NCBI RefSeq assembly: GCF_001469215.1
Contig: NZ_LOFH01000015.1
Span: 1-64,000, forward strand
From: Pseudoalteromonas sp. H105
Lineage (GTDB): Bacteria > Pseudomonadota > Gammaproteobacteria > Enterobacterales > Alteromonadaceae
Direction of reading: 5' to 3'
DNA: 64,000 bases
The notes under the pieces are model-generated. The model had not been told where the DNA came from. It was given only the letters and a program-made list of their open reading frames with translations, and did not search any database. The position numbers were made by a program, and so were the translations under genes. Shown here in pieces: positions 1 to 64,000 of the stretch (position 1 is the stretch's first letter; each line of letters starts with the position of its first letter).

Positions 1-240
1 TTTTTTATGCCTATAGAAAAGTGCAATTCGGACTCGAGCGCCACTTGGAGTGGCACTGTTACGAGTTAAAGCCCGCCCGCTGGGTGAGAGTAAACCGAAA
101 CATAGTTTCGCAGTTGCTCGAAGTGAGTTCATGGATGAACGAAGGATGCAGCTTCATGGATGAATTATGATCTCAAGTTTAAAAATGAAATGCGGACTCG
201 AGCGCCACTTAAAATAAGATTATTACGATCCACCATCGTT
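1..240. repeat. short intergenic repeats with small palindromes
   Basis: No convincing gene lies here. An 18-base word, CGGACTCGAGCGCCACTT, occurs exactly at 29-46 and again at 193-210. The first copy continues into a small inverted repeat (GCCACT, three bases, AGTGGC). Between the copies are a hairpin CGAAAC/GTTTCG (96-110) and two palindromes sharing TTCATGGATGAA (128-139 and 153-164). The pattern resembles a dispersed intergenic element or the scar of one. The rest, to 427, is AT-rich leader DNA of the following lipoprotein gene, in which I see no certain promoter. Confidence 0.5.
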
Positions 241-427
241 TTTAGTCAGTTTGTGTTGTTTTAACCTTCCCTTATGCAGATTGAAAAACTTATCATCAAT
301 AGTTTATTGGTAAATAAATACAAATTACCCAATATGGGTATGGTAGAGTGCTCGGTCTAACTCTATTTTTACTTTATTACTTACCCTTACTCAAGTTCGT
401 ACATTGAGGCATTTTAAAGGAAAGAAA

Positions 428-2365
428 ATGACGACTAATCGCTTATTTATCTTTAAGCATATTTTTATTTTGTGCATTCTGTTTACATTATCTGCTTGTG
501 GCGGTGGCTCTGGTGGTGCAGAAAAAGCTGACACAGAAACTAATTCAAACCTAGATACAACCGCGCCTGTGATTACTTTAAACGGTTCGCAAGCTATTAC
601 GCTCAATATAGGCAATAGCTACCAAGAGTATGGTGCATCTGCTTCAGATGATAAGGATGGTAGCGTCAGTGTTAGCGTGTCAGGCTCTTTGAACCTGAAT
701 CAAGCTGGTGTATATACGTTTACATACACAGCGACTGATAGCGCGGGAAATTCTTCAAGTATAATTAGAACAATTACAGTAGTTGCACCCGATGATACAC
801 AAGCGCCGAATATAACGTTGAATGGTGAAAAGTCTATTTTTCTTGAGCTGGGCGAATCATACCAAGAGCTAGGAGCCCAAGCACAAGATAATGTGGATGG
901 AACAGTGAGTGTTGCTATTTCAGGCGCTGTGGACGAAAGCACGCCCGGCGACTACACAATTACATACACCGCAGTCGACTCCGCTAGTAATACGAGTTCA
1001 ATTACCCGAAACGTGACGGTACTTGACGCTAAAGATACCTCGCCACCGCTGCTTACTCTCATTGGTAAAGCGTATATTAAGTTATTCTTAAATGAAGAGT
1101 ACTCAGAGCAAGGGGCGTCGGCACTTGATGACTTTGATGGTGCAATCAGTGCAACAGTATTTGGTGAAGTGGATGTTAATAATACAGGTGTATACATAGT
1201 TACCTACACTGCAACAGATAAAGCAGGAAACACGGCAAGTATTGAGCGCACTGTTGAGGTGGTTATACCTCGTGAATTTATCACAACCTGGAAAACGGAT
1301 AATACACAACTGTTCTCCACAGATGCCAATACAATTAAAATTACAACGAAAGGTGAGGGTTATAACTTCCAGATAGAGTGGGGCGATGGCACTATCGACC
1401 GCAATGTTGTTAATACAATTACCCACACATACGACACCAGCGGGACCTATACCATTAAAATAAGTGGTGATTTCCCACGTTTTTACTTTGATGAAACGCA
1501 AGCTGATTGGAACAAATTATTAACCGTAGAGCAGTGGGGTGATATTCGTTGGTCATCAATGGAGCGTGCATTTATAAACTGCGCTAACCTTGTTATTAAT
1601 GCCTTAGATACACCTGACTTATCAAACGTAACGAATCTCTCTTACATGTTTTCGTATGCGCAATCGTTCAATCAAGACATAAACGATTGGGATGTTTCTA
1701 CTATTACAGATATGACCGGTCTGTTTCAAGGAGCTATTTTATTTGACCAACCTCTTGAAAGTTGGGATGTGTCTCGTGTTGTAAGAATGGGGTACATGTT
1801 TGATGGTGCAACGAACTTTAATCAAGATATTAGCCATTGGGATACAGCGAGCTTAAAAGACATGATACGCATGTTTAATAATGCCAGCCAATTCAACCAA
1901 CCAATTGGCAGGTGGACAGTTGGCGGTGTTTATAGGATGACAGGACTATTTGCTAATGCAGAGTCGTTTAATCAAGACTTAGGTGATTGGAAAGTTGGGT
2001 TTGTATTTTATATGGGCAATCTGTTTGATGGTGCATCAGCATTTAATCAAAACATTGGTCGCTGGAATGTGTCTGGTGTTGCCTATATGAACAGTATGTT
2101 TCGCAATGCGGTTTCATTTGATCAAAACTTAAGTGATTGGGATATTTCTAACCTCAGTGATATGCGCAGTATGTTTGAAGGGATTGCATTGTCAGTTGAA
2201 AACTACGATGCCTTACTCAATGGGTGGAGTAAGTTATCAGCACCACCGCAAAAAATTGGTTTTCATGCAGGTAATAGCCAGTACTCTGAAGCTGGAAAAA
2301 CCGGACGCGACATCTTAACAGGTATACACGAATGGAATATTGCTGATGGCGGATTAGTGCAATAG
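428..2365 (+). CDS. surface lipoprotein with DUF5011 Ig-like, PKD-like and BspA/DUF285 repeats
   Basis: The product is a predicted lipoprotein of 645 residues. The ATG at 428 is chosen because AAAGGA sits 6 bases upstream; the frame also opens at a weaker TTG at 404. A hydrophobic signal ends in the lipobox LSAC with Cys24, followed by a Gly/Ser-rich linker. Three tandem Ig-like units of about 75 residues (roughly 45-280) each start with DTxAPxITLNG-like words and end in YTATDxAGN, the DUF5011/HYR type. A PKD-like segment follows (WGDG then HTYDTSGTYTIKISG). The C-terminal third has about seven 24-25 residue repeats of the form FNQDIxxWDVSxxxxMxxMFxxA, the DUF285 (BspA-type) family. Such proteins are usually cell-surface adhesion or binding proteins. 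The ligand is unknown and neighbours give no hint. Confidence 0.85.
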   Translation: MTTNRLFIFKHIFILCILFTLSACGGGSGGAEKADTETNSNLDTTAPVITLNGSQAITLNIGNSYQEYGASASDDKDGSVSVSVSGSLNLNQAGVYTFTYTATDSAGNSSSIIRTITVVAPDDTQAPNITLNGEKSIFLELGESYQELGAQAQDNVDGTVSVAISGAVDESTPGDYTITYTAVDSASNTSSITRNVTVLDAKDTSPPLLTLIGKAYIKLFLNEEYSEQGASALDDFDGAISATVFGEVDVNNTGVYIVTYTATDKAGNTASIERTVEVVIPREFITTWKTDNTQLFSTDANTIKITTKGEGYNFQIEWGDGTIDRNVVNTITHTYDTSGTYTIKISGDFPRFYFDETQADWNKLLTVEQWGDIRWSSMERAFINCANLVINALDTPDLSNVTNLSYMFSYAQSFNQDINDWDVSTITDMTGLFQGAILFDQPLESWDVSRVVRMGYMFDGATNFNQDISHWDTASLKDMIRMFNNASQFNQPIGRWTVGGVYRMTGLFANAESFNQDLGDWKVGFVFYMGNLFDGASAFNQNIGRWNVSGVAYMNSMFRNAVSFDQNLSDWDISNLSDMRSMFEGIALSVENYDALLNGWSKLSAPPQKIGFHAGNSQYSEAGKTGRDILTGIHEWNIADGGLVQ

Positions 2366-2445
2366 CAATTTAACCAGTAAGCTGTGTTGTTCTCAATTTA
2401 GAGCTTCGCAGCTTTTACTGGCACCACAGAAAGAGCAGAGAGAAC

Positions 2446-2484
2446 AAGCGCCCTATTATGTAAGTGTAAATTTAGTGGGCGCTT
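2446..2484 (+). terminator. stem-loop after the lipoprotein gene
   Basis: AAGCGCCC (2446-2453) pairs perfectly with GGGCGCTT (2477-2484) across a 23-base loop, 80 bases after the lipoprotein stop codon. There is no run of T after it, so termination by this hairpin alone is uncertain. Confidence 0.3.
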
Positions 2485-2531
2485 ATGAGTGACGTTAATA
2501 AGCCTGTTTAAAAACGCCATACACTGATAAG

Positions 2532-3041
2532 TTGAACTGTAAAATAAGACGATACAGAGCTTACCCATTGATTAAAAAGTTAGATAACGCAAGTGATTTA
2601 GTCGCGAAGCAAATACACACTACTTTTCAACGCGCGTATCAAATTGAAGCTAAGTTAATCGGTACGTATAACTTCCCACCTTTATCGCGCACTGTTACTC
2701 ATATACAAAGTTCGCAAACGCTTTTTTATGGATTTTATGACGATACGCAGCTCGCGGGGGTTATTGAGCTGGAAAGTAATGATAATCAATTAGAAATTGA
2801 TAGCTTAGTGGTCGACCCTGAACACTTTCGCAAAGGTATTGCGAATAGATTAATGCACTTTGTACTTAATGACTTCGCGAGTACCGCTCCAATTAAGCCA
2901 ACGACTATTGTTGTTGAAACCGCTGTAGTAAACGAATCCGCGATTAGGTTATATAAAAAACATGACTTTGTAGAGTTTAAACGATGGACCCCAGAACACG
3001 GCATTGAAAAGCTAGCGCTGATCAGAAGTGAGAGTGCTTAA
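2532..3041 (+). CDS. GNAT-family N-acetyltransferase
   Basis: A 169-residue single-domain protein with the GNAT layout. The central strand reads LAGVIELESND and is followed by LEIDSLVVDPEHFRKGIANRLMHFVL. The R/Q-x-x-G-x-G/A acetyl-CoA loop is RKGIAN, and the last part, VVNESAIRLYKKHDFVEFKRW, is the usual motif B end. It should transfer an acetyl group from acetyl-CoA to an amine; the substrate cannot be read from the sequence. The frame opens at TTG 2532 with no good Shine-Dalgarno sequence, and another TTG lies at 2568, so the start is uncertain. It stands alone between a lipoprotein gene and a convergent histidine kinase gene. Confidence 0.8.
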   Translation: MNCKIRRYRAYPLIKKLDNASDLVAKQIHTTFQRAYQIEAKLIGTYNFPPLSRTVTHIQSSQTLFYGFYDDTQLAGVIELESNDNQLEIDSLVVDPEHFRKGIANRLMHFVLNDFASTAPIKPTTIVVETAVVNESAIRLYKKHDFVEFKRWTPEHGIEKLALIRSESA

Positions 3042-3163
3042 CTTAAAAACTCCCGTTTAAGTTAGACTTTTTACTAAAGTTAATGAGGTATGTTTACATG
3101 CCTAATTCAAGCTTTTTACTAATAAAGCTAATCGCTCTTCAAGGTACTTCTGTTCGAATCGAG

Positions 3164-4459
3164 CTAAACAGGTAACAATATTGTTGCGATTACGCCTAGG
3201 TGTTTTTCTTTATTCGCTAAACTCAAACTACCATGATGCTGCTCTATCACGTTGCGACAAAAGCTCAGACCAATCCCTTGCCCGTGTTGTTTGGTAGTGT
3301 AAAAAGGCACAAAAATATTGTCAGGGTTGGCAAGGCCTTGTCCGTTGTCGTCAACGGTGATGCAGTTTACTCTGCCCTGCTGGTGAATGCTTAGTGCAAT
3401 TTTCACCGGTGGAGTGCTGGCTTCAATGGCATTTTTTATCAAGTTGATCATCACTTGATGAATAAATGTGCGATCGGCTTTAAAGGTTGTGGCATTAGCT
3501 ATGCAGCTAAATTCAGTATCAGGGTAAATTGCACTGACTTGTTTTAAAAATGCAGCTGTGTCTATTTCAACTATATTGAGTGCCAGTGGTTTATTTATAT
3601 CACCATAGCGAGTGACAAATTCATTAAGGTAATTACAGCGTTCACTTATTACATTAAGTGCTTGTACTTGTCGTGGTTCGGTGAGCTTCACGGCGAGATT
3701 TTCAGCCATTGCAGTAACAGGGGTGAGTGAGTTACGGATTTCGTGACCCAGTACGCGAATAATTTGCTGCCATGCTTGCAGTTGGTTTTCTCGAAGTGCA
3801 GAAGTGATGTCGATCATAACAATAAGTTGATGGCAGCTGCCTTGCTCTATAAATTCACTGTGGCGTATTTGCCATTGCTGGGCTGTAATAACATCGCTAA
3901 ATTGCCAATGCGCGTCTTGCTTTGTAAGCCCTAATTGTTCGGCGCTTGAATAGCGTAAAGTTTGCCATTGAGTCTGTTTAAATTCGCTAAACGCATTATT
4001 GGCATAGTTGAGTTTATTATGTTGATCGAGCACCATGATAGGCACATTAAAATGCTCAATTAATTGGTACACCAAAAAAACATGCTGATCATATCGCGAT
4101 TTCTTTTTAAACAACTCTTCACTTAGTGAAATCAAACTTTGCTGTAATTGGTGAATACTCCCTGCTTGATAACTGGGTTTAACGAGCTGGTTATAATCTT
4201 CGTTTAAAATGGCATCTAAATGGGCATGATTGCGGTTAAAGCTGTTGATTACTTTTTTGTAGGTACGAATAAACAGCTTAAAGTAAATACCTAAAAATAA
4301 GAGTGAGAACCCAGCTGAAGTAACAATAGATAACGCAAAATACTGAGCAATCAAGTAGCTGCCTAGTGTGGCAAAAAGACCGCTTAATAGCGCAAAGCCG
4401 ATTAAGCTGCGCTCAAGCGATGATTGATAAAGGCAACTCGGTTTTATCGTGTTTTTCAT
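3164..4459 (-). CDS. membrane sensor histidine kinase (PAS, HisKA, HATPase)
   Basis: This 431-residue protein has two membrane segments close together (about 20-63), so almost no periplasmic part. A PAS-like region covers about 130-215. The dimerisation box VLGHEIRNSLTPV carries the phospho-accepting His239. The ATP-binding part shows an N box (MINLIKNAIEAS) and G boxes (DDNGQGLAN, GQGIGLSFC). The short external region suggests it senses a membrane or internal signal, as in NtrY-type kinases. The gene overlaps the preceding sigma-54 regulator by 4 bases on the same strand, so the two are translated together and are almost certainly partners. The nearest divergent genes are an ABC export operon, its likely target. 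Confidence 0.93.
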   Translation of the reverse strand: MKNTIKPSCLYQSSLERSLIGFALLSGLFATLGSYLIAQYFALSIVTSAGFSLLFLGIYFKLFIRTYKKVINSFNRNHAHLDAILNEDYNQLVKPSYQAGSIHQLQQSLISLSEELFKKKSRYDQHVFLVYQLIEHFNVPIMVLDQHNKLNYANNAFSEFKQTQWQTLRYSSAEQLGLTKQDAHWQFSDVITAQQWQIRHSEFIEQGSCHQLIVMIDITSALRENQLQAWQQIIRVLGHEIRNSLTPVTAMAENLAVKLTEPRQVQALNVISERCNYLNEFVTRYGDINKPLALNIVEIDTAAFLKQVSAIYPDTEFSCIANATTFKADRTFIHQVMINLIKNAIEASTPPVKIALSIHQQGRVNCITVDDNGQGLANPDNIFVPFYTTKQHGQGIGLSFCRNVIEQHHGSLSLANKEKHLGVIATILLPV

Positions 4460-5805
4460 CCAGTAATACCGTACTTTTCTAGGCGACGATACATAGATGA
4501 TTTACCTAAACCTAATAACTTAGCGGCATTAGGGATATGTCCTTGAGTTTGCTTAAGGGCTAGATCAATTAATTGGCGCTCTGCGTGCTCTAGTGTCATA
4601 AGTGGTAATGTGCTATTGCTTTGATTGCTTTGCAGGTTTAAGTCATTAGCGGTCAATATGTCGTTTGTTGCCAGCAATATTGCCCGTTCTATCACATGGC
4701 TTAACTCGCGTACATTACCCGGCCAAGAGTAGTGGTTTAATGCCTGTTTAGCGCATTCGCTTAGGGTCAGTACTGCGCTTGAGTATTTTTTAGCGTGTAA
4801 ATTTATAAAGTGCTCGCATAAAGGCACTATATCTTCAATGCGTTCACGCAATGGCGGTACGACAAATTCCAACGTGTTTACCCGGTAGTATAAATCCTCT
4901 CTAAACTGGCCTTGATTTATCAGTGTGGCAATATCGCCATTGGTAGCGCATATTAAACGCACATTAGTTTTTTGGGTTTGACTCGAACCGACCATTTCAA
5001 ACTCTTGGCTTTCAAGTACCCGCAATAGCTTAGCTTGTTGTGGCAGCGGTATATTGGCTATTTCATCTAGAAATAAGCTACCGTTATCGGCCAGCTCAAA
5101 GCGCCCAATACGCTCACTTTTGGCATCGGTAAATGCGCCTTTTTTATGGCCAAACATTTCGCTTTCAAATAACGATTCAACAATGGCTCCCATATTTACT
5201 GCGATAAACGGGTGTGTATGACGCGAAGACTGCTGATGAAGCCATTGTGCTAGCTGGCTTTTACCTGTGCCATTTTCACCTGTCAGTAAAATATTAGCAT
5301 CGGTTTTCGCCACTTTAGTTAACTGGCTTATTAGTTGTTGCATAGCGCGTGACTGATACACAAATGCAGGCGTGTCATGATCACTAAGCTGTTGCTGCAA
5401 TTTTTGGTTTTGTTTATTTAACTTTTTAAGCGTTAGTTGTTGATCAACTAGTTTTAATAAGCGCTGGTTTTGCCATGGTTTTTCAATAAAGTCACACGCA
5501 CCGTGTTGTATAGCACGCACCGCCAGATCTACGCTCGACCATGCCGTCATTGCAATGACGGGAATATCTAATTGTTGTTTATGTAAGTGCTTTAAAAACG
5601 CCATACCTTCGTCACCCGAGGTTGTGTCGCGAGTAAAATTCATATCAAGCAAAATAAGGTCAATTGTCAGGCTGTCTTCAATCAGAGTATGTGCTGTAAA
5701 GGGCGAGTCGCACTCGAGTACCTGATAGCCGTTATCCTCTAATATAAAACGCGCGCTTAGGCGAATTTCAGGGCTATCTTCGATGATCAAAATAGTGGCA
5801 GACAT
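4456..5805 (-). CDS. NtrC-family sigma-54-dependent response regulator
   Basis: A 449-residue regulator with three standard parts. The receiver domain has an acidic pair near residue 10 and phospho-acceptor Asp54 (LILLDMNF). The AAA+ domain has Walker A GENGTGKS near 176-183, Walker B-like SLFLDEIAN, and the sigma-54-contacting loop as GAFTDA (about 223-228) instead of the usual GAFTGA. The C-terminus is a Fis-type helix-turn-helix (AAKLLGLGKSSMYRRLEKYG). It should activate sigma-54 promoters after phosphorylation by the kinase encoded downstream with a 4-base overlap. A sigma-54 promoter and a dyad lie in the adjacent divergent gap, so the neighbouring export operon is the probable target. 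The Gly-to-Asp change in the loop occurs in other family members and need not inactivate it. Confidence 0.95.
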   Translation of the reverse strand: MSATILIIEDSPEIRLSARFILEDNGYQVLECDSPFTAHTLIEDSLTIDLILLDMNFTRDTTSGDEGMAFLKHLHKQQLDIPVIAMTAWSSVDLAVRAIQHGACDFIEKPWQNQRLLKLVDQQLTLKKLNKQNQKLQQQLSDHDTPAFVYQSRAMQQLISQLTKVAKTDANILLTGENGTGKSQLAQWLHQQSSRHTHPFIAVNMGAIVESLFESEMFGHKKGAFTDAKSERIGRFELADNGSLFLDEIANIPLPQQAKLLRVLESQEFEMVGSSQTQKTNVRLICATNGDIATLINQGQFREDLYYRVNTLEFVVPPLRERIEDIVPLCEHFINLHAKKYSSAVLTLSECAKQALNHYSWPGNVRELSHVIERAILLATNDILTANDLNLQSNQSNSTLPLMTLEHAERQLIDLALKQTQGHIPNAAKLLGLGKSSMYRRLEKYGITG

Positions 5806-5935
5806 AAACTTCCAAATCGGTGAATAAGCGCAGCATGATTGTAGCGTATAGCGATTTCTATGCCAGTGATTTTATTATTGTATTTCAGCTTGTTAGTTAT
5901 TTAAAGGTGGTTATATAAGGTGTTTTATTCCGATT

Positions 5936-5954
5936 TCGGACTCTTTGAGTCCGA
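5936..5954. promoter_or_regulatory. perfect dyad, probable activator binding site
   Basis: TCGGACTC (5936-5943) and GAGTCCGA (5947-5954) form an exact 8-base inverted repeat around TTT. Its centre is about 155 bases upstream of the sigma-54 -24 element, a normal distance for an enhancer of an NtrC-type activator. A related half site, TAGTCCGG, lies at 6022-6029. Assignment to the regulator encoded at 4456-5805 is inference. Confidence 0.55.
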
Positions 5955-6099
5955 TTTTGGGGTTGCAGTATTAAGTGTATTGAAATCGTTAGTGCCTGAG
6001 CAGTTTCAAACTGGCACTGGGTAGTCCGGTATCGCCGCTTTATAAGGCTTTTTATACAGTGAATATCTTTAATTTGTTGTATTTATTGGTTTTTAATGT

Positions 6100-6115
6100 T
6101 GGCACGTGTTTCGCT
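6100..6115 (+). promoter_or_regulatory. sigma-54 (-24/-12) promoter of the export operon
   Basis: TGGCACGTGTTTCGCT matches the sigma-54 consensus TGGCACG-N4-TTGCW with one mismatch, and keeps the invariant GG-N10-GC spacing (GG 6101-6102, GC 6113-6114). The start of transcription would be near 6126, about 25 bases before the adaptor gene's ATG at 6151. The divergent neighbour encodes a sigma-54 activator, which supports the call. Confidence 0.75.
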
Positions 6116-6150
6116 TTAGCTTACATATACAAAGCATAATACGGTGCAAG

Positions 6151-7401
6151 ATGGACATAGTAAAAACAAAAGTAGTAAAGCAGTTATCGCTCTGGCATAA
6201 GCTCGTTTTATTACTGGCTGTTATTTTAATTGTAGGAGTGATTTATCAACGCAATAGTCAAGCGAGTGTGTCTGTATCGCGCAGCAATATCATTATTAGT
6301 GATGTACGCCAAGGTGCGCTTTCCATTACGGTTACAGGTTATGGTGAGCTTAAATCTGCGCAGCAGCAATTATTAACAGCAAAAACTCCCGCCACAGTAC
6401 AGGCTATTTTATTAAAGCCCGGTGCAATTGTGACCAGTGACTCAATCATAGTGCAATTAGCCAATCCAGCGCTTGAGCAACAGCTCAAAAGTGCGCAACA
6501 AGAGCTTAATAAACTCAATGCTAATTTACGTCAGTTAAGATTAAACAATACCCGCGAGCAATTAAACGAACTTTCTGATGTGGCACAAAGCCATGCTGCT
6601 TATGAAAATGCCAAACTAAAATTAAAAGCCGAAACCAGTTTAGTTGAACAGGGGATCGTCTCAACACTTAATTATCAGCGTAGTAGATTAGATGAGCAAC
6701 AACTAAGTCAGCAATTAGCGATAGCGAAGCAACGTGCAGAGCAACTTGAAGCTGTGCACATAGAGTCTGAAAATATTCAGCTTGAGCAAATAAAACAGCA
6801 GCAAGGGGTTGTGGCTATGGCACAAACCCAGCTAGCTAATCTATCTGTTGCAGCGGGAATCGATGGCGTACTCCAGCGCTTACCGGTTGAGCTTGGGCAA
6901 AGTGTAAACGCAGGGCAAGAAATTGCGCTTATCGGCTCGGTTGATTCACTTATTGCGATAATTCAAGTTCCACAAAATCAAGTGGATGATATTCGATTAG
7001 GGCAGCTTGCCCATGTTGACACCCGTCGGGGGGTTGTTAAAGCAAAGGTCGCGCGCATCAGCCCTGTGGTGGTCAACAATACCGTAGAGGTCGAGTTATC
7101 GTTGCCTAAAGAGCTCCCTGAAAATGTTCGCCCGCAATTAACCGTTGATGCCAATATTAACGTTGCGCAATTAAAAAATGTTGCTTATATCGAGCGCCCT
7201 GCAAACGTTAAACCACACAGTGTAAGCGCGCTGTATCAGGTAAACGCACAGCAACAAAGTGCGTATTTAGTTGATGTTAAGTTTGGTCGCGAGGCTGGGC
7301 GCTTCATCGAAATACTCAGTGGTGCGCAGTTAGATCAGCAATTGATTATTTCAGATTTAACCAACCTTACTCGCCGTAATAGCGAAATTCTAATTAATTA
7401 A
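6151..7401 (+). CDS. HlyD/MacA-type periplasmic adaptor of an ABC efflux system
   Basis: A 416-residue membrane fusion protein. The frame extends to GTG 6106, but that codon lies inside the predicted promoter, so ATG 6151 is preferred. One N-terminal membrane anchor (about 10-32, LVLLLAVILIVGVIY) precedes a split barrel-sandwich domain (VQAILLKPGAIVTSDSIIVQL near 80-105; GIDGVLQRLPVELGQSVNAG near 235-255). A long helical hairpin rich in Gln and Leu joins the two halves. Beta-barrel and membrane-proximal parts follow. Proteins of this kind link an inner-membrane ABC transporter to an outer-membrane TolC-like channel. The ATPase gene follows immediately; no TolC gene is in the window. The substrate is unknown. 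Confidence 0.9.
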   Translation: MDIVKTKVVKQLSLWHKLVLLLAVILIVGVIYQRNSQASVSVSRSNIIISDVRQGALSITVTGYGELKSAQQQLLTAKTPATVQAILLKPGAIVTSDSIIVQLANPALEQQLKSAQQELNKLNANLRQLRLNNTREQLNELSDVAQSHAAYENAKLKLKAETSLVEQGIVSTLNYQRSRLDEQQLSQQLAIAKQRAEQLEAVHIESENIQLEQIKQQQGVVAMAQTQLANLSVAAGIDGVLQRLPVELGQSVNAGQEIALIGSVDSLIAIIQVPQNQVDDIRLGQLAHVDTRRGVVKAKVARISPVVVNNTVEVELSLPKELPENVRPQLTVDANINVAQLKNVAYIERPANVKPHSVSALYQVNAQQQSAYLVDVKFGREAGRFIEILSGAQLDQQLIISDLTNLTRRNSEILIN

Positions 7402-7418
7402 TGAGCAGGACGAAAGTA

Positions 7419-8156
7419 ATGACAGAGCAAAAAGTAACGAACACTCAATCGGATGTCGTATTAGCAATGAACGGAATTAGTAAGGTATTTGAAACACAAG
7501 AGCTGCAAACATACGCACTGCGCAGCATTGATTTGTGTATTTATCGCGGTGAATACTTGTCTATATCGGGGCCTTCTGGTTGTGGTAAATCAACATTACT
7601 TTCACTTTTGGGTTTACTTGATATGCCAACCAGCGGCGAATATTTTATTGAAGGTAAAAACGTGTCGTCACTTTCGCTAAATCAGGCTGCTGATATTCGC
7701 AATGCGAAAATAGGGTTTATTTTTCAGTCGTTTAATTTAATCGACGAGCTGAGTGTGTTTGACAATGTGGCATTACCACTGCGTTACCATCACACGAAAC
7801 CGAGCAAACAAGTCATTGCTGAAAAAGTAAAGGCCTGCCTTGAAAAGGTGGGGCTTGGGCACCGTATGAGTCACACACCTAATCAGTTATCGGGTGGGCA
7901 GCAGCAACGTGTGGCGATCGCTCGGGCATTGGTGACAGAGCCTGCAATACTATTAGTGGATGAGCCGACAGGTAATTTAGACTCAAAATCGGGCGACCAA
8001 GTAATGCAAGTGCTAAGTGAATTACACGCCGCTGGCACCACTATTTGCATGGTGACACATGATCCGCGTTACAGTGATATGGCTACAAGGCAACTAAAGC
8101 TGCTAGATGGTGAAATGTTAGGTGCTTTGGGTATCAAAGAGCAGTTAAGTGCTTAA
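7419..8156 (+). CDS. MacB/LolD-type ABC transporter ATPase
   Basis: A 245-residue nucleotide-binding subunit. The frame opens at ATG 7401, sharing one base with the preceding stop, but ATG 7419 is preferred because AGGA lies just upstream. All ABC motifs are present: Walker A GPSGCGKST, Q-loop FIFQSFNLIDEL, signature LSGGQQQR, Walker B ILLVDEPTGNLD and the switch His in MVTHDPR. The DEPTGNLDSKSG stretch is typical of the LolD/MacB/FtsE group that powers periplasm-facing mechanotransmission machines rather than classical import. It should work with the FtsX/MacB-type permease encoded next. Confidence 0.95.
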   Translation: MTEQKVTNTQSDVVLAMNGISKVFETQELQTYALRSIDLCIYRGEYLSISGPSGCGKSTLLSLLGLLDMPTSGEYFIEGKNVSSLSLNQAADIRNAKIGFIFQSFNLIDELSVFDNVALPLRYHHTKPSKQVIAEKVKACLEKVGLGHRMSHTPNQLSGGQQQRVAIARALVTEPAILLVDEPTGNLDSKSGDQVMQVLSELHAAGTTICMVTHDPRYSDMATRQLKLLDGEMLGALGIKEQLSA

Positions 8157-8177
8157 ATAACTTGTTGAGAGAGTAAA

Positions 8178-8252
8178 ATGAAATATCCAAAAGTAATAAA
8201 GTGCCAACGACTATTTAGATATAACTTAACGGAGTATTGCAATGACGTATAA
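8178..8252 (+). CDS. possible 24-residue leader peptide before the permease gene
   Basis: A short frame begins with ATG 8178 after a good purine-rich site (GAGAGAG at 8168-8174) and ends 11 bases inside the permease gene, in another frame. Its predicted product starts MKYPKVIKCQRLF. The overlap of its stop with the permease start would allow translational coupling. I cannot show that it is translated or conserved. Confidence 0.25.
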   Translation: MKYPKVIKCQRLFRYNLTEYCNDV

Positions 8253-10677
8253 TTTAAAAAATGCATTACTTAATATAGCTAATCATAAAGTTTACAGCTT
8301 GAGTGTTGTTACAACGTTAAGCATTGTTTTATCAGCGTTAATTACAGTATTAACGCTTGCTTACATTATGCTATTAAAACCATTGCCATACCCTGAACAG
8401 GGGCGGCTAGTAAAAGCTGAATATGCTCAAATTGACCAAACAGGCTCACTCAATACCCGTGCTTTTAATTACCCAGCATTGATAGACCTATATAAAAACC
8501 ATAATTTATTTGAACAAGCTGCATTGGTCTATTACGCCGAACAACGGCTCGATGATGTAGCGGGTTTGCCTATAGTAAACACCTCCTTTGTTACTCCACA
8601 GTGGTTTGAAATATTTGCTATTAAACTGCATTTAGGACGAGGTTTTACACAGGCTGAAGCCTTAGATAGTTTTAACCCTGTTGCAGTGATCAGTTATCAA
8701 GCATGGCAAAATGACTTTGCCAGTAAAGAAAGCATAATAGGTCAAACATTGAGTGTGGGCGGCCAACAATTCAAAATTATAGGTGTGGCTGCCGCAGATT
8801 TTAAATCGCCTGCACTGATTGAAACAGGCCAAATCACAGATGTGTGGTTGCCGTGGGATTACAATTTAACTTCAGCAGAGGCTAAACCAATTTGGTGGAA
8901 TCGTTACTCGCGCAGCCATTTTGTGGCTAAGTTACCCAACGATATAAGTATTGAGCAGGCGAGTAAAAAGTTATCGCAGTATGTTGATAATGTATGGCAA
9001 CAACATATTACGAACGAAGCATTTTTTGCGGATTGGCATATCGAACTTGAGCTTAACTCCTTGCAAAAAGTGATATTAAAAGAGACGCCACAAAATATTT
9101 ATTGGCTGATTTTAGCCGTTGCAGGCTTGGTTTTTATTGCCTGTGTAAACATTAGTAATGTGTTTATTGTAAGAACAGCAGCGCGCAAGCACACATTGGC
9201 ATTGAATGCGGCACTGGGCGCAACCCGATTTACTTTGTTTAAACAGTTTTGGCAGGAAATTGCCTTGCTAATTGGTTTGGCAAGTTTGATAGGGCTTGCG
9301 TTAGCAGCGTTTTTTTTAGTGACTCTGAGTGATTTTGCTATGGCGATATTACCGCGTGCTAATGAGCTTGCTATCAATAAAGTATCACTGCTGATAACAT
9401 TGGTTAGTGGTTTAATATTAACCACGTTTTTTGCATTTCTGTGTACGCAGATTATAAATTATCAACAATTAATAACTAGTTTAAAATCAGCGGGCAAAGG
9501 TATGTCAGTACAGGTAGGTAAGCGTGTGTGGCAGGGCTTAGTCGCCTTTCAGGTCAGTGTTGCATGTACATTATTGTTTATTAACTTTTTAGTTTTTAGC
9601 GTAAATAAAAGTAATATTGACGAAGCCTTTACACTGCCACTTGAGCAATTAACGAGTTTAAAAGTTAACCTAGCAAGCCACCTGGCAGCAGATAGAGACA
9701 AGGCAAATCAATTACTAAAGCAAGTGGCTAACGAGGTAGCTTTATTACCAGGGGTAGCGCAAGTCAGTCGGTCTTCATCACCTATTAATGATAATTTAAT
9801 TACTTGGTCATTAGTTGAAGTAGCTAGTAATCAAATCCTATTACCCTATGGAAAATCTGTTGATGAACTGTACTTCTCACTCCTGAAACAGCCCGTATTG
9901 CAAGGCCGTGGTTTTACAAGTGAAGATGTTGAAAGTAATGCAAATGTTATAATTATCAATGAAGTACTTGCAGAAAAAATGTCAAGTGATGGTAATGCAC
10001 TGGGTATGCATTTAAGTTTTGATATAACTTCTGGGCGCGAAAACGATTTAGTCGTGATTGGTGTAGTTAAAGCAATGCCAATACCGGGAAAAACGTCGCT
10101 TGAGCCTAAAGCTTATCTTACTCGTGCAGGTTACAATTCATTTATCATCGAATTTAAACATACCCAGCACGTAACAAAAAATACGCTTAATACCTTATTA
10201 CAATCAATTGATTCGGGCTTATCTATTCATCAATTGGAGCCATTAAGTGCACAGCGAAATAATGCGTTATTTCGTCAATATGTCGTATCAGGTACAACGT
10301 TGATGATTATCATTGCAACCATTGCTTTAACTAGTATTGGTATAATAGGCATTATGCGTTATTCAGTACTCTTAAGGCGTGCTGAAATTGGTATTCATTT
10401 GTGTGTTGGGGCAAAACCAATGGCACTGTTTTTGTTAGTGTTTAAGCAAAATGGCAGCGCAATCGTAACAGGAATACTACTCAGTATGGCGTTATTGCTG
10501 GCTTTACAGCAACCATTGCAATTCATTGCTGGTGGCATACCGCAAATTATGCAGTTTGCTATGTTATTTATGACGTTATTATTTGTAATCAGTCTTGGCG
10601 CACTGGCGTGTTATTTACCTTTAAGTGCCCAGTTAAAACACCCTGCAATTTACGGTGTACAAGGGTTACAACAGTAA
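8242..10677 (+). CDS. MacB/FtsX-type ABC transporter permease
   Basis: An 811-residue permease with tandem halves. One N-terminal membrane segment (about 18-42) is followed by a periplasmic MacB_PCD domain (about 50-270). Three segments follow (about 285-400), then a further membrane segment near 430-450 and a second periplasmic domain, and three last segments (about 685-800). The arrangement resembles two fused FtsX units, longer than E. coli MacB, whose membrane part is one unit. GGAG at 8231-8234 supports ATG 8242. With the adaptor and ATPase genes it forms a complete inner-membrane efflux or extraction system under the predicted sigma-54 promoter. Exported peptides, lipids, antibiotics or lipoproteins are all possible substrates. 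Confidence 0.9.
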   Translation: MTYNLKNALLNIANHKVYSLSVVTTLSIVLSALITVLTLAYIMLLKPLPYPEQGRLVKAEYAQIDQTGSLNTRAFNYPALIDLYKNHNLFEQAALVYYAEQRLDDVAGLPIVNTSFVTPQWFEIFAIKLHLGRGFTQAEALDSFNPVAVISYQAWQNDFASKESIIGQTLSVGGQQFKIIGVAAADFKSPALIETGQITDVWLPWDYNLTSAEAKPIWWNRYSRSHFVAKLPNDISIEQASKKLSQYVDNVWQQHITNEAFFADWHIELELNSLQKVILKETPQNIYWLILAVAGLVFIACVNISNVFIVRTAARKHTLALNAALGATRFTLFKQFWQEIALLIGLASLIGLALAAFFLVTLSDFAMAILPRANELAINKVSLLITLVSGLILTTFFAFLCTQIINYQQLITSLKSAGKGMSVQVGKRVWQGLVAFQVSVACTLLFINFLVFSVNKSNIDEAFTLPLEQLTSLKVNLASHLAADRDKANQLLKQVANEVALLPGVAQVSRSSSPINDNLITWSLVEVASNQILLPYGKSVDELYFSLLKQPVLQGRGFTSEDVESNANVIIINEVLAEKMSSDGNALGMHLSFDITSGRENDLVVIGVVKAMPIPGKTSLEPKAYLTRAGYNSFIIEFKHTQHVTKNTLNTLLQSIDSGLSIHQLEPLSAQRNNALFRQYVVSGTTLMIIIATIALTSIGIIGIMRYSVLLRRAEIGIHLCVGAKPMALFLLVFKQNGSAIVTGILLSMALLLALQQPLQFIAGGIPQIMQFAMLFMTLLFVISLGALACYLPLSAQLKHPAIYGVQGLQQ

Positions 10678-10689
10678 AATCGGTGGTGT

Positions 10690-10725
10690 AAGGTGGCATA
10701 TAGAATAGGGCATTTATGCCACCTT
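10690..10725. terminator. hairpin between convergent genes
   Basis: AAGGTGGCATA (10690-10700) and TATGCCACCTT (10715-10725) form a perfect 11-base stem with a 14-base loop. It follows the permease stop and overlaps the last codons of the convergent HD-GYP gene. There is no clear T run, so it may act as a bidirectional barrier or stabilise the 3' ends. Confidence 0.45.
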
Positions 10726-13700
10726 GGCATCATCTATAAACAAGGTGATATCAACTGGATCAATCTGTGAAGGGTCTAAATGCTGTCTGGCATACTCTAA
10801 ATACACGCCAGAGGTTAAAAACAGCTCAAAGATATCCGCATCTATATGCTGGTCTTTTACCATATAAGACATGATTTTCAGTGATTCAGATAAACTTTTA
10901 GCTTTTTTATAAGGCCTGTCAGATGCTGTAAGTGCCTCAAAAATATCTGCAACAACTAAAATACGTTCAGGGATTGATAAGTCTTCTTTGTGTAGCTTGC
11001 GTGGGTAGCCAGTACCAATTAATGTTTCGTGATGGGTTGATGCCCAGCGCGGTACATTGGCTAAGTCATCAGGAAAGGGCAGGCTATCAAGCATTTTGAT
11101 GGTGCTGATCATATGTTCATTGATTCTAAAGCGATCCTCAGGTGTTAACGTACCGCGTGAAATTGATAAGTTATAGAGCTCTCCCTTATCGGCTAATAAT
11201 GTTGGGATATCCATTTTAATGCCAAATTTATCGGCATGTTCATGGGGGTGAAGGCGTTGTCTTTTATGCTCTGGTTTATCGCTTAATAGCATTTCAACAC
11301 AAGGAAGGGGGCGTTTGTTTTTAGATTTATACTCAAGCTCTAACTCAGATAAGCCCAAAGTATCATCAAAATGTCTTTCCCAAGTAATAGCAGCAAGCTC
11401 TTCTAGGCGCTTGAGTTTATCTTCACTGAGGTATTCGCCGCCGAGGTTGCATTCAGCGATAAAACCAAAATCATCTTGTAGCTTGAGCTGCTTTCGTTTG
11501 AGTTCGGTTTTATAAAATGTCTGTGATTCAGGGTTAAGTTGAATATGTTGTTGATATTCAAGAAGTGCATCACGCCACAGTACCTCGAATCTCATACGTA
11601 TTTCGTGAATGCGATTATAAATGGTTTCAAGCTTGGTGGCTTTATCAACAATATGCTCAGGAGTGGTAATTTTGCCGCAATCATGCAGCCAAGCCGCCAT
11701 TCTAAACTCTCTGATCTGCTCTTTGGTTTGCAGCTTGAAGTTAGTAAAAATCCCTTGTTCTGATTTGTTAGCCGCTTGCGCCAGTAACATGCCTATTTCT
11801 GGTACGCGTTTACAATGCCCCGCCGTATAGGGAGACTTGTCATCAATCGCTTGCGCAATCAACTCAATAAATGACTCGAGTAAATTTGCTTGTTGTTGCT
11901 CGTGTTTTTTTATTGCATTAGCCATGTCATTTAACGAATGGCCAAGTTGGTCTAACTCTTTAATAGGGCATGGTTCAACGTTTACTTCATCAAACTTTCT
12001 TTGTTGAATTTTTTTGTTTTGAGCCATCAGTTTATGAATAGGCTGCACAATGGGCGCAGAAAAAACGTAGGACAGAGGAAGCAGGCAAAGCAAGCAAAGC
12101 GTTGTGATAATAATGGATAATGTTACTTCTTCTAATGTGTCGCCATAAACCAATTCGCTCGGAGTAATGATGGCGAAATAGCTCTGTTGCTTGTCATTTA
12201 CTTTAACTGGACTGATGTAGAGGTACACGGGTTGACCATCCATATTGGCCTTGATAAGCGAGTTGTGCAGTGTAGGATTATCGATAGCATCAATTAAGGT
12301 TTTGTGGGGTACTGCGAATGTGTTTTGTGAATGTTTAGTTTTACTTATATCAGATAGCCATTTTTGTTTTAGATAGCGCTCTTGAGCAGGCGTAATTTTA
12401 CTAAGCGCACGATTAATTATAGGCAGCAGGGGTTGCCATTCATTTTGAACCAAAAGGTGCAATGAAGAAGGGAATTGTGCATCGTCGAAAAACAGCGGCG
12501 GATTAATGTTAACGCCCTCTATAAAAAATTGAGAAGCCGTTTGTGCTAACGATAGGTGACTATCTAATCCCGCATTTGCTTTACCTTCTTTTACAGCAGC
12601 AAAAACGTCTCGAATAGTGTTTACTTCAAGGAGCGTTATAGATGGATACCTTTGTTTTAAAGGGGGGATAATAGACCACCCTTTCGCGATAGCCAGAGTC
12701 TGACCTGTCATTTCTGTTAGGTTTGTAATAACCGGCTGATCAGTGCGAGTAATGGTGGTAAAAGGCATATCCATAAAAGGTGCTGACACAGTGCCCATGG
12801 CAAGGTTTTCTGGAGTTTGGTAAACAGCTTGCAAGGCATCTAATTTTTTTTCTTTATATTTTTGGACTAATTCCGGCCAGGTAAATCCATTAATAAACTC
12901 TATTTTTATGCCTGTCATTTCAGTAATTAGATTAATCTTATCTACCGCGTAACCCATTGGTTGGCCCGATATCGCAAAATCAATAGGGCTCCAATCTTTG
13001 GAGTTTGAGATCAGCAATACCGGCATATTTTCAATCAGTTTTTTCTCATCACGACTCAAGGCAATTTTTGTAGACGTTAATACATGGTCATCAGTCACGC
13101 TTTGGACTTGATTAGTGGCAATAACCTCTCCGGTGGGTTGGTACAAATAAAGTTGACTTTCAATGGCCATATTATTTTTTGCTAAATAAGCAGAGAGGCT
13201 CGCTAATGCAATATCCACTCCTAAGATAGCATCGCTATTTTTCAGTTTTTTAGAATAAGTAAGCCCTGGCGCATCAAGAGATTGAAACTGATATGGTGCC
13301 GATTTATAAACTTGATGCGTATTTGCGCCAATGAACCAAGGGCGTACAGTGGGATCAAACGCATGAGGCGCTTTGGTTACCAAAGTGGCGTTTAACTGTT
13401 CATCTAAAAAAGTCAGTTGCCGGGTTGGGACTTCTCCTCGTTGAGGAAAGATCTCTATTTTAAGCCACTTGTCTGTTTGCTGCGCATTAAAGCGTTCTCT
13501 GGTGATCGATGTCGCGTCTAAATTAATAAGTTGAGTAAAGAGACCTGATTGATGACCTATAAAAATAGAATGATAAAGAGGGTTTCTTTCCATGGCTTTT
13601 GCCATCACATTGAGGTTCTCATTATCAAGGTTACGCTGACTATCAGCAGCCAGTAACTCAGTAAGTTTTGTAGCCCTGTGATCAATTGCAGCCAAATAAT

Positions 13701-13875
13701 CGCCAGTGTATTTGGCCGACATATGAAATTGATTTAAGGCGCTCTTATTTGCATACTCCGTTGCAAAATAGTATTGCAGCATGATTGCTACCCCAGCGGT
13801 AATACAGGTGGCAATCACAAAGATAGAGAACAAAGTAAAACGGATTGATAGTTTAAAACCAAAAAGAGATGACAT
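10714..13875 (-). CDS. HD-GYP phosphodiesterase with Cache and solute-binding sensor domains
   Basis: A 1053-residue membrane sensor. A first membrane segment (about 10-32) is followed by a Cache-like region (35-270). A domain like bacterial extracellular solute-binding proteins of family 3 comes next (about 290-515; GQPMGYAVDKINLITEMTGI at its start). A short stretch then resembles the membrane-proximal end of a Cache domain, followed by a second membrane segment (about 590-612), HAMP, and the HD-GYP domain. HD is at 731-732, and HHETLIGTGYP starts at 948, so the key c-di-GMP phosphodiesterase motifs are intact. About 215 residues separate them, longer than in short HD-GYP proteins. It should lower c-di-GMP in response to a periplasmic ligand, perhaps an amino acid. 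It stands alone. Confidence 0.9.
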   Translation of the reverse strand: MSSLFGFKLSIRFTLFSIFVIATCITAGVAIMLQYYFATEYANKSALNQFHMSAKYTGDYLAAIDHRATKLTELLAADSQRNLDNENLNVMAKAMERNPLYHSIFIGHQSGLFTQLINLDATSITRERFNAQQTDKWLKIEIFPQRGEVPTRQLTFLDEQLNATLVTKAPHAFDPTVRPWFIGANTHQVYKSAPYQFQSLDAPGLTYSKKLKNSDAILGVDIALASLSAYLAKNNMAIESQLYLYQPTGEVIATNQVQSVTDDHVLTSTKIALSRDEKKLIENMPVLLISNSKDWSPIDFAISGQPMGYAVDKINLITEMTGIKIEFINGFTWPELVQKYKEKKLDALQAVYQTPENLAMGTVSAPFMDMPFTTITRTDQPVITNLTEMTGQTLAIAKGWSIIPPLKQRYPSITLLEVNTIRDVFAAVKEGKANAGLDSHLSLAQTASQFFIEGVNINPPLFFDDAQFPSSLHLLVQNEWQPLLPIINRALSKITPAQERYLKQKWLSDISKTKHSQNTFAVPHKTLIDAIDNPTLHNSLIKANMDGQPVYLYISPVKVNDKQQSYFAIITPSELVYGDTLEEVTLSIIITTLCLLCLLPLSYVFSAPIVQPIHKLMAQNKKIQQRKFDEVNVEPCPIKELDQLGHSLNDMANAIKKHEQQQANLLESFIELIAQAIDDKSPYTAGHCKRVPEIGMLLAQAANKSEQGIFTNFKLQTKEQIREFRMAAWLHDCGKITTPEHIVDKATKLETIYNRIHEIRMRFEVLWRDALLEYQQHIQLNPESQTFYKTELKRKQLKLQDDFGFIAECNLGGEYLSEDKLKRLEELAAITWERHFDDTLGLSELELEYKSKNKRPLPCVEMLLSDKPEHKRQRLHPHEHADKFGIKMDIPTLLADKGELYNLSISRGTLTPEDRFRINEHMISTIKMLDSLPFPDDLANVPRWASTHHETLIGTGYPRKLHKEDLSIPERILVVADIFEALTASDRPYKKAKSLSESLKIMSYMVKDQHIDADIFELFLTSGVYLEYARQHLDPSQIDPVDITLFIDDAKVA

Positions 13876-14294
13876 GACATTTCCTTGTCAATAAGTTACT
13901 GAATAGGCACATTCCATATATTTACAATCGACTTAAACATGCAACCATTCTAGTGCTAACAATGGTAGTCATTTTTCATTTAAAGCAACAACACGTCAAA
14001 AATGTTGCTTTGTTATCATTCTGCTATTCTGTTGCTAAAAACGGTCTGAATTTAATTCGATTGATATAAAAATAGGAAATAATAAGAAAAATACCAGTTA
14101 ATATTGTTTTCTTTTTATACTTTTATGCATGTGAAACGGTTGTTTAGGTATAAGAACAGTGAGATGTAACCGTGTTTTGCTGATAGTTGTTGGAAGGCTG
14201 TTATCGTTCTATAAATTGTTGTAGAGATGAACAACTGAATTGAAAGTATTTATCTTGAGAGCATTCCTTGATTTAAATAACTCCATTTTGTAAT
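13876..14294. other. long non-coding gap, left part
   Basis: No gene is supported here. The only clear structure is a 9-base inverted repeat, AAAGCAACA (13982-13990) with TGTTGCTTT (14003-14011). The divergent promoters for the HD-GYP gene and the desaturase must lie in this gap or in the heptamer repeat to its right, but I cannot place them with confidence. Confidence 0.5.
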
Positions 14295-14340
14295 TTACGC
14301 TTACCGCTTACCGCTTACCGCTTACCGCTTACCGCTTAGC
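14295..14340 (+). repeat. heptanucleotide tandem repeat (TTACCGC)5
   Basis: Five exact tandem copies of TTACCGC fill 14301-14335. They are flanked by a shortened copy TTACGC (14295-14300) and a partial TTAGC (14336-14340). A 10-base palindrome CGCTATAGCG follows at 14342-14351. The array ends about 65 bases before the desaturase ATG at 14406. The unit length is not a multiple of three, and no open frame crosses it into the gene. A change in copy number would therefore alter spacing in the control region, not the protein. Confidence 0.95.
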
Positions 14341-14405
14341 TCGCTATAGCGGCGTGTTAATTATTCGGGTATCATTTGCGCAACGTTGATTATTAGTTGC
14401 TAGTT

Positions 14406-15401
14406 ATGACCCCGTTGAGCGCCAAAGAAAATATTCAAGCCATTGTTAAAGCTATTAAAGCAGAAGAAGCTAAGCTTCGTCAGAAACATCCATTGTTAGC
14501 CCATCAAAACACGTTAGGGATGGCTATTTTATTACTCTCACTTAGTGCCTTGATTGGTGTAGGCACACTGTATTACCTTGCTATAATTCCTGCTTGGTTG
14601 TGTATCGTGTTAGCTGCGATTGCGACGTCAATCTCCCATGAACTGGAACATGACCTCATTCATAAGCAATACTTTAGTAAAAAACCTTTTTTGCATAATT
14701 TTATGATGTTAACAGTGTGGCTTATGCGACCAAACACTATTAGCCCTTGGTATCGTCGTCAAATGCATTTACATCACCATAAGGTGTCAGGCACGGAGCA
14801 AGATTTAGAAGAACGTTTAGTCGGTAACGGCATTAAAAATCCATTTTTACGCGCCTTGGTGATTGTGGATGGTTTGCTTGGTTTGTTAATAAATGCCAAG
14901 CGTTTCAGTAAAGAAATTAAAAACTTTAGCTTTTTAAGTGTATTTAATGCGGGTTTTCCGGTAACAACGGCTTACTTTGCCATTTTGTATAGTGTAATTG
15001 TGTTTCATTTGGTTAATTTATTTATGCCGCTTGAAGCTAATTCACCTGCTTTTGCGTTAGAAATTATGGCTGTATTTGAGTTTTTGATGGTGGTGTTGAT
15101 TGTGCCTAATATTGTTCGCTCAAGTTCGCTGAACTTTGTTACGTCATCAATGCATTATTATGGCGGCGTTAATAACATGCTGGAGCAAACTCATGTAATA
15201 ACTAGCCGTTTATTTGCCCCGTTTAACTTGTTCTGTTTTAACTTTGGTCACACCCATACTATTCATCATTTTGTGCCGAATCAGCCATTCTATTTACGCC
15301 AAATGATCAGTAAAAAGGTTCTTGAGGTTATGAAGAAACATGGGGTGCGGTTTAATGACTTTGCCAGTATCAAGCAGGCAAATCGTTATCAAGCTTCTTA
15401 A
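14406..15401 (+). CDS. membrane fatty-acid desaturase / alkane hydroxylase family protein
   Basis: A 331-residue integral membrane enzyme with the three histidine clusters of the di-iron desaturase-hydroxylase family: HELEHDLIH (about 78-86), HLHHHKVSG (about 119-127) and HTHTIHH (about 284-290). Hydrophobic segments near 40-75, 180-205 and 215-245 fit the family fold. It probably inserts a double bond or hydroxyl group into an acyl chain, but the substrate cannot be told. ATG 14406 is preferred to an in-frame TTG at 14397; no strong Shine-Dalgarno sequence precedes either. A tandem heptamer repeat lies just upstream, which may affect expression. Downstream is a VOC protein gene on the same strand 83 bases away. 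Confidence 0.85.
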   Translation: MTPLSAKENIQAIVKAIKAEEAKLRQKHPLLAHQNTLGMAILLLSLSALIGVGTLYYLAIIPAWLCIVLAAIATSISHELEHDLIHKQYFSKKPFLHNFMMLTVWLMRPNTISPWYRRQMHLHHHKVSGTEQDLEERLVGNGIKNPFLRALVIVDGLLGLLINAKRFSKEIKNFSFLSVFNAGFPVTTAYFAILYSVIVFHLVNLFMPLEANSPAFALEIMAVFEFLMVVLIVPNIVRSSSLNFVTSSMHYYGGVNNMLEQTHVITSRLFAPFNLFCFNFGHTHTIHHFVPNQPFYLRQMISKKVLEVMKKHGVRFNDFASIKQANRYQAS

Positions 15402-15484
15402 TACCTAAGTGCAAATTACTAATTGACCTCAAGTTTGGTTAAGGTTTTAAAGTCGTTACCTAACTTTATATTTAGGTAGCGACT

Positions 15485-15865
15485 ATGAACCTTAATCAAA
15501 TCACTTTACCTGTCACTGACATTGAAAAAGCCAACGCTTTTTACCTGGCTTTGGGCTTTACGCAAATTGTAAAAACACCTCATTATTCGCGCTTTGAGTG
15601 CGCTAATCATGTTACATTTTCCTTAGTATTTACACATGACGTGGTTAGTCATGGGGCAACAATATACTTTGAAAGTAACACACTCACTGAGTGGGTTGAG
15701 CTACTAAAAGCTAAAGGCATTAAATTTGATACAGAGATTGTTGAGCAGCGTTACTTATGGCAGGAGGCTAGGCTGACAGACCCATCAGGAAACCAAATTA
15801 AGCTTTTTTGGGCCGGAGAAAACCGCTTAAATCCACCATGGCGAGTTGATATAAGTGTTCAATAA
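15485..15865 (+). CDS. VOC (glyoxalase/bleomycin-resistance) family protein
   Basis: A 126-residue protein with the vicinal oxygen chelate fold. It opens with NLNQITLPVTDIEKANAFYLALGF, the usual first beta-alpha unit, and ends with RLTDPSGNQIKLFWAGENRLNPPW, which carries the DPxGNxIxL motif. Members bind a metal and act as lyases, dioxygenases, isomerases or resistance proteins; the exact role here is unknown. Only one module is present, so it should act as a dimer. AGGTAG precedes ATG 15485 at a suitable distance. Confidence 0.88.
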   Translation: MNLNQITLPVTDIEKANAFYLALGFTQIVKTPHYSRFECANHVTFSLVFTHDVVSHGATIYFESNTLTEWVELLKAKGIKFDTEIVEQRYLWQEARLTDPSGNQIKLFWAGENRLNPPWRVDISVQ

Positions 15866-15914
15866 GGTGAGCTAAAGTAGAAATGACTGCGTATGAACAT
15901 ATTTTGGGTAAAAT

Positions 15915-16166
15915 ATGCAATTTAATGACAGTGAAACTTCTCGGATTATTGAAATGGCGTGGGAGGACCGCACACCCTTTGAAGCTATTGAAGACCTTTT
16001 TGGTTTAAGCCACCCACAGCTCGTTACTTTTATGCGCAATAATGTTTCCAGTGGTTCATTCAAAGTGTGGCGCAAACGTCACAGTGGTCGCACAACAAAG
16101 CATTTAAAGTTACGTGACCCAGCCATTATGCGCAGCCACTGTAAAACACAATACAAACATCGTTAG
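15915..16166 (+). CDS. small conserved protein, TIGR03643/DUF2805 type
   Basis: An 83-residue protein matching what I remember of the TIGR03643 family: an N-terminal IIEMAWEDRTPFEAIEDLFG segment, then GLSHPQLVTFMRNN and SFKVWRKRHSGRTTKH. The second part looks like a helix-turn-helix with a basic tail, so nucleic-acid binding is possible, but no function is established to my knowledge. It lies 49 bases after the VOC gene on the same strand and may be cotranscribed with it. Confidence 0.8.
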   Translation: MQFNDSETSRIIEMAWEDRTPFEAIEDLFGLSHPQLVTFMRNNVSSGSFKVWRKRHSGRTTKHLKLRDPAIMRSHCKTQYKHR

Positions 16167-16625
16167 TGTGTTGTCCATCTAAGAAGGGGGCTTAATTGAC
16201 CTAAAATTTTTGCCCTCATCTTTAAATGCTCCTCAATGACCTGCTTTTTGAATTGAAAAGCAACTCAATTTTGTTTTTTGCAATTTCAATCCGCTTCGTA
16301 TTTATGACATTAGGCTATAAATCAACTCTTCCCTTAGACAGAAAAATACAATTTATTTAATAAATAGAATAATGAGAACTCAGTTGCTCTGTAAATCAAT
16401 GTAAAGGTCGTTTGTATATTTAACCTTATGATAATATTTAACTATTTTTTATATCTCAGTCTTTTTTTATCTAAGTTAAGAGTTTTTACATTGTGAATGA
16501 AGGTTTTAAGAGCGCTCGTTAATTTGAGTGAAATATTTCTGTAATATTTAGGTGTTCTAATGCGCTCTGAAACAAAAACGTCATTAAAATGCCATATTCG
16601 GTAAGACAATAATTGAGATTTAAAC
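16167..16625. other. AT-rich gap before the Na/phosphate symporter
   Basis: No gene is supported. The DNA is strongly AT-rich with T runs. A weak Pho-box-like pair, CTGTAAA (16389-16395) and ATGTAAA (16399-16405), has 10-base spacing instead of the usual 11, so phosphate control is not claimed. The symporter promoter is probably here. Confidence 0.4.
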
Positions 16626-17765
16626 ATGAGTGAATCAAAGCAGAACACGCTATTAATTAAAACGCTTAACTGGGCAGCAATCGCCTTTTTAGTTTATTTA
16701 GTACTGGTTGCCGTAGGTACAGTCAGTGGTGGTTTTAAGTTAGCGTCAGGTGGTACACAAGGCGCGCAAGAAATTTTTGCATTTGCAACTAACCCGTTTA
16801 TCGCTTTATTACTAGGTGCTTTAGCAACGGCTTTAGTGCAGTCTTCTTCTACTGTAACATCGGTTATCGTTGGTCTTGTGGCAGGTGGTTTACCTTTAAG
16901 TATTGCTATCCCAATGATAATGGGCGCAAATATTGGTACAACTATCACAAACACGTTGGTATCAATTGGTCATATTCGCTCAAAAGAAGAGTTTCAGCGT
17001 GCGTTTGCTGCCTCAACAGTTCATGACTTCTTTAACTTGTTCGCTGTTGCTATCTTTTTACCACTTGAAATCATGTTTGGTCTATTACAAAAGCTTTCAG
17101 CCATGTTATCGCATTTATTCGTGGGCGATGCTGACTTATCATTAAAGAGCTATAACTTTGTTAAACCTTTGGTAAAGCCTGCTGTGGGTGTAATCAAAGA
17201 TGCATTTAGTTTCTTAGATACAAAAATGTTGGGTGCAGCAATGGTCGTTGCGGGTATCTTTTTAATCTTATTTGCAGTAACAACATTAGGTAAGCTTCTT
17301 AAAAAGGCGCTTGTTGGTAAAGCAAAAGACATTTTACATGGTGCAATTGGCCGTGGTCCAATCGCGGGTATTACATCAGGTGCAGCTGTAACGGTTATGG
17401 TGCAATCGTCGTCAACAACAACAAGCTTGATGATTCCACTTGCGGGCAGCGGTGTATTTACTACGCGTCAAATTTACCCATTCACATTAGGTGCAAATAT
17501 TGGTACGACGATCACTGCATTATTGGCTGCAACGTCTATTACCGGTCCAATGGCTGAAGTGGCACTGACTATTGCACTTGTGCATGTTATGTTTAATGTG
17601 TTTGCTGTTGCGCTTATTTACGGTATTCCAGTATTACGTGAGATTCCAATTAAACTAGCTGAAAAGCTGGCTGAAGTAGGCACGAAGAACAAGTCGGCAG
17701 CACTGGGATATGTATTGGGTTCGTTCTTTGTTATACCCGGTTTAATCGTACTTGCGGTGCGCTAG
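16626..17765 (+). CDS. Na+/phosphate cotransporter family protein (SLC34/NptA-like)
   Basis: A 379-residue membrane protein with the inverted-repeat layout of the Na/Pi-II family. The two diagnostic QSSST motifs are in LVQSSSTVTSVIVGLVAGG (about 73-91) and MVQSSSTTTSLMIPLAGSG (about 258-276). Each is followed by GANIGTTIT, the paired half-sites that bind phosphate and sodium. About eight membrane segments can be counted. There is no C-terminal PhoU-like domain, unlike longer YjbB-type proteins. It should import phosphate with sodium, which suits a marine cell. It is monocistronic, with a terminator directly after it. Confidence 0.93.
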   Translation: MSESKQNTLLIKTLNWAAIAFLVYLVLVAVGTVSGGFKLASGGTQGAQEIFAFATNPFIALLLGALATALVQSSSTVTSVIVGLVAGGLPLSIAIPMIMGANIGTTITNTLVSIGHIRSKEEFQRAFAASTVHDFFNLFAVAIFLPLEIMFGLLQKLSAMLSHLFVGDADLSLKSYNFVKPLVKPAVGVIKDAFSFLDTKMLGAAMVVAGIFLILFAVTTLGKLLKKALVGKAKDILHGAIGRGPIAGITSGAAVTVMVQSSSTTTSLMIPLAGSGVFTTRQIYPFTLGANIGTTITALLAATSITGPMAEVALTIALVHVMFNVFAVALIYGIPVLREIPIKLAEKLAEVGTKNKSAALGYVLGSFFVIPGLIVLAVR

Positions 17766-17787
17766 TCAAACCAAAAAAATGATAAGA

Positions 17788-17823
17788 ATGCGTTATATGG
17801 TTATCATATAGCGCATTTTTTAT
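17788..17823. terminator. bidirectional terminator
   Basis: ATGCGTTATATG (17788-17799) pairs with CATATAGCGCAT (17805-17816) with one G-U pair around a 5-base loop. A T run follows on the plus strand, and A residues precede it for the opposite strand. It separates two convergent genes. Confidence 0.85.
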
Positions 17824-19041
17824 TTAGCGGGTTTCAATAGCCTGCTTCATCGTAATATTACGTCCCCCTAAATAGCCAAAGATTGCACAGAGTGCACTTG
17901 CTACAGTACACAACCACAATGTGGTCGCCCAGTTTCCAAAATAACTATGCAATGCCCCCGCAATAAGTGGCCCTGAGGCCGCGAGCAAATAACCTATACA
18001 CTGTGCCATACCAGAAAGCGACGTCGCTTGTTGTGCATTATGAGTACGTAAACTAATAAACGACAAACCTAAGATAAAGCACGCACCTGAACAAAAGCCT
18101 AATGTAACTGTCCACAGGGCAGCAAACTCAGGGAAATAAAGCAGTCCAAGTGAGCATATTGCGGCTATTGATGCCAATAAGCTAGTTAAAATACGTTGAT
18201 CGTTTAGTTTTGCTAGCAGTGGGATTAAGATAATGCCAGGGACTGCAGATGCTATCTGAAATGCTCCCTGCAGAGCACCAGCATGTTGAGCTGTGTGGCC
18301 AGCTTCAAGTAAAATGCTTGGCAACCAGCCAATTATGATATAAGTAAAAAATGAGTTTAAGCCCAGTAGTAAAGTAATTTGCCAAGCAAGTGCCTCTTGC
18401 CAAACCCTGTTGTTATGAGCACTCGTTAGTAAATCTTTGGTGGGTCTAGTGTGCGATTTTAATTGGGGTAACCAAATAATAATGCTAAGTATAGTGAGTA
18501 GCCCATAACAGGCTAAAGCGACTTGCCAACCAATATTTTTATACTCAGCTAATGGAATAATTAATGCTGAGTAACAGCCACCAAAAATCCCCATTGCCAG
18601 TACATAAGTAGATGTCATCACCGCCACTTTATGGGGGAAATCGCGTTTAATTAAGCTCGGTAGCAACACATTACCTATCGCAATACCGATGCCAATGATC
18701 GCTGTGCCTAAATATAGCATAGTGGCAGAGTCAATTAACCGTGATGCCAGACCAAGTCCAATTAGAATGAGTGCAATAAATAATGAGATTTCTAAGCCTT
18801 GTTTTTTAGCGATACTTGTTGCCATTGGACTAGCCAGTGCAAAAGCAATTAATGGTAACGTTGTCAGCATACCTGCTTGTGAGGGAGTTAAGTTAAAGCT
18901 AAAAATAATGTTATCAAGAACGGGTGCAAGCCCAGTAACCGGAGCACGCAAGTTTGCGGCAATACAGATGATGCCTAAAATTAAAATAACATAAGACAAG
19001 GCAGTACGTTTAATGGGAGTTGAATTCAAAATTAAAGTCAT
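17824..19041 (-). CDS. CynX/NimT-type MFS transporter
   Basis: A 405-residue major facilitator with about twelve membrane segments. The first helix ends IICIAANLRAPVTGLAPVLDNI; ANLRAPVTxxxP is characteristic of the CynX/NimT (cyanate permease-like) subfamily. SSLVA-type loops and the conserved QAGMLTTLPLIAFALASP follow. E. coli relatives move cyanate or export nitroimidazoles; the substrate here is open. The frame extends to TTG 19050, but ATG 19041 is taken because the TTG adds only three residues. No cyanase gene is nearby. Confidence 0.88.
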   Translation of the reverse strand: MTLILNSTPIKRTALSYVILILGIICIAANLRAPVTGLAPVLDNIIFSFNLTPSQAGMLTTLPLIAFALASPMATSIAKKQGLEISLFIALILIGLGLASRLIDSATMLYLGTAIIGIGIAIGNVLLPSLIKRDFPHKVAVMTSTYVLAMGIFGGCYSALIIPLAEYKNIGWQVALACYGLLTILSIIIWLPQLKSHTRPTKDLLTSAHNNRVWQEALAWQITLLLGLNSFFTYIIIGWLPSILLEAGHTAQHAGALQGAFQIASAVPGIILIPLLAKLNDQRILTSLLASIAAICSLGLLYFPEFAALWTVTLGFCSGACFILGLSFISLRTHNAQQATSLSGMAQCIGYLLAASGPLIAGALHSYFGNWATTLWLCTVASALCAIFGYLGGRNITMKQAIETR

Positions 19042-19405
19042 CAATAACAAAGAGGGGCGCGATTATAGCCTAGGCTATCCTTGCATAGATATAAAATAGG
19101 ATGAGTCGGCATTTCATAAAATACCTAACCCATTAATTAAAGCCGCAGCACCTGAATTTACTGACTTTACTGACTTTAATAGGCTGTAATAAATGTTTGT
19201 TAGGGGGCGTAATCAAAACTAAGGTTAGTTTTAACTACATTGACCCAGCAGCGAGGACAAGCCGATAAAATGCTAAATGTAGCGCAAACTACCGTGTATA
19301 AAAAGCCCGCTAAAGGGGCGCTCAACCGTGCACCTAGATTAAAGGCGCACTTAGAGATATAAAATAAAACCCTATTAATAAAAGGGAGCTAAGGCCACAG
19401 GCTTA
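19042..19405. other. gap with no confirmed gene
   Basis: I see no standard gene. On the plus strand the frame at 19213-19362 stays open for 49 codons, including an in-frame ATG and a VAQTTVYKK stretch that looks slightly like a helix-turn-helix. It has no good ribosome-binding site and may be chance. The promoter of the leftward CynX-type gene should be near 19060-19100. Confidence 0.35.
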
Positions 19406-21460
19406 TTACCAAGCATAACTTGCTGAAAACATCACGTTACGTTGTCTGCCGGGGAAATAACGATCCCCACTGAAACCTGTATAATCGGCACGTTCTGCAT
19501 AAGCGATATTGGTTAGGTTGTTAATTCGCGCGGTAAGTTTAAGTTGCTCAGTGAGCTGCAAAGCGCCACGTAAATTTAGTAAGTCATGGCCATCATAGCT
19601 GTGAAGGTTTTCAGGATCGGTAAAATAATCACTAACATGATGCCATTCAATTGCAACAAGGGAGTTATCATTGATTTGCCAGTTAGCCTGTAGGTTAACG
19701 ATATTACGTGGCGCGGTGTCTACGTCATTCCCATTAATGTTTACACCGGATAATACACGGTCATAGTTGTATGTATGCTTGGCATGGCTTGCTGCAATGC
19801 TAAGCTGTAAAGATTGAGTTAGTTGATAGTCTAGCTCTAGCTCAATGCCGCGGTGTTGAGTTTGCCCGTCATTAATTGTAAAAAAGTCACTGTCGCGAAA
19901 AATGACGTTTTCTTTATCCATAGCATAGGCAGACACTACATAGTGCAATTGTTGATATTGACCTTTGAGGCCTAGCTCAAGGTTGTCTGCTGTTTCAGAT
20001 TCTAGATCAGCCACTTGTTGTTCGCGCTGGAGCTGATAAAGCTCGGCAGCTTGTGGAGCGCGATAACCGCGGGAAAGGTTTGCGTATAAATAGTTATCGA
20101 CAGTTAGTTGGTAACTCAAGCCTAATTTGGGTGATGTATTGGTAAAGGTATTCTCATCACTGGGTGGGCGAGAGTAACGACATCCGCCAAACCCACATTC
20201 GCTGCCATTTTCAGCGGTGCGCCCTGCAAGCATGTTATTGGTATAGTCGTAATTGAGTCGTTCAAAGCGAGCACCTAGGCTGACATTCAGTTGTTGCCAT
20301 TGCCAATCAATACTAATAAATGGCGCAATCAGCGTGCTATTTACATCGTAATCGTAATGTTTGCCTTGCGGCACAGTCGCAACTAAAAACGCAGAGCCTT
20401 GGGTTGGCTTGTCTTGGTATTGCAGGTAGTCAGCGCGAGAATATTCGCTGTCTAAGCCTACGTTAACAGTCAGTTCATTCGAGTAGCTATGTTGCCAAAG
20501 TGACTGTACTCCAACGCCATTTTGGCTATTTTCTTCAAGCGGTGTACCCGGTAAAAAATGCTTGAAAAAGGTCATGCTTTGTTTACGCATATAGGGGGTT
20601 ATGGTGATTGTATCGATTTGTGTTTGCCACTGTGCTTTTGACCAAACCCTAAAAGAGCGGGCTTTTCTAAATGCGTCAGGGTTAAAGTTTTGTTGGGCTA
20701 TTGCTTCTTCTTTATAGCTTTCGAAACCGGTTATAAAGCCCGCTGTTTGTTGGTCTAGGTGGGTATAACTCAGTCCTGTATTAATAGACCAGTCATCATT
20801 TAAGTAGCGATGGCGTAGGTTGAGTTTTTCTTGGTTTACGCTCTCATCATCACGGTAACCGGTATCGCGCGTAACACTGGCGTTGATTCCAACTCCTTGA
20901 ACACCTAAATCTTTCCCACTACGCAGTTTTAAACGGCTGTAACCGTAAGAGCCTAAATCAACTCCTAGTAAATGTTCATCGTAAGTGGTATCTGGCGTAA
21001 TGACATTAATAACCCCATGCACTGCATTTGAACCATAAAGGGCTGAGCCTGGGCCTTTTAACACTTCTATACGTTCGGCCATTTCGGTGTGAGCTTCAAA
21101 TAATTCGTTAATATTACAAAAACCAGCCGCACGCAGTGGAATGCCATCTTCAGCGGTCAAAATACCACCGCAGGCGCCAGCACCAGATAGCACCGGTGAG
21201 CGCAGCGCGGGCAAGTATTCTTGACCATTACCGTGTTGTACATTTGCGCCAGCAATTTGTTTTAACACTTGCTCAATGTGAGTGGGGGCAATTAAATCCA
21301 GCTCTGCTTGGGTGATGCTGCTGACAACTAAGGGGAGAGGATCGGCACTTACCTGCGACCGAGATGCTGTTGTCGTGATGCGTTCAATATTGTTTTGTGC
21401 AGCAAAAGAATCACTGGCTGCTGTAAAAATTAGCGTTGAACACAGTATTCGAAAAAGCAT
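19406..21460 (-). CDS. TonB-dependent outer-membrane receptor
   Basis: A 684-residue receptor. The first about 20 residues form a signal peptide ending near DSFA. The plug domain (about 25-160) has RITTTASRSQ as a likely TonB box region and the usual ERIEVLKGPGSALYGSNAVHGVINVIT. An unusual segment, SGAGACGGILTAEDGIPL with a later GFCNI, places two cysteines in the plug, perhaps a disulphide. The remaining 500 residues are barrel strands, ending in VMFSASYAW with an aromatic last residue. It resembles CirA/FepA-like importers, but the ligand (siderophore, vitamin or sugar) cannot be told. No clear Fur box or cobalamin riboswitch was seen upstream. A lipoprotein gene lies just upstream on the same strand. 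Confidence 0.92.
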   Translation of the reverse strand: MLFRILCSTLIFTAASDSFAAQNNIERITTTASRSQVSADPLPLVVSSITQAELDLIAPTHIEQVLKQIAGANVQHGNGQEYLPALRSPVLSGAGACGGILTAEDGIPLRAAGFCNINELFEAHTEMAERIEVLKGPGSALYGSNAVHGVINVITPDTTYDEHLLGVDLGSYGYSRLKLRSGKDLGVQGVGINASVTRDTGYRDDESVNQEKLNLRHRYLNDDWSINTGLSYTHLDQQTAGFITGFESYKEEAIAQQNFNPDAFRKARSFRVWSKAQWQTQIDTITITPYMRKQSMTFFKHFLPGTPLEENSQNGVGVQSLWQHSYSNELTVNVGLDSEYSRADYLQYQDKPTQGSAFLVATVPQGKHYDYDVNSTLIAPFISIDWQWQQLNVSLGARFERLNYDYTNNMLAGRTAENGSECGFGGCRYSRPPSDENTFTNTSPKLGLSYQLTVDNYLYANLSRGYRAPQAAELYQLQREQQVADLESETADNLELGLKGQYQQLHYVVSAYAMDKENVIFRDSDFFTINDGQTQHRGIELELDYQLTQSLQLSIAASHAKHTYNYDRVLSGVNINGNDVDTAPRNIVNLQANWQINDNSLVAIEWHHVSDYFTDPENLHSYDGHDLLNLRGALQLTEQLKLTARINNLTNIAYAERADYTGFSGDRYFPGRQRNVMFSASYAW

Positions 21461-21485
21461 ATAAGCCCTTTATCTTATCTAATTC

Positions 21486-21508
21486 AAAAGGGCAGGATAT
21501 AGCCTTTT
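21486..21508 (-). terminator. weak hairpin between lipoprotein and TonB receptor genes
   Basis: On the minus strand AAAAGGC and GCCCTTTT can pair with one bulge, with TTTT at the end. It sits after the lipoprotein stop and before the receptor start, so it could reduce readthrough. A second palindrome, GCTAAA/TTTAGC (21517-21530), overlaps the lipoprotein stop codon. Confidence 0.35.
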
Positions 21509-21525
21509 AGGCGAATGCTAAAACT

Positions 21526-22380
21526 TTAGCGATGAACGACGTTTGATGCACTTTTAAAAAAGCGGGTGTGTTGGCGGTATTTTGAAATAAAACCACCAGC
21601 AAGTAGTGCTAACAGCCAAAAAACACTGCCTGAACTCGTGCCATTTTTATGGTTTACGTTTGCTATTTTTTCTTCTCTTACTCGGTTTTTAAATGAGCCA
21701 AGTTCAGCATCTAAATTTACTATCATGTCATCTACGGCTAGATTAAAGCTGCTGCTTGATTGATCGTTCAAAGTATCGTCAATACCGATGGCCGTGCTGC
21801 GCTGATCAACCTTATTAATTCCGGGTGCTCGAAACAGCATTTTTTTACTTTTCACATCAAAAACCGCGGTATCTACAAAGGTTTGAACCGTATTTTCGTT
21901 ACCAGGTATAACATACAAGCCAACAATAGTGAGGTATAAAAAAGCGGCATTATTCTCTAGTGTTTGCGACACTTGGTCGTACGACACCAGTGCCATTATA
22001 TCAACATCATATAATCGAGATACTTGATCAAGGGTTGTAAATCCCTGACCACCTTTTAAGTAACTGCTTGGAATAATCTCAATGCGGTCGATATAGTCGT
22101 ATTGCAAAAACTGCTTTTTTACTTTTTCAAGCAACGCAATTTCTTCATTACTGTGAATACCTGAATCGTATTGGTTTGGAATAAACGCAATGCCTACGGT
22201 AGCAGGTAAGTTTAGAGTAGGAATGCTTGGTTGATGCTCTTGACGGCTTTGTTCGTCAGGGTATAGAAAGTCCACGAGACTACTTGACCGTGTTTTTTGA
22301 TTCGCATTTTGACTAAGCATACTGCTACAGCCTGCCAGAGAGACGATAACGAATACTAAAATCAGTTGGAGCGTTTTCAT
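21526..22380 (-). CDS. rhombotarget-like lipoprotein
   Basis: A 284-residue protein. ATG 22380 is chosen because GGGAA precedes it closely; the frame runs further to 22431. The N-terminus is a lipoprotein signal (ILVFVIVSLAGCSS). The body has no domain I can name beyond resemblance to the rhombotarget lipoprotein family (TIGR04179). The C-terminus has a short Gly/Ser patch (NGTSSGSVF), a hydrophobic stretch (WLLALLAGGFIS) and a basic end (KYRQHTR), the layout of GlyGly-CTERM tails that are cut by rhombosortase. The double glycine is imperfect here. If real, the protein is anchored at one end by lipid and processed at the other. No rhombosortase gene is in the window. Confidence 0.7.
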   Translation of the reverse strand: MKTLQLILVFVIVSLAGCSSMLSQNANQKTRSSSLVDFLYPDEQSRQEHQPSIPTLNLPATVGIAFIPNQYDSGIHSNEEIALLEKVKKQFLQYDYIDRIEIIPSSYLKGGQGFTTLDQVSRLYDVDIMALVSYDQVSQTLENNAAFLYLTIVGLYVIPGNENTVQTFVDTAVFDVKSKKMLFRAPGINKVDQRSTAIGIDDTLNDQSSSSFNLAVDDMIVNLDAELGSFKNRVREEKIANVNHKNGTSSGSVFWLLALLAGGFISKYRQHTRFFKSASNVVHR

Positions 22381-22440
22381 ATTATTCCCTATTATTAAGT
22401 GATCCGATGAGTTTGAACAGCAAATAACCAAAAAGTTCTA

Positions 22441-24021
22441 TTATGGTTCATTTAATGTCAGAGTTGTTGTTATTGTCGTTTGTTTTACAAACACTTCATC
22501 ATGGCTAACCAAAATAACACTACCAATAAAATCGGCAAGGCTTTTAGCAAGGTGTCGCTTATTATCGAGATCCAAATGGTTGTCGGGTTCATCCAGAAGC
22601 AACAAATGACTGCTGGCATTTTGTTTGGCTATCAGCATCGCTAATTGCATTTTTTCACCCCCGCTTAGTCGAGCGACCTGACGATAAACGGCATCTCCTT
22701 TAAATCCTATGTTTGCCAGTACGTTTCGTATTACTTGGGGTTTAAGGTCGCAATGCAGCTGAACTGCATCCATTAAACTTTGTGAGGGAATTAAAAAAGA
22801 ACATTGTTGATCAATGTAAAGTACCTGACTGTTTAGATGAATAGCCGGATTAATACGCGTTTGCACTGAATCATTTATGGCCCTTAATAAGGTTGATTTA
22901 CCTGAGCCATTGGGGCCGTTTACATGCAGTTTGTTGCCACTGAGTACCTGCAATGTTATGGGGTTGCTGCGGTTTATGCGTGCTGAGCAAAGTTTATCAA
23001 TGAACAGCAGGCGTTTTTTGCTGGTGGATTGAGTGAATGTTAGGTTGCTCTCAATCTTGTGGGGTTGTCGTTGTTTAAGGGCACGTTGCTGCTGTGCGAG
23101 GGTATTGCGCTTTGTCGATGCTAAGCGCGCATTAGCTCCTTTACGTGCCTGTGCCTTATTTTTATTAAAATCGAGCATGACCTTAGCTTGGCTGTCACTT
23201 TGACGGTGTTTATTGCCTTGTGCGGCACGTTGTTGCGCTTTTTCATGATTAACTTGAGTTTGCTGCTGGTGTTTTTTTTGCTCTTTGGCTAAGTGATGTA
23301 TTTGTTTTGAGAGTGCTGTTTGCTGCAGTATTTTTCGCTGGCAAAAATGCTGGTAGTTCCCCGTTTCGTAATGGCAGCCAAGGTGATTAAGTTCAATGGT
23401 CGCATGACACTCATTAAGTAATTGGCGATCATGACTGACGATAAGCACTTGCCCTGAAAATTGACGCAACTGGGTTATTAACCATTGTTTTGCTGCTTTA
23501 TCCAAATGATTTGTAGGCTCATCTAAAATTAATAAATCAGGCTGAGCTCTCAGTGCGCTATAAAGTGTTAGGCAGCGTTGTTGTCCAGGACTTAACTGGT
23601 TAATCGGTGTGTTAAGAGGAGCCCTTATGCCTATGCTATATAACTGTTGTTGGTAATATTGCTCACATTGCCAATCGTCAGCAATTAGGTCAAAGTCAGC
23701 CTCTGTTGAAGCCCCTTGGTTCACGCGCATCAGTGCAGCCAGCTTGTTGTCTACGCCTAAGGCTTTTGCAATAGTTGGAATGGGGTCTGTTGTTTGGTTA
23801 TTTAATTGTTGCGAAACCAGTAATGTTGTTCCCGGGAAATGAATATGCCCTTTAGAGGGTTGTTGATGACCCGCTATTATATTCACTAATATGGATTTTC
23901 CACTGCCATTAGCACCAATTAATGCGGTGAGCTTTTCAGAGATTGAAATGCTAAGTTGTTTAAACTGTGTGTGGCCATCAAGGTGTTGATAGCTTAAGTT
24001 GTGAATGTGTAGTGTATGCAT
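22441..24021 (-). CDS. ABC-F family ATPase
   Basis: A 526-residue cytosolic protein with two ATP-binding cassettes and no membrane part. Cassette one has GANGSGKS, signature LSPGQQ and LLILDEPTNHLD. Cassette two has GPNGSGKS, LSGGEK and LLLLDEPDNHLD. A basic linker of about 100 residues between them (rich in K, Q and R, with KAQARKGANAR) matches the ribosome-facing P-site interaction motif region of ABC-F translation factors. The first signature has Pro in place of the second Gly. These proteins bind the ribosomal E site and relieve stalls or protect from antibiotics. Which of these it does is not visible. It lies 60 bases upstream of the lipoprotein gene on the same strand. Confidence 0.88.
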   Translation of the reverse strand: MHTLHIHNLSYQHLDGHTQFKQLSISISEKLTALIGANGSGKSILVNIIAGHQQPSKGHIHFPGTTLLVSQQLNNQTTDPIPTIAKALGVDNKLAALMRVNQGASTEADFDLIADDWQCEQYYQQQLYSIGIRAPLNTPINQLSPGQQRCLTLYSALRAQPDLLILDEPTNHLDKAAKQWLITQLRQFSGQVLIVSHDRQLLNECHATIELNHLGCHYETGNYQHFCQRKILQQTALSKQIHHLAKEQKKHQQQTQVNHEKAQQRAAQGNKHRQSDSQAKVMLDFNKNKAQARKGANARLASTKRNTLAQQQRALKQRQPHKIESNLTFTQSTSKKRLLFIDKLCSARINRSNPITLQVLSGNKLHVNGPNGSGKSTLLRAINDSVQTRINPAIHLNSQVLYIDQQCSFLIPSQSLMDAVQLHCDLKPQVIRNVLANIGFKGDAVYRQVARLSGGEKMQLAMLIAKQNASSHLLLLDEPDNHLDLDNKRHLAKSLADFIGSVILVSHDEVFVKQTTITTTLTLNEP

Positions 24022-24466
24022 AATGCCTCTGATGTGAGCAGGGCATGGCGCGCAAAGTGTTTAAAATAACTTGATAAAAGCAACAGTATTGCTGATAAAT
24101 GACGAATTTTGCGCCCACTAACCCCATAAATTCAAAATAAAACGAATTTCAACAGGTGTTAGTTATTCATCGTAGCGCAAACTCCAATAACAAAGGTGAA
24201 TGGGTATTATACAAATATAGGAGGATTTGTCTGCCTTTGCACTTTTATAACCTTATTTTAATTGAAGTGCAGTCTACATCTTGTGTAATTAAGTACAGTG
24301 AGGCTTTTAAGTTTCTCTTTGTTTATGTGGTGAAGATTTTTGTTGCTTTCATTTTTTTTGCTAAACTTTACTGCCATTTTACTAAAAATTATCAATCCCA
24401 TACGAAAATGTGTAGGCTGACTATTGATTCTACTTATATTTTAGCTTGTCTGAAAAGGATTGTTGC
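24022..24466. other. divergent gap without a supported gene
   Basis: This AT-rich stretch separates divergent genes and should hold both promoters. A plus-strand frame opens from GTG 24156 and continues to 24473, but its composition is T-rich, it overlaps the next gene in another frame and it resembles no family, so I treat it as chance. Confidence 0.4.
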
Positions 24467-25561
24467 ATGTTAATTACGCTGTTTTGTATGTTGAGTGTCT
24501 TGCTCTTCGTGACGCTTTTACCTGTGTCTTACAGCCAACATTATTTAATTCGTAGTTGTGATTTTATTCGTTTACAGGTTTTTTATCTTGCGCTAGGAGG
24601 ATTGTGTTTAAGCATTTATTTTGCTGTTAATACGCTATCACCATTGGTCTTATTATCGCTAATTATGGCCAGCGTGATTTTACTTATTCAAGGGAAATGG
24701 ATATACCCTTATACATGGCTGGCTAAAAAAGAGGTTGTACGAAGCCCCGCAGGCAGTGAGCACAGTCTTCGTATTATGTCGGCTAATGTGTTGATGTCGA
24801 ATACCAGCTATCAAAATTTAATCGATTTAGTCAATGATAACCAACCCGATATATTGATCACGCTTGAATCTGATAGTAATTGGCAGCAACAACTCTCTAT
24901 TCTCGAAGATGATTACCCCTATACTATATTCTGCCCTAAAGATAACCGCTATGGCATACACGTATACAGCAAATGCAAGGTATTAAAGCAGCAGATTTGC
25001 GAACTGGTTGAGGCGGATATTCCTTCCATACATATCTTGTTTGAGACCGCGCAAGGGCTTGTAATGCAAGGGCACTTTATTCACCCCGCGCCACCTAGTC
25101 CAACAGAAGAAGACACCTCAAGGCCGCGCGATACCGAACTGATTTTACTCGCTAAAGCATTAAAAAATAATACTCGGCCGACGATTGTCGCAGGAGATTT
25201 AAACGATGTTGCTTGGTCTAGAAGCACACGGTTATTTATGGAAATAAGTGACCTGTTAGACCCACGAAAGGGGCGAGGCTTTTTTAATACTTTTCATGCT
25301 GGTTATTTCTTTATGCGTTGGCCACTTGATCATTTATTTCATAGTCACGGCTTTACGGTTAAACGGATTAAACGTTTAGCCAAATATGGTTCAGATCATT
25401 TTGCGCTGTTAACTGAGTTAGTGCATAAGCCCGTTAATAGTAATCAGCAGTTAGATGATGATATGGACATCCAGCAAGCTGTAAACAAATTGCAAATGGA
25501 TAATACGTCGCATCAATCAGTGCCTATGTTTGAAGATAAGAAAAATAAAGAGTTACTTTAA
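24467..25561 (+). CDS. membrane-anchored endonuclease/exonuclease/phosphatase family protein
   Basis: A 364-residue protein. ATG 24467 has AAAAGG 8 to 13 bases upstream. Three hydrophobic segments occupy about residues 1-90, then a cytosolic or periplasmic EEP domain: RIMSANVLMSN (N of the metal site), LITLESDSNW (catalytic Glu), GHFIHPAPPSP (H-x-x-P), TIVAGDLNDVAWS (GDxND) and KYGSDHFALL (SDH). This is the layout of YafD-like proteins and related DNase-I-fold phosphodiesterases. Substrate may be nucleic acid, phosphoinositide-like lipid or other phosphoesters. The last 50 residues are acidic and probably disordered. Confidence 0.85.
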   Translation: MLITLFCMLSVLLFVTLLPVSYSQHYLIRSCDFIRLQVFYLALGGLCLSIYFAVNTLSPLVLLSLIMASVILLIQGKWIYPYTWLAKKEVVRSPAGSEHSLRIMSANVLMSNTSYQNLIDLVNDNQPDILITLESDSNWQQQLSILEDDYPYTIFCPKDNRYGIHVYSKCKVLKQQICELVEADIPSIHILFETAQGLVMQGHFIHPAPPSPTEEDTSRPRDTELILLAKALKNNTRPTIVAGDLNDVAWSRSTRLFMEISDLLDPRKGRGFFNTFHAGYFFMRWPLDHLFHSHGFTVKRIKRLAKYGSDHFALLTELVHKPVNSNQQLDDDMDIQQAVNKLQMDNTSHQSVPMFEDKKNKELL

Positions 25562-25672
25562 AAACAGTATTTTAGTGAGTGAACGCATGACACTTATAGG
25601 CTGTACGCACGGATATTTAAAGTTTGATAGATAATAAATGCAAAGAAATAAAATAATTACAGGGAGTCAGTT

Positions 25673-26707
25673 ATGTCAACATTATTTAATACACGTTTTG
25701 CGTTAATTCAAGCACCGATGGCTGGTGTGCAAGATGCATTTTTAGCCAGTGCGGTGTGCAATGTTGGTGGGTTAGGTTCATTACCTTGTGCAATGTTTTC
25801 TAATGAACAACTTTTAAATCAGCTGCATACGTTAGTTAATTCTACAGAGCACCCTTATAACTTAAATTTTTTTTGCCACACCCCAGAAAACTACACTATG
25901 GCGCAAAAAAACCGATGGCATTCGTTATTAACACCGTATTTTGATGAGTATGGTGTGGATGAGTCAAAAATAGGAATGAACGCCTCGCGTAAGCCTATTG
26001 ATGATGAAATTATCGATTTAATAGCGCCTTTTAAACCACCTGTAGTGAGCTTTCATTTTGGTTTACCTAAGCCACATATGGTCAATAAAATAAAAGGGTG
26101 GGGTGCAAAAGTGATATCAAGTGCAACCACGGTTGATGAAGCTAAATGGCTCGTTGATCATGGGGCTGATGCCGTTATCGCGCAAGGACTTGAAGCGGGT
26201 GGTCATCGCGGCCACTTTTTAAAGAATGATGTGAGCCTGCAGTGTGGCGTAAAGCATTTAGTGGAGCAATGTGTTGCGCAGTTATCAATTCCTGTTATTG
26301 CCGCCGGAGGAATTACAACACCTGAAGGTGTGGGTGAACTACAGGCGTTAGGAATATCAGCAGTGCAAGTAGGGAGTGCTTATTTGTTGTGTGATGAAGC
26401 ACGAACATCGTCATTGCATAAAGCGGCTTTAAATAAATTTGCACAAAACGATACCGCATTGACGTCTGTATTTTCTGGGCGCGCCGCGCGGGGTATTTGT
26501 AATCGTGCAATGACTGAATTGGCAGAACATTCGATTCATGTCCCGCCATTTCCTTTTGCCAGCATCGCAATGACCGCACTCAGAACAGAAGCTGAAGCGC
26601 TCGGCGATAGTGACTTTTCACCATTGTGGTGTGGGCAAAATTTTATAGCTAGACCAAACCTTAACGCAGAACAAGTTACCATGTTACTTATGCAAGGCTG
26701 GCGTTAG
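25673..26707 (+). CDS. nitronate monooxygenase family protein
   Basis: A 344-residue FMN-binding TIM-barrel enzyme of the 2-nitropropane dioxygenase family. It starts with FALIQAPMAGVQDAFLASAVCNVGGLGSL, contains VIAQGLEAGGHRGHF with the conserved His, and later IPVIAAGGITTPEGV and SAVQVGSAYLL, the phosphate-binding loops for FMN. Class I enzymes oxidise alkyl nitronates such as propionate 3-nitronate and protect against them. AGGGAG lies 8 bases before ATG 25673. It appears to be a single-gene unit. Confidence 0.9.
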   Translation: MSTLFNTRFALIQAPMAGVQDAFLASAVCNVGGLGSLPCAMFSNEQLLNQLHTLVNSTEHPYNLNFFCHTPENYTMAQKNRWHSLLTPYFDEYGVDESKIGMNASRKPIDDEIIDLIAPFKPPVVSFHFGLPKPHMVNKIKGWGAKVISSATTVDEAKWLVDHGADAVIAQGLEAGGHRGHFLKNDVSLQCGVKHLVEQCVAQLSIPVIAAGGITTPEGVGELQALGISAVQVGSAYLLCDEARTSSLHKAALNKFAQNDTALTSVFSGRAARGICNRAMTELAEHSIHVPPFPFASIAMTALRTEAEALGDSDFSPLWCGQNFIARPNLNAEQVTMLLMQGWR

Positions 26708-26765
26708 AAATAGTATGGTGTAAGTTTATACTCACTTTCTTGTTTTACATTAAATATGAAAGTAA

Positions 26766-27278
26766 CTACAGCTGCTGAGCGATTGCTTTAAGTAAGTAAG
26801 TTTCACGAATAATAGAGAGCCCTTGCTTATCACTATTGGCTAATGTGCGCTCATTATGAGCAATCGCTTTGTGTATGTCTACCCATTTAGCTTGCATGCC
26901 ATTTTGTAGTTCGTAATGCTCTAGTTGTGCTTGGCCTAAGGTGTCATCAATGTCACAAAAATAGCAGTAAGACTTTATGTGAATGACTTCGTAGTCATCC
27001 TTGTACCATGGGCGATATTCTTCATACAGACCAAACTCCCCAATTACTTGAATGTTTTGCGCACCGGTTTCTTCTTGTAGTTCGCGTATCAGCCCTTGTT
27101 CAAGTGTTTCAAAATCATCAACGCCGCCACCGGGTAAACTATAATCTTCGTAGCGAGCGGTATACATTAATAGTATTTGTTCACCTTTCAAAACAATCGC
27201 ACGGCCGGTAAGACGGGTAAATTGGTTTGGGTTATCGGCGGTTATACTTGGGTGAGTCGTTGTTTTAAGAAGATGCAT
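26766..27278 (-). CDS. NUDIX hydrolase
   Basis: A 170-residue protein with a complete Nudix box, G-x5-E-x7-RE-L-QEETG (GGVDDFETLEQGLIRELQEETG, about residues 52-72), which binds metal and hydrolyses diphosphates linked to another group. The region before it (RAIVLKGEQILLMYTARYEDYSLPGGG) is the usual strand pattern. The substrate cannot be read from the sequence; house-cleaning of modified nucleotides or NDP-sugars is typical. It is convergent with the nitronate monooxygenase gene. Confidence 0.9.
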   Translation of the reverse strand: MHLLKTTTHPSITADNPNQFTRLTGRAIVLKGEQILLMYTARYEDYSLPGGGVDDFETLEQGLIRELQEETGAQNIQVIGEFGLYEEYRPWYKDDYEVIHIKSYCYFCDIDDTLGQAQLEHYELQNGMQAKWVDIHKAIAHNERTLANSDKQGLSIIRETYLLKAIAQQL

Positions 27279-27377
27279 AAAGCCTCTAAAAATATATTAA
27301 AAAAATAGCTTTTAAAAATGACAAGCCAACTTAAAATCGACTCTGTCTTACTAAAATCCATCAATTTATCTTTATTA

Positions 27378-28379
27378 TCACGTCTTATTGGCGATTGATT
27401 GGCGTATCACCAGTTCAGGTTCAAAAACGGTTTGTAACGTTGGCGTGGTTTTTTGATATACCTCACTTAAAATCCAGTTAGCGGCCATTCTCCCCATTTC
27501 GTTGATAGGATAATTGATTGTAGATAAAGGTGGAAATACATGGCGAGTGAAAAAGACATTGTCGTAACCCATGATAGAAAGAGCTTCAGGCAGTTCAACC
27601 CCATGCTCTCTTGCGCATGCCATTGCGCCTGTTGCCATTTCATCATTCGCACAAATTAATGCTGTGAAGGGATGTGACGTAGCATGTAAATGCTTATATC
27701 CTTGGGTGCCACCACTTTCCATAAAGTCACCTTCATAAAGTAGTTCTTCATCAAACGCGATGTGGTATTCGAGCAAGGCTTGCTTGTGGCCAGCTAAACG
27801 CGCTTGTGCATCTTTTTTCCAAAGAGGGCCACTTATATAGGCAATGTTTTTATGGCCCTGCTCTAAAACGTACTTTGCCGCTAAGTAGCCACCGTGCTTA
27901 TTATTTAAAGTGATACAGCGCTCAGCTAATTCAGGAATAAAGCGGTTGAGTAAAACAAACGGTGTTTTACCTTTAGCCAGCTCAATAAGGTAGTGATCGC
28001 TTACAGCTTCAACATGCAAAATTAAGCCATCGCAATTGCGGCTAATTAAAAATTCAATAGCTTGCTCTTCACGTGCTTTATCACTGTGGCCAGCGGCAAT
28101 AATAACGTGCTTACTCTGCTTGCGAAATACATTCTCAATACCTCCCATCATTGGCCCATAAAAAGGACCTGATAACTCGGATACTAATAACCCCACACTG
28201 TTTGAACAATTAGAGGCAAGTGACTGAGCAATTGAGTTGGGTCTATAGCCGAGCTCATTCATTGCGGACGTTACTTTTTTTCGTGTGGTATCGCTCACAT
28301 TCGCATTGTTGTTCATTACGCGTGAAACAGTGGCAAGTGACACCCCTGCAAGCTTTGACACCTCATAAATGGTGGCCAT
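27378..28379 (-). CDS. LacI-family repressor of the beta-glucoside genes
   Basis: A 333-residue regulator. The N-terminal helix-turn-helix and hinge are clear: TIYEVSKLAGVSLATVSRVMNNNANVSDTTRKKV. A periplasmic-binding-protein-like effector domain follows, with VGLLVSELSGPFYGPMMGGI and ALICANDEMATGAM. It is the last gene of a leftward run GH1 - GPH transporter - lacI, 21 bases after the transporter. Two identical palindromes of LacI type (TGTAAGCGCTTACA) lie between the GH1 and GluP-like genes and are its likely operators, so it should control both arms. The inducer is probably a beta-glucoside or glucose derivative; that is inference from the neighbours. Confidence 0.92.
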   Translation of the reverse strand: MATIYEVSKLAGVSLATVSRVMNNNANVSDTTRKKVTSAMNELGYRPNSIAQSLASNCSNSVGLLVSELSGPFYGPMMGGIENVFRKQSKHVIIAAGHSDKAREEQAIEFLISRNCDGLILHVEAVSDHYLIELAKGKTPFVLLNRFIPELAERCITLNNKHGGYLAAKYVLEQGHKNIAYISGPLWKKDAQARLAGHKQALLEYHIAFDEELLYEGDFMESGGTQGYKHLHATSHPFTALICANDEMATGAMACAREHGVELPEALSIMGYDNVFFTRHVFPPLSTINYPINEMGRMAANWILSEVYQKTTPTLQTVFEPELVIRQSIANKT

Positions 28380-28400
28380 GTTTTTCCTTTACGTATTCGT

Positions 28401-29732
28401 TTACGTGTTATTACTTGTTGCTAAATCAGCGTGTATTTTTTTTACGGTTGTATTATCAAGAATATACCTTTTCATGATCAACGCGACAAGCACACTACCA
28501 ATAGCCGGGTATAAGGTGAATGACATCAATATACCATTTTTAGTTGTTTCACTGAGCACTGTATTTGCTTCATAACCATAATAAGCGAGTAACCAGCCTG
28601 CTAACGCACCGCCTAGGGCAAGACCAAGCTTGATAAAAAATACCACACTAGCATAAACCAGCCCGGTTAAACGTTGTCCATCTTGCCATTGACCAAAGTC
28701 AATTGTATCGGCCATTTTTGCCCACAATAAGGGGGTTGCCATTTGTGTGAAAAAACACCATAAAAAATAAACACCAAAGGCCAAAATAAGATTGTCATTG
28801 GGTAGCCAAAAGGCAATACAGCTAATAGCACCAGATATAAATTGTAAATAAATATAGGCTGTTTTCTTGTCAACAAATTTACTTAAAGGCTGAGCGCAAG
28901 CGCAGCCTAAAATGTTACCGATCATGCCAAGGGTCACAAATTGGGTGACTAAATCACCTTCACCCAGTACGTATTTTATGTAGTAAATAGCGAGTGTTGT
29001 GCGAAGTACCATGCTTGTTAACAGGACTGCTGATGCGGCGCATAGCACCTTAAAGGGGCCATTTTTCCAAAGAGTTGTCATTTGTTGCTTTAAATTGAGT
29101 CGTTTGTTTTGGCTGGCGCAAACCCGCTCTTTAGTAAACTTAAAGCAAATGAGAAATAACGCGACGCCAAGGGCACTCATCAGCACCATAGTTAGTTGAT
29201 AACCCAACGCGTTATCACCTTTACCTAGCCAGCTGACTAATGGCAAGGTGCATGCACTGACAATTAAGCCACCGAGCATACCAAATACAAATCGATATGA
29301 CTGAATCGAGACACGTTCACTCGGCTCACGACTAAGCACACCGCCAAGCGCAGAGTAAGGAATATTAATTGCGGTATAAACTAGCATTAACAGGGTGTAA
29401 GTGACAAATGCATAGATGACTTTGCCTGAATCAGTTAAATCAGGAGTCGTGAAAGTAATAACACTGATTAGCCCAAAAGGCACAGCTAGCCAAAGTAAAT
29501 AAGGTCGATAACTGCCATAGCGAGTGCGCGTTGAGTCTGTTAATGAGCCCATTAGCGGGTCGGTGATTGCATCGATGACTCTAACGACTAAAAATAATGT
29601 CCCCACTACGGCTGGGGAAATACCAAATATGTCGGTATAAAAAAAAGTTAAAAATAGCATCACCGTTTGAAAAATGATGTTACTTGCCGTATCACCTAAC
29701 CCGTAGGCTATTTTTTCTTTTTTTGTTAGCAT
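28401..29732 (-). CDS. GPH-family sugar:cation symporter
   Basis: A 443-residue, twelve-segment carrier of the glycoside-pentoside-hexuronide family (MelB-like). The N-terminus KEKIAYGLGDTASNIIFQTVMLFLTFFYTDIFG and the first loop RVIDAITDPLMGSLTDSTRTRYGSYRPYLLW are hallmark sequences, including the cation-binding Asp of the D-x-x-D/TDP region. It sits between a GH1 beta-glucosidase and a LacI regulator with gaps of 18 and 21 bases. It therefore likely imports oligo-beta-glucosides, to be cut in the cytoplasm by the GH1 enzyme. Confidence 0.93.
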   Translation of the reverse strand: MLTKKEKIAYGLGDTASNIIFQTVMLFLTFFYTDIFGISPAVVGTLFLVVRVIDAITDPLMGSLTDSTRTRYGSYRPYLLWLAVPFGLISVITFTTPDLTDSGKVIYAFVTYTLLMLVYTAINIPYSALGGVLSREPSERVSIQSYRFVFGMLGGLIVSACTLPLVSWLGKGDNALGYQLTMVLMSALGVALFLICFKFTKERVCASQNKRLNLKQQMTTLWKNGPFKVLCAASAVLLTSMVLRTTLAIYYIKYVLGEGDLVTQFVTLGMIGNILGCACAQPLSKFVDKKTAYIYLQFISGAISCIAFWLPNDNLILAFGVYFLWCFFTQMATPLLWAKMADTIDFGQWQDGQRLTGLVYASVVFFIKLGLALGGALAGWLLAYYGYEANTVLSETTKNGILMSFTLYPAIGSVLVALIMKRYILDNTTVKKIHADLATSNNT

Positions 29733-29750
29733 GGCCGGCTCTTATTGTTA

Positions 29751-31043
29751 TTAGCGTTGTTTTAAGAGTGCGCGGTATTGTTTTGCGCTTTCTTTAAGTA
29801 TGCGTTGTTGGGTTATATAATCAATATAAACCAGACCAAAGCGTTTTTCATAACCATAAGCCCATTCAAAGTTATCCATCAAGCTCCAAGCAAAATAACC
29901 TTGTACGTCTACGCCCTGTTTTATCGCGTCGTCAACGGCATTCAAATGGGTATGGTAGTAACTCACACGGTCGTAATCTAGCACTTGATTACCTTGGCGT
30001 GTATCTGCCATGGCTGCACCGTTTTCAGTGATATAAACCTTAGGTAAGGTGTACAACTTATTCAATGAGGTTAATAGTTCTGTTAAGCCTTGTGGGTATA
30101 TTTCCCAGCCCATATCTGTGATGGCAACATCGGGTAATGCAACTTCTTCAAACCCGTCATCAGCTGTTTTTTGATAGTGTATTCGGGTGTAGTAATTCAC
30201 CCCTAAAAAATCAATCGATTGACTAATGATTGCCATGTCATCAGGCGCAATATTAGGTTGAACATCTAGTGGTAACTCATTAATAAGTGAAGGGTACTGA
30301 CCTTCTAACACCGCTTTTATATACCATTGATTATGGTATTGATCAGCACGTTGTGCTGCGAGCTTATCCTCTTCAGTAAGCGGGTAAGTGGGGCTAAAGT
30401 TTAAAACAATACCGGCTTCAACGTCAGGGCAGTTTTTACGTAGTATTTTCATTGCTAAACCATGGCCTAACAATAAGTGATGGGCAGCGTGTCGACCGGC
30501 TTTTTGACTTTTAATGCCAGGTGCATGAACGCCAATCTCGTACCCTAAGTAGGCGCTGCAAAAAGGTTCGTTTAATGTTGCATATGAGTCAACCAGCCCT
30601 TTAAACGCCAAACTTACAATGTCAGTGTAAGCGGCAAAGGCATACGCCGTATCGCGGTTTTGCCAACCACCTTCATCTTCCAAATACTGTGGTAAGTCCC
30701 AGTGATATAAGGTGACATACGTTTTGATATTACGAGCTTTTAATGCTGTTAATAATTTACGGTAAAACGTGATGCCTTGTTGATTTACGTTGCCATCTTG
30801 GTTAATTACACGAGGCCATGAGATTGAGAGCCGATAAGCATCCACGGCTAAGTCGGCTATCATATCGATATCTTGCTGCCAGTATTGAACATGCTGACAT
30901 GCTATATCGCCATTACTTTGGTCAGCAATGGTATTGGGCTCCGCACAAAAGGTATCCCAAATACAGGTAAGGCGCGTATCCCGTGCGCCTTCAATTTGAA
31001 ATGAGGCGGTAGCAACACCAAAAGTAAATGGCGGCTTGAGCAT
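29751..31043 (-). CDS. GH1 beta-glucosidase
   Basis: A family 1 glycoside hydrolase of about 430 residues. Both catalytic motifs are present: the acid/base in YATLNEPF and the nucleophile in VYITENGAA. The fold start LKPPFTFGVATASFQIEGA and the end GYFAWSLMDNFEWAYGYEKRFGLVYID are typical. No signal peptide is visible after the chosen start, so it should be cytoplasmic. The frame extends to 31130; I chose ATG 31043 by family length, although GTG 31079 with GAGGA upstream is an alternative. First gene of the operon with the GPH carrier and LacI regulator, under the promoter overlapping the operator at 31146-31159. Confidence 0.9.
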   Translation of the reverse strand: MLKPPFTFGVATASFQIEGARDTRLTCIWDTFCAEPNTIADQSNGDIACQHVQYWQQDIDMIADLAVDAYRLSISWPRVINQDGNVNQQGITFYRKLLTALKARNIKTYVTLYHWDLPQYLEDEGGWQNRDTAYAFAAYTDIVSLAFKGLVDSYATLNEPFCSAYLGYEIGVHAPGIKSQKAGRHAAHHLLLGHGLAMKILRKNCPDVEAGIVLNFSPTYPLTEEDKLAAQRADQYHNQWYIKAVLEGQYPSLINELPLDVQPNIAPDDMAIISQSIDFLGVNYYTRIHYQKTADDGFEEVALPDVAITDMGWEIYPQGLTELLTSLNKLYTLPKVYITENGAAMADTRQGNQVLDYDRVSYYHTHLNAVDDAIKQGVDVQGYFAWSLMDNFEWAYGYEKRFGLVYIDYITQQRILKESAKQYRALLKQR

Positions 31044-31143
31044 TGCTGATTGCTTAGGTAAAGAGATTGTTTTAAACACGATTGAGAATATCCTCTTACT
31101 TTTAATGGCAATGCGCATTAGATAAAACACATCATAGCGAGTT

Positions 31144-31172
31144 TATGTAAGCGCTTACAATATTATTGTAAA
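31144..31172 (-). promoter_or_regulatory. probable promoter of the GH1 operon
   Basis: On the minus strand TTTACA (31172-31167) and TACATA (31149-31144) are separated by 17 bases, a plausible -35/-10 pair. The operator at 31146-31159 overlaps the -10 and the spacer, so a bound repressor would block RNA polymerase. Confidence 0.5.
31146..31159. promoter_or_regulatory. LacI-type operator, left copy
   Basis: TGTAAGCGCTTACA is a perfect 14-base palindrome with the central CG typical of LacI-family sites. An identical 14-mer begins 59 bases to the right. It lies 103 bases before the chosen GH1 start. Confidence 0.85.
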
Positions 31173-31176
31173 TAAA

Positions 31177-31204
31177 TTGCTAAATAAAATTTATATGGTA
31201 TAAA
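31177..31204 (+). promoter_or_regulatory. probable promoter of the GluP-like/GH3 operon
   Basis: TTGCTA (31177-31182) and TATAAA (31199-31204) are spaced by 16 bases. Transcription would begin near 31211, inside the right-hand operator, which would give repression by the LacI protein. Confidence 0.45.
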
Positions 31205-31221
31205 TGTAAGCGCTTACATTT
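31202..31221. promoter_or_regulatory. LacI-type operator, right copy
   Basis: AAATGTAAGCGCTTACATTT is a perfect 20-base palindrome whose core equals the left operator. It covers the end of the plus-strand -10 element and the predicted start of transcription. Confidence 0.87.
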
Positions 31222-31314
31222 TATGTTGCAACTATTATTTACTTTTTTAAATACTTGGGAAAGTGGGTGTATAGGGGCAATCAACTGATAATTATTAATA
31301 ATTAGAGATATATT

Positions 31315-32574
31315 ATGGCACAAGCGCCTTTGACAACACATCAACACAATGACACCCCGACGATGCCTAAACAAACATTTGCGCTTGCATCGTTGACCAC
31401 TTTATTTTTTATGTGGGGGTTTATAACGTGTTTAAACGACATTTTAATACCTTACTTAAAAGGCATGTTTTCGCTTACGTACACGCAGGCCATGTTGGTG
31501 CAATTTTGCTTCTTTGGTGCCTATTTCGTAATGTCTATTCCCGCAGGAAAACTGGTTAGTAAAATTGGCTATCAATACGGCATTGTTGTTGGGTTAGTCG
31601 TGGCGGCAATAGGGTGTGCACTGTTTTATCCAGCCGCCGATGCACATGTTTATGAATTATTTTTATTTGCGCTGTTTGTATTAGCCTGCGGTATAACAAT
31701 TTTACAAGTGTCAGCTAACCCATATGTTAGCGTATTGGGGAGTGCTAAAACAGCCTCTTCTCGCCTCACTATGACACAAGCGTTCAACTCGTTAGGCACA
31801 ACTGTCGCTCCTATTTTTGGTGGGTGGTTGATTCTTAGTGAAATAAGCCAAGCCACAGCTGAGCAAGTCAAACTGCCTTATTTAATTCTTGCGGCAAGTT
31901 TATTAGTATTAGCTGTTATTTTTGCTTTTCTAAAACTTCCTAAATTGGGTAAGACAGATTCTCAAGAACATGTTCAGCCAGATGATAACTTTGTTGATTT
32001 AGGCAGTGTATGGCAGTATCGCCACCTTATTTTGGGTGCAATCGGTATTTTCGTGTATGTCGGTGCTGAGGTCGCGATTGGTAGCTTTTTGGTGGGCTTT
32101 TTAACCCTTGACCATATTGCTGCGTTAAGTGAGCAACAAGCAGCACATTACATCAGCTATTATTTTGCAGGTGCGATGATTGGGCGTTTTGCCGGTGCTG
32201 CAATCATGCAAAAAGTCAATGCGCATGTTGTTCTGGCTTGTCATGGATTGTTAGCTGTTGTGTTTATTCTGGTTGCGATGACAGGACAAGGTTCACTTGC
32301 TATGTGGGCTATTTTATTGGTCGGCTTATGTAATTCAATTATGTTCCCGACTATATTTAGTTTGGCATTACAGGGCTTAGGTAAATACACTTCTCAGGGA
32401 TCGGGCATTTTGTGTCTAGCGATTGTTGGTGGTGCTATTGTGCCGCTGTTGCAGGGCGTATTAGCCGATAATATAGGCGTACAATTAGCATTGATGCTGC
32501 CCATTGTTTGTTACCTTTACATCACATACTTTGCGCTATCAGGCTCAAAGGTTTCTTCAACCCGTCAACTATAA
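31315..32574 (+). CDS. FucP/GluP-type sugar MFS transporter
   Basis: A 419-residue, twelve-segment carrier. After an N-terminal polar stretch comes [32 protein letters not shown], the signature of the FucP/GluP group (fucose, glucose/galactose symport). [16 protein letters not shown] is another hallmark. It should bring monosaccharides across the inner membrane. The GH3 lipoprotein gene follows after 13 bases, so glucose released outside or in the periplasm by that enzyme would be its natural substrate. It is the first gene of the rightward arm, behind the right-hand operator. Confidence 0.92.
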
Positions 32575-32587
32575 TCAGGTGCAAACC

Positions 32588-35107
32588 ATGACTCTAAAAA
32601 AACCATTCACACTCTCGACCCTAATTATGGCGACAATAGCGATGAGCGGCTGTTCTGACCCTGCTCCTAAATCGCAAAGTGTTAAACACGATCTTGACGT
32701 TTGGCCTGTGATAACAACGGGTATTAATGACGACGCTGATATGGAAACTAAAATAGCAACGTTGTTGTCGAGTATGACGTTAGAGCAAAAAATCGCTCAA
32801 ATGATCCAACCTGAAATCCGTGATATTACAGTTGAAGATATGCGTAAATACGGCTTTGGCTCTTATTTGAATGGTGGGGGGGCATTTCCTAATAATAATA
32901 AACATGCCTCTGCTGCAGATTGGATAGACTTGGCTGAAAAAATGTATCAGGCATCAGTCGATGATTCGTTAGATGGCATCAATATCCCTACTATGTGGGG
33001 AACCGATGCTGTGCATGGGCATAATAATGTTATTGGTGCGACGTTATTCCCGCATAACATTGGTTTAGGGGCAACAAATAACCCTGAGTTAATAGAGAAA
33101 ATAGCCGCTGCTACAGCGCGAGAAGTGATGGTAACAGGTATTGACTGGGTATTTGCTCCGACCGTCGCTGTTGTCCGTGATGATCGTTGGGGCCGCACAT
33201 ATGAGGGGTATTCAGAAGATCCTGAGATAGTTAAAACCTACTCAGCGGCAATTGTAAAAGGCTTGCAAGGCGCTGCAGATGAAGACTTCTTATCAGATAG
33301 GCGAGTGATCAGCACAGTTAAACACTTTTTGGGTGATGGTGGTACACAAGGCGGTGATGATCAAGGGAATAATATAGACAGTGAAGCGGATTTATTTGCT
33401 ATTCACGCGCAAGGGTATGTGGGTGGCTTAAGCGCGGGTGCGCAAACGGTTATGGCATCGTTTAATAGCTGGCATGGTGAAAAGATACATGGCAGCAAGT
33501 ACCTTCTTACTGATGTGTTAAAAGGCAAAATGGGATTTGATGGATTTGTTGTTGGTGATTGGAACGGTCATGGACAAATCCCTGGGTGTACCAACGGTGA
33601 CTGTGCACAAGCGGCGAATGCGGGCTTAGATGTTTATATGGTGCCAACAGATGCGTGGAAGCCTTTGTATGACAACCTGATTAAGCAAGTTAAAAATGGC
33701 ACCATTGCGCAATCACGCATCGATGATGCTGTAACCCGTGTTTTACGTGTGAAAATGCGAGCGGGTTTATTTGACAAACCAAGCCCTGCAAAACGACCGC
33801 TGTCAGGTAAAACAGAAGTGATTGGTAGCGCTGAACACCGTGAAATTGCAAAACAAGCCGTTCGTGAATCGCTTGTTCTGCTTAAGAACAAGCAGCAATT
33901 GCTTCCTCTTTCACCTAAAGCTAACGTACTTGTGGCGGGTCTTGGTGCCGATAATATTGGTATGCAGTCAGGTGGTTGGAGTATCACGTGGCAGGGAACA
34001 GGCAATGAGAATAGTGACTTCCCTGGTGGTACGTCAATTTTGGATGGTATTAAACACACCGTAAAGCAAGCAGGTGGCCAAGTTCAGTATGACTTAAATG
34101 GTGAGTTTAATACCCGTCCAGACGTTGCAATTGTGGTATTCGGTGAACAGCCATATGCAGAAGGCAATGGTGATTTAGATAATCTTGAGTATCAACGTGG
34201 TAATAAGACCGATTTAGCTTTGTTGCGTAAGCTTAAAGATAAAGGCATTCCAGTGGTTTCTCTTTTTATTAGCGGACGACCAATGTGGGTAAATGCGGAA
34301 TTAAATGCCAGCGATGCTTTTGTGGCAACTTGGTTGCCTGGAACAGAAGGGGATGCTATCAGTGACGTGTTATTTTCGCACGCTGACGGCTCTGTAAATT
34401 ATGACTTTAAAGGCAAGTTATCGTTTTCTTGGCCAAATAACCCAATTGATAACCATAACCGTGGTGATGAAGACTACACGCCATTGTTACCATACGGGTT
34501 TGGTTTAACCTATAAAGACAAAAATACGCTAGGCGATGACCTTGCTGAGCAAGGTCAATCATCACAACAACTTGAAGATTTGGTAATGTTTGAGCGTGCA
34601 GTTAAATCGCCGTGGAGTCTTGTATTACAAAGTGCAGAGCAACAAAAAACTATGGCTAGTAGTCGTGAGTCTGTTGGTGCTGTCAGTGTTAAAACGTTTG
34701 ATAAAGATGTACAAGAAGATGCACGAGCTATCAGTTTTACAGGCAGTGAAACCGCTGCTGTGCGTTTAATGGCAGCGTTCCCATCAGACTTACGTTCATA
34801 CGTTGAAAAGTCAGGTCAACTGCAGATGCAAATTAAAGTCGATCAGACTGCTGATGCGCCGCTATGGCTTGGTATGCAATGTGGCGGTGACTGTCAGGGG
34901 AAGTTTGATATTTCAAAGCAGCTCAAGGGGCAAAGTGGTTGGCAAACTCTGAACATAGATTTAGCGTGTTTTGCAGATCAAGGAGTTAACTTGTCTCAGG
35001 TATTCTCACCTTGGCAAATAAGTACGTCTGCAGCTTGGCATGTATCAATTGCAAAGTTAAGTATTCACACTAATCGTGATGCTACCTCTGCAATAACCTG
35101 CCAGTAA
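32588..35107 (+). CDS. GH3 exo-beta-glucanase / beta-glucosidase lipoprotein
   Basis: An 839-residue family 3 glycoside hydrolase. ATG 32588 gives a lipoprotein signal (STLIMATIAMSGCSD), whereas the longer frame from 32504 would overlap the transporter gene. The TIM-barrel domain runs from about 45 to 400, with WGTDAVHGHNNVIGATLFPH, KHFLGDGGTQGGDDQG and the nucleophile Asp in FDGFVVGDWNGHGQ. The second alpha/beta domain follows (to about 650). A C-terminal part of about 180 residues looks like the beta-rich carbohydrate-binding-like domain of ExoP-type enzymes. It should release glucose from beta-glucans or cellodextrins at the membrane surface, feeding the adjacent transporter. Confidence 0.92.
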   Translation: MTLKKPFTLSTLIMATIAMSGCSDPAPKSQSVKHDLDVWPVITTGINDDADMETKIATLLSSMTLEQKIAQMIQPEIRDITVEDMRKYGFGSYLNGGGAFPNNNKHASAADWIDLAEKMYQASVDDSLDGINIPTMWGTDAVHGHNNVIGATLFPHNIGLGATNNPELIEKIAAATAREVMVTGIDWVFAPTVAVVRDDRWGRTYEGYSEDPEIVKTYSAAIVKGLQGAADEDFLSDRRVISTVKHFLGDGGTQGGDDQGNNIDSEADLFAIHAQGYVGGLSAGAQTVMASFNSWHGEKIHGSKYLLTDVLKGKMGFDGFVVGDWNGHGQIPGCTNGDCAQAANAGLDVYMVPTDAWKPLYDNLIKQVKNGTIAQSRIDDAVTRVLRVKMRAGLFDKPSPAKRPLSGKTEVIGSAEHREIAKQAVRESLVLLKNKQQLLPLSPKANVLVAGLGADNIGMQSGGWSITWQGTGNENSDFPGGTSILDGIKHTVKQAGGQVQYDLNGEFNTRPDVAIVVFGEQPYAEGNGDLDNLEYQRGNKTDLALLRKLKDKGIPVVSLFISGRPMWVNAELNASDAFVATWLPGTEGDAISDVLFSHADGSVNYDFKGKLSFSWPNNPIDNHNRGDEDYTPLLPYGFGLTYKDKNTLGDDLAEQGQSSQQLEDLVMFERAVKSPWSLVLQSAEQQKTMASSRESVGAVSVKTFDKDVQEDARAISFTGSETAAVRLMAAFPSDLRSYVEKSGQLQMQIKVDQTADAPLWLGMQCGGDCQGKFDISKQLKGQSGWQTLNIDLACFADQGVNLSQVFSPWQISTSAAWHVSIAKLSIHTNRDATSAITCQ

Positions 35108-35125
35108 AAACAGTTCAATCCCTTC

Positions 35126-35162
35126 TAGCAGGTGCTTAGCCCATTAGTACCTGCTATTTTTT
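35126..35162 (+). terminator. rho-independent terminator after GH3
   Basis: TAGCAGGT (35126-35133) pairs with ACCTGCTA (35149-35156) around a 15-base loop, followed by six T. It ends the sugar operon. Confidence 0.75.
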
Positions 35163-35289
35163 AACTATTCACACCCTGTATACTCTGTGCCTTTTCATGC
35201 TAACTTATTGATGAAAAACATTAAATTTTATGCTAATGTGATTTGATAAAAAACTGCTGTGTTTAAGCTCTAAATAAAGGCTCTTAAAA

Positions 35290-35895
35290 ATGAACCCATC
35301 TTTATCGTTAGTTCCCTCTAAAATTGTTTGCGTTGGACGAAATTATGTTGAACATATTAACGAGTTGGGCAATCAAATAGCCGACCAAATGGTGGTGTTT
35401 AATAAGCCAAACACAGCAATTAGCAGTCAACTATCGAGTGAACACAACGGCGAGCCATTGCATTTTGAGACTGAGATTTGTTTTAAAGTACAGCAAGGTC
35501 GCCTAGCTGAGGTGGGGATTGGTTTAGATCTTACTAAACGCGACTTACAATCAGAACTAAAAGCGAAAGGCTTACCGTGGGAGCGAGCAAAAGCATTTGA
35601 TGGTTCCGCTTTATTTAGTCATTTTGTTGCAATAGAGCAGGATGACATTGCTAAATTAAAAATTTCACTCAGTATTAATGACCAACTTCAGCAACAAGGT
35701 GATGTGGGGTTAATGCTTTATAAGCCAGCATATATATTAACGCAAATAAGTGAGTTTATGACTTTAAATGATGGCGATATTATTATGACTGGCACACCAG
35801 CAGGAGTAGGGAAAGTAATCGCTGGGGATGTGTTTAAGGCCCACTTATTATGTGCAGAGCGGTCGCTTATTGAGGTGTCTTGGCAGGCGGTTTAG
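35290..35895 (+). CDS. fumarylacetoacetate hydrolase (FAH) family protein
   Basis: A 201-residue protein with the FAH catalytic fold. Visible motifs are KIVCVGRNYVEHINELGN, the metal ligands in LHFETEICF, and the conserved end DGDIIMTGTPAGVGKVIAGD. Relatives such as E. coli YcgM cut acylpyruvates or decarboxylate oxaloacetate, which suits a short single-domain member. The particular substrate is open. It is convergent with the aldo/keto reductase gene. Confidence 0.9.
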   Translation: MNPSLSLVPSKIVCVGRNYVEHINELGNQIADQMVVFNKPNTAISSQLSSEHNGEPLHFETEICFKVQQGRLAEVGIGLDLTKRDLQSELKAKGLPWERAKAFDGSALFSHFVAIEQDDIAKLKISLSINDQLQQQGDVGLMLYKPAYILTQISEFMTLNDGDIIMTGTPAGVGKVIAGDVFKAHLLCAERSLIEVSWQAV

Positions 35896-36055
35896 CCAAT
35901 ATATTTTGTTGGTAAATTTGATTAAAATTAGTAAATGAGTTTTCTAACCAAAATAGTTGACTGCGTTGATATGCTTTTGAAGGAAGTATTTTTGCAATTT
36001 CATTTAGCTTAGGCGTGAATTTTCTCGCTGCACTTTGACCAAAACAAACTCGGGA
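35867..36055 (-). pseudogene. possible gene remnant opposite the FAH 3' end
   Basis: The minus strand stays open for 62 codons with ordinary codon use (containing RKFTPKLNEIAKILPSKAYQ) but has no ATG, GTG or TTG start at its head. A short neighbouring frame upstream (19 codons, LVNQLVDPEFVLVKVQREN) could be its continuation after a frameshift. It may be the decayed 3' end of a gene or simple chance; I recognise no family. It overlaps the FAH gene by 29 bases. Confidence 0.2.
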
Positions 36056-36137
36056 TCAACAAGCTGGTTTACAAGTTACACTGGTTGCCCGTGCTTATTA
36101 TTTATTTTATCCTAGTGTTTATCATAGAAGATTTTTG

Positions 36138-36171
36138 ATGAGCTGCTAATGATTAACCATTAGCAGCTCAT
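36138..36171. terminator. bidirectional stem-loop between convergent genes
   Basis: ATGAGCTGCTAATG (36138-36151) and CATTAGCAGCTCAT (36158-36171) form a perfect 14-base stem with a 6-base loop. T-rich DNA lies on both outer sides in the respective directions (ATTTTTG before, TATTTT after). Confidence 0.75.
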
Positions 36172-36191
36172 TATTTTATCAAGATTATATA

Positions 36192-37244
36192 TTAAAAAGG
36201 GACAGGGAATTGCTGGTATACCTGCGTAATATCATCTAGCGTTTGTTCGCTGAGTTGAATATTAAATGCATCTATATTTTCTTTGAGTTGCGCCATGCTA
36301 GTGGCACCAATTATTGTTGACGCAACACCATCGACTTGATTACACCACGCAAGAGCGAGTTGTGCTGATGAAATACCAAGCTGGCTGGCTATTGCCATGT
36401 ACTGGTCGATTGCTTGCTCAGAGGCTTGGGTATTACGAAACAAGCCATTCCGTTGCGATATTGTCCAGCGGCTGCCAGTTGGGCGTGCACCATTTTGATA
36501 TTTGCCACTGAGCATGCCACCTGCCAAGGGAGACCACGGAAGGTACGCAACATCCTCATGAATACATTGCTCTATTAAGTAAGGCCAATCTTTGCCGTGA
36601 ATAAGGCTAAACTCGTTTTGAATAGACACCATACGTGGCAAGTTATGTTCATCACTTAGGCGTAAAAACTGGCTAATGCCCCAAGGCGTATCATCAGACA
36701 AACCGCAGTGTTTTATTTTTCCTGCTTTTACACAGTCATTTAACCCTTCAAGAATATCGAGCATACTTGCTGTGTGTTGAACTGTATTTGCATCACTAAA
36801 ACGAATTGTGCCAGGAAAATGACGGCCAAAGTGGGGCGTTGCACGGTTTGGCCAGTGCAGCTGGTATAAATCGATAACATCAGTTTTTAAACGTGCGAGT
36901 GAGTCCTCTACAGCATTGATAACAGATTGACGTGTTATATCGCCACCTTCTCTTACCCAAGGTAAACCATTTCCCGCAATTTTAGTTGCAATAACAACAT
37001 CATTACGTTTATTTTTATTGCGCGATAACCAATCGCCAATGATCGCTTCTGTTTTGCCGTACGTGTCAGCGGATGGCGGCACGGCGTACATCTCTGCGGT
37101 ATCAATAAAGTTAACACCATTAGCCAATGCATAGGCTATTTGTTCATCAGCATCAGCTTGTGTATTTTGCAGGCCCCAAGTCATACTTCCCAAACATACG
37201 CGAGAAACATTGACTCCACTTTTACCTAATGGGCTGTATAACAT
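36192..37244 (-). CDS. Tas-like NADP(H)-dependent aldo/keto reductase
   Basis: A 350-residue TIM-barrel oxidoreductase close in length to E. coli Tas (346). The opening SPLGKSGVNVSRVCLGSMTWGLQN, the GVNFIDTAEMYAVPPSADTYGKTEAIIGDWL segment with the catalytic Asp and Tyr, the Lys in VVIATKIAG and the His in DLYQLHWPNR are all in place. It reduces carbonyl groups with NADPH; the natural substrate is unknown. The thioesterase gene lies 11 bases upstream on the same strand, so the two are probably cotranscribed. Confidence 0.9.
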   Translation of the reverse strand: MLYSPLGKSGVNVSRVCLGSMTWGLQNTQADADEQIAYALANGVNFIDTAEMYAVPPSADTYGKTEAIIGDWLSRNKNKRNDVVIATKIAGNGLPWVREGGDITRQSVINAVEDSLARLKTDVIDLYQLHWPNRATPHFGRHFPGTIRFSDANTVQHTASMLDILEGLNDCVKAGKIKHCGLSDDTPWGISQFLRLSDEHNLPRMVSIQNEFSLIHGKDWPYLIEQCIHEDVAYLPWSPLAGGMLSGKYQNGARPTGSRWTISQRNGLFRNTQASEQAIDQYMAIASQLGISSAQLALAWCNQVDGVASTIIGATSMAQLKENIDAFNIQLSEQTLDDITQVYQQFPVPF

Positions 37245-37255
37245 GGCTATTCCTT

Positions 37256-37684
37256 TTATTCTTGCAAGTAAGTTTTGAGCGCCTCAATGAGAGGCTCATT
37301 TAAGGTGGCTTTTTTACCGGTTTTAAAATTAAACATAACAACTTGCGATGAGCCAATGGTCGTTATGGCATTTTGTTGCTGGCTAAAAACAGTGTAGTGC
37401 ATCATAAAACGATCAGCTTGAATATCACTGATTGTCACGCCAACGAGTACGGTGTCGGGAAATGTCACAGGGCGTTTGTAGCGGGCATTATTTTCACTGA
37501 TCACCGGGCCTACTCCGGTGGTTTGTAAGTCTTCGAGTAGATTTACTTGATTAAAAAAGTCAATGCGAGCGGTTTCAAAGTAACGAAAATATACCACGTT
37601 GTTGACGTGTTGCAGGGCGTCCATTTCACCCCACGCTACATTTATTTTAGTGTGGATAGGGTATTGTTCCATAAACGATTGCAT
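37256..37684 (-). CDS. acyl-CoA thioesterase, 4HBT/YbgC-FadM type
   Basis: A 142-residue hot-dog fold protein. NVAWGEMDALQHVNNVVYFRYFETARIDFF carries the conserved Asp-x-x-x-His-VNN pattern of the 4-hydroxybenzoyl-CoA thioesterase family. It should cleave acyl-CoA or acyl-ACP thioesters in the cytoplasm. ATG 37684 has a short GAG upstream; ATG 37672 is an alternative four codons later. It is the first gene of a pair with the aldo/keto reductase. Confidence 0.88.
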   Translation of the reverse strand: MQSFMEQYPIHTKINVAWGEMDALQHVNNVVYFRYFETARIDFFNQVNLLEDLQTTGVGPVISENNARYKRPVTFPDTVLVGVTISDIQADRFMMHYTVFSQQQNAITTIGSSQVVMFNFKTGKKATLNEPLIEALKTYLQE

Positions 37685-37876
37685 AGCAAAGCTCTATTAA
37701 TTTAAAGAGTCGTTAGGTTAGCAACATGACGCTTTCAGCTCAAGAAAATAAACAACTTCACCTACAGCTGTGCTGTTTTAAGCGTGATGTTGTTCAGTGT
37801 TTGTGTGCTATGTAATGGGAAATATTTCAGTGTAAAATACACTCCTTGCTAATCAGCAAAACTTAATCAATAATAG

Positions 37877-37892
37877 CTGTTCATATATACAG
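37877..37892 (+). promoter_or_regulatory. LexA (SOS) box of dinB
   Basis: CTGTTCATATATACAG has the invariant CTGT-N8-ACAG layout and an alternating AT core, differing from the E. coli consensus at two core positions. It ends 16 bases before the dinB ATG, where LexA would block transcription. Confidence 0.85.
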
Positions 37893-37908
37893 TTGTTTGG
37901 TTTGGGGA

Positions 37909-38961
37909 ATGAAAAAGTTTATTCATATCGACATGGATTGCTTTTATGCAGCCGTTGAGATGCGCGATAATCCATCACTTGCGAATGTTCCCTTAGCGAT
38001 AGGGGGGAAGAGTCGACGAGGTGTACTCTCCACCGCTAATTATATTGCTAGACAATATGGTGTGCGCTCGGCAATGTCGAACTACCATGCTAAACAACTA
38101 TGCCCTGACTTAGTGATCGTGCCAGGGCGCATGCATGTTTACAAAGAAGTATCTCAACAAATTCGCGCGATTTTCCAAGATTATACACACCTAATAGAAC
38201 CTCTTTCATTAGACGAAGCCTACCTTGATGTGACCGATAGCAGCGCATGCAAAGGCAGTGCAACCTTAATAGCGCAGCAAATTAGAGCCGATATATTTGC
38301 AACAACCGGACTCACCGCGTCTGCGGGTATTGCACCGATTAAGTTTATTGCCAAGATAGCCAGTGATGAAAATAAGCCTAATGGCCAATGTGTTGTGCTA
38401 CCAGAAAATGTAGATGACTTTTTAGCAACCTTACCACTAGGTAAAATACCGGGAGTTGGGAAAGTCACACTGGAAAAGCTTAATTTAAAGGGGTTGTATA
38501 CCGGTGCCGATGTATGCGAAAAGGGAGTTAATTGGATGCAGCAGCATGTGGGTAACTTTGGTGTATCGCTTTATCAAAAATGTGCGGGGTTACATATTGG
38601 CACAGTATCAACAGAGAGAGTAAGAAAATCGCTGAGTGTAGAGCACACCTATGAATACAATAAAACCAGTCTACAAGAATGCTTAGATCAATTACCTGCT
38701 TTATTAGAAGAGCTCACTCGACGGTTGGCCAAGCAGCAGTTAGCTCAGCGGATAAATAAATTAAGCGTTAAAGTAAAGTTTGCTAATTTTGTGGTGACAT
38801 CCGCGGATCAAAGTGCACACCAACTCAACTCGGTTATATTAAGCGAGCTACTAACCAAAGCATATCAACGCGGTAATCAGCAACCTGTTCGTTTATTAGG
38901 TATTGGTGTTGGTATAAAAAGTGAGCCACAACAGCACCTTCAATTAAGTATATTAGACTAA
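37909..38961 (+). CDS. dinB: DNA polymerase IV (Y-family, translesion)
   Basis: A 350-residue polymerase, almost the same length as E. coli DinB (351). It begins KKFIHIDMDCFYAAVEMRDNP with the first metal-binding Asp and steric-gate Phe-Tyr, and has EPLSLDEAYLDVT with the second acidic pair. The helix-hairpin-helix KIPGVGKVTLEKL and the little-finger region follow. The C-terminus, LGIGVGIKSEPQQHLQLSILD, resembles a beta-clamp-binding tail. ATG 37909 fits the family start, while the frame reaches TTG 37897. A LexA box lies just upstream, so it should be induced by DNA damage. Confidence 0.96.
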   Translation: MKKFIHIDMDCFYAAVEMRDNPSLANVPLAIGGKSRRGVLSTANYIARQYGVRSAMSNYHAKQLCPDLVIVPGRMHVYKEVSQQIRAIFQDYTHLIEPLSLDEAYLDVTDSSACKGSATLIAQQIRADIFATTGLTASAGIAPIKFIAKIASDENKPNGQCVVLPENVDDFLATLPLGKIPGVGKVTLEKLNLKGLYTGADVCEKGVNWMQQHVGNFGVSLYQKCAGLHIGTVSTERVRKSLSVEHTYEYNKTSLQECLDQLPALLEELTRRLAKQQLAQRINKLSVKVKFANFVVTSADQSAHQLNSVILSELLTKAYQRGNQQPVRLLGIGVGIKSEPQQHLQLSILD

Positions 38962-39013
38962 AGGTTTAGAGTCAGCGTGACTCAATTATTGTTAGTGTAT
39001 AAATTGAACATAC

Positions 39014-39157
39014 TTATACTTGTGTCGCTTCAAAATATTCAGGTTGAGAGCGCCAAAAACTGGGAATACGTATTGCTACGAGTGAGTGGTCACCTGCCTT
39101 TTTAAAGTAATCAATACAATTAGGTAACGTGTTTTTTAACCGTATATAACTGATTTG
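39014..39157 (-). pseudogene. possible gene remnant (47 codons)
   Basis: In the 314-base gap before the CstA-type gene, the minus strand is open for 47 codons with natural-looking composition (contains DYFKKAGDHSLVAIRIPSFW and RSQPEYFEATQV before the stop) but lacks a usual start codon. It could be the 3' end of a lost gene. I recognise no family. The remainder of the gap holds a small palindrome GAGTCA/TGACTC at 38969-38983 after dinB. Confidence 0.25.
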
Positions 39158-39275
39158 CTAATGGGAAGGATGATTGTCTTTTTAATTTGCTTGTCAAAAT
39201 AACGTGTTGCACTCAACCTTGTTTGTATTTTGTGCGCACACGGGTATATCAATTTTAATTATAAGAGAGAATGCT

Positions 39276-40958
39276 ATGCAATCAGTTGTAATTGTACTAC
39301 TGGGTATGGTTGGAATGCTTTTTGGTTGGTTTGTTTACTCAAAATTTATCGCCGAAAAGATTTTCAAGATGGATGACAACTTTGTCACACCCGCTCATGA
39401 GTTAGAAGATGGTGTGGATTATGTGCCAACAAACAAAGTGGTTCTATGGGGACATCACTTTACCTCTGTGGCAGGGGCTGCACCAATTGTAGGGCCTGCA
39501 ATTGCCGTTTACTGGGGCTGGGTACCTGCCGTACTGTGGGTTGTATTTGGTACTATATTTTTTGCCGGTGTACATGACATGGGCGCTTTATGGGCAAGTG
39601 CGCGCAATAAAGGTAAATCCATGGGGGCACTCTCAGAATCGGTTATAGGCAAACGTACTCGGGCTTTGTTTATGATTGTTGTTTTCCTTGTTTTGTTAAT
39701 GGTTAATGCCGTATTTGGAGTGGTCATAGCAAAGTCGTTTATTAATAGCCCAAATGCGGTATTTCCTGCGTGGTCAGCTATCGTAGTCGCACTTGTTATA
39801 GGTCAACTTCTGCGTAAAAAAGTATCGCTTATCCCGCTATGTTTTATTGGGGTAGGGATCTTGTATTACACCATTTATCTGGGCAGCAGTATGCCAATTA
39901 TGTTACCGGATGAACTATTTGGTTTATCTGCAAACGCAAACTGGATAATCATTTTATTTGTTTACGCAGCCATTGCGTCTTTGTTACCCGTTTGGATGTT
40001 ACTGCAACCCCGTGACTTTATTAACGGCATGCAATTGCTGGTGGGGCTAGTGCTTTTATATGGCGCTGTATTTGTTTCAATGCCTGATATCACTGCACCT
40101 GCATTTAATACGCAAACAGCCCTCGATACCCCAAGTATTATCCCGTTGTTGTTTGTGACAATAGCCTGTGGTGCGGTTTCTGGATTCCATGGCATAGTGT
40201 CATCAGGGACGAGTTCTAAACAATTAAACAAAGAAACTGATGGTCGCTTTGTAGGTTACTTAGGTGCCGTTGGCGAGGGAATGCTTGCATTAATTACACT
40301 GGTTGCGGTAAGTGGTGCTGCATTAGCTGTATCACCTGAAGAGTGGCATGAAATATATAGCCATTTGGGTGCGGGCAGCGTTGGGGCCTTTGTTAATGGC
40401 GGCGCTAATTTGATTGAAAGTGGTTGGGGGATATCCAATGAAATTGCCTCCACACTGCTTGCGGTTATGGTAGTGTTATTTGCAGGCACGACGATGGATT
40501 CAGGTGTTCGTTTGCAGCGCTATATTATCCAAGAGTGGGGTGATATCTATAACATTAAAGTAATTAAAAATGGTGTGATAGCAACTTTAATTGCGGTATT
40601 AAGTTGCCTATTGTTGGCGTTTGGTGCGGGTGGTGCTAGCGGCAGCGGTGGAATGATTATATGGCCTCTGTTTGGATCAACGAATCAAATATTAGCAAGT
40701 TTAACTTTATTGGTTATCTCTGTGATATTGATTAAAGCTAACCGTCCTGCGCGATATACGCTGATCCCAATGAGCTTTGTATTAGTGATGGCATTCTTCG
40801 CGGGTGTGATTAAGTTAGGCGAATATTACCAGCAAGGCAATTGGTTACTGGTGATACTTGATGTTGTCGTGCTAGTAATTAGTGTATTGGTGATGCTTGA
40901 AGCATGGTCCGTTATTGCTAAACACCGCCGCGAAAACGCACTCAAACCTAGCGAGTAG
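39276..40958 (+). CDS. CstA/BtsT-family carbon starvation carrier
   Basis: A 560-residue membrane protein with about 14-16 segments. LWGHHFTSVAGAAPIVGPAIAVYWGW and FFAGVHDMGALWASARNKGKSMGAL are hallmark CstA sequences, as is FHGIVSSGTSSKQL. It is shorter than E. coli CstA (701), matching the compact subgroup. Known members import pyruvate or peptides when carbon is scarce. ATG 39276 has GAGAGA upstream; the frame runs back to TTG 39204. An M17 aminopeptidase gene follows after a structured 124-base gap, which would suit peptide use. Confidence 0.9.
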   Translation: MQSVVIVLLGMVGMLFGWFVYSKFIAEKIFKMDDNFVTPAHELEDGVDYVPTNKVVLWGHHFTSVAGAAPIVGPAIAVYWGWVPAVLWVVFGTIFFAGVHDMGALWASARNKGKSMGALSESVIGKRTRALFMIVVFLVLLMVNAVFGVVIAKSFINSPNAVFPAWSAIVVALVIGQLLRKKVSLIPLCFIGVGILYYTIYLGSSMPIMLPDELFGLSANANWIIILFVYAAIASLLPVWMLLQPRDFINGMQLLVGLVLLYGAVFVSMPDITAPAFNTQTALDTPSIIPLLFVTIACGAVSGFHGIVSSGTSSKQLNKETDGRFVGYLGAVGEGMLALITLVAVSGAALAVSPEEWHEIYSHLGAGSVGAFVNGGANLIESGWGISNEIASTLLAVMVVLFAGTTMDSGVRLQRYIIQEWGDIYNIKVIKNGVIATLIAVLSCLLLAFGAGGASGSGGMIIWPLFGSTNQILASLTLLVISVILIKANRPARYTLIPMSFVLVMAFFAGVIKLGEYYQQGNWLLVILDVVVLVISVLVMLEAWSVIAKHRRENALKPSE

Positions 40959-40986
40959 CAGGTAGTTTAAGCTGTAAAACTTACTT

Positions 40987-41021
40987 GCCAGTAATGTGTT
41001 AACTCATCTCACATTGCTGGC
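40987..41021 (+). terminator. stem-loop after the CstA-type gene
   Basis: GCCAGTAATGTG (40987-40998) pairs with CACATTGCTGGC (41010-41021) with one G-U pair and an 11-base loop. No T run follows, so it may process or partly terminate the message ahead of the next hairpin. Confidence 0.45.
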
Positions 41022-41046
41022 AATGGCTATATAAATAAATGATAAT

Positions 41047-41082
41047 AAGGTCCTAAGCTTTTTGACAACAGGACCTTTTTTT
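41047..41082 (+). promoter_or_regulatory. terminator-like hairpin covering the aminopeptidase ribosome site
   Basis: AAGGTCC (41047-41053) pairs with GGACCTT (41071-41077), and seven T (41076-41082) run directly up to the ATG at 41083. AGGA of the 3' arm (41070-41073) is the only good Shine-Dalgarno sequence, 9 bases before the ATG. The structure could end transcription from the CstA-type gene, hide the ribosome site, or both. Confidence 0.6.
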
Positions 41083-42606
41083 ATGGCATACCCCCATGCA
41101 GTTGTGGCCCCGCAATTAGATAACGCTAAACATGATGCGCTTATTATTATTGCTGATGACTTTTCTGAACTAGACGATCCTAATTTGAGCAAAGCAATTA
41201 AAGCTCAAATGGCCGTTGATGCCCGCATAGGTAAACAAGTAACACTCCTTGTCGTTGACTCTAAACGCGTAATTTTAGCACCAACGGGTCCTTTAAACCG
41301 TGATTACGATGATGTACGTCGTTATTTTGATGCAGCAAAATTGGCTATCAATGAAGCAAAAGCGTCTGGTAGTAAAAAGCCTGCGATTTTCCTTCCTCAG
41401 GCAAGCCAAGATTCTCGTTATCAATATGCGTTAGAAGTTGCATACTTAGGTGCTTGTCAAGCATTGTGGCAACCGCTTGAAGCCCGTGAGCACCACGGTG
41501 AAGGTATTGAGCCTATTACACAAATTGCGCTATTTGGTGCCACAGAAGAAACCATTAAAGCCGTTAATGCGATTGCTGCAGGGCAGTACGCAGCACGTGA
41601 TTTATGTGGTACTGAACCTGAGCGTATGGCACCGCCACGTTTTGCCGATTATTGCGTTGATTTATTTAAAGACTCTAACGTAAATGTTGAAGTAATCTCA
41701 GACATTGCAGCAATTGATAAAGATTACCCAATGATGAGCACAGTAGCGCGTGCATCGTATGCGGTAGAGCGCCATCATCCACGTGTTGTAAAACTTGAAT
41801 ATACCCCAGAGGGCGAAGTTACCCGCACGTTAATGTTTGTCGGTAAAGGGTTGGTTTACGATACGGGTGGTGCAGATTTGAAAGTTGGCGGCTACATGGC
41901 TGGCATGAGCCGCGATAAAGGCGGTGCAGCCTCGGTTGCGGGCTTTATGAAGTCAGTGGCTGACTTTCAACCAAAAGGCGTTAAAGTTATTGCCTTTTTA
42001 GCTGTGGTTCGCAACTCTATTGGTTCAGATTGTTTTGTACCCGATGAAATTATTACCAGCCGTGAAGGTGTTCGCGTTCGTATTGGTAATACTGATGCAG
42101 AAGGGCGTTTAGCAATGGGCGATTTATTGAGTGAGATGAAAGATCTCGCTAAAAATGAGGTTAACCCAGAGCTTTTCACTGTTGCAACATTAACTGGTCA
42201 TGCCGCTCGTGCGATGGGGCCTTACAGTGCTTATGTTGAAAATGGCCCTGCACGTCTTGCTAATGTATCTCGTAAATTGGCCGATTGCGGTGATTTATGG
42301 GCTGATGGCGCTGAAGTATCGCGTAGCCGCCGTGAAGATTATGACTTTGTTAAACCACGTACCTTGGCCGATGATGTACTATCAAGTAATAACGCAGCGT
42401 CTGCGGTAACTGCCCGAGGACATCAGTTCCCAATGGCGTTTCTAGCCATTGTTGGCGGATTGGATAAGCATGGCAGTGAATCTGCGCACCCAATTCCTTA
42501 TATCCATATGGATATTGCTGGAAGTGGTGTCGAAGGCGGGGATTGGCAGCACGGTAAGCCGACAGCTGCAGGTTTAAGTAGCTTGTTCGCTCGTTACTGT
42601 TTGTAA
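41083..42606 (+). CDS. M17-family leucyl aminopeptidase
   Basis: A 507-residue cytosolic peptidase. ATG 41083 is preferred because AGGA lies 9 bases upstream; TTG 41062 is inside the hairpin loop. The catalytic domain carries GKGLVYDTGGADLKVGGYMAGMSRDKGGAASV with metal ligands and active Lys, and the family signature NTDAEGRL. The sequence differs from E. coli PepA (MSRDKGG in place of MKYDMCG), so it belongs to a side branch of M17. It should remove N-terminal residues from peptides using two metal ions. Its place after a CstA-type carrier suggests breakdown of imported peptides. The hairpin leader hints at regulated expression. Confidence 0.92.
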   Translation: MAYPHAVVAPQLDNAKHDALIIIADDFSELDDPNLSKAIKAQMAVDARIGKQVTLLVVDSKRVILAPTGPLNRDYDDVRRYFDAAKLAINEAKASGSKKPAIFLPQASQDSRYQYALEVAYLGACQALWQPLEAREHHGEGIEPITQIALFGATEETIKAVNAIAAGQYAARDLCGTEPERMAPPRFADYCVDLFKDSNVNVEVISDIAAIDKDYPMMSTVARASYAVERHHPRVVKLEYTPEGEVTRTLMFVGKGLVYDTGGADLKVGGYMAGMSRDKGGAASVAGFMKSVADFQPKGVKVIAFLAVVRNSIGSDCFVPDEIITSREGVRVRIGNTDAEGRLAMGDLLSEMKDLAKNEVNPELFTVATLTGHAARAMGPYSAYVENGPARLANVSRKLADCGDLWADGAEVSRSRREDYDFVKPRTLADDVLSSNNAASAVTARGHQFPMAFLAIVGGLDKHGSESAHPIPYIHMDIAGSGVEGGDWQHGKPTAAGLSSLFARYCL

Positions 42607-42622
42607 TCTAAATGCTAAATAA

Positions 42623-42758
42623 CCTGAGCGCTGGATAATAAATCTATCTCCAGCGACTACTTTTAACGCTAACTGCGTTGAATTTACTTGCAATAGACCA
42701 GCTATTGACGCGTAAATTCGCCTTGTTATTGCTAAAAGTCTTCGGCTGGAGACTCAGG
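42623..42758. repeat. 136-bp nested palindromic element
   Basis: Outer arms CCTGAG (42623-42628) and CTCAGG (42753-42758) enclose further pairs: TCTCCAGC (42647-42654) with GCTGGAGA (42745-42752), GACT-ac-TTTTA (42655-42665) with TAAAAGTC (42733-42740), GAATTTAC (42680-42687) with GTAAATTC (42712-42719), and CAATAG (42691-42696) with CTATTG (42702-42707). Side hairpins CGCTGGA/TCCAGCG (42629-42655) and AACGC/GCGTT (42665-42679) also form. It looks like a REP/MITE-type dispersed element; only one copy is in the window. Confidence 0.75.
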
Positions 42759-42820
42759 GAAAAATTTGTAATTTAATATCAAAATATTATTAATATCTTA
42801 ACCAGAGTTCAGGTTAAATA

Positions 42821-42857
42821 AAAAGCCCCGCTAATTAACATGGCGGGGCTTTTTTTT
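42821..42857. terminator. strong bidirectional terminator
   Basis: AAAAGCCCCGC (42821-42831) and GCGGGGCTTTT (42843-42853) form a GC-rich perfect stem with an 11-base loop, flanked by A and T runs. It serves the convergent aminopeptidase and chemoreceptor genes. Confidence 0.95.
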
Positions 42858-42868
42858 GCTTGGGGTTT

Positions 42869-44506
42869 TTAATCCAATTTGAAGCGGTTTACTACGTCAT
42901 TTAGTTCTTGGCTGCTGTGCTTTAAATTATCACTCGCATCAGATAATTGAGCTGTATTCTCTAGGGATTGTTCTGTTGATTGTGATAACTCGTTAATGCG
43001 TAAATTAACCTCATTCGCTGCGCTTGATTGTTGTTCCGTTGCACGTGCTATTTGGCTATTCATATCGGTAATAACCGTGACAAGACGCTCAATTTCAGAG
43101 AGTGAGCTGTTAGCCGTGCCGACTTGTTCAACTGTACTACTAGATAGTTGTTGGCTTGCTGTTACTGCATCAACAGCCGCCTGCGCGCCTTTTTGTAGTT
43201 TGGCTATCATGGCCTGAATTTCGTCGGTGCTCTTACCTGTTCTACTTGCAAGCGTTCGAACTTCATCAGCAACAACAGCAAAGCCTCGACCTTGCTCGCC
43301 CGCTCTCGCTGCCTCTATTGCTGCGTTTAATGCGAGTAAATTTGTTTGTTCTGCAATGCCGCGGATCACATCGAGTACAGAGCCTATGTTGTTACTTTCT
43401 TGTGCTAAATCAGCGGTCACTTGGCTAACTGTTTCGATATGATGCGACAGCGTTTCAATAGCTTTTATTGTTTGCGCTACCACGTTTTTACTATCCGAGG
43501 CGTTACCTGCTGCCTCTGCTGCGGCACGTTCTGCGGCTTCAGCATTGCGACTCACATCGTGTATTTGGTCGGTCATTTGCGCCATAGCGGTTGCCACTTG
43601 TGTTGAACTGTCATTTTGTAATTCGATGAATGACAGATTCGTTTTGCTCGCGTCGTCAATACTATGCGCATATTGGTTAACATTATTGGCGCTTTGAGCT
43701 ACATGCTTGAGTGATTCACGCATTTTATTTGTATATAAATTAAAGTAACGCGAAAGCCGAGATACTTCATCATTACCCTGCTCATCAAGTGTTTGAGTTA
43801 AATCGCCTTCACCCTGCGAGATATCTTTCATCATATTAGCAGCAAGCTTTGTGGGTAATAAAATACTGCGAGCAATTAAATAACTAAGCCCAATTAACAG
43901 TAAAATGATCACGGTTGCATTAATAATGACTAAGTTGCGAAGGTGTGCAAAAGCTTCATCTATGGTGTCAATATAAACACCAGAACCAACAATCATTTGC
44001 CAAGGAGTAAAGCCCTTTACGTAGGCTATTTTATCAACGGGTTTATCTTTTCCTGGTTTAGGCCATTTGTAAGGAATAATTCCCTCGTTTTGTTTTTTAA
44101 CAAGGTTAACCATATCAACAAACAGCAATACGCCATCAGGGTCTTTTGTACCGCTTAGCGATTTGCCGACAAGATTTGGCTTGAAAGGGTGCATGATCAT
44201 TGTCGGCGCGAAGTCATTAATCCAAAAGTAGTTATCATCATCATAGCGCATGGCTTTTATTGTATTGAGCGCTTCTTTTTTGGCTTGATCCTCGCTCATT
44301 TCACTACTTTGTTGCAACTCATAAAAATGAGTCAGAATACTGTGTGCAGACTCAACGAGGTTTTTAGTTTTTGTGTGCTGCTCATTTTTTAGTGAATCAT
44401 ATTGCTGAGTTAATGTAGTAACACTTAACAGCATTAATCCAATGACAACAACGCATACTAAAAGCGCTAATCGTTGAAATATTGTAAATTGACGAAGGTA
44501 CGACAT
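42869..44506 (-). CDS. methyl-accepting chemotaxis protein with single Cache domain
   Basis: A 545-residue chemoreceptor. A first membrane segment (about 12-32) and a second (about 190-212) bracket a periplasmic sCache_2-type domain with [25 protein letters not shown] and [22 protein letters not shown] follows (about 213-265), then the signalling domain with the hairpin tip [37 protein letters not shown]. No C-terminal pentapeptide for CheR tethering is visible. Such sCache_2 sensors often bind small carboxylates; the ligand here is unknown. It should bias swimming through CheA. It stands alone, convergent with the aminopeptidase gene. Confidence 0.95.
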
Positions 44507-44777
44507 AGCTGTATCTCAAGTAAGTAATGTGTTGAAGGTTAAGTTTATGTTCTTGTGACTAATTCCTGATATTGACAGTCAGTACTTAGGTGATCACACA
44601 CAACATGCTTTAAAGGTTGCATTTAATGCAAAAAACCTCGAGCGCGTGCTCATTATGTTTATGTGTTATGGGTATACACTCTGATATAAGTGTAGTAAAA
44701 AAAGGTAATATATCTAGGTGTTTGCTGCCTATTTATGAGCTTAAATTTCACTTTGCGCAGTATTAGTTAACACAAAA
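44507..44777. other. gap upstream of the chemoreceptor gene
   Basis: With the following terminator this makes a 326-base stretch without a gene. The only structure is a palindrome TTGCAT/ATGCAA near 44617-44631. The chemoreceptor promoter should lie here but is not clear to me. Confidence 0.4.
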
Positions 44778-44804
44778 AAAGGCTGATTTTTGCAATCAGC
44801 CTTT
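44778..44804 (-). terminator. rho-independent terminator of the DPP-IV gene
   Basis: AAAGGCTGAT (44778-44787) and ATCAGCCTTT (44795-44804) form a 10-base stem. Read on the minus strand it ends in a run of seven T, 29 bases after the peptidase stop. Confidence 0.9.
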
Positions 44805-44832
44805 AGTCTAAACTTGATGTCATTTAATGGAT

Positions 44833-47058
44833 TTATTTAACTTCAAAATGACGGTTAAAGAAGTTTGTTATGGTTTGATGTAAATGTGTTTGTACATGTT
44901 TACCGCGTAAGCTGTGTTTTGAGCCTGGGTAAGTCATCATTTCAAACTGCTTTTTATTATCTTGCAGTTGTTTAAATAACTTGGTTGCGTGAGTAAACAA
45001 TACATTATCATCAGCCATGCCATGGTAAATCATCAATGGACCTTTTAAGCCATCTGCATAAGGGAATACAGCACTGCGTGTATAACCCTCAGCGTTCGTA
45101 GCTGGGTGCGATAAATAACGCTCAGTGTAATGCGTATCATACAAAGCCCAATCAGTTACTGGCGCGCCAGAAACACCGGCTTGAAAATAATCTCCGGCTT
45201 TAAACATGGTCATTAGTGCCATATAACCACCGTAGCTGTGGCCATATATGCCAATACGTTGCGGGTCTACATAATCAAGTGTTCGTAAGAATTCAACGCC
45301 TTTTATTTGGTCGGCAACTTCGATTTCACCTAGGTTTTTATATATAGCGTCTTCAAACTTTTTACCGCGATTATAAGAGCCTCGGTTATCAAGTTGGAAA
45401 ACAACATAGCCTTGTTGTGCCATATATTGAAAATAGAGGTTTTTGCTACGCCAGCTATTGGTTACTCGCTGGGCATGTGGGCCGCCATAAACGTTCACAA
45501 GCACAGGATGCTTTTTACCAGTATTAATGGTTGCAGGTTTGAATAAACGGTAGTGCATTACTTGACCGTCTTCTGCTGTTAGTGTGCCGTATTCAGGCTC
45601 AGCTAAATCCTGAAGGAAAGGAGTCAATGGGTGGCTGTCATCAAGCTTGTTTTGTTCAAGCCATGTAATAAATTCACCATTTACTTTGCGAAGTGCAGCT
45701 GAATTAGGTTGATTAACCGACGAGCTATTATCAATAAAGGTTTTGCTGTCTTTAGCCATAACCACTTTATGATAAGCACCTTGCTCGGTGATGCGTTTGA
45801 TATCGCCTTTTTTGAATAGTGGCGTACTGTATAAGTGGCTCTCTAACGGGGTATCTTTTCGGCCAGCAAAATACACAATGCCTTTTTTCTCATCAATACC
45901 TTTTAAGCTATCAACGACCCAGTCTCCGCGGGTTATTTGACGAACAAGTTTGCCATTAGTACGGTATAGGTAAAGGTGTTTAAAACCATCACGTTCAGAC
46001 GCCCATACAAAATGCTTTTTGTCTTTTAAGAACTGTAAGTCAAAATGTAAGTTGATCCACGTGTTGCTGGTTTCAGTTAGGGCAACGTTTTGCTTTTTAG
46101 TTTTAGCGTTATAAAAGCGCAGCTCTAACTTATGTTGTGAGCGATTTTGCCATTGGTAAGATAACGTGGTGTCGTCTTCTAGCCATTTTGCACGCGCAAT
46201 ATAGATATCTTGATTTTTGCCTAAATCAATCCAATCTGTCTTTTGGTCATTAATTTTAACAACACCCAGTTGAATTTTTACGTTGTTAGTGCCGGTAAAT
46301 GGGTAGCGTTGATTAAATAGCTTAACTTCATCGGCGTAAATTTCATTACGGATGGCTTCTTTTACGGGGCTTTCATCAATGCGTGTAAAAGCGATTTTTG
46401 ATTCATCACCAGACCACCAATAACCGGTCATACGGCCCATTTCTTCTTGCGCTACAAACTCAGCCATGCCATTTTTGATGACACCGCCGCCATCTTTACT
46501 TAACTGAATTTCTTTACCTGAGTTCAGGTTTAGCGCAAATAAGTTTTGCTCACGTATAAAAGAGACAAAATTCCCTTTTGGTGAGAAGCGAGCATCGGTT
46601 TCAAAGGCGTCGGTATCTGTTAATTTACGGCTTTTTGCGGATGCTAAATCGTAGTAATAAAGGTCGCCATTAAGTGGGAAAAGAAGCGCTTTACCATCTT
46701 TTGACCATTTGTATTCTAAAATACCTTTACCAAAAATACGCTGGCGCTCACGGCGCGCTTTTTCTTCATCAGATAGATTCTCTGGACCAGAAAATAATTG
46801 GGCAGAATCCACTAGTAGGCGGTTTTTGTTATCTTTTAGATTGTATTCCCATAAATCATAGCGGTTGTAATCATCTGTTTTACCTTGTAGGTAAGTGACA
46901 CGGCTACCATCAGGCGAAAATTTAAGTTGTACAGGTGCTTTTCCCGCTAAACTAGGGTCGTCAAAAATACGCTCTAGTGATAGAGGTTGTGCTTGCACGG
47001 TTAGGGTCGTTGCTACTAGGGGTAGAGCCCATGAGAGGTGTTTAATTTTTTTTAACAC
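44833..47058 (-). CDS. dipeptidyl peptidase IV (S9 serine peptidase)
   Basis: A 741-residue secreted or periplasmic peptidase. A signal peptide covers about the first 23 residues (WALPLVATTLTVQA). The beta-propeller domain runs to about 490 and contains VAQEEMGRMTGYWWS, the Glu pair that holds the substrate amino end. The alpha/beta hydrolase domain has the nucleophile in IGIYGHSYGGYMAL, the Asp in HGMADDNVLF and the His in YPGSKHSLRG. These define DPP-IV, which releases X-Pro dipeptides from protein fragments. It is monocistronic with its own terminator, and would supply dipeptides to the peptide-use genes nearby. Confidence 0.95.
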   Translation of the reverse strand: MLKKIKHLSWALPLVATTLTVQAQPLSLERIFDDPSLAGKAPVQLKFSPDGSRVTYLQGKTDDYNRYDLWEYNLKDNKNRLLVDSAQLFSGPENLSDEEKARRERQRIFGKGILEYKWSKDGKALLFPLNGDLYYYDLASAKSRKLTDTDAFETDARFSPKGNFVSFIREQNLFALNLNSGKEIQLSKDGGGVIKNGMAEFVAQEEMGRMTGYWWSGDESKIAFTRIDESPVKEAIRNEIYADEVKLFNQRYPFTGTNNVKIQLGVVKINDQKTDWIDLGKNQDIYIARAKWLEDDTTLSYQWQNRSQHKLELRFYNAKTKKQNVALTETSNTWINLHFDLQFLKDKKHFVWASERDGFKHLYLYRTNGKLVRQITRGDWVVDSLKGIDEKKGIVYFAGRKDTPLESHLYSTPLFKKGDIKRITEQGAYHKVVMAKDSKTFIDNSSSVNQPNSAALRKVNGEFITWLEQNKLDDSHPLTPFLQDLAEPEYGTLTAEDGQVMHYRLFKPATINTGKKHPVLVNVYGGPHAQRVTNSWRSKNLYFQYMAQQGYVVFQLDNRGSYNRGKKFEDAIYKNLGEIEVADQIKGVEFLRTLDYVDPQRIGIYGHSYGGYMALMTMFKAGDYFQAGVSGAPVTDWALYDTHYTERYLSHPATNAEGYTRSAVFPYADGLKGPLMIYHGMADDNVLFTHATKLFKQLQDNKKQFEMMTYPGSKHSLRGKHVQTHLHQTITNFFNRHFEVK

Positions 47059-47171
47059 GTAATTACCTTCGCTCGAATAAAAACTGTCATGATGTTAAAG
47101 CCAAGCGTGGGCAACTGCAACTAAATGCTTTAAAGTGACAAAATAGTCGTTAACTGAAGAGGATTAAAAGA

Positions 47172-47579
47172 ATGGCAGCTGAATTTGTATTAGCCCCTGA
47201 GCTTGCCCGTGATTGCATTGACGTGGCTGACTGGCCACTTTGTAAAGTGTTATTAATGAATGATAGCCAATATCCATGGTTTATTTTAGTGCCTCGAAAA
47301 GCAGGCCTAAAAGAAAGTATAGATTTAACAGAATCAGAACAGGTGCTATTAATGCAAGAGTCTGCCAAGTTAAGCCACCTGCTACGAGCGGTGTTTTCGC
47401 CTGACAAATTGAATGTGGCTGCTTTAGGTAATATGGTGCCGCAATTGCATATTCATCATATTGTGCGGTTTAAAAACGATGTCGCTTGGCCTGCACCTGT
47501 GTGGGGAAAGCATTCTGCGGTTCCTTATGAAGATGCACAACTTGAAAAGCTCAAAAGTATTTTCACGAAAGAGCAGTAA
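47172..47579 (+). CDS. HIT-family nucleotide-binding protein
   Basis: A 135-residue protein of the histidine-triad superfamily. The key stretch is NMVPQLHIHHIVRF, with His93, His95 and His96. The triad is thus H-x-H-H instead of H-x-H-x-H, a form I recall in a proteobacterial HIT subgroup, though I cannot check it. These proteins hydrolyse or transfer nucleoside monophosphates from AMP-linked substrates. AGAGGA precedes ATG 47172. It is divergent from the DPP-IV gene and 67 bases ahead of the DUF442 gene. Confidence 0.85.
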   Translation: MAAEFVLAPELARDCIDVADWPLCKVLLMNDSQYPWFILVPRKAGLKESIDLTESEQVLLMQESAKLSHLLRAVFSPDKLNVAALGNMVPQLHIHHIVRFKNDVAWPAPVWGKHSAVPYEDAQLEKLKSIFTKEQ

Positions 47580-47646
47580 TTGCTTCAGTAATAGATAGCA
47601 TCACCCCTGATGCAGGATGATTTATATTGATAGTAAAGGAAATAAA

Positions 47647-48204
47647 ATGACACTCACATCGCATTATTTTTGTGTTTTTTTAGTTTTATCATCTCTTAGC
47701 TTGTCTACACTGGCTAAGCAAAGCCTGCCAGCTGAGACATCGCAGGTAAGCGATAATATAGCTAAAATTGAGCGTGCAAAAATACTCAACTTTGTGAGCC
47801 ATGACGGGCACGTTTATTCAGCAGGTCAACCGTCGAAAGAAGCGCTAAAAATGCTGGCTGAGAGTGGCATCAAACATATTATTAATTTGCGCTCTCCTGA
47901 TGAGCAAACATGGGATGAAAACGACTTAGTTAATGGTTTAGGTATGACCTACCATGCAATGCCGATTGCAAATGCAGATGAGGTAAATAGCGAAAATGCA
48001 GCCAAATTATCAGACCTCTTAAATAGGCTTAAAGGGGAAGGAGTGCTGGTGCATTGTGCAAGCAGTAACCGAGTCGGTGCGTTAATAGCCATTTCTGCCC
48101 ACCTAAAAGGTCTAAAGACGGAGGCTGCAATTGATGAAGGTAAACGTTGGGGGTTAAAAAGCTTAGAGCCAGTTGCCCTGAGCGTTATTAACAATCAAAA
48201 TTAA
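47647..48204 (+). CDS. secreted DUF442/tyrosine-phosphatase-like protein
   Basis: A 185-residue protein. ATG 47647 has AAAGGAAA upstream; the longer frame adds ten residues. A signal peptide (about 1-24, VFLVLSSLSLSTLA) suggests export to the periplasm. The rest matches the DUF442/beta-lactamase-hydrolase-like family: VYSAGQPSKEALKMLAESGIKHIINLRSP and the P-loop VHCASSNRVGAL. The loop is Cys-x4-Arg, as in this family, with Ser where Gly is common (CASGN). Function may be phosphatase or sulphur transfer; none is proven. Confidence 0.82.
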   Translation: MTLTSHYFCVFLVLSSLSLSTLAKQSLPAETSQVSDNIAKIERAKILNFVSHDGHVYSAGQPSKEALKMLAESGIKHIINLRSPDEQTWDENDLVNGLGMTYHAMPIANADEVNSENAAKLSDLLNRLKGEGVLVHCASSNRVGALIAISAHLKGLKTEAAIDEGKRWGLKSLEPVALSVINNQN

Positions 48205-48207
48205 AAA

Positions 48208-48240
48208 GAATGAGCGGCATTGAGCTCGCTCATTCACTTT
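48208..48240. terminator. hairpin between convergent genes
   Basis: GAATGAGCG (48208-48216) and CGCTCATTC (48227-48235) form a 9-base stem with a 10-base loop. TTT follows on the plus strand and AAAAA precedes it, so it can act in both directions. Confidence 0.75.
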
Positions 48241-48248
48241 TTATTTCA

Positions 48249-49940
48249 TTAAAGTCCTAAAACATCTTTGCCCTGTTTAAAGGTTACATCTACAGGGATA
48301 TTGGCTTGGCTTAGTTTTTCTAAGTCTTTAGCAAGTTCGGATTTTATGTCACCATGGGTGGCAATAAGTTGATCGACTTTTTGGTAATCGCCATCACCTT
48401 GCAAAGTTAAAATAAGCTCAGATAGTTTGGCCATTGCATCACCCATTTTTTCCATATTTACACGGTATAGGCCTTGCTCGTTTTTAGAGAAAGCGCCTTC
48501 TTGGGCAAAAAAGTTAAAACGGATCATGTTTGCTTTGCCGTGTGCACTTGAAGCACCAAAGCGAACGGAACGGAAAATACCCGCCATAAACGTGGTGTAG
48601 TAATCTTCCAGAGTACCTTGTGTAATTTCACCTTTTTTCAATAATTGCTCAACCATGTATAGGCCAAGGATATCTGCTTTACCTTCTTCAAGCGCGCTGG
48701 CGTGTTCTTGTAAAGACTGACGAACGGTGCCTTTACCCGTGATTGTATTTTTGATACCTAAGCCATGCGCAACTTCATGGAACATGGTATTTGCGAAGAA
48801 AGCATCAAAGGTAATATGTTTACGTTGCTCAGGTACAATCAGCTGCTCAGCAATAGGCACTAAAATTTTATCAAATTTAGCGCGCATCGCATTTTTAAGT
48901 TGCAGACGACGCGTGCCTTTTTCTAGTTGGACTTGTTCATCGTTCGGCAAGTTTATGGCAATTGTTTTACTACCTGCGTTCGAGTGCCCTGCATAATACA
49001 CAACATCGTAGGCATTTAAATCGGCATCAGATCCTGGTACTTCTTGCTTATATTTGGCATCAACAGGTAGATCTTTTTGTAACTCAGGTAAGAAAGCTGC
49101 AAATTTAGCGAGTCGTTCACTCCATGCTAAGTCTTTAACTAATACATAGGACTCAAATGCAGCGCGCGAACCAAGTAATTGGTCTTCGTATGTTTCAATC
49201 GGTCCAATAACGACATCGACAGGGTTGTTTTTCATATCCATCCAAGCAAAATCAGATGGCTGATAATCATCATTTAGGAGAGCCTCTGCACGCAGGTTTA
49301 AGTAGTTTGCGAACTCTTTATCGTCTGCAAGCTGACTTGCTTCACGCAAAAGCACGGCAGCTTTCTCAAGGGCTTGTGCATACTCAATTGAGTACGAAAC
49401 ACTATAAAGTTTACCTGTTTCATCACGCTTTACGATTGAATATAGGCCGTTTTTATCTTCAATGTCTGCATTATTCAATTCTTCTTTTGTTATATCAGCA
49501 GGGTAGAACTGTGCACCGAGTGCTTTTTCTTCATAACCCGATAAAAATACTTGGTCGCCATTTAAACGATCCCACGGGCCGTAGTTGATATCTGCAAATT
49601 TTTGAACTTTGGGATCGTTGATTTTCGCTAAGAAGCTAGCCTTGTCTTCACCAAATGCTTGACGCCAGAATAAGTCATCCATGATTTTTGATGCATCAAT
49701 TAATGTTGCGATCATGGCTTTTTGATTATCACTTAAATGTGAAAGGTCTGTGGTTAAGCTAAAGTCAGTATAAATATCTAAGCGATCTGTATCGGCATTA
49801 ATGAGCTGCAGCGAGACCGTTTTTTGAGTTTTATTTTGAGCTTGTGTGGCTGAATTTGTGGTTGAAGCTTGTTCGGAGCATGCACTAAGAAAAGCCGCAC
49901 CGCATAAAACGAGTGCTTTGCTAATTTGGTTAAGAGTCAT
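48249..49940 (-). CDS. M49-like (dipeptidyl peptidase III family) metallopeptidase lipoprotein
   Basis: A 563-residue protein. ATG 49940 gives a lipoprotein signal with ALVLCGAAFLSAC; the frame extends five codons to a TTG. The zinc site is TMFHEVAHGLG (HExxH) followed about 30 residues later by ALEEGKADILGLYMVEQLL, whose Glu would be the third ligand. Known M49 enzymes have HExxxH, so this HExxH member belongs to the bacterial 'Zn-dependent hydrolase' side of the family. It probably cuts small peptides in the periplasm. Together with DPP-IV and the M17 enzyme it forms a peptide-degrading neighbourhood. Confidence 0.85.
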   Translation of the reverse strand: MTLNQISKALVLCGAAFLSACSEQASTTNSATQAQNKTQKTVSLQLINADTDRLDIYTDFSLTTDLSHLSDNQKAMIATLIDASKIMDDLFWRQAFGEDKASFLAKINDPKVQKFADINYGPWDRLNGDQVFLSGYEEKALGAQFYPADITKEELNNADIEDKNGLYSIVKRDETGKLYSVSYSIEYAQALEKAAVLLREASQLADDKEFANYLNLRAEALLNDDYQPSDFAWMDMKNNPVDVVIGPIETYEDQLLGSRAAFESYVLVKDLAWSERLAKFAAFLPELQKDLPVDAKYKQEVPGSDADLNAYDVVYYAGHSNAGSKTIAINLPNDEQVQLEKGTRRLQLKNAMRAKFDKILVPIAEQLIVPEQRKHITFDAFFANTMFHEVAHGLGIKNTITGKGTVRQSLQEHASALEEGKADILGLYMVEQLLKKGEITQGTLEDYYTTFMAGIFRSVRFGASSAHGKANMIRFNFFAQEGAFSKNEQGLYRVNMEKMGDAMAKLSELILTLQGDGDYQKVDQLIATHGDIKSELAKDLEKLSQANIPVDVTFKQGKDVLGL

Positions 49941-50216
49941 TTTATAGCCTGTCAAAAAGTAAATTAATAACCAGTTACTCCATGTTACTGGCTTCGCTTG
50001 TGTAACGCATTAAAGCAAACCTAACGCGCAAATAGCAAGTTTACTGTATTTTAATAAATAGACTGGATGAAGTGGGTCTCTTTATTAAAATAAAGCGAGA
50101 TAATTTGAGTAATTTCCTTAACTTTAGCGAGAACTTAGACAATACTGTGGGTATAACAAATAAAAGTTAAATAGTTTGGCTTTTTAAGCAAGCTAATAAA
50201 AAAGGATGGCACATCT

Positions 50217-51056
50217 ATGTCAACAGAAAACGCACTACTAACCATTTTGGTTGACCGAATTAATAATGACACATTAGTGTTACCTACATTACCTGAAATT
50301 GCTATTCGCGTTCGCCAAGCAGCGGATGACCCTGACGTAAACTTAATGCAAATGGCTGATGTTATTTCACATGATCCCGCATTAGCAGCGCGTATGATTA
50401 AAGTCGCAAACAGTGCATTTATGGGGCGCACTGTTAAAGTATCCAATTTAAATCAAGCAGTAACACGTATCGGCCTCAGACAGATTAAAAATATCGCAAC
50501 CGCCATGGCGATGGAGCAACTCTTTGTTTCTCATAATGAGCTCATTAAAGGTTATATGGACAAGGCATGGCAAAAAACGCTGAAGGTAGCGTGCCATTCA
50601 ATTACATTGATGGAGTTCTTTTTAAAAGAGAATAAACAAACTTCATTAAACCGAGACACAATTACGTTAGCTGCTCTTGTTTATAATATTGGGGTATTAC
50701 CAATTTTAACCGAAGCAGAACGTCATCCTGAAGTTTTCGCAAACCCAAGCTTTTTAGCTCATGCAATTCAAAAGTTAAGTGGCAAAGTGGGTGGCGCTAT
50801 TATGCGTGCATGGGAGTTTACGGATGAATTCGTTGAAGTAGCTGAGAGTTGGGCAAATCCAAATTATCGCCCTGAGCATATCTGTTATGTTGATTTCATT
50901 CGCATTGGTGCGATTATGGAAGGCATTCTTCAAGTTTCTGATAAATCGGCTGCGTTACAAATGTATGTAGACAAAGGCACGATTTCATCTTTAGATGTGT
51001 TTGCAACGGATGAATACAACGACATGTTAGATGATGTGAAATCTGTTTTTAGTTAA
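50217..51056 (+). CDS. HDOD-domain signalling protein
   Basis: A 279-residue protein made mostly of one HDOD domain (about 15-215): LPTLPEIAIRVRQAADDPDVNLMQMADVISHDPALAARMIKVANSAFMG is the classic opening. HDOD proteins lack the metal site of true HD phosphohydrolases and act as scaffolds in signalling, often downstream of kinases, receivers or c-di-GMP proteins. Function here is unknown. The gene faces rdgC across a bidirectional terminator; a sensor kinase and receiver protein lie close by but not in the same operon. Confidence 0.92.
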   Translation: MSTENALLTILVDRINNDTLVLPTLPEIAIRVRQAADDPDVNLMQMADVISHDPALAARMIKVANSAFMGRTVKVSNLNQAVTRIGLRQIKNIATAMAMEQLFVSHNELIKGYMDKAWQKTLKVACHSITLMEFFLKENKQTSLNRDTITLAALVYNIGVLPILTEAERHPEVFANPSFLAHAIQKLSGKVGGAIMRAWEFTDEFVEVAESWANPNYRPEHICYVDFIRIGAIMEGILQVSDKSAALQMYVDKGTISSLDVFATDEYNDMLDDVKSVFS

Positions 51057-51073
51057 CGTTTTACCTAGATTGA

Positions 51074-51100
51074 TAAGCGCCATTTAGGCGCTTATTTTTT
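51074..51100. terminator. bidirectional terminator
   Basis: TAAGCGCC (51074-51081) and GGCGCTTA (51087-51094) form an 8-base stem with a 5-base loop, followed by six T. It lies between the convergent HDOD and rdgC genes. Confidence 0.88.
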
Positions 51101-51103
51101 GGA

Positions 51104-52015
51104 TTACGCTAAATCGTCAGCATCACCTAAACCCGATGTTAGCTCCTCTAGCATTTGCTTTATTTCTTCAGAAGCTAAAATAAAATCTGCATCAAGCTTA
51201 ACCATCATGTCTTCTTTAGGAATATCAGCATTTTCTTCTTTGAGCGTATCAGAGTAGCTTAATCGTTTAATTGACCCGTCGTTTTGTAACATAAACTTTA
51301 GACGTTCTTGCCAATCAAGCGCTAGCTTAGTTACACGTTTACCACTTTCAAGGTGGGACTTAACTTCGTCACAGGCTAAATCATGCCCTTTCAATTTAAC
51401 TTGCGCGCCGCTGTCATCCGCTTCTTCAAGCTCGGCATCTGAACCGATTGCAAAACCCTCAGGAGTGCTAAAGTTAGTTAACCAATCTGTTAGAAATACA
51501 TCCAGATCGTAGTTAGCAAAGGCTGGCACTACAGGTAAAGTGCCAAGTGACTTGCGAAGCAGAGCTAATAGTTCTTCAGCTTTATTGAAACTACCACTAT
51601 TAACGACTACCCAACCATTTTCTTGGTCGATAAATGCAAATTGTAAACTCGATTTTTTAAATGCTTGTGGTAATAAGGTATGCAGAATGTTTTCTTTAAG
51701 TTCGTCTTTTTCTTTTTTCTTTACTGGGCGGTTTTCTTCTGCTTCGATTTGCTCAATTTTCTCAGCAACCATTTCATTCACAACGGCGGCAGGTAAAACT
51801 TTTTCTTCACGTTTTGCACACACTAAGATACTTTTCTGTGAGAAGTGTGAAAGTGATTCACCGTGTTTCCCAAAGGCTTTAGTCCAGCCAAAAGTGCTTA
51901 AATCTTGGCTGCCGCATGGACGAAATACATCCTGTTCAAGGGCGTTATCAAAGTCTTCTTGAGTGTAAGAAACATCTTGCTTAAAGCGGTAACAAATAAG
52001 GTTACTAAACCACAT
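51104..52015 (-). CDS. rdgC: recombination-associated protein RdgC
   Basis: A 303-residue protein, the same length as E. coli RdgC when started at ATG 52015. The start MWFSNLICYRF, then FRPCGSQDLSTFGWTKAFG and the middle EKIEQIEAEENRPVKKKEKDELKE are typical. RdgC forms a ring around double-stranded DNA and limits RecA access. The frame opens earlier at TTG 52048, but that would add 11 residues not usual in the family. No clear Shine-Dalgarno sequence precedes ATG 52015 (CCCCT), which is odd and may mean low translation. Confidence 0.94.
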   Translation of the reverse strand: MWFSNLICYRFKQDVSYTQEDFDNALEQDVFRPCGSQDLSTFGWTKAFGKHGESLSHFSQKSILVCAKREEKVLPAAVVNEMVAEKIEQIEAEENRPVKKKEKDELKENILHTLLPQAFKKSSLQFAFIDQENGWVVVNSGSFNKAEELLALLRKSLGTLPVVPAFANYDLDVFLTDWLTNFSTPEGFAIGSDAELEEADDSGAQVKLKGHDLACDEVKSHLESGKRVTKLALDWQERLKFMLQNDGSIKRLSYSDTLKEENADIPKEDMMVKLDADFILASEEIKQMLEELTSGLGDADDLA

Positions 52016-52161
52016 AGGGGAATTGATCCATTTGGTAAATTTGCTCAATCATAGCAATAAAAAGAAGATGCTGAAATGACTGATTTAGTAAAGCTAAGCA
52101 CAGTAGTAAAGGTTAATGCTTAGTAATTATACTCAGCATTAACCTGTGCGCAAAAACGGGG

Positions 52162-53925
52162 TTAATTATTAAAGATAGACAGTGGTTTAGGCATGTCTTT
52201 AGGGAAACTGATATGGTAATGAAGACCATTGCCCGGCGAGCTCGATACGTCTATATCCCCACTGAGTGTCTGCTTAACTAAATTAAATGTAATGTGTGTG
52301 CCTAACCCACTGCCACCTTGATCGCGTTTTGTGGTAAAAAATGGGTCAAAAAGCTTTTCAAGCTGTTGCTCACTTACGCCATTGCCATTGTCTTTAAAAT
52401 CAATAACAACATGATTATCATCATCTTTTATTATGATATCAATGATGCCATTTTCTATTCCATCAAAACCATGGATCAATGAATTCATAATTAAATTAGT
52501 AAAAATTTGACTGATAGCACCAGCAGGTAAGTTCAGAGTGAGCTCTTCAGGGCAATCTAAATTGATGTGATGGCTGGTATTTTTGATTTTAGGGTGTAAT
52601 GAGCGAATTACTTCACCCAGGTATTCTTTGAAGTTAATTGTTCGTACTGCTTCACTTGCTTGGTCGACAGCGATTTGTTTAAAGCTGGCAACAAGTTCAG
52701 ATGCTCTATCTAAGTTACTTGTTAATAAGCTTGTGCTTTGTTTTGCGTCATTAATAAACTCCTCAAGTGCTTTTGGTGAGAGTGTTTTATCTTTATAGGC
52801 TGCTTCAATTTGTACTAGCCGTTCCTGTAAAAATGACGTTGCTGTCACACCTATACCTACAGGTGTGTTGATGTCGTGGGTAATACCCGCCACTAAACCA
52901 CCCAGTGCAGCCATTTTTTCTGAGCCAACTAGGCGTTCTTGCGCAATATTTAACTCATCAACATAGCGCTGTAGCTGAGTTTGCTTAGTAAGCAGCTCTT
53001 GCTCAGTATGACGACGTAAATCAACTTCTTCAGTCAATGTTAGCTTTTGTTTTTCTAGTTCATATTTTTGCTGCTGTAAGTCCATCATCGCTTGGCTTAA
53101 ATTAGAGGTTTTTCGTGCGACTTCTTGCTCCAGTTGCAGGTTTTGTTGGTCGAGCTTTTCATTACTTATAATGAGTTCTTTTTGAGTGTGCTCAAGCTCT
53201 TTGCGGTATTGCACCACTTTGTCTATTAATGTGTTAAAAGACTGCTCCATAACTTTTAATTCATTATGTTCAGTTGTTTCAATGTTGATGTGTTGGCCTT
53301 CAATCTCGTTTAATTCTAAATCTTCTATTTGTTCTGTTAATTGAGCCAGGGGATCAGTTAAAAGCTTCCTAAAGGCCATTAAGAACAAAATGATCAAAAA
53401 CGTAGTTTTGATCATGGCATTACCAATTAAGAAATAAATTGAGATCATAATGCGGCTAAAAACTACTTCTCTACTTGAGAAAAGGGTCACATCACCGACT
53501 TGAGTTGCACGTCCTGAAAATTCAAAAATTAAGGGGAATGTGTAGCCAAATAAACCAGAAGGTGTATCTTCAATAATCGCTTCTTCTTGAACGAGTTGTT
53601 GGCTGTATAGCTCTCTTATGTCTAATGAACGCCCAAGTTGTGAAATTATTTCGCCGCTGTCGTCGCGTACAATAATGCCCTCAATCATTGGGATCGCAAG
53701 CAGGCCTTCAGCAGTGGTGATGGTTTGTTTGGTATTTAGCTCCCAAATTGCCCGAGTTAAACTACGGCTAAACGTTTTTTGTAAGGTAGTTAGCTCGTTT
53801 CGAATGTAATCTTTTGTATTGATATATTCAGCAATTACTTGGCCGCAAGTGACGACGAATGTAAGTAAAAAGTAGACAGATAATACGCTGGTCAATAGCT
53901 TTTTTGAGAGACTTTTTTGTAGCAT
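52162..53925 (-). CDS. membrane sensor histidine kinase with long coiled coil
   Basis: A 587-residue kinase. ATG 53925 is taken (GGA seven bases upstream); the frame starts at a TTG 27 bases earlier. Membrane segments at about 12-35 and 162-190 enclose a periplasmic domain of about 130 residues. A linker region follows, then roughly 130 residues of Gln/Glu/Leu-rich coiled coil (about 230-355). The phospho-His is in LVAGITHDINTPVGIG. The ATPase part has LIMNSLIHGFD, DNGNGVSEQQ and GGSGLGTHI. There is no receiver of its own, and the divergent gene encodes a single receiver, its probable partner. Confidence 0.92.
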   Translation of the reverse strand: MLQKSLSKKLLTSVLSVYFLLTFVVTCGQVIAEYINTKDYIRNELTTLQKTFSRSLTRAIWELNTKQTITTAEGLLAIPMIEGIIVRDDSGEIISQLGRSLDIRELYSQQLVQEEAIIEDTPSGLFGYTFPLIFEFSGRATQVGDVTLFSSREVVFSRIMISIYFLIGNAMIKTTFLIILFLMAFRKLLTDPLAQLTEQIEDLELNEIEGQHINIETTEHNELKVMEQSFNTLIDKVVQYRKELEHTQKELIISNEKLDQQNLQLEQEVARKTSNLSQAMMDLQQQKYELEKQKLTLTEEVDLRRHTEQELLTKQTQLQRYVDELNIAQERLVGSEKMAALGGLVAGITHDINTPVGIGVTATSFLQERLVQIEAAYKDKTLSPKALEEFINDAKQSTSLLTSNLDRASELVASFKQIAVDQASEAVRTINFKEYLGEVIRSLHPKIKNTSHHINLDCPEELTLNLPAGAISQIFTNLIMNSLIHGFDGIENGIIDIIIKDDDNHVVIDFKDNGNGVSEQQLEKLFDPFFTTKRDQGGSGLGTHITFNLVKQTLSGDIDVSSSPGNGLHYHISFPKDMPKPLSIFNN

Positions 53926-54109
53926 GGATTGTCCATAGCTCCTTGGTGGCAATTGAATTACGTTTTGCTTTTACTAAAGTTAGCTAATAAACGTATAAAA
54001 ATAAATAAAAGAATTGTTTATTAAGCAACAAAGTAAGTAATTTTTCTTTTTTTAGCAAAAACTTAAGCTTATCTCATTTTATTATTTGTGGTATAAAATC
54101 TATGATCGC

Positions 54110-54135
54110 TTGATAAAACGCAATGGGTGTATAAT
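54110..54135 (+). promoter_or_regulatory. possible promoter of the response regulator gene
   Basis: A perfect -10 hexamer TATAAT (54130-54135) is preceded by TTGATA (54110-54115), but the spacing of 14 bases is short. Transcription would begin about 35 bases before the start codon. Confidence 0.4.
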
Positions 54136-54177
54136 CCACTTATTAACTTTTTTATTCCTAATCGAGTAGTTAAAGGT

Positions 54178-54543
54178 ATGAATTTTTCTGTATTAGTCTG
54201 TGACGACTCAACCGTAGCACGTAAGCAAGTAGTGCGCTGTTTAAATGAATGTATTGATGCAGATATCAAGCAGGCTAAAAACGGTAAAGAAGCACTTGAA
54301 TTAATGAAGACACAGAGCTTTGACCTGTTGTGTCTTGACTTAACGATGCCTGAAGTAGATGGTGTGCAGGTTTTAGAAGCGATAAAAGCACAAAAAATAG
54401 AGTGTTTTGTTTTGGTTATATCGGCCGATATTCAAGAAAAAATGAAGCTGCGCGTGACTCAATTAGGTGCAATTGATTTTATTCACAAGCCAATAGATAA
54501 ACCGAGATTGAAAGAGGTCTTGCATAAATTTGGCATTCACTAG
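54178..54543 (+). CDS. single-domain response regulator (CheY-like)
   Basis: A 121-residue receiver with nothing attached. ATG 54178 begins MNFSVLVCDDSTVARKQ with the acidic pair at 9-10. The phospho-acceptor is Asp54 in LLCLDLTMPEVDG, and the conserved Lys is in IDFIHKPID near 104. Without an output domain it must act by binding another protein. The divergent sensor kinase gene is 252 bases away, and an HDOD gene lies 3 kb off, a likely signalling set by association. Confidence 0.9.
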   Translation: MNFSVLVCDDSTVARKQVVRCLNECIDADIKQAKNGKEALELMKTQSFDLLCLDLTMPEVDGVQVLEAIKAQKIECFVLVISADIQEKMKLRVTQLGAIDFIHKPIDKPRLKEVLHKFGIH

Positions 54544-54624
54544 TTTCTAATATAACCAAAAGACATAATTTATCTTTTTAAGTAGGGTTGACAGCATAGC
54601 CTCCTTTAAGGCAGTCTAAAGGCT

Positions 54625-54684
54625 ATGAAAACATATAATCACGTACTGACCATTATTATTACAACCACCATTCTTACTGGATAG
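54625..54684 (+). CDS. thrL: thr operon leader peptide
   Basis: A 19-residue frame, MKTYNHVLTIIITTTILTG, with five Thr and five Ile among the last 11 residues, followed 29 bases later by a strong terminator. This is the arrangement of the E. coli thr attenuator, in which ribosome stalling at Thr or Ile codons permits readthrough into thrABC. AAAGG lies 2 bases before the ATG, closer than ideal. The start codon lies in the 3' arm of an 8-base inverted repeat CATAGCCT/AGGCTATG (54595-54602 and 54620-54627). Confidence 0.93.
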   Translation: MKTYNHVLTIIITTTILTG

Positions 54685-54713
54685 TGGCATAGGTCGGTGC
54701 AATAAATTTAAAG

Positions 54714-54745
54714 GCCTGTGTTCACTAAGAACACAGGCTTTTTTT
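54714..54745 (+). terminator. thr attenuator terminator
   Basis: GCCTGTGTTC (54714-54723) and GAACACAGGC (54729-54738) form a perfect 10-base stem with loop ACTAA, followed by seven T. It lies 27 bases before the thrA start and works with the leader peptide. Confidence 0.95.
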
Positions 54746-54772
54746 CGTTTTATGGGATGAGGAAACATAAAG

Positions 54773-57190
54773 ATGCGAGTATTAAAATTTGGTGGGTCAT
54801 CGCTCGCCGACTTTGCGTGTTTACAGCAGGTAGCTCAGTTGGTCAAAGCACAGCTAAAAGATGAAATGTTGCTAGTATTGTCAGCACCTGGCGGAATGAC
54901 TGATTCATTAGTCGCACTAGCAAGTAGCGCTGAGCAAGGTCATGATTATAGTGAGCAATGGGAGGCACTTACTACGCGCTGTGAAGGTTTAAAAAAGGCA
55001 GTTGAGGCGGAGTGTGGTACGGTTCAAAATTGGCCTGATTTAACTTTGTTGAGCAATAAGTTAGCCGGTGTAAAGCTTCTAAAGTGTTGTCCAGACCAAG
55101 TGCGTGCTTATGTAATTAGCTTTGGTGAGCGTGTCAGTGTCTCACTGATGCAGCAACTACTAAATTCCCATAATGCCCGCTATTTAGAGGCAACAGCATG
55201 TATTACCTCCACTGGTGGTTACATTGATGCTGAAGCGGATTTGGCACTAAGTAAAGCGCGTTTTCAAGTCGCTTTAAAGCAAGACCCTACCAGAATTTAT
55301 ATTATGCCAGGATTTACAGCCAGTAATGAACAAGGTGAGTTAACAACGCTTGGTCGCAATGGGTCTGATTATTCTGCAGCAATTGCAGCCGCGTGTTTAG
55401 ACGCTGATGTTTGCCAAATATGGACCGATGTAGATGGTGTTTACAGTGCAGATCCTCGCTATATTAAAAAAGCCACCAAAGTTGATTTCTTATCATACAA
55501 AGAAGCAATGGAACTGTCATATTTTGGTGCAAAAGTACTTCATCCTAAAACCATTTTACCGTGTGCAAAAGCGGGCGTGCCTTGTGAAATTAAAAACACA
55601 CATAACCCAGAGGCTCAGGGCTCTTTGATCAGTAATGAAAGCGTTTCATCTGAACCTGTTAAAGCACTGTCAAGCTTACAAAGTTTAGCTATGTTGACCG
55701 TGTCAGGACCTGGTATGAAAGGCAAGGTTGGTATGGCATCAAAAGTTTTTAATGCGCTCGCCCATGATAATGTGTCGATTGTATTAATTACTCAGTCATC
55801 GTGCGAGTTCAGTATCAGCTTTTGCGTCCATGAATCAGATTTAGCCCTTGCGTTAGAGGCATTGCAAACAGCTTTTGAACTAGAGTCACAAGCCGGTTTA
55901 ATTGAACCTGTGCAAGTTCAACGAAATCTAGCAATCGTCACGCTTGTGGGCGACAACATGCGTGCACACAAAGGGTTAGCTGCAAAGTTTTTTGCTTCAT
56001 TGGCACAAGCGCAGGTCAATATCGTGGCCATTGCACAAGATTCTACAGAGAGTGCTATTTCTGCCGTGATAGATGGCGAGTTATGTAACGATGCAGTCAA
56101 AGTATGTCACGAAAACTTTTTTACTCATATTCCATCTATCGATGTGTTTTTACTCGGTTGCGGGTTAGTTGGACAAGAGCTTATCCAGCAATTAGAACGC
56201 CAGCAAGCATGGCTTGAAAAGCGTAATATCAAACTTAATTTATATGGTGTTGCGAATTCGCGTCAACTACATCTAGACAGTGAAGGTATAGAGTTTGCTG
56301 ATTGGCAACAAAAACTTTCTCAATCAGAACAAGGGTTTGATTTAAAGCGGGTAGAGCAATTTGTTAAACAAAATCATTTGATCAACCCTGTTTTAGTTGA
56401 TTGCACATCATCTAATGTTTTGGCTGCCCAGTATGTCGATTTTCTTAATGCTGGTTTTCATGTTGTTGCAGCAAATAAAAAAGCGACAACAAGCTCATAC
56501 GCTTATTACCAAGATTTAATTGCCGCCACTCAAAAAAATAACCGCAAATTTTTATATGAAACAAATGTCGGCGCGGGCCTTCCGGTGATTGATAACTTGC
56601 AATCATTGTTCGGTGCTGGTGATGAGCTACTTGAATTTAGTGGTATTTTATCAGGCTCATTATCGTATATGTTTGGTGCGCTTGAAGATGGTTTATCGTT
56701 ATCTGAAGCAACAATTAAAGCTAAAGAAAGTGGCTTTACTGAGCCGGACCCGCGTGATGATTTGTCTGGTACAGATGTAGCGCGTAAATTATTAATTATT
56801 GCACGTGAAGCAGGTTTAAAATTAGAGCTCAGTGATATCGAAGTTGAATCTGTGCTACCAGAAGGGTTTGCACAAGGTGAGAGTGTTGATGAGTTTATGG
56901 CTAAGTTGCCTGACTTAGATGCTGCTTTTAGTGACCGCATTCACAGTGCTGCAAGTGAAGGCAAAGTGCTACGTTATGTTGGCACAATCAAACAAGGTCA
57001 CTGTAAAGTAGGTATTGAGGCTGTTGATTCAAGCCACGCCCTGAGTGTTATTCGTGATGGTGAAAACGCATTGGCAATTTTGAGTGAGTATTACCAACCG
57101 CGCCCATTTGTAATTCGTGGTTATGGCGCGGGCTCTGCAGTAACTGCTGCGGGTGTATTTGCTGATATTTTAAAAACGTTATCGCGGTAG
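54773..57190 (+). CDS. thrA: bifunctional aspartate kinase I / homoserine dehydrogenase I
   Basis: An 805-residue fusion (E. coli ThrA 820). The kinase part starts MRVLKFGGSSLADF, with GRNGSDYSAAIAA and the later DGVYSADPR. Two ACT-like segments (about 305-450; VSGPGMKGKVGMASKVFNAL and GDNMRAHKGLAAKFFASL) provide threonine feedback. The homoserine dehydrogenase part starts near 460 (VFLLGCGLVGQELI, nucleotide loop) and has NVGAGLPVID and GFTEPDPRDDLSGTDVARK at the active site. GAGGAAA stands 7 bases before ATG. It catalyses the first and third steps from aspartate to threonine, and heads the thrABC operon under attenuation. Confidence 0.97.
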   Translation: MRVLKFGGSSLADFACLQQVAQLVKAQLKDEMLLVLSAPGGMTDSLVALASSAEQGHDYSEQWEALTTRCEGLKKAVEAECGTVQNWPDLTLLSNKLAGVKLLKCCPDQVRAYVISFGERVSVSLMQQLLNSHNARYLEATACITSTGGYIDAEADLALSKARFQVALKQDPTRIYIMPGFTASNEQGELTTLGRNGSDYSAAIAAACLDADVCQIWTDVDGVYSADPRYIKKATKVDFLSYKEAMELSYFGAKVLHPKTILPCAKAGVPCEIKNTHNPEAQGSLISNESVSSEPVKALSSLQSLAMLTVSGPGMKGKVGMASKVFNALAHDNVSIVLITQSSCEFSISFCVHESDLALALEALQTAFELESQAGLIEPVQVQRNLAIVTLVGDNMRAHKGLAAKFFASLAQAQVNIVAIAQDSTESAISAVIDGELCNDAVKVCHENFFTHIPSIDVFLLGCGLVGQELIQQLERQQAWLEKRNIKLNLYGVANSRQLHLDSEGIEFADWQQKLSQSEQGFDLKRVEQFVKQNHLINPVLVDCTSSNVLAAQYVDFLNAGFHVVAANKKATTSSYAYYQDLIAATQKNNRKFLYETNVGAGLPVIDNLQSLFGAGDELLEFSGILSGSLSYMFGALEDGLSLSEATIKAKESGFTEPDPRDDLSGTDVARKLLIIAREAGLKLELSDIEVESVLPEGFAQGESVDEFMAKLPDLDAAFSDRIHSAASEGKVLRYVGTIKQGHCKVGIEAVDSSHALSVIRDGENALAILSEYYQPRPFVIRGYGAGSAVTAAGVFADILKTLSR

Positions 57191-57199
57191 GAGAGAGCT

Positions 57200-58126
57200 A
57201 TGATTGAAGTATATGCTCCTGCCTCTATTGGAAATTTTTCAGTGGGGTTTGATGCACTTGGCGCGGCACTTGCGCCCATCGATGGCTCTTTACTTGGTGA
57301 TACCGTTGTTGTTTCAGCTTCAGACTCGGATGAGTTTGTCTGCTCAGGTGATTACGCAGCGAAACTCCCCTCGGACGCCAAAGAGAACCTTGCATTTCAG
57401 TGTTTAGTGCATTTTCGTGAACACATAGCACCGAGCATGCCAAGTGTGAAGCTAGAACTTAAAAAGAACTTACCTATCGGCTCGGGGCTAGGTTCAAGTG
57501 CCTGTTCAGTTGTTGCCACATTTGCTGCATTGGACAAATTTGCTGATACAAAGCTTAGTCAAGTTCAGCTCATTGAGTTAATGGCTGACTTTGAAGCCAT
57601 TGTCAGTGGGGGTCGCCATTATGACAATATTACCCCATGTTACTTAGGTGGGTTGCAGTTAACAGGTGATTTAATCCCTGATAAATCGATTAGTTTACCT
57701 GTGGATGATAGCTGGTATTACGTGGCGGCTTTTCCTGGTTTTTCACTCAATACGGCCAAGGCTCGTGCGGTGTTACCCTCACAGTTAAGCATGCATGCGA
57801 GTGTTGAGTTTGCCCAACGTTTATCGGCTTTTAGCGCGCTACTGCTAACGAGCCGATTTGATGATGCCTTGTCTATTATGAATGATGAGATAGCCGAACC
57901 ACACCGTGCTCCGCTTATCTCTGGGTTTAGCGAGGCAAAAGCGGCGTTACCAAAACTCGGTGCAGATGTTGTGAGTATTTCAGGGGCGGGACCTACTTTG
58001 TTTACAGTGTGTAAATCATTAGAGGCTGCGCAGCGATGCGCGCAATGGCTAGAAAAAAACTATATCAATGAGCAAGGCTTTTGCCATATTTGTAAACTTG
58101 ATAGCGCCGGCACACGTCAGTTATAA
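57200..58126 (+). CDS. thrB: homoserine kinase
   Basis: A 308-residue GHMP-family kinase (E. coli 310). It opens EVYAPASIGNFSVGFDALGAAL, has the ATP loop KKNLPIGSGLGSSACSVVA and ends with VVSISGAGPTLFTVC. It phosphorylates homoserine with ATP, the fourth step to threonine. GGAGAG precedes ATG, and the gene lies 9 bases after thrA and 18 before thrC. Confidence 0.97.
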   Translation: MIEVYAPASIGNFSVGFDALGAALAPIDGSLLGDTVVVSASDSDEFVCSGDYAAKLPSDAKENLAFQCLVHFREHIAPSMPSVKLELKKNLPIGSGLGSSACSVVATFAALDKFADTKLSQVQLIELMADFEAIVSGGRHYDNITPCYLGGLQLTGDLIPDKSISLPVDDSWYYVAAFPGFSLNTAKARAVLPSQLSMHASVEFAQRLSAFSALLLTSRFDDALSIMNDEIAEPHRAPLISGFSEAKAALPKLGADVVSISGAGPTLFTVCKSLEAAQRCAQWLEKNYINEQGFCHICKLDSAGTRQL

Positions 58127-58144
58127 GAATTTAAGGAACTAATA

Positions 58145-59428
58145 ATGCAATTACATAATTTAAAAGATGACTCACAGAAAGTGTCGTTTGTTGAAGCCGT
58201 TAAAACAGGGTTAGGACGTAACCAAGGGGTGTTTTTTCCAGAGTCACTGGGTGCGATGAGTGATATTGACGCATTACTTGATATGGATTTTGTTAGCCGC
58301 AGCAGTAAAATATTATCTCACTTAATTGGTGATGAGCTTCCTGCAGACACTGTTGCAGAGATGGTAAAAAATGCATTTAATTTCCCCGTTAAGTTAGTGG
58401 AGGTTGAAGAAAATATTTATTGTTTAGAGCTCTTTCATGGCCCAACCCTCGCATTTAAAGATTTTGGTGGTCGTTTTATGGCAGAGTGCTTAGCACAATT
58501 TAGCCAAGGCGAAAAAACAACTATCTTAACAGCTACGTCGGGTGATACAGGGGCTGCTGTAGCGCATGCGTTTTACAACAAACCAAATATTGATGTCGTT
58601 ATCCTTTATCCAAAAGGAAAGATTTCATTAGCTCAGCAAAAGTTATTTACTACACTAGGCAATAACATACATTGTTATGCGGTAGACGGGAGTTTTGATG
58701 ATTGCCAAGCGCTGGTGAAAAATGCGTTTCTAGATGATGAGGTAAAATCGAGGTTAGGTTTGAATTCAGCTAACTCTATTAACATCAGTCGTTTAGTTGC
58801 CCAAGTCTGCTATTACTTTGAAGCCATTGCGCAATTGCCAAAAGATAAACGCGCAACAGCACATGTGTCGGTACCCAGTGGTAATTTTGGTAATGTGTGC
58901 GCGGCAATGATTGGTGCGGTAATCGGTCTACCTGTCAGTAAGCTTAGTGCTACAACAAACCAGAATGATACCGTACCTCGTTTTATGCTTGATAAAAACT
59001 GGTCACCGAAGAGTACAATTGAGTCGCTTTCAAATGCAATGGATGTGAGTAAACCTAATAATTGGCCGCGTGTTCAAACCATGTTAGATAATAACTGGTT
59101 CAGCTATGATGACTTTTATTCAACAAGTGTAGACGAAAGTGATACACAATCAGTGATGAAAAAAATTCAACAAACAGGGTATGTTGCTGAACCTCATACT
59201 GCGATTGCATATCAAGGGTTACAATCAAATTTAACGCCTGGAAGTGCTGGTATTTTTTTAGCAACAGCACATCCCGCTAAATTTAAAGACAGTGTAGAAG
59301 CAATTTTAGGTGTTGAATTAGAGATGCCAAAACCACTGGCAGATGCCTTAGCAAAACCATGTTTAGCGAATGGTATTCCAAACAACTACGATGGTTTACG
59401 TGAAATTATGCTAGCAAAGTTAGGGTAG
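58145..59428 (+). CDS. thrC: threonine synthase
   Basis: A 427-residue pyridoxal-phosphate enzyme (E. coli 428). The PLP lysine lies in PTLAFKDFGGRFMAE, and the phosphate loop region in TATSGDTGAAVAHAFY. HVSVPSGNFGNVCAAMIG is another family marker. It converts O-phosphohomoserine to threonine, the last step. AAGGA is 8 bases before ATG. A terminator follows, closing the operon. Confidence 0.97.
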   Translation: MQLHNLKDDSQKVSFVEAVKTGLGRNQGVFFPESLGAMSDIDALLDMDFVSRSSKILSHLIGDELPADTVAEMVKNAFNFPVKLVEVEENIYCLELFHGPTLAFKDFGGRFMAECLAQFSQGEKTTILTATSGDTGAAVAHAFYNKPNIDVVILYPKGKISLAQQKLFTTLGNNIHCYAVDGSFDDCQALVKNAFLDDEVKSRLGLNSANSINISRLVAQVCYYFEAIAQLPKDKRATAHVSVPSGNFGNVCAAMIGAVIGLPVSKLSATTNQNDTVPRFMLDKNWSPKSTIESLSNAMDVSKPNNWPRVQTMLDNNWFSYDDFYSTSVDESDTQSVMKKIQQTGYVAEPHTAIAYQGLQSNLTPGSAGIFLATAHPAKFKDSVEAILGVELEMPKPLADALAKPCLANGIPNNYDGLREIMLAKLG

Positions 59429-59458
59429 TTTAAATCGCGCAAATTTATAGTTTAATGC

Positions 59459-59489
59459 AGCAGCACCGCAAAGTGCTGCTTGTTTTTTT
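59459..59489 (+). terminator. thr operon terminator
   Basis: AGCAGCAC (59459-59466) and GTGCTGCT (59473-59480) form a perfect stem with a 6-base loop, followed by TGTTTTTTT. It lies 30 bases after thrC. Confidence 0.92.
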
Positions 59490-59511
59490 ATTGGCTTACA
59501 CGCTATTGACG

Positions 59512-59895
59512 TCATACAAAAGAGCGGGAGCGTCTGTTTAACACGCGTAAAACTATAATTAATAATGCAATTGAACCCATCATTAAACTTGCAACTGTAA
59601 TCAACTGATGTGGAAACCAGTTTAATAGTAAAAAGCTTAAAGCAAGTAAAATAAAAGGCTTAAACTCATAGTAGTAATAATGCTTTTTAACGCGTTTGCG
59701 ATTTACTTTATGATCGACACGTCGAGCATTAGAGCGAAGTCGCCAAATATTCGCACCATTAAAAAATACAAATAGACCAATTAAAGTGGGTATCACGTTG
59801 GCAGCTATCAATAAGCAGCCAGCGCCTAATAATATGTAGCAATAAGGGACTGACTCGTAAATAGGTTTGGCTAGCATAAGCGGTAACATCATCAT
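59512..59895 (-). CDS. small membrane protein of unknown function
   Basis: A 127-residue protein with four predicted membrane segments: about 18-34 and 36-50 (YILLGAGCLLIAANVIPTLIGLFVFF), 78-94, and 97-118. A basic loop (RLRSNARRVDHKVNRKRVKKHYYYY) separates the pairs. I do not recognise the family. Three Met codons open the frame, so the exact start (59895, 59892 or 59889) is open. It is convergent with thrC and divergent from glyA. Confidence 0.6.
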   Translation of the reverse strand: MMMLPLMLAKPIYESVPYCYILLGAGCLLIAANVIPTLIGLFVFFNGANIWRLRSNARRVDHKVNRKRVKKHYYYYEFKPFILLALSFLLLNWFPHQLITVASLMMGSIALLIIVLRVLNRRSRSFV

Positions 59896-60149
59896 CCATG
59901 ATTATATGTCAGGTAAGTGTAGTGTAAACCAAAGTATGTGCAATATAAGGTATATTATTTTTGTAAATGTTAGCTTGAGCTATTAATAAATAATATTAAT
60001 GTTCCTATAAAAAAATATCATTACAAAAACACTGTGAATTAAATTCAATCCCTGTTTAAATATGTTCATCTTTAGACCATAGGCAAATTGACGTTTTCAG
60101 CGTATAATTCAGCCTTCAAAATACCATACACGTTGCCCTAGGAGCCCCC

Positions 60150-61406
60150 ATGTTAGAACGTAGCATGAATATTTCGGATTTCGATCCAGAGTTATTTGCA
60201 GCAATCAGTAAAGAGACTGCTCGTCAAGAAGAACACATTGAGCTTATTGCATCAGAAAACTACTGTAGCCCACGCGTATTAGAAGCGCAGGGTTCACAGC
60301 TTACAAATAAATATGCAGAAGGCTATCCTGGCAAACGTTATTACGGTGGTTGTGAGCATGTAGATGTTGTTGAGCAATTAGCTATTGACCGTGCTAACGA
60401 GCTATTTGGTTCTGAATACGCAAACGTACAGCCTCACGCTGGTTCACAAGCTAATGCGGCTGTTTTCTTAGCGCTTTTAGAAGCTGGCGATACTGTACTT
60501 GGTATGAGCCTTGCTCACGGTGGTCACTTAACTCACGGTTCTCACGTTAATTTCTCTGGTAAGTTATATAATGCAGTTCAGTACGGACTAAATGAAGCAA
60601 CTGGTGAAATTGATTATGCGCAAGTTGAAGCATTAGCGCTTGAACATAAACCAAAAATGATTATTGGTGGTTTCTCTGCATATTCAGGTATTGTAGATTG
60701 GGCTAAATTCCGAGAAATCGCTGATAAAGTGGGTGCTTACTTATTCGTTGATATGGCTCACGTTGCAGGTCTTATCGCAGCGGGTGTTTATCCTAACCCA
60801 GTACCACATGCACACGTAGTGACAACGACGACACACAAAACATTAGCGGGTCCACGTGGCGGTTTAATTATCTCTGCATGTGGCGATGAAGCTATTTACA
60901 AAAAATTAAATAGCGCTGTTTTCCCAGGTGGCCAAGGTGGCCCTTTATGTCATATTATTGCTGCAAAAGCAGTGGCATTCAAAGAAGCACTACAACCTGA
61001 ATTTAAAGAATACCAAACACAAGTAGTTAAAAACGCACAAGCGATGGTCGCTGTTATGCAAGAACGTGGTTATAAGATCGTTTCTGATAAAACAGATAAC
61101 CACTTGTTCTTACTTGATCTAATTGATAAAGACATTACTGGTAAAGATGCTGATGCAGCGTTAGGTAATGCAAACATCACTGTAAACAAAAACTCAGTAC
61201 CGAATGACCCACGTTCACCATTTGTGACGTCTGGTCTACGTATTGGTTCACCTGCAATTACGCGTCGTGGCTTTAAAGAAGCTGAGTCAAAAGAGCTTGC
61301 AGGCTGGATTTGTGATGTATTAGACAACATCAATGATGAGTCAGTACAAGCGCAAGTAAAAGAGAAAGTGCAAACTATCTGTAAAAAATTACCTGTGTAC
61401 GCTTAA
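60150..61406 (+). CDS. glyA: serine hydroxymethyltransferase
   Basis: A 418-residue PLP enzyme (E. coli 417). It starts [19 protein letters not shown] and has [34 protein letters not shown] and the PLP lysine in [15 protein letters not shown]. It interconverts serine and glycine with tetrahydrofolate, the main source of one-carbon units. AGGAG lies 5 bases before ATG 60150, and a TATAAT hexamer at 60103-60108 may be its -10. Codon use looks highly optimised, as expected for an abundant enzyme. Confidence 0.98.
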
Positions 61407-61450
61407 TCGCAGTAATTTAGATAACAATAGCAACGTTTTTTGCTATTATA

Positions 61451-61477
61451 AAGGCCGCCCTTAAAGCGGCCTTTTTT
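61451..61477 (+). terminator. terminator after glyA
   Basis: AAGGCCGC (61451-61458) and GCGGCCTT (61466-61473) form a perfect stem with a 7-base loop and six T. It separates glyA from the nrdR-rib genes. Confidence 0.92.
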
Positions 61478-61503
61478 GTTTTTAGTTACGGAATTTATAC
61501 TAT

Positions 61504-61953
61504 ATGCATTGCCCTTTTTGCTCTGAAAAAGATACCAAAGTGATTGACTCGCGTTTAGTTGGCGGAGGCCATCAGGTAAGACGCCGTCGTGAATGTAATG
61601 AGTGCCATGAGCGTTTTACCACCTTTGAAGGGGCTGAATTAGTGATGCCACGAGTGATTAAGCAAGACGGTAGCCGCGAACCTTTTAACGAAGATAAGCT
61701 TCTAAACGGTTTACACAGAGCCCTAGAAAAACGCCCTGTAAGCACCGAACAAGTTGATGAAGTGGTGAATATTATTAAATCTCAATTGCGCGCAACAGGT
61801 GAGCGAGAGATTTCGAGTCACCTTGTTGGTGAATGCATCATGGAGTCACTTAAAAAACTCGATAAAGTCGCCTATGTTCGATTTGCATCTGTGTATCGGT
61901 CATTTGAAGATATTCGCGAGTTTGGTGAAGAAATAGCACGCTTGGGAGAGTAG
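61504..61953 (+). CDS. nrdR: ribonucleotide reductase repressor NrdR
   Basis: A 149-residue regulator, equal in length to E. coli NrdR. The N-terminal zinc ribbon has MHCPFC and [15 protein letters not shown] (four cysteines). An ATP-cone follows ([31 protein letters not shown]), which senses ATP/dATP. It represses the nrd operons when dATP is high; none is in the window. It overlaps nothing and lies 1 base before ribD, the usual gene order in this group. Confidence 0.97.
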
Positions 61954-61954
61954 T

Positions 61955-63088
61955 ATGAGCGCGGCATTATTCACTGAGCAAGATCATCACTATATGGCTC
62001 GTGCCATAGAGTTGGCTAGTTTGGGTCGATTTACTACAACGCCAAACCCTAATGTAGGGTGTGTGTTAGTTAAAGATAATGTAGTAATAGGTGAAGGGTT
62101 TCATCAGGTTGCGGGTCAAGGGCATGCTGAAGTCAACGCCCTTGCTATAGCCGGTGATAAAGCGAAAGGGGCAACGGCCTATGTGACCCTTGAACCCTGT
62201 AGTCACTTTGGTAAAACCCCACCTTGTGCTCAGGCATTAAAAGAGGCAGGTGTTAGCAAGGTAATTGCTGCTATGGTTGACCCAAACCCTCAAGTGGCCG
62301 GGAAGGGGTTGGCTATACTCGCTAATGCCGGCATTGCAGTTGCTTCAGGGTTACTTGAGCAACAGGCGCGATTGCTAAACCGAGGTTTTTTAAAGCGGAT
62401 GGAACAAGGCTTGCCCTTTGTCACATGTAAAATGGCTGCTAGCTTAGATGGCAAAACAGCCCTACAAAATGGCCAAAGTAAATGGATTACGGGCACACAA
62501 GCTCGCCAAGATGTGCAGTTATTTAGAGCGCAAAGTTGCGCTATTTTAACTGGGGCTGACACCGTATTAACCGATGATGCCAAATTAAATGTCCGTATTG
62601 ATGAATTGCCTCAAGCGTTACCAACAACCCTACCACTTCGCCAACCGATACGCATTGTTGTTGACTCACAAAATCGTTTAACACCTGACCTTGCGTTATT
62701 TAGCATTGAAAGTGAAATCATAATTCTCACAACTAAGCTTGATAAATCGATTCAATGGCCACATTACGTTACCCATATTGAAGTGCCTGAGAAAGCTCAC
62801 AAGGTAGATTTATTTGCAGCATTAAAAATTTTAGCGAATCGGCAAATAAATACAATATGGCTCGAAGCTGGAGCAACGCTTGCGGGCGAAATGACACAGC
62901 AAAATTTAATTGATGAATTTATCGTGTATGTTGCACCTAAGTTATTAGGAAACGATGCAAAAAGCTTACTAAACTTTGCAACTCTAACCAGTATGCAAGA
63001 TACTATTAACCTAGCAATTAATGACTGTGCGCTAATTGGTGGTGATATTCGTATCACTGCTAATGTGGCGGCCACCAAATCACCTTAA
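61955..63088 (+). CDS. ribD: bifunctional riboflavin deaminase/reductase
   Basis: A 377-residue enzyme (E. coli 367). The deaminase domain has GHAEVNAL and TLEPCSHFGKTPPCAQAL, which supply the zinc His and two Cys. The reductase domain begins near 150 (VTCKMAASLDGKTALQNGQSKWITG) and has IWLEAGATLAGEM. It performs the second and third steps of riboflavin synthesis. It follows nrdR after one base and precedes ribE by 21, so the genes form one operon. Confidence 0.97.
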   Translation: MSAALFTEQDHHYMARAIELASLGRFTTTPNPNVGCVLVKDNVVIGEGFHQVAGQGHAEVNALAIAGDKAKGATAYVTLEPCSHFGKTPPCAQALKEAGVSKVIAAMVDPNPQVAGKGLAILANAGIAVASGLLEQQARLLNRGFLKRMEQGLPFVTCKMAASLDGKTALQNGQSKWITGTQARQDVQLFRAQSCAILTGADTVLTDDAKLNVRIDELPQALPTTLPLRQPIRIVVDSQNRLTPDLALFSIESEIIILTTKLDKSIQWPHYVTHIEVPEKAHKVDLFAALKILANRQINTIWLEAGATLAGEMTQQNLIDEFIVYVAPKLLGNDAKSLLNFATLTSMQDTINLAINDCALIGGDIRITANVAATKSP

Positions 63089-63109
63089 TTTATTTTTGAG
63101 AGTAACTTT

Positions 63110-63763
63110 ATGTTCACTGGTATTATTGAAGCAACAGGTATTATAAGCGATTTGCGCAAAACTCAAGGTGATTTGGCGATTCGTATCCAAAGCCATGATT
63201 TAAATATGGCAGATGTAAAACTAGGTGATAGCATCGCCACGAATGGTGTTTGCTTAACCGTTGTTGCTAAACACGATAATGGATTTAGTGCGGATTTATC
63301 AAATGAAACCATTGATCTGACAGGGTTCGCACATTACAAACAAGGGCAAAAAGTTAACCTCGAAAAAGCCATGCAACCTGTGTCACGTTTAGGCGGGCAT
63401 TTAGTGTCTGGCCATGTTGATGGTATTGCAACAATTACATCGATTACGGCTAATGCACGTGCAACAGAGTATTGGTTATCGACCGATGCGGCGTTGATGA
63501 AATATATCCCTTATAAAGGCTCAGTATGTGTGGATGGGATCAGTTTAACCGTGAATGCGGTTGAAGATAATAAGTTCAAACTCACCATCGTGCCTCATAC
63601 CGCAGAACAAACAACGATTGCTGATTTTAAAGTCGGCACATCAGTAAACTTAGAAGTTGATCAAATTGCCCGTTATTTAGAGCGACTGATCAAAGGTGCA
63701 GAACAACCAGCCAATTCAGATATTTCGATGAGCCTCTTGGCTCAAGCTGGTTTTATAAAATAA
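63110..63763 (+). CDS. ribE: riboflavin synthase alpha chain
   Basis: A 217-residue protein (E. coli RibC/RibE 213) with two homologous beta-barrel halves. Each starts with a similar pattern: MFTGIIEATGIISDL and MQPVSRLGGHLVSGHVDG. The motifs GDSIATNGVCLTV and KGSVCVDGISLTVN are the paired lumazine-binding sites. It dismutates two 6,7-dimethyl-8-ribityllumazine molecules to riboflavin. It sits between ribD and ribB in the operon. Confidence 0.97.
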   Translation: MFTGIIEATGIISDLRKTQGDLAIRIQSHDLNMADVKLGDSIATNGVCLTVVAKHDNGFSADLSNETIDLTGFAHYKQGQKVNLEKAMQPVSRLGGHLVSGHVDGIATITSITANARATEYWLSTDAALMKYIPYKGSVCVDGISLTVNAVEDNKFKLTIVPHTAEQTTIADFKVGTSVNLEVDQIARYLERLIKGAEQPANSDISMSLLAQAGFIK

Positions 63764-63801
63764 ACGCACCAAACACTCCACAACATAATTATGAGTAGAC
63801 T

Positions 63802-64000
63802 ATGAATTTACACAGCGCACAAGAAATTATAGATGACATTAAAGCCGGTAAAATGGTTATTTTAATGGATGACGAAGACAGAGAAAATGAAGGCGATTTA
63901 ATTATTGCAGCTGAGCATATCAGTGCAGAAGCTATTAATTTTATGGCAACCCATGGACGCGGCCTTATCTGTTTAACGATGACCCAAGAGCGCTGTGAAC
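63802..64000 (+). CDS. ribB: 3,4-dihydroxy-2-butanone-4-phosphate synthase, 5' part
   Basis: The first 66 residues are inside the window. They read [19 protein letters not shown], then [20 protein letters not shown] with the acidic metal-binding stretch, and [19 protein letters not shown]. This is the RibB synthase; whether a GTP cyclohydrolase II (RibA) half follows, as is common in this gene order, cannot be seen. The 38 bases before it are too short for an FMN riboswitch, so control must come from the operon promoter. Confidence 0.93.

Follow-up and report, generated by a model that had tools for sequence, protein, structure and literature searches.

The locus analysed here raises the question of what a terminator-like hairpin does directly in front of the start codon of an aminopeptidase gene, when another gene on the same strand ends shortly upstream. 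The window, the whole stretch of 64,000 nucleotides of Pseudoalteromonas sp. H105 that was analysed, carries on its plus strand a cstA-type transporter gene (39276-40958; PF02554, Pfam CstA 6.2e-137), whose transcripts run towards the hairpin. Adjacent to it on the same strand lies an M17 aminopeptidase gene (41083-42606; PF00883, Pfam 3.1e-58) with its ATG at 41083. The start of cstA was set at the ATG at 39276 by eye and from a relative (L200), the mechanical ORF being opened by a GTG at 39204. For the mechanical M17 ORF, the alternative start TTG at 41062 was rejected, as it is not conserved in most of the relatives compared. The nearest named relatives of the window's M17 protein (26 loci) were all Pseudoalteromonas. 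The protein scored far under the NCBIfam equivalog cut-offs of the matched leucyl aminopeptidase and PepB models, and thus it probably represents a separate subfamily. The initial annotation proposed that the hairpin acts as an attenuator or a translation switch which links carbon starvation to peptide breakdown.

The hairpin is formed by pairing of AAGGTCCT (plus strand, 41047-41054) with AGGACCTT (41070-41077) over a loop of 15 nt (41055-41069). A run of seven T (41076-41082), the U tract of the RNA, ends at the start codon, and the 20 nt ahead of the ATG contain a single Shine-Dalgarno-like word, AGGA at 41070-41073 in the 3' arm; on both points the initial description was accurate. Folding of the 162-nt leader gave a z score of -2.91, with 1 of 200 shuffles as good, and the 46-nt hairpin alone gave -1.23, with 22 of 200 shuffles as good. 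The window sequence taken alone is thus moderate evidence against chance. The loop, which ranges from 11 to 16 nt in relatives, is long for a terminator. The hairpin was not among the sites of a standard terminator scan, which has a loop limit of 8. In the leader region no Rfam match reached the gathering score, and neither a sensor nor an anti-terminator fold was noticed there. Elsewhere in the window, Rfam matched V_AS9 (Vibrio RNA AS9) on the minus strand at 63899-64000 with 60.2 bits, the match being cut by the window end.

The arrangement was also searched for in the own genome, where the scan covered 81 stretches with 1,649,884 bases and 1372 mechanical ORFs with a minimum length of 120 aa, the window included. 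A stem scoring at least 17 and hiding a Shine-Dalgarno word was found at 17 start codons, and among these only that of the aminopeptidase also has a run of at least four T. At L226:18393 (G000:C2:238393), a mechanical ORF of 130 codons is preceded by a Shine-Dalgarno word hidden in the stem TAACCTTAG/TTAGGGTTA, which lies two bases downstream of TATAAT and is followed by no T run. It is a second possible case of a nested stem.

To see how the hairpin is distributed, leaders were read in all genomes of a sample of 108 Pseudoalteromonas. The M17 gene was found in 108 of 108. In 72 of them the gene directly upstream, on the same strand, is cstA (cstA+); in the other 36 it is not (cstA-). Stems were scored for pairing of the -10/leader region with the last 22 nt ahead of the ATG; the best score was taken for each genome, and 16 or more was called strong. 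A strong stem was present in 71 of 72 cstA+ genomes and in 4 of 36 cstA- genomes (Fisher 7e-22, with relatedness ignored). A loose terminator criterion, consisting of at least four G-C pairs, a loop of at most 18 and at least five T in the next eight bases, selected 70 of 72 cstA+ and 0 of 36 cstA- leaders. A T run of at least five was seen in 62 of 72 cstA+ leaders but remains in 9 of 36 cstA- leaders, so the T run alone is no marker. The U tract is broken (ATTAT) in 9 of the 72, and one further genome has only three T; the efficiency of termination must therefore differ between genomes. The four cstA- genomes with a similar score have another, A+T-rich stem; the leaders L011, L014, L015 and L016 carry AATAGAGG/CCTTTATT, whose pairing includes the end of the -10 box. 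Outside the genus 58 genomes had a match and 26 loci were read. Only one of these orthologues reached the score of 16 (L283, 16.5, with no T run), and no CstA match was found in the available flanks of the 26 loci.

The stem varies in sequence while its pairing is kept. The initial annotation had pointed to covariation in relatives as a check and to unconserved pairing as a refutation. This refutation did not occur, and the pairing turned out to be conserved, with 267 of 280 inner pairs (P1-P7) standard in 40 distinct cstA+ leaders. Shuffling the 3' letters within columns gave a mean of 242 standard pairs (sd 3.0, maximum 253 in 5000 shuffles), while sliding the pairing partners gave 63-196 of 280. 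P4 is C-G in 24 leaders and T-A in 15, and P6 is G-C in 34 and A-T in 5. Five standard types occur at P7 (A-T, G.T, C-G, T-A and G-C). On the tree the minimum number of changes is 2 for P4, 2 for P6 and 11 for P7, which means few independent covariation events in the core. The pairs were counted on script-anchored arms with typed arm motifs, an anchoring which leans towards pairing; these arms were used because in the MAFFT alignment the 5' arms are one base out of register between clades. Swapping arms between genomes left 5.66 of 7 pairs compared with 6.46 for own arms, and as 63% of swaps reach 6 pairs, this is a weak test for the stem. Taken together, the leader sequences support conserved pairing with covariation. 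The comparison across genomes confirmed at this level that the hairpin is real and conserved, and it raises the hairpin above chance.

In the window, a -10 box GATAAT (plus strand, 41041-41046), conserved in relatives, is followed immediately by the 5' arm. A -35-like CTGGCA lies at 41017-41022 (promoter scan, 9 of 12 matches, spacer 18). As their -10 box, 72 of 72 cstA+ leaders have GATAAT, CATAAT or TATAGT; by script the three words were counted 53, 7 and 11 times, and L060 adds one GATAAT by inspection. Where the hand-set box of L060 entered the later counts it was one base off, with no effect on any of the ranges. In 71 of 72 they precede the ATG by 32-37 nt. In all 72 the 5' arm starts at a position from -2 to +3, counted from the end of the box, so that the box abuts or overlaps the arm. 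In 61 of 72 cstA+ and 22 of 36 cstA- leaders a -35-like TGG precedes the -10 box by 22-23 nt, against a background of 5.4%. The -10 and -35 words remain in most cstA- genomes even though the stem is gone. On the minus strand at 41039-41068, within the hairpin, a promoter-like TTGTCA-18-TATCAT (10 of 12) is directed back into cstA; promoter-like sites across the region were no commoner than in shuffles.

At sigma70 promoters transcription usually starts about 7 nt after the -10 box, which puts the expected start of the aminopeptidase RNA at 41053-41055. As the box abuts or overlaps the 5' arm, RNA from this promoter should lack most of the arm. Across the cstA+ leaders, an RNA starting 7 nt after the box would keep 0-3 of 6-9 pairs, and one starting at +9 would keep 0-1. 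The full hairpin should then form only in RNA arriving from cstA. In folding, the window hairpin has -9.3 kcal/mol, compared with -1.0 for RNA starting at 41053 or 41055. The median minimum free energy of the leader is -13.9 kcal/mol for read-through RNA and -0.2 for own RNA. The predicted median probability that the Shine-Dalgarno word is unpaired is 0.03 in read-through RNA versus about 0.2 in own RNA, and own RNA is the more open in 49 of 72 genomes. A separate calculation, which covered 71 of 72 cstA+ and 34 of 36 cstA- genomes, gave 48 of 71 for the cstA+ group. The predicted difference in opening is modest.

The reading that we consider probable is a promoter-nested insulator, which would end the cstA mRNA and block expression of the aminopeptidase from read-through RNA while sparing the aminopeptidase's own mRNA. 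Transcripts from cstA would carry both arms and form the hairpin, and the U tract would release RNA polymerase, giving the 3' end of the cstA mRNA. If some RNA runs past the U tract, its Shine-Dalgarno word would be locked in the stem. The gene's own mRNA would begin within or just past the 5' arm, form no stem and be translated freely. About 45 bp would thereby double as the end of the cstA unit and as the promoter and leader of the aminopeptidase gene. The reading is built on the pairing, its covariation, the geometry of the -10 box and the dependence on the neighbour, all of which are read from the sequences; from these we infer the start site, termination, the translation block, and termination as the main selected role. 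By its G+C-rich stem and U tract the hairpin looks like an intrinsic terminator, weakly so in the nine ATTAT leaders; a T run of at least five in most cstA+ leaders makes termination the probable main role. A second terminator-like site between cstA and the leader was found in only 6 of 72 cstA+ loci. Between the cstA stop and the ATG lie 63 to 158 nt, as parsed for 69 of the 72 loci (L089, L091 and L110, for which the distance was misread, being left out). With a gap as short as 63 nt, promoter, terminator and leader must share bases in the tightest genomes. A co-directional dinB lies upstream of the M17 gene in most cstA- genomes and no such stem is present there, an arrangement which counts against the insulator reading.

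The dependence on the neighbour can be followed on a tree of M17 proteins from 89 of the 108 genomes; the other 19, all cstA+, were left out. The presence of cstA changes three times on this tree. In the three independent contrasts the stem moves with cstA in 2.7 on average and in the opposite direction in 0 (sign test, p 0.25), significance being out of reach with only three contrasts. The contrast within the window's own clade is the most telling of the three. Here G018, G025 and G083 have no cstA anywhere in the genome at E 1e-20. They carry AAGCTCCT in place of AAGGTCCT as the 5' arm, while the 3' arm and the -10 box are unchanged. Two displaced cstA genes were found, in genomes which lack cstA at the aminopeptidase locus (G127 and G002), and each is followed, no more than about 30 nt past its stop, by an ordinary hairpin and a T run. 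The initial annotation had the hairpin joining carbon starvation to peptide breakdown, and this was not supported. A hairpin kept with cstA and weak or lost in its absence points to the exclusion of cstA read-through rather than to a link between both genes.

The closest rival to the promoter-nested insulator is a plain cstA terminator which overlaps the next promoter and leader by chance, the Shine-Dalgarno word being buried with no role of its own. The sole difference between the two is that the plain terminator includes no translation block. We regard it as unlikely, though it retains some weight. The frequency of T runs of at least five, the selection of 70 of 72 cstA+ and none of the 36 cstA- leaders by the terminator criterion, and the ordinary terminators behind both displaced cstA genes would all be expected from it. 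What it accounts for less well is the group of nine genomes with GGGCTGATTAT leaders. In these the U tract is broken, yet the stem has 11 pairs in eight of them and pairing reaches into the -10 box, and pairing kept for its own sake fits such leaders better. In this group the translation lock may be the main effect. A wider reading, offered tentatively and with less confidence than the insulator itself, is that the element is a transcript-origin filter. Two RNAs of one coding region would be told apart only by where they start. The filter would persist as long as cstA, a strong and unwanted neighbour, is there and would disappear once it is gone; in the clade of nine genomes whose U tract is broken it would act through translation alone. 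Should filters of this kind be common, they would lie hidden at many compact gene borders.

A regulated switch, either in the leader of the aminopeptidase's own mRNA or as starvation-regulated read-through from cstA, is improbable. Its appeal comes from a terminator-like hairpin that buries the Shine-Dalgarno word at the start codon, from the second stem just upstream and from the fact that carbon starvation and the use of peptides are functionally close. These are outweighed by the placing of the -10 box against the 5' arm in every cstA+ leader, by which the own RNA would start without the arm, and by the weakening or loss of the hairpin in cstA- genomes where promoter and gene remain. The absence of an Rfam match in the leader also speaks against it, as does the upstream stem-loop, which is tied neither to the hairpin nor to cstA. 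Of the proposal of an attenuator or translation switch, what stands is a conserved hairpin that buries the Shine-Dalgarno word and resembles an intrinsic terminator; a switch in the leader of the own mRNA disagrees with the geometry of -10 box and 5' arm. Least probable of all, and very improbable, is a DNA operator in which the repeat is a palindromic protein site across the transcription start. The inverted repeat is indeed centred just 3' of the -10 box. Nevertheless the distance between its arms varies (loops of 11, 12, 13, 14, 15 and 16 nt), the two arms covary, with P7 showing five types of pair, and the repeat is kept or lost with the neighbouring gene and not with the promoter.

The upstream stem-loop was described initially as a 12-base stem. 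It is present on the plus strand at 40985-41023, with arms at 40985-40998 and 41010-41023, but it has 14 pairs with one U.G, and 13 pairs in the larger fold. Its 3' arm lies over the -35 sequence. A score of at least 17 was reached in 30 of 72 cstA+ and 13 of 36 cstA- leaders, so it is not tied to cstA and was rejected as a partner of the nested hairpin. It may be an operator or a separate stem of an mRNA 3' end.

The proposed promoter-nested insulator is a conserved, well-built but small device, which would place promoter, terminator and Shine-Dalgarno lock within about 45 bp at a border of genes on the same strand. It offers a natural experiment in which the neighbour is lost and the stem decays. 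It also carries a warning for annotation, as a hairpin at a start codon need not switch that gene's own mRNA. A literature search limited to this organism and these genes found no paper on the element, and we are aware of no earlier description of an insulator of this kind that is retained or lost together with an adjacent cellular gene. IS10/Tn10 and IS200 are said to carry Shine-Dalgarno-hiding hairpins at their 5' end.

Related arrangements have been described in other systems. In the account of E. coli frd-ampC in PMC6045580, the ampC promoter lies within the last frd gene, and ampC RNA crosses the terminator, which is its attenuator. There, as here, the terminator of the upstream unit overlaps the start of the downstream gene; the difference is that the present promoter abuts the 5' arm, so that the own RNA should escape. 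For insertion sequences, PMC2965389 describes 5' terminators which prevent expression on landing in transcribed regions. The likeness is in a structure at the 5' end that would stop expression from transcription entering from outside, whereas no mobile element is involved at this locus and the stem, facing one fixed neighbour, is lost along with it. A similar logic is given for phage T4 gene e (lysozyme), and also for soc, 49 and I-TevI, in PMC3014915: long transcripts initiated upstream form a stem which hides the Shine-Dalgarno sequence, and those from late promoters, placed a short way ahead of the ribosome site, do not contain its 5' strand and are translated well. By sequence, the region of the Shine-Dalgarno word is likewise paired here with a strand on its 5' side. 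The conserved -10 box stands in 72 of 72 at a place from which own RNA should lack most of this strand. In contrast to the T4 account, a housekeeping gene of a cell is concerned, its promoter is sigma70-like, insulation would be constant instead of following early and late timing, and the U tract should also terminate. The element would show a cellular, genus-wide version of the device described for phage T4 and insertion sequences.
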